64,000 nucleotides of DNA from Zymoseptoria tritici IPO323 (taxonomy: Eukaryota; Ascomycota; Dothideomycetes; Mycosphaerellales; Mycosphaerellaceae). The notes under the pieces are model-generated. The model made no database searches. It was given only the letters and a program-made list of their open reading frames with translations, and was not told the DNA's origin. Below are positions 1 through 64,000 of this stretch, one piece after another; position 1 is the stretch's first letter, and every line of letters starts with the position of its first letter. The translations under genes and the position numbers were made by a program. The DNA lies in NCBI RefSeq assembly GCF_000219625.1, contig NC_018206.1, forward strand, positions 186,001-250,000, given 5' to 3'.

Positions 1-1740
1 AATGGCTTCACATTGGTGTCGCTGCTGTCAGCGCTATCAGAGCGGTGTTTGGTGAGCGGTGTAGCCACCGCTGGTGGAGGTTTTAAGCGGTGTGAGCACG
101 TCGTTCGTGTGCTCGTATTCGTGACCGCGTTGCCTGCGACAGAAGGTGGGTTGCTGGTGCATATATATGGTGGTAGATCGCAGTGAATTGGTGTATCCAA
201 ACCTCCACTGTCCCTTCAATTGTCTGTTCACTCGCAATGCCCTATATCAATCCACAACACTCGTTTGCAAGCTCCAGCAGCTCCGACGCCTTTGATCCAC
301 CACAACACCCCCTTCCTTCAGCAGCTCGTGTCGTTGGTCACCGTCCAGTGCTCGCGAATGGCATGGTCGGTCGACGACTGTTGCCATGGCCAGCTCCAGC
401 TCCAGCGACACCTGAGCCAGAGCCAGCAGCTGAGCCAGCAGCCGAGCCAGCAGCGTTCGAGCAACCAGTGCATGTTGATCGAGGGCTCATTCCATACACC
501 ATTCGTCAGCAAATCAAGGCTCTCAAACGCATCGCTGGCTGGACCTTTGCTCGCATTGCAGCTGCTCTTGATGAGCCATATACCACCGTTCAGAGGGTGG
601 CGAATGAGGCAGCAACACCTGGTCGACACCTTCACAGTCACCTGCACGGACTGCGTCAGTTTGGCACCCCTGTGGCCAACCGGATCATCGACTATGTCAC
701 TGGCAGCGCAGAAGGACGCAGAGCGACCTATCAGCAGATCAAAGAGCAGCTCGAATTGGTATGCTCGGTCGACACCATTCGCCGCAGGCTCAACGAGCGT
801 GGATACTTCAAGCGAGTGGCCAAACGAGCGCCGTTCTTGGATGCTGATGGACTCGATTTAAGGCCACAGTTCGGTCAGTGGTGCATTGATCAGAGCAACA
901 ATGGCCGGACCTTCCAGTTCGGTGATTCAGCTGCGTTTGGCCAAGGTGGTCAACAGAAGTTTCTGGTTATTCGTCGTGCTGATGAGGTGTTTGATCCGGA
1001 CTGTCTTGGGCCAAAATACCGGCGCCAGAAGACGCAGCTGGTGTTTGGCTTCATCTGCGGTAACAAGAAGAGCAGACTCATCTTCTGGAACAATCAATGG
1101 GGCAAGATGACCGCTGCGAGCCTGAAGGAGCATGTGATACCAGAGCTGCACCGCTTTTGGCGTGAGTGTGGTGATGCAGAGGCTGCGTTGCGACTGCAAG
1201 AGCAATTCGACAGCGGTGTCGAATCCTTCGAGAGCGCCTTCGAGACAATTGACGGCCGCTTTGGAAGCCCAACACCTGTGGCCGAGGACGCCATTGTCGA
1301 CGATGCTGTCAACGGTGATGTGGATATCTCGGTCACCCACGATGCCATGCCAATGCTCATGCTGGACGGTGCATCGGTCCACAAAGCTCCAGCCTTCCGC
1401 AACGAGCTGGATCGCCTTGAGATCCCTCACAGTCTCGACGTCTGGCCAGCCAATTCACCAGACCTCAATCCAATTGAGAACGTGTGGGCCATTATGAAGT
1501 ATCGCCTGAATCGTTTCTACCCATTGCCGTCGACTCCAGAGGTCCACAGACAGCAAATCCAAGAGGTATGGGACTCGCTGACGGAGCACGATATCGGTCG
1601 GATTACGGGCTCGTTTCGGTCGCGTTGCGAGAAGGTGATTGCGCGTAAAGGTCGCCACACGGGCTATTGATGCCGGCGAATCGATTGGGAGCGGTTTCGA
1701 GATGGTGGTGTTGGTGGTTGTGGAGCGGTGAGGGTGCGAA
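1..1740 (+). mobile_element. Tc1/mariner-like DNA transposon, left end perhaps outside the window
   Basis: A class II element is inferred from the intact transposase at 237-1670. I could not find terminal inverted repeats or a flanking TA duplication, so the limits are approximate and the left end may lie before base 1. Both flanks of the transposase carry short copies of an AGCGGTG-type motif (41-48, 55-62 and 86-93 on the left, an inverted copy near 66-72, and further copies near 1690 and 1721). Such subterminal motifs are often transposase-binding sites in this superfamily; that role is inferred here. Unlike the copia elements further along, the element shows no stop-codon damage. Confidence 0.6.
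237..1670 (+). CDS. Tc1/mariner-type DDE transposase, intact
   Basis: A 477-aa transposase expected to cut and rejoin the element's ends in the nucleus. The N-terminal 80 or so residues are Ala/Pro/Glu-rich. A helix-turn-helix region follows (the part around YTIRQQIKALKRIAGWTFAR), then a catalytic DDE_3-like domain. Candidate acidic residues are D230 (in FGDS), D377 (in LMLDGASVH) and E414 (in DLNPIENVW), with 36 residues between the last two. The first acidic site reads GDS where many relatives have DE. The frame is open from position 183, but the methionine at 237 gives the more natural start. No stop or frameshift is seen, so the gene could still be active. No intron is needed. A spliced alternative N-terminus cannot be excluded. 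Confidence 0.85.
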   Translation: MPYINPQHSFASSSSSDAFDPPQHPLPSAARVVGHRPVLANGMVGRRLLPWPAPAPATPEPEPAAEPAAEPAAFEQPVHVDRGLIPYTIRQQIKALKRIAGWTFARIAAALDEPYTTVQRVANEAATPGRHLHSHLHGLRQFGTPVANRIIDYVTGSAEGRRATYQQIKEQLELVCSVDTIRRRLNERGYFKRVAKRAPFLDADGLDLRPQFGQWCIDQSNNGRTFQFGDSAAFGQGGQQKFLVIRRADEVFDPDCLGPKYRRQKTQLVFGFICGNKKSRLIFWNNQWGKMTAASLKEHVIPELHRFWRECGDAEAALRLQEQFDSGVESFESAFETIDGRFGSPTPVAEDAIVDDAVNGDVDISVTHDAMPMLMLDGASVHKAPAFRNELDRLEIPHSLDVWPANSPDLNPIENVWAIMKYRLNRFYPLPSTPEVHRQQIQEVWDSLTEHDIGRITGSFRSRCEKVIARKGRHTGY

Positions 1741-2383
1741 GTCAAGCTGAATTTTCAGCTATCCATTCTTTCCCGGATTTTGCTTTGTAATCAATTAGTT
1801 CGTCAAGTGAAGTCAGATAGACTGATTTAATTGGCTCGCTTAACGCGGGCCGCACCTTCCGTCGGCCTCAATCACACCAAGGGTCCCTTGCACGTGACAT
1901 GGTTTAAGTGGGTACCCGTCGCACTGGTGTGTTGACTGTAGTATGCAAATGCAGTCCTAACGGTTCCCCAGGAACCACACCGCACTCACGACGGTGCTGG
2001 CGCGAGATGCATGAGCCAGACAAGGGTTTGATAAGCAATCGCCATGTTCCCAGCTCCGCGCCCTGGATCAATGAGATTGTTTGACCGGGAGTCCGTATAA
2101 TGCTGGCAAAGCAATGGACCACATCCCATCCTTGATGGATGATCGGGAAGTGAACACCCCCAGGAGCCGGAGTTTATATCTTTGAGAACAAAACTCCCAC
2201 AAGTCGCCTCTTTCTTCATTCTTCTTCCACGCATCATCCTCCTTTGATCCACCCACTCACCGTTCATCCACTCATTTTTCTCACCCAAGTCATTCGTTAA
2301 CAGTCCGTTTGTCAATCTTCACACTTCACTGCGCACTCTCACTGACAATTCCTCCACAGGGGATCCTCCTGTTCCTCCTCAAG
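1671..2383. other. Intergenic, promoter side of the 2384 gene
   Basis: No gene is supported here. The last 200 bases are pyrimidine-rich (CT-rich from about 2205 to 2380), as is usual upstream of highly expressed fungal genes, and probably hold the transcription start of the following gene. Confidence 0.5.
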
Positions 2384-3640
2384 ATGCGTTTCGCATCCAT
2401 CCTCGGCGGCATGGCCCTTGCCGCCATGTCGGTCTCGGCCATGCCCGCACTGGCACCGAAAGAACAAACACAAGACCTCGCCGAGCGCCAACTGGAAATC
2501 GTCGCAGGCGTTGCTGCTACTGTCAAGGCTGAGGTCGATGCGACCGTCAACCTTTCTGGAATCAACATCGAAGCTGGAGTGAGCGGCGAGCTCGATGCAT
2601 GCATTGAGATCCTCATCGAGATCGGTAACCTCTTTGCCGACATCGAAATCGCCATCGGTGGTGTTGCGGAAATCACCGCCCTCGCTGGTCTGGCCGTTGA
2701 ACTCGACGTCGACCTCCGCGTTCAGATCCAAGCACTCATCCACCTCTGCCTCGAGCTCGAAGCCAAGATCCGAGTTCTCGGAATTGTTGAAATTGATGTC
2801 CGCCTCCTACTCGAGCTCACTGCTCAGCTCCAAGCACTCCTCGAGGTCCACATCCACGTCGGAACCATCACTGGCATCGAGATCAAGGTCTGGCTGGAGG
2901 CATGCATCCACATCATCGCCGAGATCACCGGTCACATCAACATTGGCATTGGCTTCGGCAACGTCGGCAACGGCGCAGATATCGACATCAAGGCTGAGCT
3001 CGACGTTGGTGTTGTCTTCGCCATCGGCTTCGGTCTCATCGGAGGAACCGCCCCAAGCTACCCCCCGAACCAGGTCGACAACGGATCGCCACCAGGCTAC
3101 GCTCTCCCAAGCGTCAACGGACCACCACCAGGGTACGCTGTCCCAACCGGCGGCGAAGGTCCTCCAGTTCCTTACGGCCCTCCCGCCGCCACCAGCTCTG
3201 CACCCCCCAATGACCCAGCAACCACTGACTCGCCCACTCCACCAGCAACAACTGAGGCTCCGCCACCACCTGGACCAAGCACCTTCGTCCCACCGAACAG
3301 CGCAAACATCACCTCTGCACCTCCCCACCCAACTGGTTCCGGAATCCCGCCACCCCGCACTGGTACTGCACCACCTGGCACTGGCTCTGTCGTACCACCA
3401 ATCACCACTGGCACTCCACCACCAGCATCATCCGGCCTCCCCCCACCAAACTCAGCCAACTCTTCCATGCCCATCTTCCCAACAACTACCGGTGGCGATC
3501 CGCCTCCATACACCATTCCATACGTTCACTCGTCGAGCACGCCGTGCCCCATCGTGCCCAGCATCTCCATCTACGAGCCCACATACAACACCATCCCCAT
3601 CTACGCCGCACCAACCACCAGCGCCTACGGTTACTACTAG
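2384..3640 (+). CDS. Secreted protein: cysteine-free amphipathic core plus Pro/Thr-rich tail
   Basis: A 418-residue protein of unknown function. The start at 2384 gives a clean signal peptide (MRFASILGGMALAAMSVSAM), so the frame upstream is taken as 5' leader. Residues of about 50-225 form a long alternating hydrophobic/acidic segment rich in I-E-I, L-E-L and I-D-I patterns, with scattered Cys in LDACIEI, HLCLEL and LEACIHI contexts. A tail of about 190 residues follows, rich in Pro, Thr, Ser and Gly, with PPP-GYA-type repeats, and the protein ends in aromatic residues (YGYY). There is no GPI signal. The architecture suggests an extracellular or cell-wall protein whose beta- or amphipathic-helix core is presented on an O-glycosylated stalk. 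The exact role is not recognisable. No intron is needed. Confidence 0.8.
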   Translation: MRFASILGGMALAAMSVSAMPALAPKEQTQDLAERQLEIVAGVAATVKAEVDATVNLSGINIEAGVSGELDACIEILIEIGNLFADIEIAIGGVAEITALAGLAVELDVDLRVQIQALIHLCLELEAKIRVLGIVEIDVRLLLELTAQLQALLEVHIHVGTITGIEIKVWLEACIHIIAEITGHINIGIGFGNVGNGADIDIKAELDVGVVFAIGFGLIGGTAPSYPPNQVDNGSPPGYALPSVNGPPPGYAVPTGGEGPPVPYGPPAATSSAPPNDPATTDSPTPPATTEAPPPPGPSTFVPPNSANITSAPPHPTGSGIPPPRTGTAPPGTGSVVPPITTGTPPPASSGLPPPNSANSSMPIFPTTTGGDPPPYTIPYVHSSSTPCPIVPSISIYEPTYNTIPIYAAPTTSAYGYY

Positions 3641-4276
3641 ACGCTCTCGCCGTCAACGCCAGGGAATGGTCGTTCTGCACATAGATGTCGGTGGCAACAT
3701 TGTTGCTGGAACGCAGACGAGCCAAATGACTATTCTAAATCATGTGGAGGGAACTGGTGGTTTTTCATTCTGTATGTAATGCGGGCGTTGCGCTGTTTCT
3801 CGCATGGCGCCCGAGCGTTTATTAATTGTGCAATGGAATGTTTATCTGGTTGATCATGCTTCACTTCAACTGTATGTGATGTCTTGTGTGTGCGTGTCTG
3901 AGATGAATGAGTGATGCCGTTGTCTATCTACCGTGTGTGCATTGTACTGCTGCCATGGAATGAAAAGGTTTGCGATGGAAACGGAGCCAAAATGCCGTCT
4001 TCGCTTCGATCTCATGCAACATCGCTCGTTGTGCCGCTTGTGCGTGTCGCTCGATCGTTCTGTCCGACACGTATGTCCACTTCAATGGATACACTGACGC
4101 ACATGTAAAGCCATGTCCGAACATGTATCGAGTTGTAACATTATCTGCACAGCAAACAAGCCGTCTGGCATTCTTCTGCGCCTGGATTAGACCAGATGGC
4201 ATGCCACCGAACATGTACCATAGGTCATCAAGCTGATGAGGCACGAATTCAAGCAGGCAGTCTCTGCACATGACAG

Positions 4277-4676
4277 TATGCCGACACCAGGTTCAACGAT
4301 GCGATCAATCGCAAGGACACGTTGAAGATAGGCGGACAAAACGTCCAAGGAGATGGGTCATCGAAAGATGTACTTTCCCTTCAAGCTGCGTTGAGCATCG
4401 CTGCATCGCAGGGTAAGATTGCATATCTGTCTTTTGGTATCTACAGGACTCTGAGCAGCATCACCATGCAAGTGGTAATCGACCAGTGGAGGTGGAAGGT
4501 GTACCGTTTCTGCATCGGTACATGTATCCGGCTGTGCCAACATTCCCACGCTGGTTGTCCACATTGACCAGAGCGGGATTGCGAGTACTGTCTATATGCA
4601 GGAAATGGGTTTCATTGCAATCCAGACTCTTCCAGATGCCATCATCCTTCAGACGGGCCACGAAGATCTGCAGAAG
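4277..4676 (+). pseudogene. Decayed beta-helix glycosidase-like fragment
   Basis: A short frame from 4277 reads NDAINRKDTLKIGGQNVQGD followed by an S-S-K-D-V-L-S-L-Q-A-A-L segment and SQGKIAYLSFGIYR. This resembles the GDG-x-x-DD-x-x-A-L-Q-A-A-I and K-I-Y-F-P-x-G-x-Y motifs of the pectate-lyase-3/GH55 glucanase beta-helix fold. The frame then breaks and shifts (pieces near 4480-4676). No complete gene surrounds it. It is best read as a relic, though it could be one exon of a gene I could not reconstruct. Confidence 0.35.
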
Positions 4677-7600
4677 ATGAGAGCGTCAGCTGGTGCTGCG
4701 CACAGGTGAACATGGCAGGATCAAATCACGACAACGTCACGACGTCTTGATCAGCTTCGAAGGAGCCTGCGATGACGAGATCAGTTGTTGCAGTGGACAT
4801 GACTGCCCAGCGACAAATCTTGGCCCCCATCTGATATCAATCAGCTCCGTATACATCACGCCTCTAATGAGTCGGCAGTGTTATCCGAGCTGCTGTGAAA
4901 GGCGGCGTGCTCATTTAAGCGAAAAAGGGCACTTGGATCCGTGGGCTCGGCAAGGCATCTCCAAAGACACCGCAATAGCAGCATGCCGAATGGACACTCA
5001 CCTCACGCCGCGAGCGAGAATGACTCTTGCAGCTGTCCTACACCAACGCTGCCAACGTCTTCAGATCTTCCAGTCCGAAGGAACCACAGTCAAGCCAGCA
5101 GAGATACAACGACCACCCTACTCGACCGATCACTGCGACTTTGTTTCATCCCAGCGTCAGTGGAGTAATATCCAAAGAGTCTGCAAGATGGGTGTGTCCG
5201 AGACCTTCAACAGCGGGAGCAACATATACGTTTCTTGCAATCAAATTCCCACCTTCTTGCTGTGGATGAACTTGGCTGGCCACAAGCAGTGACCATTGTT
5301 CCGCCGGCAGCGGAAACTTCGACGGCGAGCAGCAAGCGAGTATGAGCCTCATTGATAAGACTTCGCCCAACCTGTAAGTGTGTGGTATGAGGACTCATGC
5401 AGCGCATTATGCGATGCGACTGTCGAACGGCAAGGAGTTCGGCGATGGTGACAATGGTGGCTTCGGCGGCGCTTGAGGAACCTCGTGGCGAAGGTCGGAA
5501 GGTAAAGCTATCGATGTTTTCGGAGGAATGCTGCATTTCGCGTCTCTTTGGATGCATCTTGGAACAAGGCGGAGGAATCGTGCGGATGTGACTGGCGAAA
5601 CATTGTATTCTCTGACCGTATCTTGGTCGAGACATTCTTCGCGCGGTACGAGAGCTGGACGATCAATCAGATGATGCATGCAAGCCTCGCAAACGATGTG
5701 CTCCAAGGATCGATATCGCTGTCCTCAGACATTGAACAGTACGCTGGATGTGGGCTTGCATCGATTATTGGCATTCGCTGTGAGCAACCTCGCCGGAGCA
5801 CGCAATCTTTCCGCATTGCTGCTATCGCTGCTTGCTCCGAGTCTTCCACATATCCCGGTCGCATCCAACATTTCCAAAGATTGCGAGAGCAGGGATGTTG
5901 AATCGAGAAGCACCGCTGTACCGAACAACAAGATGCGTCATCGGACTTGGTGCCGCGTGTCTTGGTCTGGAAAGAAGGTCGAAGGAGAACCATTCGACGA
6001 GAAAGTGGTGATGGACCATACTGATGACCGAGATCCAAGGTCCAGGCCTGTCCAGAACGTTTCCGTGAGATGGCTCGATTTCCCAACGGCAGGCATCGCA
6101 AGGATTGCCAAAGTAGCACGAATTATTAGCAGAAGCTCGAGCTGCTTGACGGCGATTTGTGGCGTCTTGCGATCTCATCTCCGCGCCTTGGACTTGTCAA
6201 CGCGCGGAACAATAGCCAACTGTCCAGGACCAGGAGCTCTGCGCAATAAGCAGGAAATGGTTCTTCGGCGTTGGATTTCCGAACCCTAGCTTTGTGATTC
6301 AATTTCGTGCTGGATGAGTGAGACCAGGATCAGGCGGATGGGATGATGAGAGGTTTTGATGAGGACCATGATTCCCGAGCCGGCGTGCAATGGAATGATT
6401 GAGTGTCTTTGAGCGCGATGAGAGCGACGTGCTTTGGTCGAAGTCATGGAGTACACTGTAATTGAGTCCGGAGGTGGATTGCCTCCTCAGCAAAGCGCTC
6501 AGGTAGCTGATGCTGCCATGATGATTGGAACTGCTCTCCAAAACTAGACTCACCGAAGCCGACGGTTCCAGACCCTAACAGCAATCTCAAAGACGGCCTT
6601 TGCGTTCCGATAATCCCATCACTCCTATAACGGCAGCGACTCCGATATACGAGGTATGGTATTGCGACACGCCCTTCTCAGCGAGTCTTCTCTCACGAGA
6701 TCCTGCCGACACGTGATCTTCGATATGAGAGCACAGGGAAGGCGGAGTAAGGGAGATCTCGCCTCGTCCTTTTCCCGAAAGCGTGTGTCAGACGGCGTGT
6801 TTATAGGTCAGATATCCCTGCGACTCGCGCTCCACCGCGTGAAACGTCTGCACTCTGCAGCAGTCGAGTCGTGGGGTGAAACGACCATGTGTGGACGGCG
6901 GTCCTGCCGGCAGTCATCATTATTCAACCATCGCTTCCGTTGTGCTGGAAGATGACTGGCAACTGGCAGGGTGTTGGTGGTGTTGTGCCCTTCCTAATGC
7001 ATGACATGTACAACTCGACTGCTCGTTAGTGCCGTCCATGTGCTCCCCAAACCCAACCCTAATGAGCGGATCTATCGCGGCAAACCGCACAGCCTCAGGC
7101 GAGAAGTCGTGGCTTTGCTTGATGATCAGCAACCTTCTGGATGTCGATCCGAAGCAATGGAAGATTCAGGTGGAAGATTCAGGACTCCCGTCCGTTGCTC
7201 TTATTACCACAAAGGTGCAGTGCTGCCATGTCGACGATTCACACCGCCCGTTGATGACGGATAATTGACCTATTTTCCGCGTGCCAAAATTGACGTCGGC
7301 GGCTTCTGAAACTCAGCAGCGGCACAGTGGGACCAATGGTTGGTTCGACGGCTCAGAAAGCTTGACCAGGTAAAGGCTCGCCTCGCCTCCTCCTCCTTGC
7401 CTCCCTGCCGATGGTACCTGCAGCGGACACACTACGGAAATGAGCAAGGGCGAATGATCAAGCGAGAAAGCAAAGACAACCGACAGTCCACAGCAGTGCC
7501 ATTATTAGAGCAGAGAAGAACAACCACGATATACACGCTGGAACAATACTCGATTGATGGCCACGCGCCGCCGTTTGGCCAAGGTCCAGCGTGGTAAGAT

Positions 7601-8589
7601 TTTCGAGACGATATCAGAAACCTTCCCCTTTGTTGCATGACGAACACAGACCAGGATCAGGCCTGCAAGTGCTCGATGGCACTTTCATCTTCTCGTCCGC
7701 CAGCCTTGGGCAGATCACAAAGACTATCGATGAGCTCCGACCGGCGACGGCGAGGCTGGACCAAAGTCTGGTCTCGTTGGTGACGACGGCGGTCAATTTC
7801 ATCGAAATTGTTGTCTCGTGTCCAGTGGGTCGACAAGTCTCCAGATCCCCTGTCCAGCTGGTCGAATCGTCTTTGAAGAGATCATTGCAATACATCACAG
7901 CGACGACGGGACAATAATGGCAACAACCGTCCGTCTCACAGTCCACAGCAGTCAACAACCACAGCGTCGTCGTCAGTCGACACGCACCTCGATCCGCAAT
8001 CCACCGACGAAATTGACGCAGACAGGATCAGTCCGGTACCTGCAGCGAAACCATGCCCTTCAATCTCCAGCGCGGCTGGGGACCCTCGTCCAGGGTTGCT
8101 TTCTTGAGTTGCTTCCCGTCTCAAACGCTGCCCGAGAGAGAGCGGGACCCGGCAATCGACCGACGAGACTCCAGAACTAGACCTGGCAATGCTGGCATAG
8201 TTCTATCGACAGCCACTCGCACGTCGTCCTGTCGTGCGGCTCCACCACGCAGAAGCCACCCGCGGCCCCATGTCCTCTCGTACTCTGAGACGGGGATCTG
8301 ACATGCTGTGCTGCCAAAAGTGTAATATTGTCCGCCCATCAACACTCCCGGCGCCTATCCACTCACCACTTTGATCCATGGCCCAAATTTCCATACCCTA
8401 CCGATCGCTTCGCGCCCTGGCCGATGCGCTCTGTCGTTGCATGCAGGTATAATAGTCCCTTTCCTTCTCAGGCCCTCCATCTTCCTTTTCCCATCATCAC
8501 TCCACTGTCGTTTACTCATCCCACCATTTACGCTCTTTAATACCACCCATCACCTTCAAACTCACCCAACCTCATCCCAATCCGTCAAG
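4677..8589. other. Gene-poor stretch
   Basis: About 3.9 kb with no convincing gene. Several open frames of 60-200 codons occur on both strands (the longest are 4693-5292 and 5678-6289 on the plus strand), but they overlap one another, have random-looking composition and no recognisable domain. Base composition is like that of neighbouring genes rather than AT-rich, so it is not a RIP block. CT-rich sequence near 8440-8580 is the likely promoter of the gene at 8590. Confidence 0.4.
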
Positions 8590-9672
8590 ATGATCTCCAA
8601 CGTTGTCGCTCTCGGCTTCGCCGGCATGGCTGCCGCTGCCTACGCTCCGCAAGGACCACCTCAGGCTTACGGTGCTGCATCCAGCTCCGCTCCTGCGGGT
8701 CCTCCTCCAAGCTACGGCACTTCCACCGCCCCGGTGTACCAGCCCGAGACCACCTCTGCTCCTGCTGAGTCCTCCGCTACCGCCACCTACATCACTTGCT
8801 CTGAGGCGACGGTTCTGACCTGGTACTCGTCCACGATTCAAGTGCCACACCCAACGGTCGTCACCTTGACCCACCCCGTCGAGAGCATGCCGGCGTCGAC
8901 TACGCCATGCCCCACTTCGACTGAGGCCCCCGCCCCATCGCACCCCGCTGGCGACCAGTGCGCCCAGAAGTGCAACATGGACTACGACCACTGCCGCAAC
9001 GGTCCCGACGCCAACATGGCTGAGTGCGCCTCCGAGTACGCCAGCTGCGTCGGTTACAACCCATTCACCGGCTCGAGCTTCATGTCCGCCACGGCTTGCT
9101 CTTCCACTCCCGCCCCAACAGGCCCAGCCCCAACGGCCCCCGCCCCAACAGGCCCGGCTCCACCTCCATACCAAACGGCTCCGGCTTCTGCTCCTGCGCC
9201 ATCGCACCCCGCTGGCGACCAGTGCGCCCAGAAGTGCAACATGGACTACGACCACTGCCGCAACGGTCCCGACGCCAACATGGCTGAGTGCGCTTCCGAG
9301 TACGCCAGCTGCGTCGGCTACAACCCATTCACCGGCTCGAGCTTCATGTCCGCCACGGCTTGCTCTTCCACTCCCGCCCCAACAGGCCCGGCTCCACCTC
9401 CAGCTACCACCCCGGTCTCGCCTGTGAACACTGCTCCGGCCTACGTTCCTCAGCCAGGCCCACCTGCACCCGTTGCCACCTCGCCTGCTTCTCCAGTGCA
9501 GCCACCAACCTACCAGAGCCACCCAGCGTACCCAGCCAACAACGCTACCACCCCAGCTGGCACCGGTGCTCCACCAAGCCAGACCAGCCCAGTTGTTTAC
9601 CACGGTGCTGCCGCCCAGGTCGCCGCTGGTGCTTTCACCGGCCTCGCCGCCGTCCTCGCTTTCTTCTTGTAA
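8590..9672 (+). CDS. GPI-anchored cell-surface protein with two identical six-cysteine modules
   Basis: A 360-aa protein. Start at 8590 gives the signal peptide MISNVVALGFAGMAAAAYA. Pro/Ala/Ser/Thr-rich linkers then flank two copies of one cysteine module, each with six cysteines spaced C-x3-C-x6-C-x10-C-x6-C-x16-C. The C-terminus (small residues, then a hydrophobic stretch ending LAAVLAFFL) is a typical GPI-attachment signal. A wall or plasma-membrane mannoprotein, possibly adhesive, is inferred. The module is not one I can name; it lacks the eight cysteines of CFEM domains. The two modules are identical in protein sequence and almost identical in DNA. No intron is seen. Confidence 0.85.
   Translation: MISNVVALGFAGMAAAAYAPQGPPQAYGAASSSAPAGPPPSYGTSTAPVYQPETTSAPAESSATATYITCSEATVLTWYSSTIQVPHPTVVTLTHPVESMPASTTPCPTSTEAPAPSHPAGDQCAQKCNMDYDHCRNGPDANMAECASEYASCVGYNPFTGSSFMSATACSSTPAPTGPAPTAPAPTGPAPPPYQTAPASAPAPSHPAGDQCAQKCNMDYDHCRNGPDANMAECASEYASCVGYNPFTGSSFMSATACSSTPAPTGPAPPPATTPVSPVNTAPAYVPQPGPPAPVATSPASPVQPPTYQSHPAYPANNATTPAGTGAPPSQTSPVVYHGAAAQVAAGAFTGLAAVLAFFL
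8935..9389 (+). repeat. 264-bp in-frame tandem duplication inside the GPI-protein gene
   Basis: Bases 8935-9125 recur at 9199-9389 with only two synonymous differences in 191 bp (gcc/gct and ggt/ggc). The period is 264 bp, or 88 codons, so the frame is kept. The near identity implies recent duplication or ongoing gene conversion. Confidence 0.95.
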
Positions 9673-10307
9673 GCGAGTGACATTGTCGACGATACCTCAC
9701 GTGCCATCTGATGTTTGGAGAACGGAACTTGGAATTGTCAATACGCCAATTGGTCCAGGAAGAGAAAAGTGTGTTGGATCTGTACACATGGTGTTTTGTT
9801 GATTTCTCGGTTGCGGTTTGCTCGCTCTTGCTGCTGTTCCTTTCTTGTGTGACGGCGAGATGACCGCGAGAGAGCCTTTGTGTATGTAAACATGGCTGGC
9901 GTCGTAGTTCGCTTGTAATGTCTTTTCTCGAATAGATATCTTTCCTTTGACAAATACCATCTGCGGTCGCCACCATTCCAGTGTTGTCTCCATCGTGTCT
10001 TGCTTGTGTTGATGATATCGTTGTTGTTTCTATATCGTCAAGACCTTGCTTGTGTTGTGTCAATGTCGTTATTATGAAGTTGCTTTGCTGTGACGATATT
10101 GTTACAGTGTTCCGTCATCGAGTAACGAGGTGAGGTGGATTGAGGTGATGTGAGGAATGCGTTTACGCCGACACCAGACTTCGTCTCATCCATCCCGCCT
10201 CCAGTCATGCAGCACAACTTCAACAACTCTCCAATTGCATTTCATCACCATGACAATCATCTACGAGCTCTACCAACATCGCAGGCCAGCATTAACACAC
10301 AGGAAAT
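9673..10307. other. Convergent 3' intergenic region
   Basis: Separates the GPI-protein gene (plus) from the MFS permease (minus); both genes end here. No gene or strong repeat is seen. Confidence 0.5.
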
Positions 10308-12072
10308 TCAAGGCGCATACCTAAAACCCTCCACCTTCTCCAAGATCTTGCCCTCCCGGTCGGCCTTCCGATTCTGCCTGGTGAAATGGAAAGACAAAGC
10401 GGCCGTCACGCCAATGTATACAATCTGCATCGCAATCGTCGCCCACATGCCGGGAAGATATTGAGGCGCGTCTTGACGTCGGAAAATGGTCGAGCCACAC
10501 ACGCCGCCCACAGCGCCGGCAGTGATCATCGCTGCTGCGACTACTCCCTTTTTGGCCAGCCGAGGTGTCTGATTCTGTCCAAAGGTCAGGGTTCCGGGAA
10601 TATTGCCTTGAGGGAACTGTCAGTATCGGGCGCTACGTTCTGTCGCGGTACTACAGGAATGTGCTCACCCTGAGTACCATACGTGGCCAAGAATAGTCCG
10701 AAATACCTCACGCCTGGAGCACCACCGTACAAAACAACCAGCAATCCTACAATCGCCACCACGGCCTGAAAACAAAGAATCGGCCAACGCATGCGGATTT
10801 TGTCGGAGATGTATGCGCCCGCGATGGAGGCGAAGATGGTGAAGACGTAAGGTGGAGAGGAAAGTAGTTGGGCTTTGGCGTAGCTGAACCCAAGGCCTTC
10901 GCGGAGAATAATCGGTGCGAAAAAGGCGATCGAGTAGACGGATGAAGCGGCGATGAAGTACTGAATGGCGCTAAGATGAATGTCAGCTTTACGTCGGCGA
11001 TGCCGAATGGAAAGCACCAACTAGCAACCGAGCTTCCAGTCAAGCAACATGACGAATGATTCCTTCGCGGTGGGATGTTCGATTGTGATCCTGGATCTCT
11101 CGACCTTTACCCGCTGAAGAGCGATGTGCTTTTGGCGGTCGTCGAGGAATCGTGCCCGCTCAGGAAATTCGATGAGGAAGAATGGAGCGATGATACCGGC
11201 AACGACAGTGACAATACCTTCGACGATGAAGATCTGGAGCCATGAGATCAGTCCAAGTCGACTTTAAATGCAGAGATTTGGAACATACCCATCGCCAACC
11301 TTGCTGGTAAATTCCGTTCCCGACACCGATCAATGACAATGCATACGCGAAGATCGGGCCGAACCCGGAAGCGAGGAGGGCAGCCATGTAGAAGATGGAG
11401 ATTCTTCGAGCGGTCTCAAACTGGCGATACCATGTGCCGATGATGAAGATGGCTCCCGGGAAGAGTCCAGCTTCGAAGATGCCGAGAAGAGCACGGAGGG
11501 CAGCGAGGATCGACCAGTTTTCGACGAAACCCATGCCTGAACGCAGTATCGGTCAGCGCTGGCCGGCTCGAAGAAGAAGAGCATTTCCGCGACCTACCAA
11601 GCACACAAGCTCCCCACGATATGATCAAGAAGCTCAGCCACCACCTTGCTCCGATACGTCGAATGACATAGTTTGACGGCAGCTCAAAAAGCCCATACCC
11701 AATGAAGAACACTAGCAGAGCGATGTTGTATCTCGCACCGGTGAGCTGCAAGTCTTTGGCCATCCCGGCGATATATGCCGCGGATATGTTGCTACGATCA
11801 AGCAAGGAAAGGCCAAACACGATGCACAGCATGGGAAAGACGTGGAAGTCGACTTTCCAGCTAGATGGACAACGGGCGTCAGACAGTCTCCGAGCCACGA
11901 TACAGCTGTGAAGGCAGACTTACACAATCTTCCTCTCTTCCTCAGGAGTCCAGTCTTGAACAACAACATCCTCGCCACTGTTCTGCGAGCTGTTCTCGAT
12001 TTGATTCGTCACATCGTGGAAGCGAGGGTCTTTCTCGCTCAGGTCTTTGTGGTCACCGTGAATCGCAGACAT
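10308..12072 (-). CDS. MFS permease, allantoate/nicotinate (Dal5/anion:cation symporter) type, six exons
   Basis: A 490-aa plasma-membrane carrier, expected to import small organic anions such as allantoate, vitamins or nicotinate by proton symport. Exons: 12072-11924, 11860-11598, 11536-11289, 11233-11022, 10970-10669 and 10606-10308. Introns are 51-63 bp, all GT..AG, and the total of 1473 nt is divisible by three. The N-terminus is acidic (EKDPRFHDVTNQIENSS). Family motifs follow: the first membrane helix with LDRSNISAAYIAGM, FFIGYGLFELPSNYVIRRIG, and GIFEAGLFPGAIFIIGTWY. The second half holds FIVEGIVTVVAGII, LDDRQK and helices 7-12. The C-terminal FRY motif before the stop is typical of the family. 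The substrate cannot be deduced. The fourth intron's donor (GTTGGT) is weak but restores the frame. Confidence 0.9.
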
Positions 12073-13272
12073 CTTGACGACAGAGCAAGCGAGGAGTGAG
12101 GTGAAGTGAGGATCAAGCGTATCAGAACCACGACAAGGCAGAGCAGAGCATGTTTATACGATCGACACCACCTCCGCCTCTTGGCCTTCTTGTTCCCCAG
12201 AGGGCTCCACTATCCCCGGATACACCGTGCTCCCAGAGGCGAATGCGGGATACCGCGTTGACCGTGTCTTCAAAAGGCTTATGAACACAGTTACGCTTGC
12301 ATCGGTTCACTGTCCGCGCCTGGGCAGCGCAAGCCACTCGCAAGGTCTGTCACGGCAAACTGTAGCTTGAATCCATTTTACACACCCAGAGATGCACACC
12401 TCTCGACGAGCTGAGGACAGGAGGGCCAAGAAAGTTGCTGCACGATGGCCAGATAGATCGACACAAGACACGAGCCACGCACGTGGAGAGATGGAGGTGT
12501 GATCCTGACTTTGCCCCAATGGCGAGCTGGGCTCTCTGTTGTCGAATCAGCGAGGCGATCGGAGAATCATACTGCATAGATCTTGACGATGATCATGCGA
12601 GTCGTGCTTTCAGAGACAAGACTCGCCGACACACAGCGTGGTGCTGCTCCATGGTGGTCGGGATTGAGCTCCTTCCCCGCACGGCTCCAAGAGATCCAAG
12701 ACACAGCCAAGAAGAGGACTGCATGCCCATACCACCACGTTTGGATGATGCCGAAGTGGATGGCTGAACACAGCATGATCGTGCATGTCGGCGCTCGCAC
12801 ATGGTCAGACCCAGTCTCAATCTTGAAGCGAGATGTATTCGGTGCACGGGGGCTCATCGTCGCCGGGAGCGTTTGTAGCCGAGCCGAACACAGCTGGCGG
12901 AGCTGCGGCCGGGGTGCTATGGCCGCTTGAGCGAGTCAGGTCGGGGCAGCAGCGATATGGAACGCACACGGATCTGACCGGCAATGCTCGATTGCTTCAC
13001 GACGTGCGCTACGAGAGTCTGAACGGAGTCGGACGGAATCGAGTATCCGAACCGGACTCAAAAGTCGGCAAAAGTGCGTATATCTGGTGGCCATCTGCCG
13101 AACGGCGGACCTATACTTCAAGTCAGACTGGCAACCTCGACCCGCATTGCCTACTGACCTGTCAGTTGTGTACGCAGGCGTAACAGACAGAGACAATCCT
13201 CATTCCTTACTTGGCACATTCAACCCACTCCGCCAAGCCGCAGTGGATCGATCACATCCGTGATTTTCGACG
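12073..13272. other. Divergent promoter region
   Basis: 1.2 kb between the divergent MFS permease and thioesterase-like gene. Overlapping open frames on both strands (for example 12435-12767 plus and 12567-12857 minus) show no domain and are taken as chance. No repeat was noticed. Confidence 0.4.
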
Positions 13273-13849
13273 ATGTCTCGATTTGACTACTCCTCCATCA
13301 GCCAAGGACGAGACCATCCAGACTTCGCATCTACAAAATGGGTGCAAGACCTGCTCAACGATCCCAACATCCAATATGTCCCAGAAAGAGGGTCTTTCAG
13401 CAAAACCGACGTCAGCAACACCATGTTCGACCTGACATTATCCCATCCCGAAGGCATTCGCGCGAGGATCTTGTTCCGTCGTTCAGCTCAAGACCCTAAC
13501 GCAGCCAGCAAATTTGAGGAGTGCTATCTCATGTCGGTGGGAGACGGTCTGGACGGGAAGACAGGTCCGCGCACATGGCGGCTTGACATCCGTCGTTCTG
13601 GATCAACTTCTGGGAGGGACGGCCAACAGATTAGACCCAGAGCGACTCAAGCCTCCTGCGACGGCAACACTGACTGTGGACTACAAAGCTCCTATCAGCA
13701 CGCCATGCATCATACTTGCAAGGTCGTGGGCTACGGAAATTACAGGAAGGAAAGTGTTCTTAAAGGGGACAGTCGAAGATGGGCAGGGAAGGGTATATGC
13801 CACTGGGAAGGCGCTGTTCGTTAACCCTCGGCCCCAAGCAAATATGTGA
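13273..13849 (+). pseudogene. Hotdog-fold thioesterase-like gene with a one-base frameshift
   Basis: Resembles fungal PaaI/4HBT-like thioesterases, which hydrolyse acyl-CoA-type thioesters. The first frame runs from 13273 and carries MSRFDYSSISQGRDHPDF through GDGLDGKTG. The next base shifts the frame by one, and the continuation (RAHGGLTSVVLDQLLGG, then ATATLTVDYKAP and GRKVFLKGTVEDGQGRVYAT) reads to a stop at 13849. R-A-H-G-G followed by L-D-Q is the family's conserved active-site helix, so the two parts clearly belong to one protein. There is no room for an intron at the junction, near 13566-13570. Either the gene is newly dead or the assembly has an extra base. If translated unshifted it would end with an unrelated tail at 13824. 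Confidence 0.7.
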
Positions 13850-14045
13850 AGGAGCGTGAGGGTTTCGATGATGAGCAACGACAGTGCTCGATGAGTGGGA
13901 GAACAGCGCGCTTTCTTGTGCCTGGCCTAGTACCGCATCGCATCACATCGATGACCCGTGGCGCAAGTACCTGGCTCGTTCCCAAGCTAAAGACGGCAAG
14001 GCAAGGCTAGAGAGGGCGAGGCAATCGAGGCAGGAATCCACCGCC

Positions 14046-14166
14046 TGTTGAAAGTTATGAGCCATTAGATTGTGACTCTACCTGAGGGATCCTCGGTTCT
14101 ATATATACATTGATGGGAACCGGTGTCGGTTATCAACCCTTGTGACAAATCGGCCCTATTACAACA
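14046..14166 (-). repeat. Copia 3' LTR
   Basis: 121 bp, matching 20153-20273 except for one C/T difference (base 14063 C, the other copy T). The difference lies in a CpA context, the preferred RIP target. Confidence 0.97.
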
Positions 14167-14265
14167 CTCCTACTTAACCGAATACCGGTTACCATGATAT
14201 CCTGTTGCCCTTGTTAAAAACCCATTGGGAAAAGAGTGGTCAACCTCCTGTCCGAATGATTGACA

Positions 14266-17200
14266 TTAGTTAGACTCCTTGGTCCGCTTTCTCTTCAAGT
14301 CTTTCCTTACGCGTCCGCCCTCCAGTCCGGTAATTCCAAGTCCAGCAATGTGCTTCTCAAAGGTGTATTGATCTAGTGCTTTCGTGAAGATGTCGGCGGT
14401 GTTGTCGGTTCCTGGTATGTGAAGGAGAGTAACCGTCCTATCGTTAATCAATTGACGAATGAAGTGATACTGGATCCGGATGTGCTTAGTTGCTTCGTGT
14501 TTTACCGGGTTGTTGCTAATCGCGATGGCGCTCCTGTTGTCTACTCGAATAACTACAGTGTCCTGCTCCGTTCCGAAGTATTGGACCATTCGTCGCATCT
14601 AGACTGCCTCCTTTCCAGCGTAATGGAGGGCAGTGTATTCGGCTTCCGCAGTAGACAGGGCTACGGTAGTCTGCTTCTTGCATCTCTAGCTAAGTGAGGT
14701 TCCACCGAGTTTGAAGACGTATCCACCAATTGACTTGCTGTCCGAGCGGTCTCCAGCCTATTCGGCGTCGCTCATTCCGGTAAGAGGCTCTAGGTTATTT
14801 CTATTAAATTCTAGTCCGAGGTCCAGCGTTGCGGCCACGTATTTGAGTATCCTTTTGATTTGATCCTGGTGGTCCTTTAATGGGTTTGAGCAAAACCGGC
14901 TGGCCTGGGAAACCGAGAATGCTAGGTCCGGTCGAGTTCCTAGCATTGCGTACATTAATGACCTAACTATTGATTAATACCTGAGTCTGTCTTCGGCGGT
15001 GGCGATGTGATCCATAGGCGTAGGTTGCCATCGTGCCTTCGAGTTGTACGGAGTTAGTGCTGGGTTAGCATCTTTCAACCTAAACCTTTCGAGCATCGCC
15101 TTGAGATGCGCTGTTTGAGTTAGTCGAATTGTCCTCTTTTCACGGTCTCTTTCAATAGCGATTCCAAGGAAGAAGCTGCATTCGCCCATATCCTTTATTT
15201 GAAACGCTTTCGAAAGCGACTCCTTCGCCTCCTTAATTGATTTAAGATCAGGGCCTGAGATCAAGAGGTCGTCTATATATACAAGTATATATGTTCCGTC
15301 CTTTTGAAACACAGCTTGATCGTGAGGACACGGCTCGAAGCCAAGTGATTGAAGGGATTTGATTAGAGTTTGATACTAGATGCGCGGTGCCTGTTTTAAT
15401 CCGTAGAGGGCTTTGCGCAGTTTGCAGACTTTGGTGCCGTCCTTTGAGCCAGGCGGTAGTTCGACCCATATGTCTTGGTCGATGTCGCCGTACAGGAAAG
15501 TAGTCTTGACGTCCATTTGATGGACGTGCCAGTCGTGTCTCGCTGCGTGTGCGAACATCATGCGATAGCTCATTGGTTTGACGACTGCCGCAAATGTCTC
15601 TGAGAAGTTGATGCCCTCGCGCTGTTCGAAGCCACGCACTACCCAGCGTGCCTTGAATCGAGTGATCTCGCCGTCCTTTCCTCGTTTGAGCGTAAACACC
15701 CATTTTCCCGAGAGTGGAGCGTCCTTTGCAGTGGCGCCTTCGACCATATCCCATGTTCCGTTCTCATTGAGCGAGTCGATTTCCTCGCGAATTGCCGCGA
15801 TCCATTGTTCTCTGTATTCCGAGTCCATAGCCTGCTAATAGGTATTTAGGACCATTGGGTCCTTCTCCATCAATTGAACAGTGACCGCGGTGTCGACGTC
15901 TGGAGGCTGAAGGGGTCGATTTGGGTCCGGTGGTTGCGTGTCTTCCGTTTCTACTTCGAATTCTATAACCGGTTTACCGGCGAGGAACGCTGCATTAAAG
16001 ACTGATATTGAGTCACTTTGATGCGTGTAGTAGTAACTCACGGGTTGCATTCGGAGTGGTGGCAACTTCGAATTCGTAGGGACTTTAATTGGCGTAGGTC
16101 TAGTAACGTGGCTAATCGGTGGTAGATTCGGTCGAGTTGCGACCTGTGGATTCGCGACTTGCGGTCCAACGTAAGGCATACGCTGTATGTGGTCCGGACT
16201 TCCTTAATTCCTGTTCTCCCACTCGGACCGTGCAGCGGATGCTTCTTGTGAAGGTTGAAGCGCGGCGACGTTGTAGGCAGTCGTCTTGTTCGGCAGATTT
16301 ATTTCCGGTGCATCAATTGCGTCCAAATTGGCGCTGGACAACGGTAACGTATAGTTCAACGAACCATAGTCTAGTCGAACGTCTTCGTCAAACAGAACTT
16401 CCTTCGCACGCTCGATTTTGCTATTAATGGGATTCCACAGTCTGAACAGGTTTTCTCCTTTAAATCCTACTAGTACTCGGAGATGAGCTCGCGGATCGTA
16501 TTTCTTCGGAAATAGCGCTTTTGGTACGAGTTTGTATGTACGGCAACCGACTCGCCGCATCTACCCAATCTCTGGAACGTTCCTAGTAAGTGCCTTATGC
16601 GGTGACCTTTGATTGTGTAGCGCTCGCGTAGGGCTCCTGTTGTTAATGAAGATTGCTGCTTTCAGCAGCTCCGGCCACAGTTCGTTTCGAAGGTGCCCGT
16701 CCTATTTTATGCACCGGATAATGTTCCAGAGGGTTTGATGTCTTCTTTTAACGACTCCGTTCTGATCAGGCTGGTACGCCGCTGTCATCTCTAGTTTCGC
16801 TCCGGCCAATCGACAGGCCTGTGTAATGACATCTACGAATTCTCCGCCTCCGTCTGTGTAAATGCATCGAATCTTCCTATCAAATTGAGTGCCCATGCGC
16901 GTCAGCTAGTCCTTGTAGCATCGGTAGATTTCGTCGGCCATCTTCGTCTTCATTATGTACGCCCAGGAGTGCCTGGTGTAGTCGTCGACTAGTAGCAGGT
17001 AATATCGTTCGCCGCATATCGAGGCAGGCAGTGGTCCGCCGAGGTCCATATGAATCTTCGCAAACGGTTCTGTTTCTCGCACAGGCTCCGATATCTTGTA
17101 AGTTTGCTGGGCCTTGCCCAGATAGCACGATTCGCATGAAAAGGATTGATCAATAAAGCTAATGTTCCTTCGCCTCAGCATTACTTTGGCGGCCTCCGGG

Positions 17201-19647
17201 CTAATGTGGCCCAGTCTTTGATGCCACACGCTTAGTGGTAGTTTCGCCTGCGTGCGCGTGTTGAAGAATGAGGCCGTATTGAATTCCATCGGGAGGTTTG
17301 ATGGCGTTTGGTGGATCCAGGTCGACAGGTAAGAGCTTCCAATCGAGACGTCTAGTGTCCAGAGTTTTCCGCGTTGTGATCCAGTAAGCAAAACTTCACC
17401 GGTTGACAAGTTTGTGAAGTCGTAGTACCCAGTAATTGACGTGTATCGTGTGCCGCTTCGATTGAGGTTGTCGACAGATAGTAAGGACACTGGCATTTGA
17501 GGAATGTGAACAACCTTTGACAAGATCAATTGACGGCTTCCGGAAGGGTGTCGAACTTCTAGTTGAACGCGCCCAACTCCTACTGCAAAGAATCCAGTGC
17601 TACACCCAACTATTTCCTGCGGTGTTTTCAGTGGCACGTAATCGACAAACAGCTCGTGATTCGGGCAGATATGCTCCATAGTGCCGGAGTCCACAATCCA
17701 GTCGTACTTGCCATACCCGCCTTGAACAATGTCCGATTTGGTAGTCTTCGGGGCTGATGCTTGATTGACGACGGAGTAGGAGGCAATGAATAATTGATTC
17801 GATATTGAAGGGTATGTAGGGTGAAGTGCACCCGCAGCAATGTGTTCTGATGCGACTCCAGACGCGAGGTCGGATAGTCATTCCTTTGTAGTGAATGATG
17901 AACTAGTGAATTGTACGACCCGCTCAATCTGAGGGTCGCCGTTATTTGTTACTAAATCATCCATACCCGCTAGGTATGAACGCCGTCCTGGATGAACAGC
18001 GTCTCTGTTCGCACCGGAAGTCATTGGTTTCGAGCTCCCGGGGAGTTTTCTACCCGCCTTGAATGCTTTGAACACTTCGTTGTTCTGCTTCGCACATTGA
18101 CCGTTCGTGTGGGTAGACCGTCCTTTATGGCTTGGCCACTCGCATTTGTTGTTCGCTGGTCCAAGTAGTTGTCCGAGTGGCGGGTCGTTTGAGTCGTGCG
18201 GTCGCTTTGTTCCACGGAATGCCGCATACGAGTGATTTGAAGCCGGCATTGGGTCAATTTGACTCATTCGCTCCTATTCGTTGCCTGCGGAGGACTTTAA
18301 GGACTCGTACGAAATTAGCTGCTTGCCCTTTCCGATGCCACAGATCTTGTAAATTGAGCTCTGGGTCATGATCCAGTTGCTGAAACGAGGGCCTAGTGCT
18401 TTGACGAAGAAGCCGGTTTTGAAGTCGTCCGGAAGTTTTGGCGCCTCGGCCAGGGCGTGGAGTTTAGTAATCCTTCGCTCGAATTCTTTCATAAAGTCTT
18501 CAAATAAACCGGCCTTATCAAACGAGTAGTTAGAGACATCGCCGAGTCTTGACACGAAGTAATAAACTCCATTCGCCATGCAGTGGTTCTCAATCGCTTC
18601 CAGAGCGGTGGCGACGAGGGTAATGCCCTCAATCTTTGATTGAAGGCCTTCGGTAATGTGCCTTCGAATGTAGCTAAGCAGGGAGAGGTTTCTCGCCAGC
18701 CATTCCGCGTGTTCCAGCATCCAGTCGTTCCATTCAGAGGTTGGTGCATCTCCTACTGGAGACACGGGCGGGAGCTCCGATCCATTAATAAGGGTGTGAA
18801 AATTGACTGCGAGTGCGCAGTTGAGGAGTTGACGCTTCTAGGTGGCGTAGTTGTTTAGGCCAGTAAGTGTGACCATCGTGTCAAATTGCTTAGTGTCCTT
18901 AAAACCTGATTTGTACGCCTTCTTGTACTCCGTCGAGCGCTCGGTATATCTTTCCGGCGGAGCAGGGGCAGCGGTAGCTGCTGGCGCACGTCGAGGTGGC
19001 ATATTGACGATGTTGTTAATAGGAGCTGCTTGAAAACGGTAGGAGGACTCGTCCGGAATGAAGAGTGCGTCGTCGTCGTCGTCGGAGGGTGGTGATTTGG
19101 CCGAGTTTCCCTGGGCAAGAGGGGCAGGATCAGTAAACTAAGAGCTGCTGTTGGCGTGATTAGCTTCCTTTGGTAATACAGTCTGTGCAGATGTAGTTGT
19201 ACCAGGTGGAGCCGTCGAGGTGCTTTTAAGGTGATCACTACGCGTCGCACCCGTCTCATCTGGAGACGCTTTCTTCTTGCCCTTTGGCTTAGAGGCCTTT
19301 GGTGGTTTTGATGGACCTGGAGTTGGTAGTGGTGCTGGTGCTGCTGGTGGCGCGGATGGTGCGGTTGCCTTGGTTAAGGAGGTTATTGATGCAATGGTGT
19401 TGCCGTGTGAATCAATGTCGTCAAATGTTCGTCGAGGTGGCCTTGAGTCGTTAGGTACGGATAGACTCGAGAACGGGTTGGTCCTGGGATTGAGGTAGGG
19501 AGTGCTTTAAATGTTTCGTCTTTGTTCTTCGATTTCGGCCTGTTTGTCACGGTGTCTCTTGTAGCGCTGGCGCTCTGCAGCGAGGAAACGACGATGTGCT
19601 GCTTGTTCTTCTGTCTCGCCTGGACGCAGCTTGTATTGTTTTGCCAT
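14266..19647 (-). pseudogene. Copia gag-pol polyprotein, one frame with 15 premature stops
   Basis: From the ATG at 19647 to the stop at 14266 one frame of 1794 codons runs without a single frameshift. It is interrupted by 15 stops: 11 TAG, 3 TAA, 1 TGA. Positions (lowest base): 19507, 19138, 18838, 18274, 17878, 16906, 16702, 16561, 16204, 15835, 15376, 14974, 14758, 14686 and 14599. Segments in order: Lys/Pro-rich gag start, gag core, C/H zinc-binding motif near 18130, protease DSGT near 17690, GAG-pre-integrase (WHQRLGHIS), integrase (D-L-G-G, D-D-Y, TDGGGEF), reverse transcriptase (MDVKTTFLYGD, YIDDLL) and RNase H (STAEAEY, HIRIQYHFIR). Several stops replace conserved Trp or Gln codons (for example APRI-stop-YQT and S-stop-RCKKQ). 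The copy cannot make a full product without readthrough or help. Confidence 0.95.
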
Positions 19648-20139
19648 TGTTCGCTAGGACCTGAGTATATATGCACTGATTCGTTAAAACTTTGAAGGAT
19701 CTTAAATAGGTCTGTGTCCCTTAGTGCGTTACGGTGGACATAGACTTGCGTTAAGAGTAATCCACTTTGTATTGGATGTTTCGAGTGATGCAGTGATACA
19801 TTGAATAGGACGTTGCACAAAGTGTCACGTTCGTAAAAATGGCAGCAAGTCCGTGTCGATAGCGTGAAAACTCTGACGTTGTTCCGAGGTTATCCTTGTC
19901 GCTTAATTAAACGACGGAGATGCTCGGACAACGACCAAAGTAGTCACTAACTCGACTTGAGGTTTTTCATTAAGATTGACTGTAAAGTCCATTGAGTGTT
20001 TGGCGCGGACGCCTATTGAGAGTTGGCACAAGGCCTATTAAGAATCGACGCGGAGGTCGATAAAGACATTGATAAGACATACGTAAAGAACGTAAAAAGG
20101 GCTTATACACTGGAGGTATTGTAACCTGTAAGCGCGGTC

Positions 20140-20152
20140 CGGGCTCATAACC
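20140..20152 (-). other. Primer-binding site matching the anticodon arm of initiator tRNA-Met
   Basis: Next to the 5' LTR the plus strand reads cgggctcataacc, the sense sequence of an initiator-tRNA-Met anticodon arm (CAT anticodon). The element's own strand is therefore complementary to the internal part of that tRNA and not to its 3' end. Priming by a half-tRNA cut in the anticodon loop is established for Drosophila copia. Confidence 0.8.
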
Positions 20153-20273
20153 TGTTGAAAGTTATGAGCTATTAGATTGTGACTCTACCTGAGGGATCCT
20201 CGGTTCTATATATACATTGATGGGAACCGGTGTCGGTTATCAACCCTTGTGACAAATCGGCCCTATTACAACA
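20153..20273 (-). repeat. Copia 5' LTR
   Basis: 121-bp copy of the LTR at 14046-14166. In element orientation it lies upstream of gag-pol and should hold the promoter and polyadenylation signals. The stretch ctatatatacattg is a TATA-like candidate. Confidence 0.97.
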
Positions 20274-20825
20274 CCGCCATCGAGCACAAAATCAAATATA
20301 AAAGAGCTCAGCTATGTGAAGAAAGTTGTGGCGTTGCATGATGATGGAAGTGGCTTGCCTCGGATGACAGTTGCAACAACCGAAACGAGGGCTTCTAGAC
20401 CTCTAGCGTAATGAGTACAACGACCTCACTTGCTTCGATCAAGGCGGGATCTCGTATCCTTCCCGTACGAGTGCCGACTTGCTCTTGAATGTACACTCAC
20501 GCAGTTCACGACCACAATCAAGCCTGTGAGGACTGCTTTCACCGCGTTCAGGGCATTCGACTGAGGAAGAAGTCCTACACTTGCCGACTTCCACTGGAGT
20601 GGTTCCAAATCACGCTTGATTGCGTAGACTATACTCAAGACTCTCGAACTTTCGCCGCGGCTTAACGACCATCGATCCGAGATCCTGGATGTCCACAAAT
20701 TAGCTGGACTGGCTCTCTGGGATGGACACATCTCCAGCAATGTCCGCCAGCAGCGGCGGCGTAGGTGTGTACAGCGAGACGCAATGCAGTCCTCGTCCGC
20801 GGTGTGCTCACTCGTCATAGTGACC

Positions 20826-22160
20826 ATGTCTCCGGACAGTGCAACTTCTACGCCGGCGATCAAGCAAGAACATATCATATTGAACAAAAAACGTCCTGGT
20901 CCAAAGAGAGATGCCAAACCCGCACAGTCCGAGAAGTTGCAGAGGAATCGGCAAGCACAAAGGTGCATACCATCAGCAGAACTGCATGTACAACTCTAAT
21001 CATCCAGCAGAACACATCGAGAACGAAAGGAGCAATACACCAAGGACCTCGAAGCGGAAGTGATGCGACTCAAGGAAATCTTTGTCAACATATCGCACGA
21101 ACGAGATGCAGCAAATAGAGCCCGAGACGATGCCGTCAGCGAGCGAAATCATCTTCTGGAGGAGAATCAGCGACTACGATCAAAGCTTGACATGTCAGCC
21201 TCTACGTATGGTACCGATTCTGGGTACAGTGGAATTCCCACATCTGGCCTGCCCACCAGGACGAATAGTGTCTGCATGTCCGACGAACCTTCGAAGATCT
21301 CGCCCAGTACATCCTTTGTCGGCTGCGCAATCCCAGACGAAGCATCAAATAAGCCGCCCGGTCACGCATGGGAAGAGTCCCAATCACGATGTGCGGCCTC
21401 AAGCTGGACAATCGTGGACGCAAAGCCCGCGACGAGCTCGCCTAGTGATTCGCAACCGACGCCCAATGCAACCATATTGACCGCTCCGATAGACTACGAC
21501 GAGCTAGGCCTCGACTTTGTTCTAACGCAAGTCTCCTCCTCACCTCCCATTTCCCACTCCACTAACATCCTCGACTCTAGCCTCGAACGGCCCTGCATGA
21601 CCCACCTCCAATACCTTACCGTCCGCGCCCACAACTGCCAAGTGAGCGAAGACTACGAAATGGGCGGCCAACCCATGGAAGTGCCCGACGACGGCGAGAA
21701 CCAACACATCTCGGGCCACGCATTGATGTTCACCGCTCCTCCACCCTCCCACATCCAAGAGAACCCGGGCGCGCGATATCCTTCGGAATTACCGAAAGTG
21801 CAGCGGGAGGATCTGTTGAAGTTGCTGGATTTGAGCTCGCAGTTGCAGGTCAATGAGCCGGAGTTGCCGCCTGTGAAGGCGTGGATTCGGTTGATGCAGG
21901 ATGAGAGGTTTTGGGGGTTGAGTGGTGAGGAATTGGCGACGTTGAAGAAGGTGCTGTCGGGAAAGGTGCATTGTTATCGGTATGTTTTCGTCTGTTGTTT
22001 CCCAGGCGGAATGATTGGCTGACATTTCTCTGCCAGCTTCGGCGCTGTAGTAGAAGAAGCGGATATCATTAGTGCGTTGCAGGAGGTTCTGGATGGGAAG
22101 GGAGAGGGAAGTCCGGCAAGTGCTTCAAATTCGTCGCCGTGTACAGTAAAGCAGGGTTGA
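20826..22160 (+). CDS. bZIP transcription factor
   Basis: A nuclear DNA-binding protein of fungal bZIP type. Exons: 20826-20962, 21011-21979 and 22037-22160, with 48-bp and 57-bp introns that keep the frame. The basic region is formed across the first splice (EKLQRNRQAQR joined to THRERKEQ) and fits N-x7-R. A leucine/hydrophobic coiled coil follows (YTKDLEAEVMRLKEI to NHLLEENQRLRSKL). The remainder is Ser/Pro-rich and disordered, with a conserved-looking C-terminal helical part (DLLKLLDLSSQLQ, AWIRLMQDERF). An in-frame ATG at 20784 would add 14 residues; I prefer 20826 because the following segment, with its PAIKQEH and KKRPGPKRD motifs, is typical of the family's N-terminus. The copia insertion about 550 bp upstream could affect its expression. 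Confidence 0.85.
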
Positions 22161-22422
22161 ACGAAGTGGAAAAGTTCTGAATAAGCCATTCTCGAACAAG
22201 TCCTTGCATCATCACCGCCTATAACGAAACTCCGTACGGAGGCCAACCCAAAGTGCTTGGGACATCACACAAATTCATTCCGCCTTTCGTGCCATTGTGT
22301 GCATGACTACATTTTGAGACTCTTGTCCTGCTTTTTCCTCCCATGTATGCATTCATCGGACTTCTTGGTTGGCTCGCAAAGCAGACGAGCGATCAGGCTG
22401 GCCGTCTTTGAACATTGAATAA

Positions 22423-22542
22423 GTGGAGGATGGACGAGTGGAAGATGGACGAGTGGAAGATGGACGAGTGGAAGATGGACGAGTGGAAGATGGACGAGTG
22501 GAAGTTGGACGAGTGGAAGTTGGACGAGTGGAAGTTGGACGA
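22423..22542 (+). repeat. 15-bp minisatellite, 8 copies
   Basis: Unit gtggaagatggacga: one copy with a single change, four perfect copies, then three copies with t in place of a (gtggaagttggacga). It lies just past the 3' end of isd11 (minus), between it and the bZIP gene. It is open in several frames (V-E-D-G-R or N-K-W-R-M-type peptides), but no gene is supported. Confidence 0.95.
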
Positions 22543-22650
22543 ATCGCTGTGGACGCGGAGCCGTACTGGTCGATGCTGTCGAGTGATCATTGTGCTTCAA
22601 TATACATGCCGCTAGTCATACACAGATCGAGCAGGAGCCGCATAGCAAGA

Positions 22651-23079
22651 TCAATCCCAACTGCGAGGTTGTCAGCATTCATTGAGCAAATCACCATTCC
22701 ATACGGTACTTACCCAGTGTCCTTCTGCCGCACGATATCACCTCTGCCACCGGTCTGCTTTCCCGTCTTCCCTCCCTCCACCACTAATCGATCAAGCTGG
22801 AAGAACTGGCTGACCACGGTTTGCCGCTGCATAGACATTAGCCTCCCACTCTGCCCGCATCGCTCTTGCTCAACCCACCTTCAAGATCTGCAACTCCTTC
22901 AATCCCTTCTGCGTCAACTCTTGTATCCTCCGCGCATCGCTCTCTGTGCTGTGCTCCCGGAATGCATCTCTTGTCCTTCGTTTCGCATATTCTCTGAAGT
23001 TGTAGGCGGCGAACTGACGGGATGTGCGGAGGAGAGAGCGGTAGAGTGATCGCACTTCGAATGCTGTTGTGCTCGCCAT
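22651..23079 (-). CDS. isd11: LYR-motif protein Isd11 (LYRM4), mitochondrial iron-sulfur cluster assembly
   Basis: Isd11 is the small matrix partner that stabilises the cysteine desulfurase Nfs1 and is needed for Fe-S cluster synthesis. The model has three exons, 23079-22879, 22826-22714 and 22660-22651, giving 107 aa. The LYR motif is at residues 12-14 ([14 protein letters not shown]), followed by the conserved FREYAKRR (residues 28-35) and the second helix. Both introns are about 52 bp with GT..AG ends. The last exon is only 10 nt and adds the ending G-W-D. If that splice were skipped the protein would end two residues earlier with K-D-T-G. Length and motif order fit the family well; only the final exon is uncertain. 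Confidence 0.85.
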
Positions 23080-23517
23080 GATGTGTGTGGTGTTGTGGGA
23101 TGGATATATAGATTCCTGGATTGTTGCAGTCGTCGATGTTGCCTCGAACAAATGTTTGATACCTGCAAACGGCTATGTCATCAATTTTGGGAGGAGAGAC
23201 GGGAGCTGATTGTCTTTCTCCTCCGCGGAAGTCCGACATACCGATATTGATGCCTGAGGCAGAACATTTCAGATCGCGCTTTCTCCAATCTCCACAACTT
23301 ACGCGTTTCGAGGTCGAGGAGCACAACTTGGACTTGGACATATCTCGATACAAAGAATCATCTCCGCCAGTCTTTACCATTCTTCCACCTGCTCAGTCCT
23401 CTCGAAGCGCTCGCGATCAACATACATATTGTAGATATACCCGCCGAGTCTCGAGGATTTCCGAAGCAGACTCTCCATACAACAACACCCCCGCTCATCA
23501 CCCGGGAGTGAACCAGC

Positions 23518-23737
23518 ATGGCTCCGGTACGTATCCATCCATCTCCTGAGATCACATCACATCCTGCAGGCCTTGCGTTTGTACGCGGGTGAACACAGCA
23601 AGTGCGGATCATGCCATTGGGCATTCATCAACCTTGCCAGCGGATATGCGCCGGATACCGGCGCCCTGGTAGCCTTTCACAGCATCACGACATATTGCGC
23701 ACACAATCACCTTGTTCTCCAGATGAATCCATTGTAA
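23518..23737 (+). CDS. Possible small spliced gene, 59 aa
   Basis: ATG-GCT-CCG is followed by a consensus donor (GTACGT) and a CTGCAG acceptor (intron 23527-23569, 43 bp). The second exon stays open for 55 codons to a TAA at 23735. The product would read MAPALRLYAGEHSKCGSCHW and continue with four further Cys/His residues. No family is recognised. It sits 22 bp before the next gene and could equally be part of that gene's leader. Listed because the splice sites are good. Confidence 0.25.
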
Positions 23738-23759
23738 CTCTTCCTCCACACAACTAACG

Positions 23760-25559
23760 ATGAATGCCTATGAACAGTACCGTGCGCCTGGTCGCAGCAA
23801 TCGCTCAGGTCGAAGCAATGCCGATAACGACGTATTCGAAGGCCTGCCGGTCAAGCAATGGGGCCAGTCATACGCGCGAGTATCACTAGCTCCGCCTGTC
23901 ACAGAGGTCGTGTCTGGTGAGGACGACAAATGGGCGGATCCGCCGATGCCACGCGACTATCAAATGCTTTCTCCTTGGACGCAGCAACTCCTCCGACTTG
24001 CAAGATCTGGCAAAGTCGGCACCAAGCGAAAACAGGACCTGGACGCGCTGGACGATGACAAACCCGAGGATGACATCGCCGAGGAAGCTAACAAGAGTGT
24101 CAATGTGGAAGACCGTGGCTACATCGCCAAGAAATGGAAGCCCGTTCCGGAACATCTACTCGAGCCAGAGCACAAGCATTTCGAGTTCCTGGCCAAAAGG
24201 CGCAAGGGCCTGCCGAGTCTGTACGGTCCAGAACAGCAAAGTGTCCTCGACGTACCGATGCGGAAAACAAAGGTGCAGAAGACTGATGCGAATGGCGAGA
24301 TTGCCATCTACGATGTGCTCATCCCGGAAGGCCAGACAGTGGAGGGAGAAGTGACGGAGTCTACCGAGCTTGCCGATGCAAAGCCTGTGGTCGCGGCACC
24401 TGGTACTGTGATTGAAGGTGTCGGTATCGCCAACGAGGAAGGAGTCGTGGTCGCCGAACATCTCAAGCCGACTGTTGCGCCGCGCCGGAACAGGCCTCCT
24501 CCTAAGAAGAAGGGCGGTCCAGGACGTGGCAAGAAGCGCGTGACTTTCACTAATCCCGACGGATCTACATACACGACAGTCGTACCGAACGCGACAAAGA
24601 TCGTGCCTCAGCCAGGTCAGACTGTCAAGCATGTTGCAAAAGGGGAGGAGGCTGGCGCGGATGTCACTGCTGCGCAAGCTGCGGCTGCGGCGCCTGGAGA
24701 AGAGGGCGCTGAAGGAGGACAAGAAGGTGGTGAGGATGGCAGTGACAGCGGCGACGATGATGGAGACGATGATGATGATCGCGAGGACGGCGAGCTTTCA
24801 GGTGATGAGGCACCTACCCATGGCGAAGGAAATGCGGCAGCACCGCCGACTGACGCTGCTCCTCCGGCTCCGACGACCGACACAGCCGAACCGATGGAGG
24901 ACGTGCAATCTACCAACGACAACACCAAGCCCGAACCTGTTGAAAAGATGGACGCCGAGCCGCTTCCATTACATCAAGACGAGACTCAAGCCATGCCATC
25001 TGCAGCAACGGACCAAATAACCCGAGACCCACCGAGCTCACCGGATCTACCATTAGCAGTGATCAGTCATAGCAGGTCTGCGTCCATGGCTGATGCGCCT
25101 CCGATGTCCCTCAATGCTGAAGGGCCTGGCGCCGAATTGGAAGTCGCTGAACAAGCACTGGAGTCGAGAGAGGAAGTGACATCGACAGAAGAGCCACTGG
25201 CCAAGGTCGCCGTTGGAGAAGAGCCTGCTTCGATTGTCGAGGAGATTTCCGAGCCCACCGAAGTCGAGGAGACACCCGCAGTCATGGAAGAAGCCGCCGA
25301 GACTGCCGCAAAATCGCCTGTAGCCGCAGTTGAACAGCCTTCAGCCGGGGTGCCAGCGGAGGAAGAAGCGTATGCTGTTCCTGCTGAAGTACAACCTGCA
25401 AAAGTACGACCCGCTGAAGGACACCCAGAACCGGAGGCTCCCGCTTATGAAGCTCTGACGCCGATTGCCCATGAAGTCGAAGAGGAGCCCGACAACCCGG
25501 ACGATGGCGAGGACGATCTACTGGGCAACCTGGAGAAGCATCTGGGGAATGAGTCGTAG
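23760..25559 (+). CDS. Large acidic protein with conserved N-terminal third, probably nuclear
   Basis: A 599-aa protein without introns. The first 200 residues look structured and conserved (NDVFEGLPVKQWGQSYARVS, MLSPWTQQLLRLARSGKVG, GYIAKKWKPVPEHLLEPEHK, RRKGLPSLYG). A basic proline/lysine patch follows (PPPKKKGGPGRGKKRVTF), then a very acidic Asp/Glu/Gly tract (residues of about 320-350) and a long Ala/Glu/Pro-rich disordered tail ending in an acidic DDGEDD motif. Basic patch plus acidic tract suggests a chromatin- or RNA-associated nuclear role; this is inference from composition. I do not recognise the family. The neighbouring isd11 is divergent, about 0.7 kb away. Confidence 0.8.
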   Translation: MNAYEQYRAPGRSNRSGRSNADNDVFEGLPVKQWGQSYARVSLAPPVTEVVSGEDDKWADPPMPRDYQMLSPWTQQLLRLARSGKVGTKRKQDLDALDDDKPEDDIAEEANKSVNVEDRGYIAKKWKPVPEHLLEPEHKHFEFLAKRRKGLPSLYGPEQQSVLDVPMRKTKVQKTDANGEIAIYDVLIPEGQTVEGEVTESTELADAKPVVAAPGTVIEGVGIANEEGVVVAEHLKPTVAPRRNRPPPKKKGGPGRGKKRVTFTNPDGSTYTTVVPNATKIVPQPGQTVKHVAKGEEAGADVTAAQAAAAAPGEEGAEGGQEGGEDGSDSGDDDGDDDDDREDGELSGDEAPTHGEGNAAAPPTDAAPPAPTTDTAEPMEDVQSTNDNTKPEPVEKMDAEPLPLHQDETQAMPSAATDQITRDPPSSPDLPLAVISHSRSASMADAPPMSLNAEGPGAELEVAEQALESREEVTSTEEPLAKVAVGEEPASIVEEISEPTEVEETPAVMEEAAETAAKSPVAAVEQPSAGVPAEEEAYAVPAEVQPAKVRPAEGHPEPEAPAYEALTPIAHEVEEEPDNPDDGEDDLLGNLEKHLGNES

Positions 25560-26010
25560 GGTTGACAGCGCACTGGTATTGGACGAGGGATTCGCTCTCA
25601 TGCATAGGACGTTTCACGTGCTATTCTATCGCTGACGACTATGTAGACATTGTATCAATATACGTCCTGGCTTCCATCGTCATGGCAGCGATCAACATGA
25701 CGCCTGGCATGTGAAAGCACTCAAGGTAAGCCGCAGGTCGCTGTCTACGGCACGTGGTGAACGAAGTGCGATCCGTCACGGAACTGCGCACATGCTCTCA
25801 TCACATGCTAGACATTCACCTCACCATTCTCGCCCCACTTTGGCTGCATTGCTCTGCGTTCCAAGCCTTCTTCTTTCCAGACACACCAGCTCATTCCTTC
25901 CAAAAACATCCACAACACAATGTCACAAAAGACATCCGCAAAGCAAAACGACATTCGCAGAACAACATCCACAATACGACATCCACAACACGACATCCGA
26001 AGCAGCGAAC

Positions 26011-26898
26011 ATGCCTTCCGCGAGATCCAAGAACTCTAGACGCTCGAAGAAGCAGCGTGCAGATAGAGCCTATCAGCAGGAGCTCTACGAGCATGATCCA
26101 GTGATGGCGCATATTCTTCGGACCATCTTCGAGCTCGAGCCAGACAACGAAAAAGCCTCGCGCCTCACGCACGAGCTGATTCGAATCTTCTCAAGAACAG
26201 GCAGCAAGCTCATCGGGATCAAGTCCAAGAGGTCGAGAAATTCGTTCAAGATCTGTAGTTGACCACGCGCAAGCGCAACAAGGCAGAAAAGGAAGAGGTT
26301 CTGAAGAAAGCCGCAGGCATACTGGCACATTGTTCTCAACCGATTCGAAATCAAATGCTTACGCCTTGGCCACAGAACGCGATGCACACTGGGGCCCTCG
26401 GCACAACATGTGTCCAAATATCACAGATGAGGAGGTCAAGACTATGATCGACGCCGTATATAAGATGCTGCCTGGCACACCAGAGCTGGTCACCGTCCGC
26501 CTCATGTGGGTCGTGGAGGGCAAATGTCTGGAGTTCGTCGACAGGATGCAGCAAGTCCGAGACGACAACTCTGCTGCGTCCCAGGTGTTCCTCGATTAGA
26601 ACAAGCTTTTCGCACTTGCGGCCTTCAAGTGTTTACGCCAGCAAACGACGGGTGGTATATACCATCGCTTCCACGAGATTTCACGAGCGAAACGCTGACG
26701 AGTGTACATTTAGCACCCGCTCCGCATGAGAAGGAAGTCACTCTCGCCGAGTACATGGCTTCCCTGGATGTGACCGAACAAGGCGACGAAGGCGGCAATG
26801 AAGAACTCATGGACGACAGGAACGAAATTGCCGGGGCGGACGACAAGAATGAGCATGAGCGTAGCAAGGGCACATCCTCAATGAGGTGGCTTAATTGA
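26011..26898 (+). pseudogene. Unknown gene broken by successive frameshifts
   Basis: Four adjacent open segments read like one protein but lie in successively shifted frames. The first starts at 26011 (basic start, then YQQELYEHDPVMAHILRTIF to FSRTGS). The second, from about 26215, reads DQVQEVEKFVQDL, a TAG, then TTRKRNKAEKEEVLKKAAG. The third (about 26330-26590) reads NMCPNITDEEVKTMIDAVYK to NSAASQVF. The fourth reads LEQAFRTCGLQVFTPANDGW and ends at 26898 after an acidic tail. Every junction shifts the frame in the same direction, and I found no plausible introns at them. No domain is recognised. A genuine decaying gene is the simplest reading; clustered assembly errors are the alternative. 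Confidence 0.45.
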
Positions 26899-26982
26899 CG
26901 ACCTCCTACAGTCCTCTTCTCCCCTTCCATACGTTTACTTCCGCTTCACACGAACAAAAACCAAGCAAACTCTCAGATCAAC

Positions 26983-27223
26983 ATTAAATTCATCACGCTG
27001 ATCACTGCCGCCTTCGTCGGCCTCATGGGCATGGCTCCTCTCGTGGCAGCCGTATGCAAACGCCTCCCGCTGCTCGTCTGCCAATGACAAAGCTAACCCA
27101 AGACCGCCAACGATTTGTTTTCTTCCTTTCTTGCAAAATCGGTGCATCGAAGTCCGCAGTCATGGTCAGCTAAATGTGTGCTGACTTTTGTCGCGTTTAG
27201 CTGGGGCAGTCAGTGCCAGTATG
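26983..27223 (+). pseudogene. Defensin-family relic (copy 1): start codon and cysteine exon lost
   Basis: Codons 2-23 match the signal peptide of the intact defensin at 33894 (ITAAFVGLMGMAPLVAA), and the intron donor (GTATGC) is at the same place. The start codon is ATT in place of ATG. The second exon, which would carry the first four cysteines, is missing or unrecognisable. A remnant of the last intron (gtgctgactt...) and of the third exon survives up to 27223, with one cysteine replaced by Tyr. It cannot encode a folded peptide. Confidence 0.7.
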
Positions 27224-28104
27224 ACGGAGAAGAAGATTGGCTGGCTCCGCATGCAATTGTGAGAGATGAATTCGGGCGCCAATGTTGACGAATGCTACTT
27301 CCGAGCAGGCCGAAAACGCACGAGAAGGAAGATGGCTCAGTCCGGACCTGTAGTATAGGCAACCCACTCTCTACTGGCATGGTAGACTGGCAGTCATTCG
27401 GCGATACCATTGTCGGTCTCCTGATCATCTGCATTCCATGAACAACGATCAATAACGACATGATCACGATCACGCCACGAATCCATGTGCTGAGATGAAA
27501 TCACGTTCATCGCTGGTCGACCAAAGAAGTCTGCCGCTTCACGAAGACCATATCTCTCCCTGAACAACGTGTGCCTCACATGAGTCTCCTTTCGTGACTT
27601 GCTCGCTCCCCTTCAGGTGATCAATGTGAACATCTTGCTATCTTTTGTGCCTGTGGATGATGACACTGGACTGCCGAATCTCATTGTCAACATTACCGTT
27701 GAGGACGTTACTGTCGGAGCCGGACACATCTCGTCTCCAGAGAAGACCTTCGTCGAAAGCCTCGTTCTAGCCATGAAGTACGCCGACAGCATCCTGGCCC
27801 ACGCCATTTGATAGACGATGTCAGCAACGACGAGAACGAGGCGCGAGATCGCCAAAAGAGTGTTTCACATAGTATCTTCTATCTATTCTTCTATTTGATA
27901 AAGCAAGCCAAGCAACAAAGTACCACACGAACGAATGTAGACTGGGATTCCCAGTGCAAGTCTACCTCCCACCGGTTCCCCAGATCCTACCCCAGTGAAC
28001 GACAAAACAAAAGAAAACAAAGGTGAAATCTCCTGCAAGCCGCTTGCTCTTGCGACCATAGCAGCTGCAATGCCAGACCCCTTCCCGATCCCAGGCGCAT
28101 CAGC
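27224..28104. other. Gene-poor stretch
   Basis: The one frame worth note is 27599-27811 (plus). After a CAG at 27617-27619 it reads VINVNILLSFVPVDDDTGLP and ends at a stop after 50 or so codons. It could be the last exon of a lost gene. No domain or partner exon was found. Confidence 0.3.
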
Positions 28105-28752
28105 CTAGAGTCCCAACCCAACTTGTCTAGTCTCATACTCCGTGTCCGAGCGTCCCGATGGAGAGATGAAGTTGACGGTGCCGTCGTTATTGATCCAGAT
28201 CTGCAAGACTTTGCCCTTATCTTCGTCCGTCAAGATGTGCTGCTTGTATCCGGCCGTGGCGGCATCGTTGAGCATCGCGGTACACAGAGCTTCCGCCGCA
28301 ACTCCAGCCACCGCTGTAACGGCCGCGAGCTCAGGTTGAAGGATCTCAGCCGCTGTCAGCGCAGCGCCGATCAAAGTCGGCGCCGCACTCTCGAGCCAGT
28401 TGATGATGTCTTGGAAGTTCTCCGGGTCGGTGTAGAATTGAGACATGGAGTTCTTGCCGATCGGGTCGTTGTCGTTGTGCCCAAGCACGAGCCACCAGTC
28501 TCGGCCTGTGGTAAGCCAGCCTGTGTTGTAGGTGACTTCGAAGGGCGAGGACCATTGACCGGGCTGGAGGATGTCGTAGACGTGTTCTTCCTTGTAGACG
28601 TTGCTGTATTTGTGGACCACGCCGACTCCGCTGATACTGTGAGGAGTGTTGTTGATGACCTGGACGTACGCTTTCTCTCCGTCGCCGCAAAGAGCGAGCG
28701 GGAAGAGGAGAGTGAAGGCAAAGAGCGACTGGAAGAACGTCGAGGGCTGCAT
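28105..28752 (-). CDS. Secreted protein with PUD1_2-like (up-regulated in daf-2) beta-sandwich domain
   Basis: A 215-aa intronless protein. The signal peptide is MQPSTFFQSLFAFTLLFPLA with cleavage near LCG. The N-terminal half (AYVQVINNTPHSISGVGVVH, DILQPGQWSSPFEVTYNTGW, RDWWLVLGHND) resembles the PUD1_2 domain, a beta-sandwich found in nematodes and fungi whose biochemical function is not well established. An alpha-helical Ala-rich middle part follows, then a C-terminal segment (GKVLQIWINNDGTVNF). Only one clear cysteine pair is possible in the mature protein. An extracellular location is likely. The gene lies within the decayed defensin-containing region. Confidence 0.75.
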   Translation of the reverse strand: MQPSTFFQSLFAFTLLFPLALCGDGEKAYVQVINNTPHSISGVGVVHKYSNVYKEEHVYDILQPGQWSSPFEVTYNTGWLTTGRDWWLVLGHNDNDPIGKNSMSQFYTDPENFQDIINWLESAAPTLIGAALTAAEILQPELAAVTAVAGVAAEALCTAMLNDAATAGYKQHILTDEDKGKVLQIWINNDGTVNFISPSGRSDTEYETRQVGLGL

Positions 28753-30651
28753 TTTGATGTTTGATGGCTGAGATTGGTGTAGTGGTTGTAGGAGTTCAAT
28801 GAGGAGTTGAGACTTGGTGATGTTTGACTGTGGATGGAGAAGTCAGGACATTGGAGAGATGGAGGGCCTTCTTATACCGTCGACGTAGCGTCCAACGGAT
28901 GATAGATGCCTCATAGGAGTATGCCATCTATCGTCTAGGACTCTACCGAGAATGCGCAGCATGCTACCGTACGAGGCGTGTTCAGTGAGGCATTTGCAAC
29001 ACCAGTTCGGCGACTCCGGTGCTGCATAGAGACTGTGATGCGTGCAGAAGCTTCTCCGCTTCGTTACATCGGCATCAGCTGGAGAGTTGAAGTCAAACGT
29101 CAGCTGAAGTCAAGAAAGCAGCCTCAGCTGCCCGGCGCGGGACGAAGGCCGAATCTTCTGTGAGTGTCATTGGGACTCAGGCTGAGCAGGTATTGGATGC
29201 TCGCATGTCGCATATGTCGTAGCATGTGGATCATAATCGGCCTTCTCCGATACTGGAATGTTCTTGGAGGGCTAGTCAGCAGACTCGGTGGTGTGATATG
29301 CTGGCGGTAAGACGTCGCTCTCTCCGCAGTCCTTCTGCAGAATCGATATCTTGTCAAACGCAAGAGCGTGGAACCGAGTTGATGAAGTAGCTCTTTACCA
29401 TTTGGCAGATTGATTGGCCTGTGCATGGCCATCGTGAAATAAAATAATGGAACAGCCTGTACGGTAGGGTCGTCTGCGTCTGCGGATCTATGCACCAGGG
29501 AGTTCGACGGCGCCGTCGGGCATGGAATTCTGAACCTTTCGTAGCAAGTATGAGCAGTGAGACTTGGCCTTCCGGATCAAGGACTAAGATAGCCATCAAC
29601 TCAGCCCTGTCAGTCTCTTCAGACATATTGGTCCTTCAGCCCTGTCACGCCATGATCTGCAAAGTAGCACAGAACTTCCAGGTACCCTTTGTTCAGCCGT
29701 GGAACACATGGAGTGAGAAGCTGACGATTCCGGGCGTACACATCTTGGATCTGCTTGAATCCAGGCCGATCTGTCAATCTCGGGGCATCGAAGTCGGCCG
29801 GGCGGCTCGTACTCCGGCTGAGTAGCACAGGTACAGGAGGCCAGCCGTATGGCGCGAGCAGTGTTCCATCAGCTTTCCATCGCATACGCTGTTTCCCGCG
29901 AAGTGGATCGAATGGCGTTTGGTGCGGCTAGATCAAGCGAACAGCATCGTCACTCGCCCTACATTCAGAGGCTTGATAGCGGTGTGAGATGTCGACTGCC
30001 ACGACGCAGTGAGAAAGGAAGGAGTCAAGGAGTGTGCATACCTTTGCTGTCGAAGTGATGCAGCATGCAGCATGCTCTTGGCGCTTACTCAGCGCTTCGA
30101 AGACGCCACCTCACCTCACCTCTGGCGGTCCATCACTCTCTATGCCGCGTTGCCTTCAGAACTACGGAGCTGATCCGAGAAACGCTGACAGAGAAAGCGG
30201 TCGCGGTACGCACGTTCGCGCTCATGGTACTGTCTTTGCATGCGGACTACGGCCTGTAATGAGCTCCTCGCAGAACAGGGCAAGCAAGACGGCGACGATG
30301 GAATCAAGAGAAGACCTCAAGAGCGACGATACCGAGGACAAGATTGAGCAATAGAGCAGCTAGCGAGGACTCTGGCCGCGACAATGTCCTTTGGTGGGCT
30401 TGCGAACAGCGTGTGAGCGCAGACTTTCCATCCTGAATCCCCGTTGTGGTGGCCAGGTATACCGCACTGTCCAGAGTTCGTGAAGTCTTCCTTCCAGAGA
30501 CCCCGGCCGGGCTGAGCGACTTTCCAGACGACGTGCCAGTAATGTAGCCTCCGGCATCCTTCTCTTGTCTTCCTGCATCACAGTCATTTCTGTGAACCAA
30601 ACACCCATCCAATCGAGCATCGCATCAGTCCACCATCTTCATCAACCCAAA
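28753..30651. other. Gene-poor stretch with two broken minus-strand frames
   Basis: Minus-strand frames 29885-29619 (MRWKADGTLLAPYGWPPVPV...) and 29626-29354 (ELMAILVLDPEGQVSLLILA...) have protein-like composition and may be parts of one decayed gene, but the frames differ and a stop separates them. Nothing else is supported. Confidence 0.3.
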
Positions 30652-30945
30652 ATGAATTTTTACTGCTCTGATCATCGCCCTCGTCGGCTTCGTGGGCCTG
30701 CCTCTTCTAGTCGCCGCAGTGCGCCGGCCAGTCCTCCCTTCCGTCCCTGTCTCCAAAGCTAAACGACGACTTTCATGCAGGCCTTTGGATATCCCAAGAC
30801 GAGCGCACATGCAACACTCACTGTGTCAAGGACAAGCATCAAGTTAATGCTATTGGTACGTGACCACTGCTCAAAATCTCTGCTCGTATGGCGATATGTG
30901 CTGACTGTAGTCGGGCGAAGCATTGGCCACCCAGCCTGCTACTGC
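30652..30945 (+). pseudogene. Defensin-family relic (copy 2): frameshifts and lost cysteines
   Basis: The signal-peptide exon matches the intact gene once one extra T (run of five T at 30656-30660) is discounted. Its donor (GTGCGC) is at the same codon. The second exon (about 30781-30855) keeps the C-N-T-H-C-V-K-D core, but the first cysteine codon is TAT, two one-base deletions break the frame, and the G-G-Y-C motif is lost. The second intron keeps the tgtgctgact block seen in the other copies. The third exon is barely recognisable. Confidence 0.7.
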
Positions 30946-31084
30946 GATGATACCCATTAGCAGTGCCATTGTCTCTACGCCGATGAGCCTCGAGCCCACA
31001 TCCAGCGCAAACGCTTCAAGTCAACAACAGTGAGCCTGCACTCACTGCAGTACTCGCTGAGCCGACCAGCCTTATGCTCTCATC

Positions 31085-31575
31085 TTGTGCAGCAAGACCG
31101 GCGTCGACGATCCTGAAGCTCCATTCAGCGCGAATACTTCAGGTCGATCACCCTCTGCCTACGTCTGCCGCTGCAATCGCTCAGCCGATCAACCTCAAGT
31201 ATGTATTCCCTACAGCACCTCTTACGCTGACCGGCCTTCCACCTGCATATCGTGCAGAATTTACCAGGTCGATCATCCTTCGCCTACATCTACCACAACA
31301 CCCGCTCTGCCGACCGACCTCGAGCCTACATCCAATACAACACCACTCCGTCCGAGCAGCCCTCCGCCTGCATTCTGAGCAAAACGCTTCGGATCGATCA
31401 GCCCTCATCTTGCATCTCGTCTTGCATCTCTCAGGCTGATCATCCCTTCGCCTGCGTTCTGTGCAGAACTCTTCGGGTTGATCAGCCCTCAACTTGCATT
31501 CTGTCCAACACCGCCGAGGTCGATCTTCCTTCCACCTGCGCACCGTGCACCGCCTTTCAGGTTGATCAGACCTGA
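31085..31575 (+). repeat. Degenerate minisatellite, about 42-48 bp unit
   Basis: About ten diverged copies of a unit built around GTCGATCA-CC-TTCG-CCTGCAT-CTGT. In translation most copies give a V-D-x-P-S-x-C-I-x-x-x-T-type motif, but the frame changes between copies (31085 frame, then 31252 frame), so one long protein is not supported. It could be the fossil of a repeat-protein gene. Confidence 0.65.
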
Positions 31576-31652
31576 ACTCACATTCTGTGCATCTGCACCG
31601 AGGCGGATGGTCCCAGGAGTGAAGAAACTTTCAAGTCGATCAGCCTTTCAAG

Positions 31653-31895
31653 ATGAAGCCCGCTGACGAGAGATACAAGGCCAACAGGCAGGTCAAGGAC
31701 ATGAAGCACGACGGTGACGAGTATGCCGATGCTCTCCTTCGCAGAAACAACACAGGAAAGCTGCGGCCTTTTGGATCGAAGAAAAAGATCGAGGTTCTGA
31801 ATGAAGACCTTCTCCACCCAGCCAAGAAAGAGCGAGACGAGTGGTTGCGCTTTTACAAGAACCTCACGCATATGTCGTCTGGTGCAGCGTGGTAA
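31653..31895 (+). CDS. Small basic protein of unknown function, 80 aa
   Basis: An uninterrupted frame starting MKPADERYKANRQVKDMKHD, rich in Lys, Arg, Asp and Glu, with helical character throughout (DEYADALLRRNNTGKLRPFG, EERDEW-type segment). It may be the first exon of a larger gene running into the Ser/Thr/Asn-rich frame at 31995-32240, but no convincing intron was found. No family is recognised. Confidence 0.35.
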   Translation: MKPADERYKANRQVKDMKHDGDEYADALLRRNNTGKLRPFGSKKKIEVLNEDLLHPAKKERDEWLRFYKNLTHMSSGAAW

Positions 31896-32019
31896 AGGGG
31901 AGAGAACGCTGCAGCACGACTTCGCCCGCGGATCGCGAAGATATGAAGCATGCAGCATATTACAAACTCCCTGCAGCTGTGAAAGACACAACCCATGACA
32001 TTGCTCCGGCCCCGTACCC

Positions 32020-32340
32020 AGACAACTCCACAAAATCATGGGTCGATCAACGGAGCCACGGCAAACAACAACGGTACGGGCACCCCATCCTCCACATCGA
32101 GAGGCCAGACGAATGCTGCGGTGTTACCTTCTGGACCGCAATCCGCTGGACCGATCGGCGGGGGCGCCGGAACTCACAGCGATACAGCCAGCACCTCTTC
32201 CACCTCGACAAGTCAGACGAATGCTGCGGTGCCACCTTGAGGACCGCAAAACGCTGGGCCAATCAACGGGACTCGGGCAGCTCACGGCAGTACGAGCAAT
32301 ACCTCTTCCACGTCGATGGACCGTGAAATTGCTGCAGTGC
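32020..32340 (+). repeat. About 108-bp degenerate tandem repeat, three copies plus a fourth near 32470
   Basis: Each unit contains ctggaccg(c)...gctggaccgatcggc, then a Ser/Thr codon run, then cagacgaatgctgcggtg. One frame gives G-P-Q-S-A-G-P-I and T-S-Q-T-N-A-A-V-P motifs, broken by a TGA at the second copy. A related unit begins again near 32470. Confidence 0.6.
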
Positions 32341-32854
32341 CATCTACTGGACTATCTCCTGATCAGCTCTTTCTGCTCCGGATTGTCGGTGTCGGTGTTC
32401 CTTCGCAAATTTCCGTGCCTGTACATCGAAATCGAGCTTTTGGAAGGAGAGCACTGAAAAGCAGGTAGTTAGTTACTGGACCGGAAAACTCTGAGCCAAT
32501 CAACGGGTCTTTGGCAGATCAGAACACTCCGGGCACGACACCTCCCACGCCAATCGGCAATGCGACGACTTCCAACCTTCATCCTTTTTCAATCTGTGTG
32601 ACGACGAACGGGAATGGTACAGATTTGGACTCCGCGGGACATCTCGCATCGACCTCAGGCTTTCAGCGTTCTTCGGATCTTGTGGTTGAATGGTGCAACC
32701 GGTGCAACCTTACACTCCATGTTTAGCATGACCGCTGAATCGACCCTCGGGAATGCAGCAGCGATCGATCCTCCATCTGTCCAAACTCAAAGCGCGAGCT
32801 CTACGAGACCGGCAGTGTCAGGCTACTGCACCCCTTCAAGAAACGCAATCCACC

Positions 32855-33217
32855 ATGGAACCAGGAAAATCAAGCCCCCAGGCCGAAAAGTCTGCGTCCA
32901 TGGACAAAATTACCACCTCCCCCAAGCTCAACAACGATCAGGAGGTCAAAGATACTTCTCCTGACAACGCAGGCCAGATGGAGTTCGCAGTCAAAACTGT
33001 TGCGTCGGCAGCGGAGCATGAGGATATCCACGAGGTTCTTACGCGCGCCCCCGCATCCAGCCGTCGCTTTCCAGGTGGCTACATTTGCCGTGGCGGTCGT
33101 CGTATCAAGCATGCGAGGTTCGACGACGGCAAGAAGGAGTTAGGTGGAGGTTATAAAATTGATCATTGCTGCGTTCCACTGCTTTGTAAAAGCAGAGTCG
33201 ATATGCACCATGCATAA
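32855..33217 (+). CDS. Hypothetical protein, about 120 aa
   Basis: An open frame starting MEPGKSSPQAEKSASMDKIT (a longer version opens at 32753). It is Ser/Lys-rich at the start, then has a more ordered-looking segment (QMEFAVKTVASAAEHEDIHE) and a basic Gly-rich end with four cysteines. No domain is recognised. It lies in the repeat-rich part upstream of the defensin gene, so chance is possible. Confidence 0.3.
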   Translation: MEPGKSSPQAEKSASMDKITTSPKLNNDQEVKDTSPDNAGQMEFAVKTVASAAEHEDIHEVLTRAPASSRRFPGGYICRGGRRIKHARFDDGKKELGGGYKIDHCCVPLLCKSRVDMHHA

Positions 33218-33765
33218 CTTTTGAATCTTGGCAAAGCCTTATTGAATATTGCGGCCTCTATCTTTCTTCGCATACTCTTGATTCGAGAAAGTCGTTTCAA
33301 TATGCGTCATGCATTTTTACTGCGAAATACCTTTCCCAAAGAAAGACGAGTCGATGCGCCGCCATTCAAGTTGCTTCCGAAGCAAGATTCCCGAACGCGA
33401 AGGCGAATTGCTACAGAGATCTAGCGAACTGGGGGTTGCCGGGGTTTGTGGCAGATTCCCTTTCGACGAACATTATGAATGAGATCGACATCAACTCCTG
33501 TGCCCAGGATGTAGGTCGCTGTACCTTACATGGCTGTGACAGAGCAGACGACGTAGTCAAGCACAACGACACCGACTGTGATCGACAGCGAGAGCGACGG
33601 CAGGAAGATGAGAATGGGCATCAGCACTGCAAGGGCGCTGGTCTCACTCATATCGCTCGATGGGGCCCGTGAACTATACAGCGAGTTGGCATATCGGAAC
33701 GTTTGAAGTCAAATCGAGCACGGCCGCGGTGTTCCTTTCTCTCCCTTCTTCTCATTCGCAACTGT

Positions 33766-33880
33766 CCACTCGATCAAACCTCTACTTGATCAATCTGCCA
33801 CTTGATCAATCATCCCTTGAAAAGGCATCCACTTGATCAAACATCCCACTCGATCAAACATCCCACTCGATCAAACATCC
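33766..33880 (+). repeat. TTGATCAA-type repeats just upstream of the intact defensin gene
   Basis: Six copies of ac(t/c)tGATCAA followed by catcc-like bases begin near 33768, 33784, 33800, 33831, 33848 and 33865. The last three are nearly perfect 17-18-bp tandem copies. The array ends 14 bp before the ATG at 33894, so it lies in the 5' leader or core promoter. A regulatory role is possible but inferred. Confidence 0.8.
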
Positions 33881-33893
33881 AACCAAATCTACC

Positions 33894-34257
33894 ATGCAGT
33901 TCACCAAGATAATCACTGCCGCCCTTGTAGGCTTCATGGGCATGGCCTCTCTCGTCGCCGCCGTACGCGCTCCCTCCGCCACCGTCTCGTCCTCCCCACT
34001 CCCTCCATCTCCTTCTCGTTCTCACTACCTCCAACCAACTTGTCGTTCCTTCTCCAAACAAAGCTAACACAAGCCTTCTACACAGGACCACGGATGTCCA
34101 GGAAATCCACGCCAGTGCAACACTCACTGCGTCAAGGACAATGCACGTACAGGAGGCTATTGGTAAGTCATCCCGGTTCATGCTCGCTTCTTCTTGCTTG
34201 GAGACATGTGCTGACTTTGTCGTGCAAAGCTTCGGCGCAACTTGCAAGTGTAACTGA
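33894..34257 (+). CDS. Plectasin-like secreted defensin (CS-alpha-beta antimicrobial peptide), intact
   Basis: Three exons (33894-33962, 34086-34162, 34230-34257) encode 57 aa; introns are 123 and 67 bp with GT..AG ends. Exon 1 is exactly a 23-residue signal peptide (MQFTKIITAALVGFMGMASL, then V-A-A). The mature part of about 34 residues has six cysteines spaced C-x6-C-x3-C-x10-C-x4-C-x-C, with G-x-C at the fourth cysteine. This is the cysteine-stabilised alpha-beta signature (helix C-x3-C, gamma-core G-x-C...C-x-C) of fungal defensin-like peptides such as plectasin; members of that family kill Gram-positive bacteria by binding lipid II. Activity of this peptide is inferred. There is no propeptide between signal and mature part, which is unusual because many fungal defensins have one. 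Two dead paralogs lie within 7 kb upstream. Confidence 0.85.
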
Positions 34258-34540
34258 ACGGCCCAACACCACTGTCCTCCAACGAGAAAACGCAGCCTGT
34301 CAGTGTTCAAAGGCCTGACATCACTTTCGTCCGACGCGGGAGGAGAAGCATGGTCGATGCATGCGACGGCAGATTTCTGTGGACGGAGGACAATGCGATG
34401 ATCTCAATTGTGGCACATATGTGCTCTTCTCAAGAAGCTTGACAACACACGACGAGGAGGAAGGTTGCTCTCAAGATCATACCCTGTGATATATGCCACG
34501 CACTCTTGGTATGCAAGTCATCGAGTAACATCATCCCATC

Positions 34541-36171
34541 TCACTCATCATTCGCGTGATCAACGTGCTTCACCTTCACCACTGGTCTGCCCTCGGCTGC
34601 CTCGGGCAAGTATCGTGTGGCCACGTTCAACCCCAACGCAATGGCCACGACGAGAAACCATGCAAGATGACCATCTGCCCAGCCTAGCTTGATGCCGAAA
34701 GCATAGATGGTTGTGAAGAGCGCGGGAGCTATGGCTCGCACGCCACAGTTCACGGTCAGGGCAATGGCGTTGACTGTGGCCAGCACTGTCGGAGATGGCG
34801 ACACATCGTTGAGGCAGAGCTGTACGCAGGCTGTATTGATAGTCAGCAAGGTCTTGCCATCCAGATGCAAATTTTGGGAGGGAACAAACCAAACGCCATT
34901 GCGACTCCACTACCCAATATGATATTGCCAGCTCCAACAGTCCACATCGCCGTGAACCAGCCTCGTCGTGCGAACTCGTTCAGCAGTGGATACACCGCCA
35001 TCATGAACGGCCAGCCGGCAGCGCAAATGCGAAGAACCGTGCCTGTCCCAAGCGTTCGCTGCAGAGGCGGGAATGCGAAGAGCATCCACAGCGCTTGGGA
35101 GAAGCCGGCGAGCGCAATGAACCAGGAGATTTGTTCGGGGCTGAAGTGCAGACCTCCGAGGTGGATGGGAGTGTAGAGGTAGACAGGGCTAAGCGCCGTG
35201 TAGCCAAGTGCGAGCACTCCGACGTGAGCGAAGATGTATAGCACCATCTTGACGCCGGGCGCGTTCAGTACCTCGGTGGTCGTGAGAGGTGGAGCTGGCT
35301 TGGAGTCGTCCGAGGCCGAGGCTGTCTTGAGGGTCTCGTTCAGGAAGAAGAGGCTTGATAGCGCCGATGTCAGGCAGACGAGACCGGCAACGAATGTGGC
35401 CAGGAAATAGGGGTAGTCCTCGAAGAACTGTACACCTCCGAATGTGCCGGGATACAGCTTCGCAGGGTTGGCCAGACCTCCACCTTTATGAAGACGCAAG
35501 TCAGAACATTTTCACACATTGTTGCAGACATTCAACTCACCGACCAAGGGTCCGATGAACAGTCCGATATTCCTCGCAAAAGAATACCACGCAAATGCTT
35601 TTCCCTGCGTGAGCTTGGTCGTGTTCTCACTCAGCATCGTCCGGACGGTGACCACACTTCCCGCAAAGAGACCTGCCACACATCGAAACATGATCATCTG
35701 CCACAGAGTCCTACTCAGGCCAAACATCGCCGTCGCGATGGTCACGCCAGCAAGACTGAAGACCAGCACGGGCTTCCTCCCAATGCGATCCGCCATGCGG
35801 CCGTAGAGGATCATGAGGATCATCTGAACGAGCGAGAAGAGTGACTCGATCAGTCCTGCATAGAAGCCCACGGAGGAAACTGGAACCGATCCAGTACGTT
35901 CGATCATCTCGTTGACGAATGGGAAGATGCTGAAGTATGCCACCGGCTCGGCGAGCGAGGCGTAGCAGAGGAGCAAGATTTGAACGACTGGCATTGGAGG
36001 CTCCTCTTCGTCGTCGGTTGATCCGGCATTCTGCTCCGCGGCGGCTTTGCTATTGTTCCCGCCGTTGTAAGACGCGGGAGTTCCAGATTCGGCGGCAGCC
36101 AGCAGAGGTGTTACTTCGGTGACTGCATCGGTGGAGTCCTCAGTCCTGGTCATATCAGCGGCAGGCGGCAT
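34541..36171 (-). CDS. MFS transporter, DHA1/multidrug-type (ZRT/tetracycline-resistance-like)
   Basis: A 504-aa membrane carrier in three exons: 36171-35541, 35483-34890 and 34830-34541 (1515 nt; introns 57 and 59 bp). After a disordered acidic N-terminus (about 75 residues with DDEEEPPMP) come twelve predicted helices. Motif A is present as YGRMADRIGRKPVLVFSL between helices 2 and 3, and FRCVAGLFAGSVVTVRTM resembles motif C-region glycines. A variable loop (residues of about 245-275) separates the halves. Fungal relatives are drug:proton antiporters or metal/sugar-related exporters of the DHA1 group; the substrate is unknown. The stop at 34541 follows an acidic-histidine tail. A start 60 codons further upstream is open but lacks a good context. 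Confidence 0.88.
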
Positions 36172-36492
36172 GGTCGTAGAGAGGATCGGGCTCAACGGCA
36201 GGATGGATTGCTTTTGATGCGCATTGTGAGGGAGGAGATGGTATTTGTAGTGACTCCCGGAGAGGGATTTACCACTGTTCAGGCGACCGAGCGGTGCGTG
36301 GACTTCTCGGTGATCGACAGCGGCGCCTCGAGCGGTTGTGGATGAAAACAAGCTTTGCTACCTTCCACATTCGACTAGAGCAAGCCGGCTCGGTCCGGAC
36401 GAACCCTGCTTCAATGTTCTGCGACGTCAGAATTTATTCCTGCGAACTGAAAGTCTCTCGATTTCTCGAACATACATTTCACAATCGCAAAG

Positions 36493-37410
36493 ATGTCAAC
36501 CGAGGAAGCGATCTCCAGAAAAGATAAGAAGGCACAGCGAGATGCTGAGCGTCACAAGGCAGGAAAGACAAAGAAGCGGAAGCACGATGAGACCGAGGAC
36601 AACGATGAGCTCAAGGTTGAGGCCGTGAAGCAAGAGGATGGCGAGGAGGACGCAGTGTCGAAGCCGAAGAAGTCTTCGAAGAAGCGGAAGGTAGACACAA
36701 AAGATACCACAGCAGGAAACGCACTGGAGGTGAAAGAGGAGGAGAAGGTGGACACAACAGCTTCAAGGCCAAAGAAGCGCAAGAAGAAGTCCGCAGCAGC
36801 TACCACTGGCGACGATACCACCACAGTTCAGGACGACACTCCAAAAGACGCAGAAAAAGCCACCACGAAATCCAAATTCATCGTCTTCATCGGCAATCTA
36901 CCCTACAAAACCACCGACGCAACACTCACCGCACACTTCAAATCCCTCCAACCCTTCAACCTCCGACATCGCACAGATCCGCAAACAAAACGAAGCAAAG
37001 GATTCGCATTCCTCGAATTCGAAAATTACGATCGCATGAAGACATGTTTGAAACTTTTCCACCATAGCATGTTCGACCCGGAAGCGAAAGAGGTGGGTGG
37101 AACTGGGAAGGGAAATGGAAAAGCGGGGAGGAAGATCAATGTCGAGCTCACGGCTGGTGGAGGTGGGAAGACGCAAGGAAGGCAGGACAAAATCAAGGTG
37201 AAGAATGAGAGGTTGGAGGAGCAGAGGAAGAGGAGGGCGGAGGTGGAGAGGAAGGAGAAGGAGAGAAAGGAGAAGAAGGAAGGGAAGAAGACTGCTGGGG
37301 CAGGTGGAAAGGATGGCAAGGAAGAGAAGAAGCCTGAAGTGGATATCGATGCGATAGCCAAGGCACAGGGTGTACATCCGAGTCGATTACGGAGAGGGGT
37401 GGACTTTTGA
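36493..37410 (+). CDS. nop6: Nop6-like RRM protein of small-subunit ribosome biogenesis
   Basis: A 305-aa intronless nucleolar protein. The first 125 residues are a Lys/Glu-rich disordered region with several nuclear-localisation-type clusters (KKRKHDE, KKSSKKRKV, RPKKRKKK). One RRM follows at about residues 128-225, with RNP2 as FIVFIGNLPY and RNP1 as KGFAFLEF. The C-terminus is a long charged helix (RLEEQRKRRAEVERKEKERK) ending in a conserved AQGVHPSRLRRGVDF. Yeast Nop6 is an SSU-processome-associated RNA-binding protein that supports early 40S assembly. Length and domain order fit. It is divergent from the MFS gene, with about 320 bp between starts. Confidence 0.88.
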   Translation: MSTEEAISRKDKKAQRDAERHKAGKTKKRKHDETEDNDELKVEAVKQEDGEEDAVSKPKKSSKKRKVDTKDTTAGNALEVKEEEKVDTTASRPKKRKKKSAAATTGDDTTTVQDDTPKDAEKATTKSKFIVFIGNLPYKTTDATLTAHFKSLQPFNLRHRTDPQTKRSKGFAFLEFENYDRMKTCLKLFHHSMFDPEAKEVGGTGKGNGKAGRKINVELTAGGGGKTQGRQDKIKVKNERLEEQRKRRAEVERKEKERKEKKEGKKTAGAGGKDGKEEKKPEVDIDAIAKAQGVHPSRLRRGVDF

Positions 37411-38499
37411 GAGCGTGTCTGTCGGGCAGAGACTCTGCACGACTGAATCATTCGATATCGTCTCGAATTTCACTTGCATCACGCATCGAAGGATGGATGT
37501 GGTCACTCCGGTACCTACGTGTACGCCGACTTGCACGCTTTTTTGGCCGTCTTACTAAGTTACCTGCACGTTTGTTTGGCCGTCTTCTGCACGTCTATCT
37601 GGCCGTCTCCAAGCTACCCGTGCGCCGTTTCGATTGTCCTGCTCCGAACCCTGCACACAAACCTATACGTCAACCTGCACGCCTACTCGCACGCTTCTCC
37701 GTACTCCAATTCAGCCGCTGTGCCAATCTACCTGCACGCTTACCTGCACGCGTACCTGCACGCCTATTCCGCTAGCCCTTCTGGTCTTTTGTACGCTCGC
37801 CATCACCACCATTGAAGCATCCTGCTAGTTGCCTGCACGCTTGCCTGAAATCCATCTGGCCATTCCACTATGCTACTTGTACGTTTACCTGGTCGCCCTG
37901 CTATGGTACCTACGCACTTCTCCGTACGTCCATTCAGTCGTCTTCCTAGGTTATCTGTCCGTTGACCTGTACGCTTCCCTGTACGCCCACTTGGCCGTCC
38001 CGCTGTGTTGCATGTGCGCTCCCGTACACGCACATTGACGCTGTCCTGCTCACTGACATAGTCGTCCTGCTACGCCAACTGACACGCTTACCTGTACACT
38101 TACTCCGACCTTCTATGCTGTTTCCCACTAGCTGGCATCCAAAGTGTCCGTCCTCATTCATCGCTCATCCGCGAAGCACAAAGTTTCGCAGTCCCAGAAA
38201 GGTCGACTGAAGACTCGGTGTAAGAATTGATATCATCGACTTCCACATAACACGAGAAGGCGACGAACTGCGAGCAAAGGAGGTCGATGGGTCGAAGTGA
38301 ATGACATTCTCTCGACCACCCTGATAGAAGCGAGTGTGTAAGGTATATAAGTCTCAACGCGTGCACAAGCAAAGCAGGTATCCTCTCAAACAGAAACCGC
38401 AACCCAATCTAGAAGCCAACGCCATAAGTAAAGAATCAAACCGCCCTCAAATGCAAGACACGATAACCGGCCTCTCCACGTTTGCTCTCGTCCACTCGC
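37411..38499. repeat. Degenerate TACCTGCACG/GGCCGTC minisatellite downstream of nop6
   Basis: From about 37510 to 38110 the plus strand repeats tacctgcacg(ct/tt) and tggccgtc-type words at irregular spacing (clearest at 37730-37765, three close copies of cctgcacgc). Units are too diverged for a single period. Open frames through it are repeats of Leu/Tyr/Thr/Cys-rich peptides with no sign of selection. 38110-38499 holds nothing clear. Confidence 0.6.
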
Positions 38500-39276
38500 T
38501 TAAGCCTGAACAGCCTTCACGAAAGCCGGATCGCAGACGATGCTGGGCACCTCACTCCTCTCCGGATCCAGAAACGACCACGGCTCGCCCTGCGCAAAAG
38601 TCGTATCGACATTCCCATTGCGGAGAAGAGTAATCGCCTCACCATCATTGTCCAGAATCTGGCATCTCAACGCCGGATCGACGTCCGCACCAATGGTCAA
38701 GGTGACCTGGACGTACGGGCCGAAAGATCCCACAGTACGCTGCTCTTCGCGTTGGAGACCGCCGAGTTCGAAAGCGGTCTGGGTGGCGAGGTCGAATTCA
38801 TCGTTCAGTTGCACGCGGATGGAGGTGTCTGCTCCAGCGGGAGGCGTAGCGGGAGCGGAGACTTTGACAAAGGCAGGGTCGCAGGTGATGGAGCTGACAT
38901 CTTGCTCGCCGTCAACGAAGGCCCATGGAGCGGAGGCGCCGCCATCGGCGAAGGTGGTGTCTTGCACGCCATTGCGGATCAGGAGGATCGGAAGCCCCGT
39001 GGCGGCACTGATGAGTTGACAGCGGAGGGCTTTGTTGACCACATCGGCTCCGAGACGGAGGTCGACGGTGTCAAAGGGGCCGGAAGAGCCAGTGCCGGAC
39101 TTGGTGTCGGGGAGGGCGGTCTCGTCGAAGGTCGTGCCGGTGCCGAGTTCGATGCGTTGGTTGGAGAGGCCGACGCGGATGGAGGTGTCGGCTGCTGCTT
39201 GGCGGCGGTGGATGGCTGGGGCGGCGAGGGCGCTGGTGATGCTCAGGGCGGAGAGAAGGAGGGTGGAGTACTGCAT
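38500..39276 (-). CDS. Secreted protein of two homologous domains, unknown function
   Basis: A 258-aa intronless protein with signal peptide MQYSTLLLSALSITSALA and a possible Kex2-type site (HRR at about residues 23-25). Two internal copies of one domain of about 110 residues follow. Each starts DTSIRV, has a GADV-x-x-ALRCQ core and a D-T-T-F-A motif, and ends in ITCDPAFVK or IVCDPAFVK. Each copy has exactly two cysteines (RCQ and TCD/VCD), likely one disulfide per domain. The family is not recognised. A small extracellular, possibly effector-like or wall-associated protein is plausible. A long open frame on the opposite strand (38482-39333) is its shadow. Confidence 0.8.
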   Translation of the reverse strand: MQYSTLLLSALSITSALAAPAIHRRQAAADTSIRVGLSNQRIELGTGTTFDETALPDTKSGTGSSGPFDTVDLRLGADVVNKALRCQLISAATGLPILLIRNGVQDTTFADGGASAPWAFVDGEQDVSSITCDPAFVKVSAPATPPAGADTSIRVQLNDEFDLATQTAFELGGLQREEQRTVGSFGPYVQVTLTIGADVDPALRCQILDNDGEAITLLRNGNVDTTFAQGEPWSFLDPERSEVPSIVCDPAFVKAVQA

Positions 39277-40056
39277 GTTGATGGTGAGGACTTTGCTGAT
39301 TACTGCTGGGTAAATATTGAATTGGAAGATTGATGTGCGAAGGAAAGAAGATAGGAAAGAAATAAGAAGAAAGGAGAAAGATGTTTTTGGTTGTTGCTGT
39401 TGATTTGATGAAGGAGATGGAGAGAGTAGCATGGCAGGGCCGAAGAACGTCCTTATACTTCTCGAAAGAACTGCTAGGACGGCCGCGCCAAGATAATGTC
39501 AGCATGTACGATACCTTTAGGAACCAACCTGCATGGTGTCGCAGGCTGACGCCAAGGCCTGTTGGTGTTGTGAGCATCTCAAAGCTACCGTTTGGTCCTG
39601 TGCCGGCCGCTGATTTGCTGCATACGACAAGCGATGCAAATGCCTGGATGGAGTTTGACTTGTTCCTGTGCAGTGAGCTGTCAGGATGGCGAATGAGATG
39701 GGTGCTCAGCCGCAGAAGTGCATAGAGATCTGCCGCCCCGTCAGTCAGCTTTAGGTATTTCGGCTGACCAAGATAGCGTCCAGACTGTCGACTTGACAAC
39801 CTCACGTGTGTGGTAGGACGTGCTCTGCCTAAGTTCGTCAAGGGCAAGCTGAGGAACCAAGCCGTTGGATCACTAAGAGGAATCTTGGCTGTGATGCCTC
39901 GAACGTATGCGTCGTCTGGAGGCTGTGCCAGCTTGGATGCTCACCATCAACGGTACAGCCTGTTTTCAGTGAGCACAAGCAGATCTTGCTGCATACCTGC
40001 GCAATGCTCGCTGTCGTAGACCTCTGCGTCTCGCCGACGCGCTCGTCGTTGTACTG
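39277..40056. other. Intergenic, upstream of the secreted two-domain protein
   Basis: No gene is supported. A-rich sequence on the plus strand near 39340-39420 is a pyrimidine-rich tract when read towards the minus-strand gene, consistent with its promoter or 5' leader. Confidence 0.4.
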
Positions 40057-41757
40057 TCACACCTGTGATTCGATCTCACGCACCTTTGCACCAGGAACTG
40101 GGCTCCCTTCTTCTTCTTTTTCCCCTCTGCTACCCTTCCAACCACCACCGGCATCAAACTCAGAACGAGTCTTCTTCATGCGCCAAGACGGACATATGGG
40201 GCGAGCAGCGGCAGTAGAGGAGTCGATCATCTTATCCGAAGCTGTGCGCATCCGCTTCTTCGGCATGGGCGCTTTGCCACGAGCACTCTCGTTTCTGTAT
40301 GTTTGAGTCAACGAAGCCGATGCGATGCCAAGGAACAGAAAGTATGCACTTCTCTTCTGCAAGCCTGGACATCTATGAGTACAAAGACATCGAAGACATC
40401 GGCCCGTAGCTAGACAGTGGTGCGGTGCGGTTGTAGACACGGTCGACTTACATGCTTCTTACTCTGACATACCTGCTCTTTCTCCTTCCTCCCCGGAACC
40501 AGAGAGCTGGAATTTTACCTCCGACCCCGACCGTGTGTCGTGATCGTCAGACTCCTCTCCACTCGAAGCTTCGGCGGTCAGGTCGACAGTCCAAGACGTC
40601 GACGCATCACCTTCTTCTTGATCCTAGACATCGACTCAGTCCTCGACGCCACTTGCCTCCTTGAAATTGTCTCCTTGTCCTTTCTCGACTTGGACTGCTC
40701 CCAATTTCTGTTCTTCACGCTCGAATCGTTCCTCAGTTTTGACGCTCATTTTGATAAGATCGACCTCAACGATTTCTGCTTCGGCCTCTTCCTCATCATG
40801 GTCGTCACCTTCGGCACCGCCCTGGATGTCTGCGTTGTCGTCTTCATTTGTTGCGGGATTCTATCCTGCAGCGAAACTGGGTTGCAGCGCAGAAAGTTCC
40901 TCGACGGCGAGGTCGGTACGAGCATCTTGAAGAATGAGATGAGCGCGCACCTCGAGCTTGTCAACGTGAGGGCCTGGATGAAAGCCGGCCCGGTGGAAAA
41001 CACCCATGCGAGGCTCTTCCAGCATGCGCTGCGCAAGGTCGATAGCTTCAACAAGTTTTCCGTCGCGGAAGAATGATCATGCTTGCTTGTGGTAGCATTC
41101 GAAGACCTGACCAGTGGCGTTCATCTCTGGACGAGACACATTTCCGGAGGAGGCCATCCTTGGGAATGCTGCAGGCGGACTGGACGCTTGAGATGAAAGA
41201 CGAGCGACCTCGAAGCTCACTTGCGCCAAGAGCTCGAGTACCATCGTTTGGAGGATATGCAGCTTCAAGATTAATTGTCCCTATCACGCTGGATCTGGTC
41301 ACGGATAGACGAGGAACGCGGTCGATCTTGGACTAGAGATACGGCTTCGGCCAGTCCATGGTTTCGTCCGCGGCGATGAGTCTTGATGAGTCGTTGTCGA
41401 TGTAGGCCAGTTCCTTTCGTCAAAGCCGTGCGAGTTCTTTCTTGTGGTATGTCCTCAGAGCGGCTCCGCCGAAAGTTATGAAGGTGCTTGATCAGGTCGT
41501 AGAGGTACCATCCAGACGTCAATTTGACGAAGATGTTGTCAAAAGATGTTGTTGTCGTCTTCTCGGCGATAAACTTCGGCCGGACCGTTCTTGAGGAGCC
41601 GGATCACACAGCCGGGCAGCCCCTGTTCCTGTTCCTGGCGATCCTTCGGGGCGTACGACGACTGCCTAGACTTGAGGACGAACTGTTGTCGCGTCCTTTG
41701 CGACGACTACATCCCTTCTCGCGACTACCATTTGCCATTCGCATGGACATGAACTGA
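40057..41757 (-). pseudogene. Decayed multi-part gene of unknown family
   Basis: Read on the minus strand, several adjoining segments look like one protein. A basic Ser-rich start (about 41757, MANGSREKGCSRRKGRDNSS) is followed by FVKLTSGWYLYDLIKHLHNF, then RKELAYIDNDSSRLIAADET with a shift, then LEAAYPPNDG and ATGQVFECYHKQA. A TGA at 41077 precedes FFRDGKLVEAIDLAQRMLEE, RAHLILQDARTDLAVEELSA and an acidic segment (DDHDEEEAEAEIVEVDLIKM). The last part (KAPMPKKRMRTASDKMIDSS to WRMKKTRSEFDAGGGWKG) ends at 40057. At least five in-frame stops and one or more shifts interrupt it. Because the pieces stay in order and keep biased composition, a dead gene is likelier than chance. Confidence 0.45.
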
Positions 41758-41853
41758 CCGATATACACTCTTTATACCATTGCTTTCCACTCGTCGGGCA
41801 TACCACACTCATTCGCGCGCGTTCGCGACCACACTCGTTTCAGATCATGCCCG

Positions 41854-42969
41854 ATGCATTCCGCAATGCTTCATGATACCCACTTCCGCTCTCTCCTCCA
41901 CGTGCTCCTCTCCGCCCTCCTCCTCATACCCACCGCACACGCCGGCCTCGGAATCACCTTCGTCACACCAGCAGCAGGCTCGACATGGCCAGCCGGGCCC
42001 TTCACCGTCTCATGGCAGGACTCCCACAGTACCCCATCGATGAGCGACTTGGTATCCTACACTCTCACACTCCTGATCGGCGGCAATTCGGATACAACCT
42101 CGCAGACCATACGAACGATTGGCGAACCCAACAGCCCTGTGTCCGAAGGCAAGGTCGTGGCTGACATACCAGCAAATGTATCCGCCTCCTCGCAGAATGG
42201 ATTCTATTTAAAGATGGTCGCGAATACCACGTCGGGGTCGGAGATAGTCAATTATTCGAATCGCTTCACATTGATCGGACTGAATGGCACAACGGACGAG
42301 ACATACCTGGCAGCCGCACAAGCCGCGAATGGAGCGAACGATGTGCCGGCTGCGTACTCGATCGTCTCACCTACCATTACGAGCTCGTCCTCCTCTGCGA
42401 CTTCGACACCAACGTCCACAGCCCGCCCAGCTCCACCTCCTCCTCCTCCGACCAGCGATCGCGATCCCGAGAAAGGCAGCACAGGCGTCAACGTAGGACT
42501 GGTAATAGGCGGTATCTTCGCGATCATTGGCTTCATCTCAATCATAATCTGGATCCTACTCTTCGTCCGCCGTCGGCGAACTCGCAAATCCGCAAAGACC
42601 CTCTCAGCAAAAGAAGCGTCCGCCAACCGACGCACACAAGTCCTACTGGACTACAAAGCAGAACTCTCAGCAGACAACGAAATGCGAAGGTCCACGACCG
42701 CCGGCGAACTGAGTCCTGACGCCGAGATGTTCGAGATGGAAGGCCAAAAGCAAAGAGCGGTGGAGATGCAGGCGAAGAGGGATACGGTGCGGTATGAGTT
42801 GCAGGGCAGTGTAGTGGAGTTGGAGGCTGGAAGTGGGAGGAGGAGTCGGCTTGCCGGTGAGGAGGATGGATCAAGAGCAGGGAGATTCAGTTGGAGGCAG
42901 AGTCTACAACGGTTGAGTGGGGATCATCGGAGGAGTCGAGATGTACAGCCGCCGCCGCCGCCGGTGTAG
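41854..42969 (+). CDS. KRE9/KNH1-like extracellular domain protein with one membrane helix
   Basis: A 371-aa intronless type I membrane protein. A signal peptide (LLHVLLSALLLIPTAHA) is followed by an immunoglobulin-like KRE9/KNH N-terminal domain at about residues 32-135 (GITFVTPAAGSTWPAGPFTV at the start, NGFYLKMVANTT and YSNRFTLIGL near the end). This is the Ser/Thr-rich membrane-anchored family linked in yeast to beta-1,6-glucan assembly. A Ser/Thr/Pro stalk leads to one transmembrane helix (GLVIGGIFAIIGFISIIIWI) and a basic stop-transfer RRRR. The cytoplasmic tail is about 130 residues with a poly-Pro end. A surface role in the cell wall is inferred. Relatives usually have a GPI anchor, so the membrane-spanning form is a variant. 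Confidence 0.82.
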   Translation: MHSAMLHDTHFRSLLHVLLSALLLIPTAHAGLGITFVTPAAGSTWPAGPFTVSWQDSHSTPSMSDLVSYTLTLLIGGNSDTTSQTIRTIGEPNSPVSEGKVVADIPANVSASSQNGFYLKMVANTTSGSEIVNYSNRFTLIGLNGTTDETYLAAAQAANGANDVPAAYSIVSPTITSSSSSATSTPTSTARPAPPPPPPTSDRDPEKGSTGVNVGLVIGGIFAIIGFISIIIWILLFVRRRRTRKSAKTLSAKEASANRRTQVLLDYKAELSADNEMRRSTTAGELSPDAEMFEMEGQKQRAVEMQAKRDTVRYELQGSVVELEAGSGRRSRLAGEEDGSRAGRFSWRQSLQRLSGDHRRSRDVQPPPPPV

Positions 42970-43313
42970 ATGTGAAAGAGGGAAAGCCAATGTACAAAGT
43001 TATGATTTCACGAACTGGTGTACGAGGATTTGTCGGTGTCTACTTGCCCGACGAGCGTGAGCGCAGGACCTTAGAGTTTTCTGAACGAGCTGAGCTTTGC
43101 CGGCGGCCATGGATGACCACAAGCTGAGGAGCACCGGTAAGTTATCATATCTCTTGGTTCGAGACAACATGCCAGAGCTGACAAAGGATTTCTCTGCCGT
43201 GATGGATTGTGAGCGGCTTGACAGGCGCTCGGTCGCCCTGGCTTACGATACGCTACGGTATACTGCCTAATTTCTCGTCCTCTGAACCATGGACAATAGA
43301 CACCTCCGCGAAA
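42970..43313. other. Convergent intergenic region
   Basis: 344 bp between the 3' ends of the KRE9-like gene and the F-box-like gene. Nothing distinct is seen. Confidence 0.4.
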
Positions 43314-44780
43314 CTACTCGTCATCTCCATCGTCGTCCTCCAGGACGCTCTCCTCATCCGAGCTATCGAGGCTGTTCGCCTGGGGAACGGTCCAGTCCCA
43401 TACTCGATCCGCAACACCTTCGAGCCACTGTGCCACGGAGAGGCCGTATCGTGCCCGGAACTTGACTTCGCCCTGAAGCTCGCAGTCTTGATCATCAGAC
43501 TTGCTGCCTTCTAGTACGAATGAGATGGGCCTGCTGGACCGATTGCCAGGCCCCAGAGGAATCTGCGTGAGGTGGCCCAGTTTGACTGATTTGACCGATG
43601 TTGACGGCCGCAGTAGTCTAGCGAGATCTGAGAAAAATTGGAGACAGCCATCTGGAGCTGTGCGACTGTCGGCATTCGCGCAAAGGAAGTTGACGTTCCA
43701 TACTGAGAACGACGTCAATGCAAACTTGGTAAGGACGGCCAGAAGTGTCGATGATTTGAGCTCAGCATACCCAATGTCGAATTGTGTGAGCTTCGCGAAG
43801 AGCATTGGCGGCGTTGGTTGCGCTCTCATGCTTTGCACAGGCTCACCAAGCCAATCGAGGATGGTTTCTGCTCCTGGTCGACCAGCTGGGTTTCGGAAGT
43901 TCAAGCGCAGAGTTTCCAGGTTGGAAGATGATGCGAGAAACCGGCGGAGTGCGTCCTATTTTATTGTTAGCGCTTCGCATCGATGAGGAAGGATGATACG
44001 TACGGCATGAACTTTGTAAGCCGGGAGGTTTCGTTGCCGCAAGAACTGGCCAACATCCAGCATCAAGGACTTCGCTTCCGCCAGCATGGGCGCGGTTGAT
44101 GTACTGACGTAGAATCCATTGGGCGAGAGACCAGTAGAATGACGGAGAATCGCCTCCACCTTAAAAGGTCGGGCATGGCTTCCGCCAAGAGCAGCCATCA
44201 CGAGCGCGAACACTTGAGATGGGTTTTTATCCAGCGCCAGGCCAGCGCTCCGATAAGTTGACCAGCCCCAGCTCCGCCACCGCGCGTATGAGCCATCGCG
44301 CCCGCGGCCCTTGCCGTCAAAGTCTCGCACGCCGACAGACTGGAGGTGCGGCAGCTTGGTAAACGCTTCCTGCAGGAGTTCTCGGGCGGTGCCGCTGGCG
44401 AGGAGAATCTCACGATCCGCTTCTTGTGCGTCAACGAATCGCCCCATGTCGGTGTCGGTCATGGATGCGAGCTGGCCGCGATGCTGAGTGCTGATGAGGA
44501 CTTCACCCAGTCGCTTCGACAGGACCGGATGATTGGCGATGGAGAGCAGCGTCTTGAGACTGTCGTGCTCGATCATGAATTGGCGCTTGGTGAAGAATTC
44601 CTTGGCGAAGCTCTCGAAGAGGCTTTGTTCGATGTACTTGCAGTATCGGCGCATCTCACCCAGCTCGGGCGTAGTGAGGTAGGAAGAGATGGCGATGAGC
44701 AGTTCGGCTGGAAGATCCATGATGGTGGCCATGCTGGAGTTGGACCAGTTGAACATGGGAGGCGTGCTCGGTGATGCCAT
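43314..44780 (-). CDS. F-box-like protein of unknown target
   Basis: 472 aa in two exons (44780-44004 and 43955-43314; 48-bp intron with GTACGT donor). The N-terminus carries MDLPAELLIAISSYLTTPEL, an F-box-like helix set of the type common in fungal substrate adaptors of SCF ubiquitin ligases. The rest has LRR-like segments (LPHLQSVGVRDFDG, SSNLETLRLNF, LLRPSTSVKSVKLGHLTQIP) and an acidic C-terminus (SSDEESVLEDDDGDDE). The position of the spliced junction (YKVHA joined to DALRRFLASS) reads smoothly. The start could be the first or the second methionine (44780 or 44732). No specific partner can be named. Confidence 0.8.
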
Positions 44781-45071
44781 CTCGAAGGTGATGCACCGCC
44801 GAAGTGGTATGAAGTGGAAGAGAAGAGCAGAGGTTGGTTGTGGGCGATTGTTTTGGACAGCGGCGCATGTGCTCCGTACGACACGGCACAGGCAACCTCA
44901 GGCAGGCAGCAAGGAGCGCGACAGGGGTCATGCAGGTAAAAGTGGGTCTGCTGCCTGTTTCGGCCGGAGCTGAGTCCGCCGCGAGCTTCGTGTTTAAACC
45001 AATGCCTCTCGCTCTCCCTCTCCGACAACACCACCCCGCCGATTTACCATCCACTCCGATCACTTCACACG

Positions 45072-47161
45072 ATGGTGACCACCAGAGCTCCGAAGAAGCG
45101 CGCAGCGTCACCGGCTATCGACGATGCGGACGGAGCGCTGCCTCAGAAGCGACCGTCACGAGCAAAGAAAGCACCGCCAGCACAGCCAGCAAGTGACGAG
45201 GACGATGACGATGAGCTCATGCAGCAACAAGCACCACCCAAGAAGCGTGGCAGGGCACCAGCCAAGGCAAAGGACAGTCCGGTAGACGACGACGATGAAG
45301 ATGTGCCACCGCCTCCGAAGAAAGCACCTGGCAAGGGAAAAGGCAAAGCTAAAGCCACCGATACGAAGGATGAAGATGAAGTGGCGCCCGAAGCTTCCGA
45401 AGCGATTTCCAAAGACAACCAGTTCGCTACGACCGACAATCTTGTCGTCCCTGTGGACGAAACTTGTCCATTGAGCTCCAGAGGCTGGAGAGTCTACATC
45501 GACGATGACGATGGCATAATATACGACGCGTCGCTCAATCAGACTCACTCTTCCGGGAACAACAACAAGTTCTACAAGCGTTGGTCGCCATGATAACACT
45601 CCATCATGTGATATTTCAGCTGACACTTGTCGATAGTGCAAATTCTCACCGATGGCCGGCAGTTCCGCACCTGGACCCGCTGGGGCCGTGTTGGTGCCAA
45701 TGGTCAGAGCGCTCAACTCGGCGATGGCAGTCTTCAGTCTGCCATGAAGGAATTCGAGAAGAAATTCAAGGACAAAGCCGCGCTTACGTGGTCGAATCGA
45801 GCCGGTGCTCCAAAGCCTGGAAAGTATGTGTTTCTTGAGAAGAGCTATCTCCCGTCAGATGACGAGGATGAGGACGAAGATCAGGCTGGTCTCGCGGATG
45901 TGAAGCCTGGCCGGTCCCGCAGCACGTCTCCTTACAACAAGTGCACATTGGCGCCGGAAGTTGCCGAGTTGATGAAGTTGATCTTCAATCGAGAGCACAT
46001 GGACAGTGTCATGGCGGTGAGTGGACGTCGTCGTCTTGTCGAGGTCAATTTCACATACTGATCTCATGGCAGGACATGAACTACGACGTCGAGAAGATGC
46101 CTTTGGGCAAACTGAGCAAGGCGACCATCACGAAAGGTTACGATGCGCTCAAACGCCTCGCTGAGCTATTCGACGATCCCGACCTGGCGACATCACATCA
46201 TGGAATGGCCACCGTCCGCGAAGCCACCGAGCACTTCAGCGACTTGTACTACAGCTATATTCCTCACAACTTCGGCCGCAACCGTGCTCCCGTCATCTCG
46301 AACCATGAACATCTCAAGAAGGAGGTGGAGGTACTCGCTTCGTTGGCCGATTTGAAGGATGCAGACAAGATCATCAAGGCAGGAAAGGATAGAAGCTCAG
46401 GTCATCTCTTAGACTCCCAGTTCCAAAGCTTGGGCCTGCAAGAGACCACTCCCATCGACCGCGGCACGGATGAGTTCTCTCACATCAGCGACTACCTCAT
46501 CAACAGCCGCGGATCTACGCATGGCCACGAGTATAAGCTTCTCGACGTCTTCCGCATTGAGAGACAAGGCGAGATCGACCGCTTCGAGCGCAGTCACGGT
46601 AAGAGGACCGCCAGCGATCGTCGCCTCCTCTGGCATGGATCGAGGAGCACCAACTACGGCGGCATTCTCAGCCAAGGCTTGAGGATCGCACCACCAGAAG
46701 CGCCCGTGTCAGGGTATGTATGGCCTGTTGTGGAAGAAACTGCGTCGCGACTGACATGAGACAGATACATGTTCGGCAAAGGCATCTACCTCGCCGATAT
46801 GGCATCGAAGTCGGCGAATTACTGCAACTCATACGCAAGCGGCGGCCACGCACTTCTCCTCCTCTGCGAGGCTGAACTCGGCGATCCCATGCAGGAACTG
46901 GTCGATGCCTCCTACGACGCTGGAGACGATGCTCTCGCCAAAGGTCTCCTCTCGACATGGGGCCAAGGTGCCGTCGGACCCGCTTTGTGGAAGGATGCGT
47001 CTTGCGTGCACCCATCGCTCGCCGGTGTCCAGATGCCAGACACCGTCACCAAGCCTCCAGGCGACACGACAGTGCTGGATGCATGTTTGGAGTATAACGA
47101 GTACATCTGTTACAACGTGGATCAGGTGCGGCTGCGGTACTTGCTGCGGGTGAAGATGTGA
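45072..47161 (+). CDS. Poly(ADP-ribose) polymerase with WGR domain (PARP2/3-like)
   Basis: 641 aa in four exons: 45072-45579, 45637-46016, 46073-46713 and 46765-47161 (1926 nt; introns 51-57 bp). It uses NAD+ to add ADP-ribose to proteins at DNA breaks, in the nucleus. A Lys/Asp-rich disordered N-terminus is followed by the WGR DNA-binding domain (about residues 120-240, with WGRVGANGQ), the helical PARP regulatory domain (about 265-400) and the ADP-ribosyltransferase fold. The catalytic H-Y-E triad is intact: H484 in LLWHGSR, Y529 in KSANYC and E622 in YNEYICY. No BRCT or zinc-finger domains are seen, so it is shorter than those fungal PARPs that carry an N-terminal BRCT. The first donor is GTTGGT, slightly unusual, but the frame and the motif FYKLQIL support it. 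Confidence 0.95.
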
Positions 47162-47823
47162 AGAAGAGTCGGGCAAAGAAATGGCAAGGATCAATCGGAG
47201 TCGTGGGTTTATGCTTTCTTTCGGGATGGAGTTTAGGCGTTGATGATGGGACGCATGGGTCGGCGCACGAGAATCATGGCAGATCATGAGACTCCATCCG
47301 AACGAGAAGGATCGGTGTCAATTTCAAGGGGGTTGTTTCTCGGTTTTCTTCCCACAAACAACCGTTGCAATGGCAAGACATAGTTAAGTTGTTCAGCTCC
47401 GTTCCACTGACATGCATCACGTCCCTGTCCATTCGCTTTAGCTGACCATCGGGCAATGCGGGTACCTTGCCGGGACAAGATCCACTCTCGCCTTCTCCTT
47501 GCCTTGGATCCTTGCCGCTCCTTTTGCTTCCGATGTGGCTTCCACTGGCCTGCTCCATGCGCTCTCCTTCTCACCATTCGTGCCCGCGTCTCTCCTCTTT
47601 CGCTCGGTCGTGCCCAAACTGCTCGTGGCACCACCACGATTGGCTCACTCCGTACAATCCCACTAACGAGCGAGACTGCTGACATGAGACAAGTCGGCAC
47701 TGTTGAAACGGGACAAGTTGACACATTGCACAGAACACCGTTTGACATTGAGAGAAGACTTAGTCCCTCTTTGTGTAGGCAATGTTCGCTCCATCACCCT
47801 TGTTCTGCGAGGACTCCGCGGAG
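47162..47823. other. Convergent intergenic region
   Basis: 660 bp between the PARP and the CCCH gene. Overlapping open frames on both strands have no recognisable content. Confidence 0.4.
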
Positions 47824-48882
47824 TCATCGTCCGGAAGCAAGATGATCCCCCGTTTCGGCCTTCTGCTTCGCCATCCACCAGTTGCACGCAGTCGCCATCT
47901 CAATTGGGAGTGGGCCATACCCCTGCTTAACAAGTTCGACCCGCTGCTTCACCCGTTCTGGCATCTTGACAAACCACACCGTTCGCCATTCGCTGATCCA
48001 ATCCTGAAGCGCCGAAAGCTTCTCTGACTCTCCCAACGCGTCCTCCGGAGAGCCGTGCTGTGACACGGATGTGGCACTCGCCACACTCGCGTTAGCCAGC
48101 GCTCCTTTGTACACCTCCTTGCGGAAGCCACACTCGCGAAATTGCTCGTTCATGTCAAACAGCAGCATCGCTGTCTTCGCTGCCATATGCCCAGTCCTGC
48201 ATGCCTCTTTGTACGCTTTAGATTGCATCAAATCCAGCTTCAGGACGTCGTGTGACATCTTGCACGGCTGCTTCATCTGACATTCCCCCCAGATCCAATA
48301 CGAAGGACACGACTTCACTACATTCGTAGTGGACGTCACGGCCGTCTTGGGCGCACTCACCTCTTTCTCAACAATCTTGCTCATCACAGTCGGCGCGGAA
48401 TTTGGCTCCGCTGCACTCGCAGCGGGCACGATCCCAAATGCCTCCACCTTCTCACCATCAGCAAACCTGCTCAAGTCCGCCAGAGTGGCATCCAGCTCTT
48501 CCTGTGTCAGCCGTGCTGGCACGGGAATTCCGTGCTGCTCCAGCCACACAATCAACTCTTCTCTTTCAATGCACAAGGCTTTGGTCTTTTCCAAGACCGT
48601 CCTCAGCATCTGCGAATACTCCTCCTCGTCCACTGCGCGCATCTCTCTAGCTGCATCACCACCACCATCATCGTCAACGCCGCCTTCTCGCTTGCGGTTC
48701 GACCTGTATGCCGTGTTAGCTGGAGCTCAACAACACTCGAAACGGGATGTACGTTACATTTTGTGATGTTGGTTGATGAAGAAGCGAGAATTGACAACGA
48801 GCATTTCTCGGAAAGTCGAGTTACCCCGCACACGAAAATCCTTGCAGGGTTCCCAGGCAGAACTTGTGACGCTCGTGCACAT
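47824..48882 (-). CDS. Protein with one CCCH zinc finger
   Basis: 334 aa in two exons (48882-48758 and 48703-47824; 54-bp intron). A single zinc-finger motif C-x8-C-x5-C-x3-H (CPSYWIWGECQMKQPCKMSH) lies in the middle of the second exon. CCCH fingers of this type often bind RNA, but one finger with x8 spacing is not diagnostic. Upstream of it is an acidic helical region (EEEYSQMLRTVLEKTKALCI). Downstream is a conserved-looking helical part with several Trp (DWISEWRTVWFVKMPERVKQ, ACNWWMAKQK). The N-terminal exon (CKDFRVRGNSTFREMLVVNS) has no clear match. The start at 48882 is the first ATG after an upstream stop. Confidence 0.7.
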
Positions 48883-49187
48883 GGATAAGGTTCGGTCTGG
48901 CTCAATCTTCTTGATCCTTGCGATGCCGGATCTCGGTCTTACTTTCACGCTACCTTAGGCGCTATGAGCGACTTCACCTCAAGTGAACACAGGCAGAGCA
49001 GCTTCAATGGTTGTTGAACAGCAATCGTAGTGGCTGTGGCACGCTCCTTGGATTTCGGGATGATCCGTGTCAACAACAACAACGCTAGAGGGCTGCAGTG
49101 CCAAGGCGCCACTGGCGGATGCCGATCCACGTAGTTTTGGCGTCGCTGAAAATCCTGTCCACCTACATCAACCTCACCAACGACAAC

Positions 49188-50070
49188 ATGATGAAGCATT
49201 GTGATACTTGTCGCAAGTTAGGTCATGAGTGGTGGGAGGAAGGGTGTCCGGGACCATGTTGGCATTGCGGAGCATTGAAAGGTCACCCTGGCGCAAAATG
49301 TGCACTGGGCGACCGGTCCAATGCATACCACTTGCAGGAAAAGCCGGACGACCCGATGGAGGACGGCAAGATCTATCAAGCCAAGCTCTTGCAGATGATG
49401 CAGGAGCTAGCTGAGGAACAAGTCTATGTCGAGGTGTTGAAAGCGGCGCGAGATGAGGCGGAGAAAGAGATGACGAGAGAGAAGAAGAAGGCCAACAAGA
49501 AGGCCAGGAACACAGCTGCGAAAGCGAGGAGAAATGAGAAGAGGGCGGCGGAAAAGCAGTCGGAGAAGGAGAAGAGCGAGAAGTCGGCGCAAGAGGAACA
49601 GCAGCAGCCAATGCAGCCAACGCAGCAGCAGCAGCAGCAACCTCAGCAGCATCGGAACTTGTACGGCCCTGACGGGCTGGACAAGCATCCGGGCTTCGTG
49701 GGTACGGCGCGAAAGCATGAGAAGACTCGAGCAAGGAAGGAGGCCAACGCCGAGGAGGCCGACGCTGGCAAGTCTGCCAGCGCCGGTACCGAAAGCGCAG
49801 AAGGCTGATGAGACGGTGAGCGGGGACAACAGCACAGGAGGAGACTTCAATGTCGCTGATGCCGCTCCAGTGGAGCAGGAGAAGGCGAGTGTAGGTACCG
49901 CTGCTTCGGCAGGTGTAGCCAGCGCAGCCTCTGAACAAGAGGCAACGTGCGGCGGAAAGCCCCGGGCACAGATCGCTACTGACGCCGTTCTAGCGGAACA
50001 GAACAAGGTGAGTGCAGGCAATCCTGCTTCAGCAGATCCTGGGAAAAGCTTGTCGCACAGAATGAAGTAG
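49188..50070 (+). CDS. Protein with two zinc-knuckle-like motifs and a Lys/Glu/Gln-rich helix
   Basis: The start at 49188 places two Cys/His clusters at the N-terminus: C-x2-C-x4-H-x6-C (HCDTCRKLGHEWWEEGC) and C-x2-C-x5-H-x4-C (CWHCGALKGHPGAKC), both resembling CCHC knuckles of RNA-binding proteins. A long charged coiled coil (residues of about 65-140, with EKEMTREKKKANKKARNTAA) and a Gln-rich stretch follow. A 52-bp intron (49786-49837) would extend the protein with an Ala/Gly/Ser/Glu-rich tail to 50070. Without it the protein ends at 49808. The tail's composition matches the part before the intron, so I favour splicing. No homolog is named. Confidence 0.55.
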
Positions 50071-53000
50071 CGCGGTGTCCCGCGCAAATGCAATTGTTCG
50101 CTCGGTCCATCTTCTTTCCTCACACTCGTGACAATCTCGTCAAGGGCTCGAATGCTTTGCATAGCCGTTCCAACTACGGCACACGCCTTGCACTAATCTT
50201 TGAGTCACGATGGAGCAGTGCACAGCAACGACCGACCACACCATTAACGACGTCCGATCTTCACCCTTGCCCAGCCGCCCGCCGCCTATACCTCGAACAT
50301 ACTAACGACCGTCTTTAACCAGACCAGAGCATCTTGGTCACACCGATTTCGACCATGCCATCCTCATCGACCATCGACCACTTCATCACCCATTGCAGCT
50401 GTCACCTACAAAATCAACCTTCTTAAGGTCGGTCGTCCTTTGCCACACCTCTTACACACAAATACAACAACCTGTCCCGGGCCAGGCTTTGAGCAAAAGA
50501 GCAAGAACAACGTAACGGAGGCTTACCCGGTACTCCTGATCAGGAATGAGGTGGAGGGATCTGCAGTAAGTGTCGATAAGGTAGGCTGCTCTGCTTCAAA
50601 AGCCCTCGAAGACTTGATCTTTCGACATCGCCAATCTGTTCGCCTATGCCGACCTTGAATTTCCGGCCGACAGACACTTTAGCTGGCCGTTCAATGAAGT
50701 TTTCTTCGTTCAATACCACTTTCTTGCCACCAACAGCGCTTGATCTTTTCGGATCTCGTCACTACTATACTTATTCCTCCGTCCTACGATGACGACCTTA
50801 TTGTCGCAGTCCAGCCAGCTCAACCTTTCACTGCCACATTTCCATCGGTTCGACCTCACTGTCTCCAGCCTGTACCTCGACACCTCCACTTTACCGTCGC
50901 GGCCTACGATCTCAACCACACCGCCGCCGTTCCCCGTCCGACTACCTCACCGCCGTGGCCTATGATCTCAACCACACCGCCGCCGTCCGACTACCTCACC
51001 GCCGTGCCGCCGGCCAACTACTCGACTTGACTGTCTCGATCCGACCATCTCCACTCTGCCGTGCCTCTCCACAACTTCACATGATCCCTTCACCGTCAAA
51101 CTGTGAAGCCATCTGGTCCACTATCTGTCCACTACGCCGCTCACGTTTCCCCTTAACTAACCGCAAGTGCCACGCACTTCGCCGATTAGGTACCCTCCAC
51201 CTCCACAAGCACGAGCACGATCCTGCTTTATCGACTATCCTTCACCTCCACGAGCACGATCCTACCTTATCGGCCACCCTTTACTACACGAGCACAAGCA
51301 CAAGCACGAGCGCGATTCCACCGAAGTGACCACCCTTTACTACACGGGCAAAAGCACGAGCACGATCCTACTTCACCAACTACGCTTCACCTCTACGAGC
51401 ACGATCCTACCTTATCGGCCACCCTTTACTACACGAGCACAAGCACGAGCACGATCCTACTGAATCCCTACGTAAAAGTTTGTTCGATTAACAACACACT
51501 ACGATGCAGTGCCCTCGGCTACGCAACAGCAGCAGCCAGCTACAGCGATATTTGACTACCTCACAACCACCAAGACTTAATTGATCGCCCCCATAACCCT
51601 ACACTGAACTGCTCGCCAGCAGCGTGTTGACCGCCACGAATGATCCCCTTAACTAATTACCGCCATAATCTATTCATTGCGTGACTACGCCGCCAATTAC
51701 TGCATGCGTTCCCTCGTCCTCCAGCTGAACCAAGAGCAATAGCAATGATCATACCACACCTTCTGCGTCACCTGCGCTGGCTGCGCGCGCCTCCATGCTC
51801 CTCATTGCCTCATCAGCTGTGTGCCATGATAACGACCTCCGTGCGCTCCACCAGCGTCATCCTTAATAGCACCACCGGGCCATTCACCGAGCCATCCATC
51901 GAGTCTGACCACTGAGTCTTACCACCGAGCCTTTACCAGCCCACCAATCCTTCAGCGACACACCAGCCCTTCGGCGACACATCGATCCTTCGGCGACACA
52001 CCAGTCCTTCGGCGAAATCAGCCTTCACCACCTCACCAGCCTTCACCACCTCACCAGCCCTCATGCTCACCAGTCCTCATCCTCATCAGCCCTTAAGACG
52101 AGCACGCTCCCACTAAAGTGACCACCCTCATCACAACTTGTTACAGGTCTTGCGCTGCTCGTCCAGAGGATGTATGGCACTACTACCTGCCGTCAACCTT
52201 ACTATAAGCGCTACTCCCGCATCCGTAAAAGAGCAGAATTTTGGCAAGCTTGCGTACTCCCGAAGTCGACAACAGTAACGACCAGCCAAGACACCTAGCT
52301 TCAGACCCAGCAGATTACAACAACGAAGACCAAAGCCCAGGCTGCCGACCAATTTAACTCCACCGTCTCTGCAACTTCACCGTCTCTGCAACTCCACCGT
52401 CGTTTCGACTTCGCCGTCATTTCGACCTCGCCGTCCCTTCGACCTCTTCGATCCCGCCGTCCATTCGACCTCACCGTCCCTTCGGCCTTACCGTCCCTGC
52501 CTAACCGACCATGTCCTGTCTTCACGAGCTCGATGCTACTACTCCGCATCCACAAGCACCAACACGAGAACGACACCTCTTCACCGACCGACCGACAGAC
52601 CTTCTACCGTCCACCTCCACGAGCATAAGCACGATCCTGCACTCCCGACCACCGTTAACCACGTCCACGAGCAACATCATGCCTTACTAACTCCCCTTTA
52701 CCTCTACGAGCACGATCCGACCTCGCCGATCGCTCCCAGCTTCACCTCTATGAGCACGAGACCACTTCACCGACAGACAAGCTACATTTCTACGAGCAGT
52801 ATCCTGCCAGAGTCGAAGCACCTATTCAGGCACTTGCACCGTTACTAGCCTGTCTGACAGCATACACTGCAGACTAGAACAACTCGTCCCTCGACCTCCA
52901 CGGGCACGCCTTAAGCTCACGGAGCCTCCACGACCGCCTGCACGGACTCGACCACAATGCAATCTTACTACCGCGGTCCAGTTATTCCAACCTTGCTATC

Positions 53001-53390
53001 ACATCGCACTTACTCGACAGGCACGTTACAAGCTCGAAGTTGAAGTCACTTTCTTACCACGAACTAAGTGCAGCCTTGCTGTGGCAGTCCCACTATTCCG
53101 AATTTGATCACGTATACCTCGACCTCCCCGCCGCCGTCCAACTACTCGGCTTCACTCCCGTGACTAATGCCGAGTCTCCTTTAGTGCCGTCTTAATGCTG
53201 CCCGCGCCGTCTTCAATGCTGCCGTCTTCAATGCTGCCGTCTTTAATGCTGCTTACTAGCACCGTCTTAAATGCTACCTTTGATGCTGCCGTACTTAATA
53301 CTGTCGTCTCCGCAAGCGCCGTCTTCTATCGGGTTTTTACATCGTGTCGACTAACCTGTAAAACCTAGACTTCGGATGTAGTGGTCGTAG
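50071..53390. other. Gene desert of pyrimidine-rich degenerate tandem repeats
   Basis: No gene is supported over 3.3 kb. The plus strand is C/T-rich with A but little G, made of diverged short repeats. From 51170 to 51480 the CACGAGCACGATCCTAC-type words include a 52-bp block at 51251-51302 repeated at 51396-51447. From 51930 to 52080 the word CCTTCGGCGACACACCAG recurs. From 52350 to 52500 the word CACCGTC-CTTCGACCT recurs. From 53195 to 53310 the word GCCGTCTTCAATGCT recurs. The strand bias in composition is strong and continuous. Confidence 0.6.
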
Positions 53391-53429
53391 GGCTATTTCG
53401 ACAGGACGGTAGCTTTGCAAGGAGTCACC

Positions 53430-54020
53430 TCCTACGTTAAATCTATTGAAGCTAAATTAAGGAGTACGTTGTGTTGGCCGCCCTGCAAAATTCGCAGAGT
53501 AGTAGCCGGCGCTGTCGCTAAGCAAAACGCTGTTAAAGTTCAAAATACCGAGCTTTTGCGGCTTTGTACCTACTCCAAATCTAATGAAGCCAAATCGAAG
53601 AGCACATCGTGTCGATTGTCCTGTGAAAAGCGTAGAGTCGTTGTTGCTACCGTTGTCGAGTAAAACGCGGTTGAAGTTCAAAATATCGAGCTTTCGTAGC
53701 ACGAAGTCGGGCCGAAAGGAGAGTCTATAACACGGCGACTATACAACAACGAAACAAGAACATCGAGCTTTCGCAAATCTAAGGAAACTAAATAACGCTA
53801 TCTCGAGCACTTTCTCTTGTTGGAAGACTACAGAGCTACAAGTAGCATAGATTTCGAGATAAAACGCAAAACAAGTTTCAAACACCGAGCTTTTGCAGTT
53901 CCAAACAAGCCAAGTCCAGCGAAGAGGAGTGATATGTGTACTTTCGAAGTTACAGAGTCGTATTTTTGCCGTTGTCGAGATATGCACTGTTAAAGTTCGA
54001 AATACCGAGCTTAACAGCAG
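53430..54020 (+). repeat. About 140-bp degenerate tandem repeat, four to five copies
   Basis: The core aaagttcaaaataccgagctt recurs at about 53535, 53672, 53867 and 53992, with a shorter relic near 53755. A second shared block (aaatct-a-tgaagc-aaat-aag-agtac-tcgtgt) stands about 100 bp before the first two cores. Copies differ by substitutions and indels. Confidence 0.7.
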
Positions 54021-54812
54021 GCCAAATCACGTCCAGTTCGCCCAGGCTAACCAGAATAAGAGCGCCTAGATATTTCCCTGCTTACCCGAGGCAGCCGCAA
54101 CCAATAACATTAATAACATCCTCCGACTAGTCCAGATGTCGAGGGCGCTAGACATTCTTTCAAGTTTTGATCTGTTCCGAAGGAAGGTGCGTCAAGGCTA
54201 GACAGTACCTCTTTCCTCGAACTAGTGTTAGACACTCGTAGCTTCCCTCCTTGTTGCGAGCGATGGTGGTCGAGCAAGGTCTACGTCTTCCTTAGCTTCT
54301 TCATCGGCGTGCTTGCGGTTCTCTTGCGTCTTCTGCCTTTACATGCCCGTACTGCTAGTTAGCCTCACATTACAGCAGTCGCGGCTTCCTAACTTTCCAG
54401 CTTGCGACTTCACGACTTGCGATTTCACATGTCGCCACCTCGCATCTCTTCCCGAATCTCTGGAAGTCGCTACCTCACTGCCAGAATCACACTTAATGCG
54501 TCCTTGTCGACCCACTTATCGCCACTCTAATTGCTGTTGCTGTTATAGTACCGTGCATGCAATTCGTTACCGCTCTGCATTCTTCCTCCCGTTACAGAGC
54601 ATGTGCTCCTCGTCATCCCCTCCACGAGTGCGTGGGGAGATATGTACTAGCGTTACCTTTCTAGCATAATGTACTGCATTTTCTGCTTCCCGACCATCTG
54701 GCTTCCGATACTTCGCTCGAGAAGTAGGTATGCCCACCGAGAACGCACTCTGCGCCATTGCGAGGGTCGTGGATGTCTAAGAAACATTCATCTCGGCGAC
54801 CCTCTGACCGCA
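54021..54812. other. Gene-poor stretch
   Basis: The frame 54313-54669 (plus) starts with a signal-peptide-like MRFSCVFCLYMPVLLVSLTL and is cysteine-rich, but its later composition is random-looking. It is not called as a gene. Confidence 0.3.
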
Positions 54813-56260
54813 CTATACCTCAACCTTCTTCCAGCCAGTCCCTTCCTTCACGCCGCCTACCCATTGTCCGTCCTTCTTCTCCCAATCGACCGTGCCGAGC
54901 GTCTTCGTGCGCAAGACGTTGGCTTTAAAGCTCGACAGCTTCTCGCATCTCTTCGATAGAGCGTCCAGATCGGCCGAGGCAGGAAATGTCGTCTCGAGCG
55001 TGGCGTGGCGTGGACTTTGGACCTTCAAATCACAACGTCAGCATCAGAAATGACTACCGTAGCGAGCATCGCACCTCAATGGAGAATTGCAAACTGGGAT
55101 TCGCAACCTGGGAGTCGTCAGCACATCTGCCCCTCGATCGAGGCATCCAACCTCACAATCTCAACCTGTTCCAAGTCCCTGCACTCTTCCATCCCCTTTA
55201 GAAGTGCCTTCTTGCATTCCTCCCCAGGTTCGACTTCTACAGTAGCTTGCAAGACCATGACGTTCTTCTGCACGGCCAGTATGCTGCCTAGCTGCTCTGG
55301 TGTCAGAGTGTACAGCGTGGTGTTTAACGCACGTAGTCCTTTGGGACTTGTCTCCGGATCGGTCAGAGCGGCGATAAGTGGGTCGGCCAGCGATTTGTTG
55401 AAGCTGTCACACGTTCAGCTCGGCCGTCGACAAGATCAGCACTACTCACGCCATAACTCCCTCTTTATCGCCCGCACCAAGCAAGTTTGACGGGTCGTCC
55501 TCATCGTCTTCGGCGTTCTCGGGCTCGGCGAGGTTGAACGAGCAGCTGATCAACCCGGGTCCAACCAGTGATGGAAGCTCGGGTGCCTGAATCTTGCCCA
55601 TGAACTGTATTGTCCAGAGAGTAAGCTTGCATTCAAGACTCCGCTCCTTCCAGGCCTACCTCTTCATCCTCATGCCTGAATGTGTAGTTGACCTCCAAGA
55701 ACATCAGACCCCGCCGAGCTTCTCCAGACACATCTGACGTATTGTACCTCAGCCACTTGCTAGCATCCTCGAAGAAATGGGCCTTGGCGACTACCCAGCA
55801 TTAGCACCGCAATCCTGTAGCTCATTCCTCACCACTCACAGCAGTCCAGCAAGTGCAAAGCTCTGAGACCCGGCAATGCCTTGAAGAAAGCCACAGCATC
55901 CTTTTGAGACTCCTGTGTGATGCCAGCGAACAGTTGCGAGTATATGACCACGCTCTTCAAGTTTGGGAGCCTCTCGGCGAGGGCAGTCAGGAAACCTGCG
56001 GGATATCCCAGGGAGAACAGTTCAAGAGTGAGGGACTCGATAGATGCAGGCAGCGGAGGGATGGAGAAGGGTTTTGAAAGCTCGGCCTGGTACTCATCAA
56101 CCTTGATGTCACTGGTCAATGTCAAGGCACGAAGACCATGGGCTTCGGGAGGGAACGTTGGGATGGTGAAGTTTGTCAGAGGGACTTGGGCGCCTTGAGC
56201 ATCTTGAGGGGATATGTTTTCATCGGCAGAGCGCTCGGAAATGGTTTGCTCGGTGGCCAT
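54813..56260 (-). CDS. Conserved fungal protein with leucine-rich-repeat character
   Basis: Five exons, 56260-55840, 55790-55660, 55604-55450, 55403-55157 and 55022-54813 (1164 nt, 387 aa). The first three introns are 46-55 bp with consensus ends. The last (134 bp, GTGAGG donor) was chosen because it avoids stops and joins QVEI to VQSPRHATLETT, so it is the least sure. The protein alternates Leu-rich segments (PEAHGLRALTLTSD, PASIESLTLELFSLG, LPNLKSVVIYSQLF, LPGLRALHLLDC, PKGLRALNTTLYTL), suggesting irregular LRRs of the kind found in fungal F-box-associated proteins. An acidic patch (ENAEDDEDDPSN) and a Trp-containing C-terminus (TVDWEKKDGQWVGG) follow. No F-box is seen at the N-terminus. 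Function unknown. Confidence 0.7.
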
Positions 56261-56782
56261 GGCTACTGTGGTGTACTGTAACGGCGTGACACGGGAAGAC
56301 AAAGAGAAATGAGGAAAAGAAGGCAAGGAAATGGGAGGCTGAAGGAGTAGATGCATCTGCATGAAGGTACGTAAGCTGAGCGGACCGGGGCTTACTGCAT
56401 CTTCTCCTCTTCTTGTCTACCGAATATACCAGGATGTTGAATGGACATCGTGTGGAGTCTTGGTGGAGAGGAGGAGGAGCTTGGCCCTGGCCGAGAACGA
56501 GAGCTCGAGGAGGAGAAGTCCCCGCAGATGCAAAATGTGGGGTTCGTGTGGACGGAAGCGGGCCAGCGGGATCGGGACACGGCGTCGCGGCTCGGAACGC
56601 CCTGTATGTCATCGAGCAAACGCCTGTTCCTTGCAACTTTGCATATGACGTTTCAATAAAGAATCACACAGCAAGCACGTCGGTCTTCATTTTCTCCCTT
56701 GCACAAACATCGACCTTCTCCAAGGAAACAACAATCCCTCACTTCCCTCTCCTTCCCTCCCCCCGACATCAACCCATCAATC

Positions 56783-57699
56783 ATGTCGTCCTCCAACCGC
56801 AAGAACAATGTGGCCGAGACGGTCAAGAGGACGGCGCGCGAAGAGCTCAACAATGCCACCGAAATTGCGAGATCTGGTGTGATGAGCGGCACCTACCTCT
56901 ACCCGATCAAGGTCAGTATCACGCGACATGCGCACTTCATTTCACTCACTGACACCTCACACAGGGCATCTTCTACCTCCTCTCCAACCGCAGCCTCTGG
57001 AAGCCGCTACTCTCAAAATTGGTTCCTACCGCAGGACTGGGGCTCGGCATCACGACCTTCATGTTCTTCTTCACCTACCTCCCGCAACTTGCCATCCTGT
57101 TCTTCACGTCTGGACCTCTCGCAACGCTCACGACCATCCTCCTGGTCCTCTCCGAGAGCTCCACCCTTACCATGGTCCTCTCCAAGGCTCTTCTCATCGA
57201 AGATTCCCTCATCGACACCTTTGACGGCACTCTGGTCGCTCGCGGTCACACTGGCCTCGTTGAGAAAGAGCGTCAGGTCAAGTCATCCGGATTCGGCGAC
57301 TCCATTCAGCGTCTTGGCAAGCTCGCAAGCAAACCATTCCAGAAATTCACACCATCCGCCATTGTCCGTTACGTCATGTACCTGCCGCTCAACTTCATCC
57401 CTGTCGTCGGTACAGTCATGTTCGTTGGTCTCCAAGGACGTCGGTACGGACCTAGCGCACATGATCGCTACTTCCAGCTCAAGGGAATGAACACCGCTCA
57501 GAAGGAGGAGTTTGTGGAGAAGCGCACTGGCCCGTACACGCTGTTCGGCATTCCCGCCGTGCTGTTGGAGACCATTCCTGTTGCGGGTATCTTCTTTGCC
57601 TTTACGAATGCCTGTGGCGCAGCACTGTGGGCCGCAGATCTTGAGTCCAACGGTGGAACCGCTCCAGGACTCACCCAGCAAGCTAAGAAGGCCAAATGA
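56783..57699 (+). CDS. EI24-domain membrane protein, RRT8/LDS-like
   Basis: 287 aa in two exons (56783-56911 and 56965-57699; 53-bp intron, GTCAGT donor). After a short soluble N-terminus (VAETVKRTAREELNNATEIA), a hydrophobic hairpin is entered at TYLYPIKGIFYLL. Further membrane segments are GLGLGITTFMFFFTYLPQLA, PLATLTTILLVLSESSTLTM, VRYVMYLPLNFIPVVGTVMF and GIPAVLLETIPVAGIFFAFT. The order, with a cytosolic loop containing GRRYGPSAHDRYFQLKGM, matches the fungal EI24/RRT8 family. The yeast members Rrt8 and Lds1/2 sit on lipid droplets and act in spore-wall formation. A role in this fungus is inferred only from the family. Confidence 0.82.
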
Positions 57700-57992
57700 G
57701 GGAGAGTGGACTGGTGAACAGGATTCAGGAGGCGCCCTTGGAGACAGACCAGGGCGCAGTTGATGATACACGGGCGTAGCATCGGGGAGCGCGGCGTTCG
57801 GAGGTTAAGACTCCTAGATCGAGGAGACGTCACAGTCGGGTATGAAGTCAGACAAATGGATCAGACAGCAGCTTAATTGCAGATGATAAGGACATCTTAC
57901 GATTGTCTGATTCGTATCACAGTAGCCATGGATCTGCAACCACGCTTCATGCTTGAAAGCCTTCAACTCATCACATTATCCATCTACCAAAA

Positions 57993-58290
57993 TTACAAAG
58001 TATGCACAAAAGTGACCGCTTTATCACCCTGCCGACTCAGCTCTTCAGGCGTCAAAAGCAGATGCTCACCCGCCGCTCTCCTCGCCGCCCTCTGTTTGTT
58101 GATCCTCGAATATCTCCAAATCCAGAAGCTGCACGCCGCCAATCCGGCAACCACGAAACCAACATTGATGGAATGTCCCAAGACAAAATGAGGCGCATCT
58201 CGCTGTCGGTAGAAATTGCATGCCATGGATGTGCCCATGTTCGACATTGTGAGCACCATGGCGATCCCCACAGCTCGCTTGCATGACTCG
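57993..58290 (-). pseudogene. Truncated C-terminal piece of an MFS permease (allantoate-permease type)
   Basis: The minus-strand frame reads KRAVGIAMVLTMSNMGTSMA, N-F-Y-R-Q-R-D-A-P-H-F, then a helix (GFVVAGLAACSFWIWRYSRI) and a basic tail (NKQRAARRAAGEHLLLTPEE). This is the end of helix 11-12 of Dal5-type permeases, in which NIYR-x-x-D-A-P is conserved. Nothing of the preceding ten helices was found upstream (58290-58620). It is therefore a fragment left by deletion or duplication, not a gene. It is not a recent copy of the 10308-12072 gene, because the tails differ. Confidence 0.7.
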
Positions 58291-58623
58291 GTAAGCTTTT
58301 GAGGTGTGTGGCGGATCTATCTCACCGACTAGAAGGTACGTGAAGTCAACCATTTGGAGATCCTAGATGTACACCGGCAATTCGGGTATGTATTTGCAGT
58401 CTTGTTAGGGGAACCCAACCTGGCTCGTCTCATAGCATTAGCACATGACAGGAATTAAGTGCACCACGCACCGCTCGTTTGCATTTCCCACTGAAGATGG
58501 GAAAGCAGGAGATGAAGCTGAGCTCGGCCAGTGAACCGCAATTTCATCGTGTCCAACAGAGCATGACGCAGAAAAGTCTCCAATCAGCCTTAAGTCTTTC
58601 AACGGAGACTTGCATGCATACCC

Positions 58624-59790
58624 TCACGTTCCAGGCACGTAGCCACTCATGCAACTCCGGAGATCGCCCAGCAAGAATGGGTACTCCATAGTTCCCTGCC
58701 TTCCAATAATCACCACTTCCGGCTCCTTCTCCATCGCGGCAATTCTCTCCCGCCAGCTCCTCACCGTCTCCACCCACTCGTCACGTAGATCCTCCCGCAG
58801 CATGCCCAGACCATCCAGTCCCTGACATACCAGCATGTTCTCCCACATTCTTTGCCGCCAGTTGCGCTTCTCACCACTCTCCTGCTGTTCCTCCTCCGAC
58901 TCTCCGTCAGGCACGTACCACCAGCCATCGTCGAAATTCGCCTGAAAGTCGGATCCAGCGGCGTGTCGCAAAGCTTTCAGCGGCGCATTGAACTTACGAC
59001 TGCGAATGGTCCAGGTCAAAGCGAGGTTGTTCTGCTTGGGATAGTCCGGATGAGACCCCTTGTCACCTTTCGCATAGGGCCCGACGAGCTCGACTCGACG
59101 TCTTGGGTCGATGATTTGATGTAGACCGGGGCTGGTGGTGGATGTGATCATGCCGGTATAAGGCTCCGGGATGCAGTATTTGACAAACTCTAGCCTCGTA
59201 TCGACGGACAATCTGCGCTTCGAAGAGTCACGATTCAACAGCGTCTCGATGTCCGGGCCGAAGAGCTCGCCGTACATGGCGAGGTGGAAGAAGGTGTGTC
59301 CGGGCTCCGAGTCGATGGTGTATGCATCAGAAGCGCCTCCGTCCCAGAAATCGGGAGTGGCATACCATTGATCACCGACGCATTTGTCGATCAAATCGAC
59401 GACGGGGTTGATGACGGAGAAGCGAAGAGCATGGAGTTGGCGAATTCGAGGAAGTGTGAGGCCCACATGTTGGAGAGCCAGATCGAGCAAACCTTCAGCT
59501 CCGTTTCGACAGGCTGTGGCGAGAAGTGCTTCGTTGGCGGGCGACAGGCGGGCCCAGTGTCCGAGCTCGCGAGCGGTAGCCGTAGCCAGAAAGATGGGTG
59601 ATGGCCGGAAGAAAATGCGAGACTGAGCGGCGGCCAGGTGAAGAATAGTGTTCGGGTGCGGATTCGAGAGCACACGGCGAAGGTCACGGCAGGTGGAGGA
59701 GAAGTTGGTGTAGTCTTCGATGTTGTCGAGGTAGTTCGGAAGGAGGACGAGGATATCCTCCGGGAGGTTAAGGATGGGTGAGGCTGTCAT
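58624..59790 (-). CDS. F-box-like protein of fungal type
   Basis: 388 aa, intronless from the ATG at 59790. The N-terminus (ILNLPEDILVLLPNYLDNIE, then D-Y-T-N-F-S-S-T-C-R-D-L-R) is a fungal F-box-like motif, likely docking to Skp1. A helical region with His/Leu-rich segments (NTILHLAAAQSRIFFRPSPI) and an ankyrin-like feel (GLLDLALQHVGLTLPRIRQL) follows. The C-terminal half contains GSHPDYPKQNNLALTWTIRS and WWYVPDGESEEEQQESGEKR. The frame is open for another 98 codons upstream of the chosen start, but that part has a basic random composition. Proteins of this layout are widespread in dothideomycetes; the target is unknown. Confidence 0.75.
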   Translation of the reverse strand: MTASPILNLPEDILVLLPNYLDNIEDYTNFSSTCRDLRRVLSNPHPNTILHLAAAQSRIFFRPSPIFLATATARELGHWARLSPANEALLATACRNGAEGLLDLALQHVGLTLPRIRQLHALRFSVINPVVDLIDKCVGDQWYATPDFWDGGASDAYTIDSEPGHTFFHLAMYGELFGPDIETLLNRDSSKRRLSVDTRLEFVKYCIPEPYTGMITSTTSPGLHQIIDPRRRVELVGPYAKGDKGSHPDYPKQNNLALTWTIRSRKFNAPLKALRHAAGSDFQANFDDGWWYVPDGESEEEQQESGEKRNWRQRMWENMLVCQGLDGLGMLREDLRDEWVETVRSWRERIAAMEKEPEVVIIGRQGTMEYPFLLGDLRSCMSGYVPGT

Positions 59791-60277
59791 GGCGGCGAGG
59801 AAGAGGTAGTGGTGGAAGTGCTCGGTTTCAAGCAAAGAAGTTGACCCTGTTGCAGTGAGGTTTAGCATTGACTGCTTCGGAGGAAGAGATGTGCAACTGC
59901 TGCCTTGGAAATGACGTAGATCACGCAGCTGAATCCTACCACTCGCTTCTCTGTTTGCCTGCATTGAGCGGTATCGAACGACGCGGTGACCGCTTCCAGG
60001 CCTTGCGGTAACGAGCGTAAGTGAATTCAGGCCAAGCTTGGGGGCACTCCGCACAGGACTTTGCCGGCAGACATACAAAGTCAATTACCAGACCGCGGAC
60101 GGCTGCGCTGCTTGGTAGCTGCATGCACAGACTATCCTGCCGTGAGAATACCCATGATTAGCTCGCCCTCACGGCATGCTTGACTGAGAACTGCGTGCGG
60201 CGAGAATCCGGGAGCCTGGCACACACCCGTTGCGAACAGACGGAACTTCACTTGACCTCATTCGGCACAGTGAGCTA
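59791..60277. other. Intergenic
   Basis: 487 bp between two minus-strand genes. Nothing distinct is seen. Confidence 0.4.
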
Positions 60278-61183
60278 TTAGACAGAATCTCGTCCCGGCG
60301 GCGCCGCAGGATCATGAGACTCGGGACCGGGAGACACTGACTCCCTTCTGATCTTCAATGCGCGTATTGAAAGGGCGACAAGGCTTCGTCGCGGAAAATG
60401 AGGTGAAATCTCTCGCATTGACAAGCGATCCACCAAGCGCAAACGAGCCAGCAAAGCATCTTCGTCCGCCGACCAGCGCCGGGACGACGGCAAGTAGACT
60501 CTAAATCTTGATCCCTGGTGATTGCATGCGATAGGAGTTCTCCCCAACTTGCCTGCAATTTCAGTCCACGAGCTACCATCGGCTCGCATGCGAAGCAAGA
60601 GATCGCGCTCATCTGCCGTCCATGCGCGCTTCGACGTGTTAGTTCTCTGTCCAATGGTAATGAGAGAGCCAGGTCGTTGCGCAATGAGACGAGCCCGATT
60701 GGTGACCGCAATACGCGTTCTCCCCAGGTGTTTGGCAATTTGCGCATGTGTGGCGCCCTCCTGCCGCCGATTGATCAAGTGAATGTCCTCGGACTCCGAC
60801 CAACGACGGATACTCGTCTTCCTTCCCTCGTGTCGACGAAGGGTCCTATAACGGTCCCTGATCGCGGACTCACTGCAGAGTCCAAGCTCGGAGGATATTT
60901 GTAGCGCGGTCTTACCCTCTCTCCTTCTAGCGAAAAGTACCTGGTCCATCTCGGTCGTCCATTTCGTTCGTCGCGACTTTCGTCTCCCGGGAGCTTTCCC
61001 GATCGGAGAACTCGGAACGGAGTCTGCCCACGGTGGAGTCCATCTCTTAGTCGCGGTACTGGTGATGAGGACACGCCCGAGGCGGCAGCTGGCGAGCAGA
61101 CGATTCGTCCATGAGGAGTGTGCCGTCGTGACGATGCGAACGGCGTGAGACAGCGGCAGAGGCTGGCGGAGGGCGAACATCAT
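60278..61183 (-). CDS. Protein with four Myb/SANT-like repeats
   Basis: 301 aa from the ATG at 61183; the frame stays open further upstream but without a methionine. Four tandem helical repeats of about 48 residues each start with an aromatic-acidic signature: RTKWTTEMDQVLFARRREGK, RRWSESEDIHLINRRQEGAT, KRAWTADERDLLLRMRADGS and RRWSADEDALLARLRLVDRL. Each then has a second helix of the I-A-x-x-L-G-R-T type (HAQIAKHLGRT, WTEIAGKLGRT). This is the pattern of Myb-like DNA-binding domains, with degenerate tryptophans. A nuclear DNA-binding role is inferred. The N-terminal 70 residues are Arg/Ser/Thr-rich. It is the last intact gene before the AT-rich block, about 160 bp away. Confidence 0.75.
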   Translation of the reverse strand: MMFALRQPLPLSHAVRIVTTAHSSWTNRLLASCRLGRVLITSTATKRWTPPWADSVPSSPIGKAPGRRKSRRTKWTTEMDQVLFARRREGKTALQISSELGLCSESAIRDRYRTLRRHEGRKTSIRRWSESEDIHLINRRQEGATHAQIAKHLGRTRIAVTNRARLIAQRPGSLITIGQRTNTSKRAWTADERDLLLRMRADGSSWTEIAGKLGRTPIACNHQGSRFRVYLPSSRRWSADEDALLARLRLVDRLSMREISPHFPRRSLVALSIRALKIRRESVSPGPESHDPAAPPGRDSV

Positions 61184-61339
61184 GGCTATCTTGCCATTGC
61201 GAGACCGAGCGTGAGTGGGGAGAGATATACCCGTCGGAAAGAGAGTGAAGAGTCTATTGAGTCCTGAGGTGAGACGGGATCGTCTGCGCTTACTAATCCA
61301 GCCTGTCCAGCTCGCCAACCCCGACCAACTTCTGTTGTG

Positions 61340-62739
61340 ATTGGGCTCAAGCTGAGTAGAAGAAGACCTCTAATTAGCAGGTATATATTGTTATGCAGAG
61401 AGAATCTTAAGTGTAAGATTCTTACTTTAGCTATCTGTGTGTGTAAATACCTTAGCACTAGTCACGTGCACTTCACTAATAGTTAGTCTAATAATCCACA
61501 ACACTCCCCTATTAGCAGCTGCATTATTACGAGCTGTCTGTTACCTAAATATAGCAGGTATTTACCTACTACGTAGCTAATGCTCGGCTTTAGCTTGTTA
61601 AAAAGCATCTTCTTCCAGCTTTTTCATTCCTCTACTTTACAATCTATACCTCTTATCTATTTAGCTAATTTATTAGCTAATCTATTATCTATCCCTTACA
61701 GCTATTAATAACACAATCTACATTACTAGCTATAGCTTCTAGAAGAAGAGCAGCTTTCTCTGTCCCTAGGAAAACCTTCTAGCAAGTTATCGATAAAGCA
61801 AGAGCTGTTAGCAGTAGAGATCTCCTATAGATCTATAAAGATAGTTCTGTAGCATATTAGACTATATATTAACTTATTAGAGGAGAGATAAACAGACACT
61901 ATAACAGAGTAAATGTTAGGGCTTAGGGTCCCTTCTCTTTTGTAGCTTGCTTTAATAGGTTTATAGCTAAGCTTAATAAGGATCTCCTTACTACAGACCT
62001 TATTAATATAGTAATAGAGGAGCTGTATAACCTAAGGGAATAGGCCTTCCTAGTAGAAAACTACCCTAGTCTAATAACTCCTAATCCTTAGGGATTTGTG
62101 TTATACTATAACTAGACTCCTCTTAGCCAAATGTTAAGCTCTAATAAGGCAGAGATAAAGCAGTAGTTAGTAGCACAGCATCCTGTGTATGTTCTCCTTA
62201 AAATCCCTTCTTCCCTAATAGAAACTAATATTCTCCTAGGCTTTAAGTTAAGATTCTAGGGGAATTAGCTTAGTCTTTTAGTAGTAGTTCTAGGGGGGTA
62301 GGCTGCAGGTTCTAGGACATGCTCTAATGCTTTTAGGTTTTTATAGAAAAGTTTTCCTTTAGCTAGGTGTTTTTCTTATAGTTTCTTAGATACTTTTGTA
62401 GAGGTATGTAGTTGCCTCCTTTCCTTTGTACAGATAAGAATAAAATAAGTGTTCTAAGTATTGTGCTTCTTAGTTTTGTAACAAATAAAATAGTGTAATT
62501 CTAGGGAGGGAATCCTTCTTAGGTAGGAATGCAGGTACTAAGGCATAAATTTAAGAGCAATTTCCCTCTTCTTATTAAGGGCTAGTTAGTCTAGTAGTAT
62601 AATTTCTAACCACAAATCAGAAGGTCACAGGTTTAATTCCTATATCAGCCTCTTATTTCGTGCGACTATGTTAGGATGTGTTCCTCTTATGCTCGCACGA
62701 GATGCTCTTTTTGGTAGACGCCTACATCAGAGGATGGTA
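61340..62739. other. AT-rich RIP-type block, left part
   Basis: At about 61340 base composition changes abruptly from GC-balanced to AT-rich with many TA dinucleotides (ctag, ttag, taat words). No gene survives; stops are frequent in all frames. It probably consists of transposon DNA mutated beyond recognition, including whatever lies downstream of the copia remnant starting at 62740. Confidence 0.75.
62580..62650 (+). pseudogene. tRNA-like pseudogene with mutation damage
   Basis: A 71-nt cloverleaf can be drawn. Acceptor ggctagt pairs with atcagcc (one A-C mismatch, one G-T pair, as expected after G-to-A change). The D-arm has an A-box-like tagtctagtagta, the anticodon arm is tctaa/tcaga, and the T-arm holds a B-box-like ggtttaattcc. 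The anticodon loop (ccacaaa) lacks the invariant T33, so its identity cannot be assigned. It lies inside the AT-rich block, next to a copia remnant. Confidence 0.5.
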
Positions 62740-64000
62740 TTTGGGGATTTTAGTTTTGTTAGACAGTCTACAAGCTGCATATCTATCCTTACAAACTCCA
62801 CCTTAATACTCCCCTTGTTATGTTGCTCTCTACAGTAATAGTTCCTAAGAGAGACATGTCTTAATCTTTTGGAGTTAGCATAGTTTTCTATAAGGCTAAT
62901 AGCTAATTAATTGTCTACTTTAATAAGGATAGTAGAAATGCTTTTGGCCTAGGTAAAGGGCTAGAGCTTATTAATAAGATTCCTTACCTAATTTACTTCT
63001 CTTGTTGCCTTAGTAAGAGAGAGGTACTCTGCCTTAGTACTAGATAGTACTACTTCTTTCTGCAGTTAAGATCTCTAGACAACTAGGCCTCTTGCAATTT
63101 TAAAGAGCATTCCTAAGGTAGACCTAGATATGCTAGGATTACTAGCAAAGTTAGAGTCTAAGAATGCTTTAATCTAAATTTGCTCCTTAGTTTTCCTATA
63201 CATAAGGCACTTGTTAATTATGCCTGCAACATATCTCTAGATGTGTTTAGCTGCCTAAATATGCAAAGGTCCTAGGTTCTAAAGGAACCTTGCATAGTAG
63301 TTAACAGCAAAACTAATATCTAGTCTAGTATGGTTTAACAGATGTTGCAGTTCCCTAATAATCTTATTAAAGAGATTATAGTCCTCCTTTATTCCCTTAT
63401 CCTAGAGGGGTTTAAGGAGGGTGTTAAGGGGGTACTTGACACTCTTTGCATTGCTAAGACTATGTCCTTAGAGTTTGTCTCTAGAATAGTGTTCCTAAGA
63501 GACAGACATAGAGCTATCTTTCCCTTCCTTTAGGTAAAGTCTAAGAAAGACATTAGTATTAACAACCTTAATTATGTACTTCTGCTCTAATCCCTTAATT
63601 AGCTTGTTAATCTTATAGTCTAACTATCTAAAGATCTGGAAGTTATCTATATAAAGGAGAATAAGGATGCCTTTCCCTTAAAAGAGGCAAGCATCGCTAA
63701 CAGTTCTTATTAGACCAAGCTTTTAGAGAGTATCTATAGCATCGTAGTGCTAAAGAGCAGCTGCCTACTTAAGCCTATACAGTCCTTTCTTAACATGTAT
63801 AATGTACTTGTAGGCATCTTTCTTAAAGAGATAAGCTCCCTCTAGTAGCTTAATAAAGATCTACTTATCTAGGTTTGGATTTAGGAATGCAGTCTTAACA
63901 TTAACTTATCTCCTCTTCTAGCTAAAGTTAACTAAGAGGGACAGAAGTATTCTCCCTATTGCAGCTCTTAGGGTAGGAGCAAAGGTATTAACATAGTTAA
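62740..64000 (-). mobile_element. Heavily mutated copia reverse transcriptase/RNase H, continues past the window
   Basis: Minus-strand frames from 64000 downwards show copia RT and RNase H motifs broken by many TAG/TAA stops: YVNTFAPTLR, VNVKTAFLNPNLDK, LYIDNFQI (the second Asp of the usual YIDD changed to Asn, a G-to-A change), then DSNFASNPSISRSTLGMLF, LSSTKAEYLSLTKA and HVSLRNYYCREQ. The order RT then RNase H and the minus orientation fit the 3' half of a copia element. It is a different lineage from the copy at 14-20 kb. Gag, protease and integrase would lie beyond base 64000. Confidence 0.85.

Follow-up and report, generated by a model that had tools for sequence, protein, structure and literature searches.

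An intact three-exon gene of Zymoseptoria tritici IPO323 almost certainly encodes the defensin-like peptide Zytrisin-1, which has very probably ceased to act as a general lipid II antibiotic

Defensin-like genes of the wheat pathogen Zymoseptoria tritici were described by Wu, Gao and Zhu in 2017: 29 typical and 19 atypical genes in three isolates, one of which is IPO323 (PMC5234102). In the typical genes, the Zytrisins, the signal peptide ends at a phase-0 intron, and a second intron is in phase 2. Three pseudogenes of IPO323 were named (Zytrisin-17, -19, and -28), and one more gene was broken in all three isolates. Zytrisin-1, which is present in two of the three isolates, was singled out for its detectable similarity to the ancient invertebrate-type defensins, with an n-loop of equal size and a c-loop that lacks a basic residue. 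Both of its introns are supported by RNA-seq, the CD spectrum of the peptide is that of a CS-alpha-beta fold, and an I-TASSER model agrees with a helix and a sheet. Synthetic Zytrisin-1 produced no inhibition zone at 0.4-0.8 nmol per well on any of 11 strains (five Gram-positive, four Gram-negative, and two fungal), which the authors link to the c-loop, a basic residue at this site being stated as a requirement for AITDs and CITDs (PMC5234102).

Other described systems bear on this locus as well. In micasin-type genes, the helix region is interrupted by a phase-0 intron and the c-loop by one in phase 2 (PMC4165938). In Py4, a variant of plectasin, contacts with lipid II are made by the N-terminus, Phe2, Gly3, Cys4, His18, and Cys37, and two terminal loops dock plectasin to the bacterial membrane (PMC8877149).

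The window analyzed here, a stretch of 64 kb in its whole length, holds a defensin-like gene (Table 1) located at positions 219,894-220,257 of chromosome 13 of IPO323; contig 13 was taken as chromosome 13, a core chromosome, by contig order. This is a real, intact gene that was read correctly from the raw sequence. The three exons, two GT-AG introns, signal peptide, and 34-residue peptide with six cysteines proposed in the initial annotation are all present, as are the cysteine spacing and the G-x-C motif, and start codon, stop codon, splice sites, all six cysteines, and the glycine ahead of Cys4 are intact. Intron 1 contains a branch-like CTAAC that starts 22 bases upstream of the intron end; in intron 2, a similarly branch-like CTGAC starts 19 bases upstream of the end.

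Table 1. Defensin-like gene and its broken relatives, in coordinates of the 64-kb window
Feature	Position	Strand	Remarks
Defensin-like gene	33894..34257	+	
Exon 1, signal peptide of 23 residues	33894..33962	+	Intron 1 (phase 0) directly after
Intron 1, 123 bases, GT-AG, phase 0	33963..34085	+	After residue 23
Exon 2, Cys1-Cys3 with C-x3-C and first two bases of the Cys4 codon	34086..34162	+	
Intron 2, 67 bases, GT-AG, phase 2	34163..34229	+	Splits the Cys4 codon after two bases
Exon 3, remainder of Cys4, c-loop, C-x-C, and stop	34230..34257	+	
Nearer broken relative, signal-peptide, exon-2, and exon-3 segments	30652..30960	+	blastn 72% over 122 bases, 82% over 50
Farther broken relative, signal-peptide stretch without start codon	26983..27229	+	Protein 68% over residues 2-23; blastn 81% over 69 bases

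When both strands of the window were scanned with a script that encodes the three-exon grammar of this gene, a single start emerged, and 100 dinucleotide shuffles yielded none; the grammar had been composed post hoc with the gene already known. The grammar alone does not determine the last acceptor, because an earlier version of it left room for two alternative third exons after this start. This ambiguity, together with the shortness of the exons and the fact that they were joined by eye, is what could be said for a chance assembly of exon-like stretches with no gene behind them; such an assembly has a negligible probability given the empty shuffles, the similar exons elsewhere in the genome, and, in PMC5234102, the published splicing of the family and a peptide of equal mass. 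The exon 3 acceptor chosen in the initial annotation is the one that yields the published mass of Zytrisin-1.

The precursor comprises 57 residues. For the mature part of 34 residues we calculated masses of 3629.03 Da (reduced) and 3622.98 Da (oxidized) with ExPASy-type residue masses, and of 3629.01 and 3622.97 Da with Biopython; the theoretical masses published for Zytrisin-1 are 3629.03 and 3623.0 Da, respectively (PMC5234102), so the peptide agrees in both states. Among 400,000 random six-cysteine peptides of 30-46 residues and uniform composition, 17 fell within 0.05 Da of the published mass. With the length fixed at 34 residues, nine of 400,000 did so, and with the composition of the peptide itself the count was 479 of 400,000. 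The gene also has the marks of the typical, not the lambda, Zytrisins: the phase-0 intron, the split Cys4 codon, Cys2-x3-Cys3, and Cys5-x-Cys6. Its intron 2 corresponds to the phase-2 intron of the family (PMC5234102).

With Zytrisin-1 it has in common the species and strain, the intron positions and phases, the precursor layout, the six-cysteine framework, the n-loop size, the uncharged c-loop, and the mass of 3629.03 Da; in a comparison with the text of PMC5234102 on these features, no difference was found. Because the mass match, the gene structure, and the published description coincide, the identity is close to certain. The gene is almost certainly Zytrisin-1, an assignment based on mass, gene structure, and description and not on sequence letters, the order of residues not being fixed by mass. 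Almost certainly, too, it is not a new find but a gene already named, whose product was synthesised and gave a negative antimicrobial assay. The suggestion of an undescribed antimicrobial peptide is therefore unsupported: the peptide was published in 2017 as Zytrisin-1, and its synthetic form was inactive in the assay cited above. In the open-licence literature searched, the name zytrisin occurred only in PMC5234102; the available portions of other papers on Z. tritici defensins or effectors (PMC13127573, PMC11328434, PMC10502814, and PMC9438471) contain nothing on this gene. The case shows that raw sequence read by eye can reveal a real three-exon peptide gene, and why candidate finds need to be checked against the literature ahead of any claim of novelty.

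Similarity searches with the peptide gave weak matches throughout. The Pfam models Scorpion_toxin_alpha-beta (22.8 bits, cut-off 27, E 1.2e-4) and Defensin_2 (17.1 bits, cut-off 20.4, E 0.005) both scored below their curated cut-offs. In the sequence search of the PDB, the best matches, all weak, were 2b68 (listed as a defensin, E 0.0039) and eurocin (E 0.0049), followed by an entry listed as an arthropod defensin (E 0.031), micasin (E 0.043), and plectasin (E 0.44); scorpion toxins were also among the weak matches. No candidate with three five-residue words in common was found among 5.8 billion proteins, a search that does not bear on the Z. tritici annotation. Taken with the sequence itself and with the RNA-seq and CD results published for Zytrisin-1 (PMC5234102), the weak defensin and scorpion toxin matches bear out the reading of the locus as an intact defensin-like gene.

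The cysteines of the mature peptide are spaced C-x6-C-x3-C-x10-C-x4-C-x-C, with a glycine two residues N-terminal to Cys4, so that the CS-alpha-beta features C-x3-C, G-x-C, and C-x-C are all found. Three disulfides, C1-C4, C2-C5, and C3-C6 as in the published model, would hold one helix onto a small sheet. If cleavage follows residue 23, the proposed absence of a propeptide ahead of Cys1 holds. Plectasin has longer loops, the n-loop included, and a propeptide. The n-loop of the peptide described here comprises six residues, and its c-loop, F-G-A-T, is short and uncharged; the lack of a basic residue there departs from the plectasin-type gamma-core. Like micasin and eurocin, the peptide starts with G-C-P, has six residues between Cys1 and Cys2, and carries H-C at Cys3, but its c-loop is shorter than theirs and free of basic residues. 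The gene differs from micasin-type genes in that the phase-0 intron precedes the mature peptide instead of lying in the helix region. The description as plectasin-like stands for the cysteine framework, but the c-loop is uncharged and short, and the n-loop, with its six residues, is of the micasin/eurocin type.

Could the peptide nevertheless be a working antibiotic of the plectasin type, one that inhibits cell-wall synthesis in bacteria by binding lipid II? It shares with plectasin the cysteine framework and G-x-C motif and with eurocin and micasin a weak similarity, and when residues are placed by their cysteines, five of the six lipid II contacts of Py4 (the N-terminus, Gly3, Cys4, His18, and Cys37) have a like residue in the peptide; histidine takes the place of Phe2. 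The calculated net charge is about +1.9 at pH 7, whereas according to the published text over 70% of the Zymoseptoria peptides are neutral or negative, a figure to be read with the note to Table 1 of the same paper, in which the percentages are worded as the share of peptides with a positive charge (PMC5234102). This cationic charge alone would favor antibacterial action, and it counts against a loss of activity. But the loops are short, not of the kind that docks plectasin to the membrane, the c-loop is without a basic residue, and no zone appeared with any of the nine bacterial and two fungal strains at 0.4-0.8 nmol (PMC5234102); a working antibiotic of this type is very unlikely.

We favor a reading in which the polar cage has been kept and membrane docking lost. 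Most positions that contact lipid II would still be served, by the free N-terminus, Gly3, Cys4, the histidine before Cys3, and Cys5, while the short loops and the c-loop without a basic residue would no longer dock the peptide to the membrane. General antibacterial action would then be gone because docking is lost, though the cage persists. Zytrisin-1, a 34-residue CS-alpha-beta peptide from a family with frequent duplication and loss, is thus very probably no longer a general lipid II antibiotic. Today it probably has a more limited role, on the surface of hyphae or in the apoplast of wheat, or a slight one. Since the 2017 assay covered 11 strains at a single range of doses, the peptide could conceivably act on other microbes. 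A more specific proposal, that a lipid II-binding cage without docking loops acts selectively on wheat-leaf bacteria (or on a wheat target) and was missed by the 11-strain assay, seems to us improbable.

The surroundings of the gene tell something of its history. Two broken relatives precede it on the same strand, and the starts of the three are spaced by about 3.7 and 3.2 kb. The nearer copy keeps C-N-T-H-C-V-K-D in the exon 2 segment and C-x-C in the exon 3 segment; the frame is lost in its first two segments, and the Cys1 codon is absent (segment ends and frame were judged by eye). In the farther copy, remnants of both introns were recognized, of 16 and 17 bases (E 0.028 and 0.097, individually weak but in order), no match to exon 2 was found, and the exon-3-like end, as read by eye, is without C-x-C. 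Apart from the gene itself, genome searches with the precursor and with the signal peptide (E values up to 10) detected only a stretch at 26986 within the farther copy and a site on chromosome 2 (2852037-2852105). At this site there is an open signal-peptide exon whose protein is 70% identical and whose donor sequence is the same. The numbers of relatives are lower bounds, because blastn within the window was the sole search to detect the nearer copy.

From two broken neighbors and an orphan exon on chromosome 2 it appears that copies arise and die here, in agreement with what PMC5234102 reports on the family. A TATA-like motif was noticed by eye upstream of the chromosome 2 exon. A loose search for the remainder of a gene within about 1.4 kb downstream of it gave four combinations, none credible: all of them start within a stretch that carries a 340-codon open reading frame on the reverse strand, and the last exon lacks C-x-C.

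Two readings of the present role, both compatible with identity to Zytrisin-1, draw on this history. The gene may encode a secreted effector of narrow spectrum or facing the host, aimed at certain microbes of the wheat leaf or at a plant target. The product is small and disulfide-rich and has a signal peptide, the fungus is a plant pathogen, and the family is large and variable, with copies lost between isolates (PMC5234102) and broken ones nearby. A parallel, drawn by description, is VdAMP3 from another plant pathogen, Verticillium dahliae; it is described as a CS-alpha-beta protein and, in contrast to Zytrisin-1, counted as antimicrobial (PMC9438471). Variability of this kind is equally expected under relaxed selection, and the authors of PMC5234102 judged a role of the family in immunity unlikely. 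An effector role is accordingly a real possibility, though one we hold to be short of probable.

Alternatively, Zytrisin-1 may be a lingering copy under relaxed selection and without important function. The two neighboring copies and the chromosome 2 exon are broken or incomplete, and Zytrisin-1 occurs in two of three isolates and had no antimicrobial activity (PMC5234102). Against this, the gene preserves its six cysteines and the glycine ahead of Cys4 as well as its start and stop codons and splice sites, and the family members that are not pseudogenes are transcribed (PMC5234102); we regard this reading as possible but doubtful. At issue is how a wheat pathogen would profit from a defensin-like peptide that folds but lacks the usual antimicrobial activity.

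Several further features of the window were recorded. A tandem repeat with a 16-base unit (TCCACTTGATCAAACA) occupies positions 33765..33881 on the plus strand in 7.2 copies and stops 12 bases short of the start codon; visual inspection showed no such array upstream of the farther broken copy. Between the nearer broken copy and the intact gene lies a degenerate direct repeat (31140-31373; units 31140-31248 and 31265-31373, 71% over 109 bases), and an open reading frame at 32753-33217 matched no Pfam family at E 0.001. Parts of a retrotransposon, which we take to be of the Copia type, were found at 15376-17694 on the minus strand (RVT_2, gag_pre-integrs, and Pol_BBD), and a long open transposase frame of 495 codons, presumably Tc1/mariner, at 183-1670 (DDE_3 and HTH_Tnp_Tc3_2). 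Finally, the minus strand at 28105-28752 encodes a 215-residue protein with a signal-like start that matches PF18457 (PUD1_2) at E 6e-48, a family whose description cites up-regulation in long-lived daf-2.
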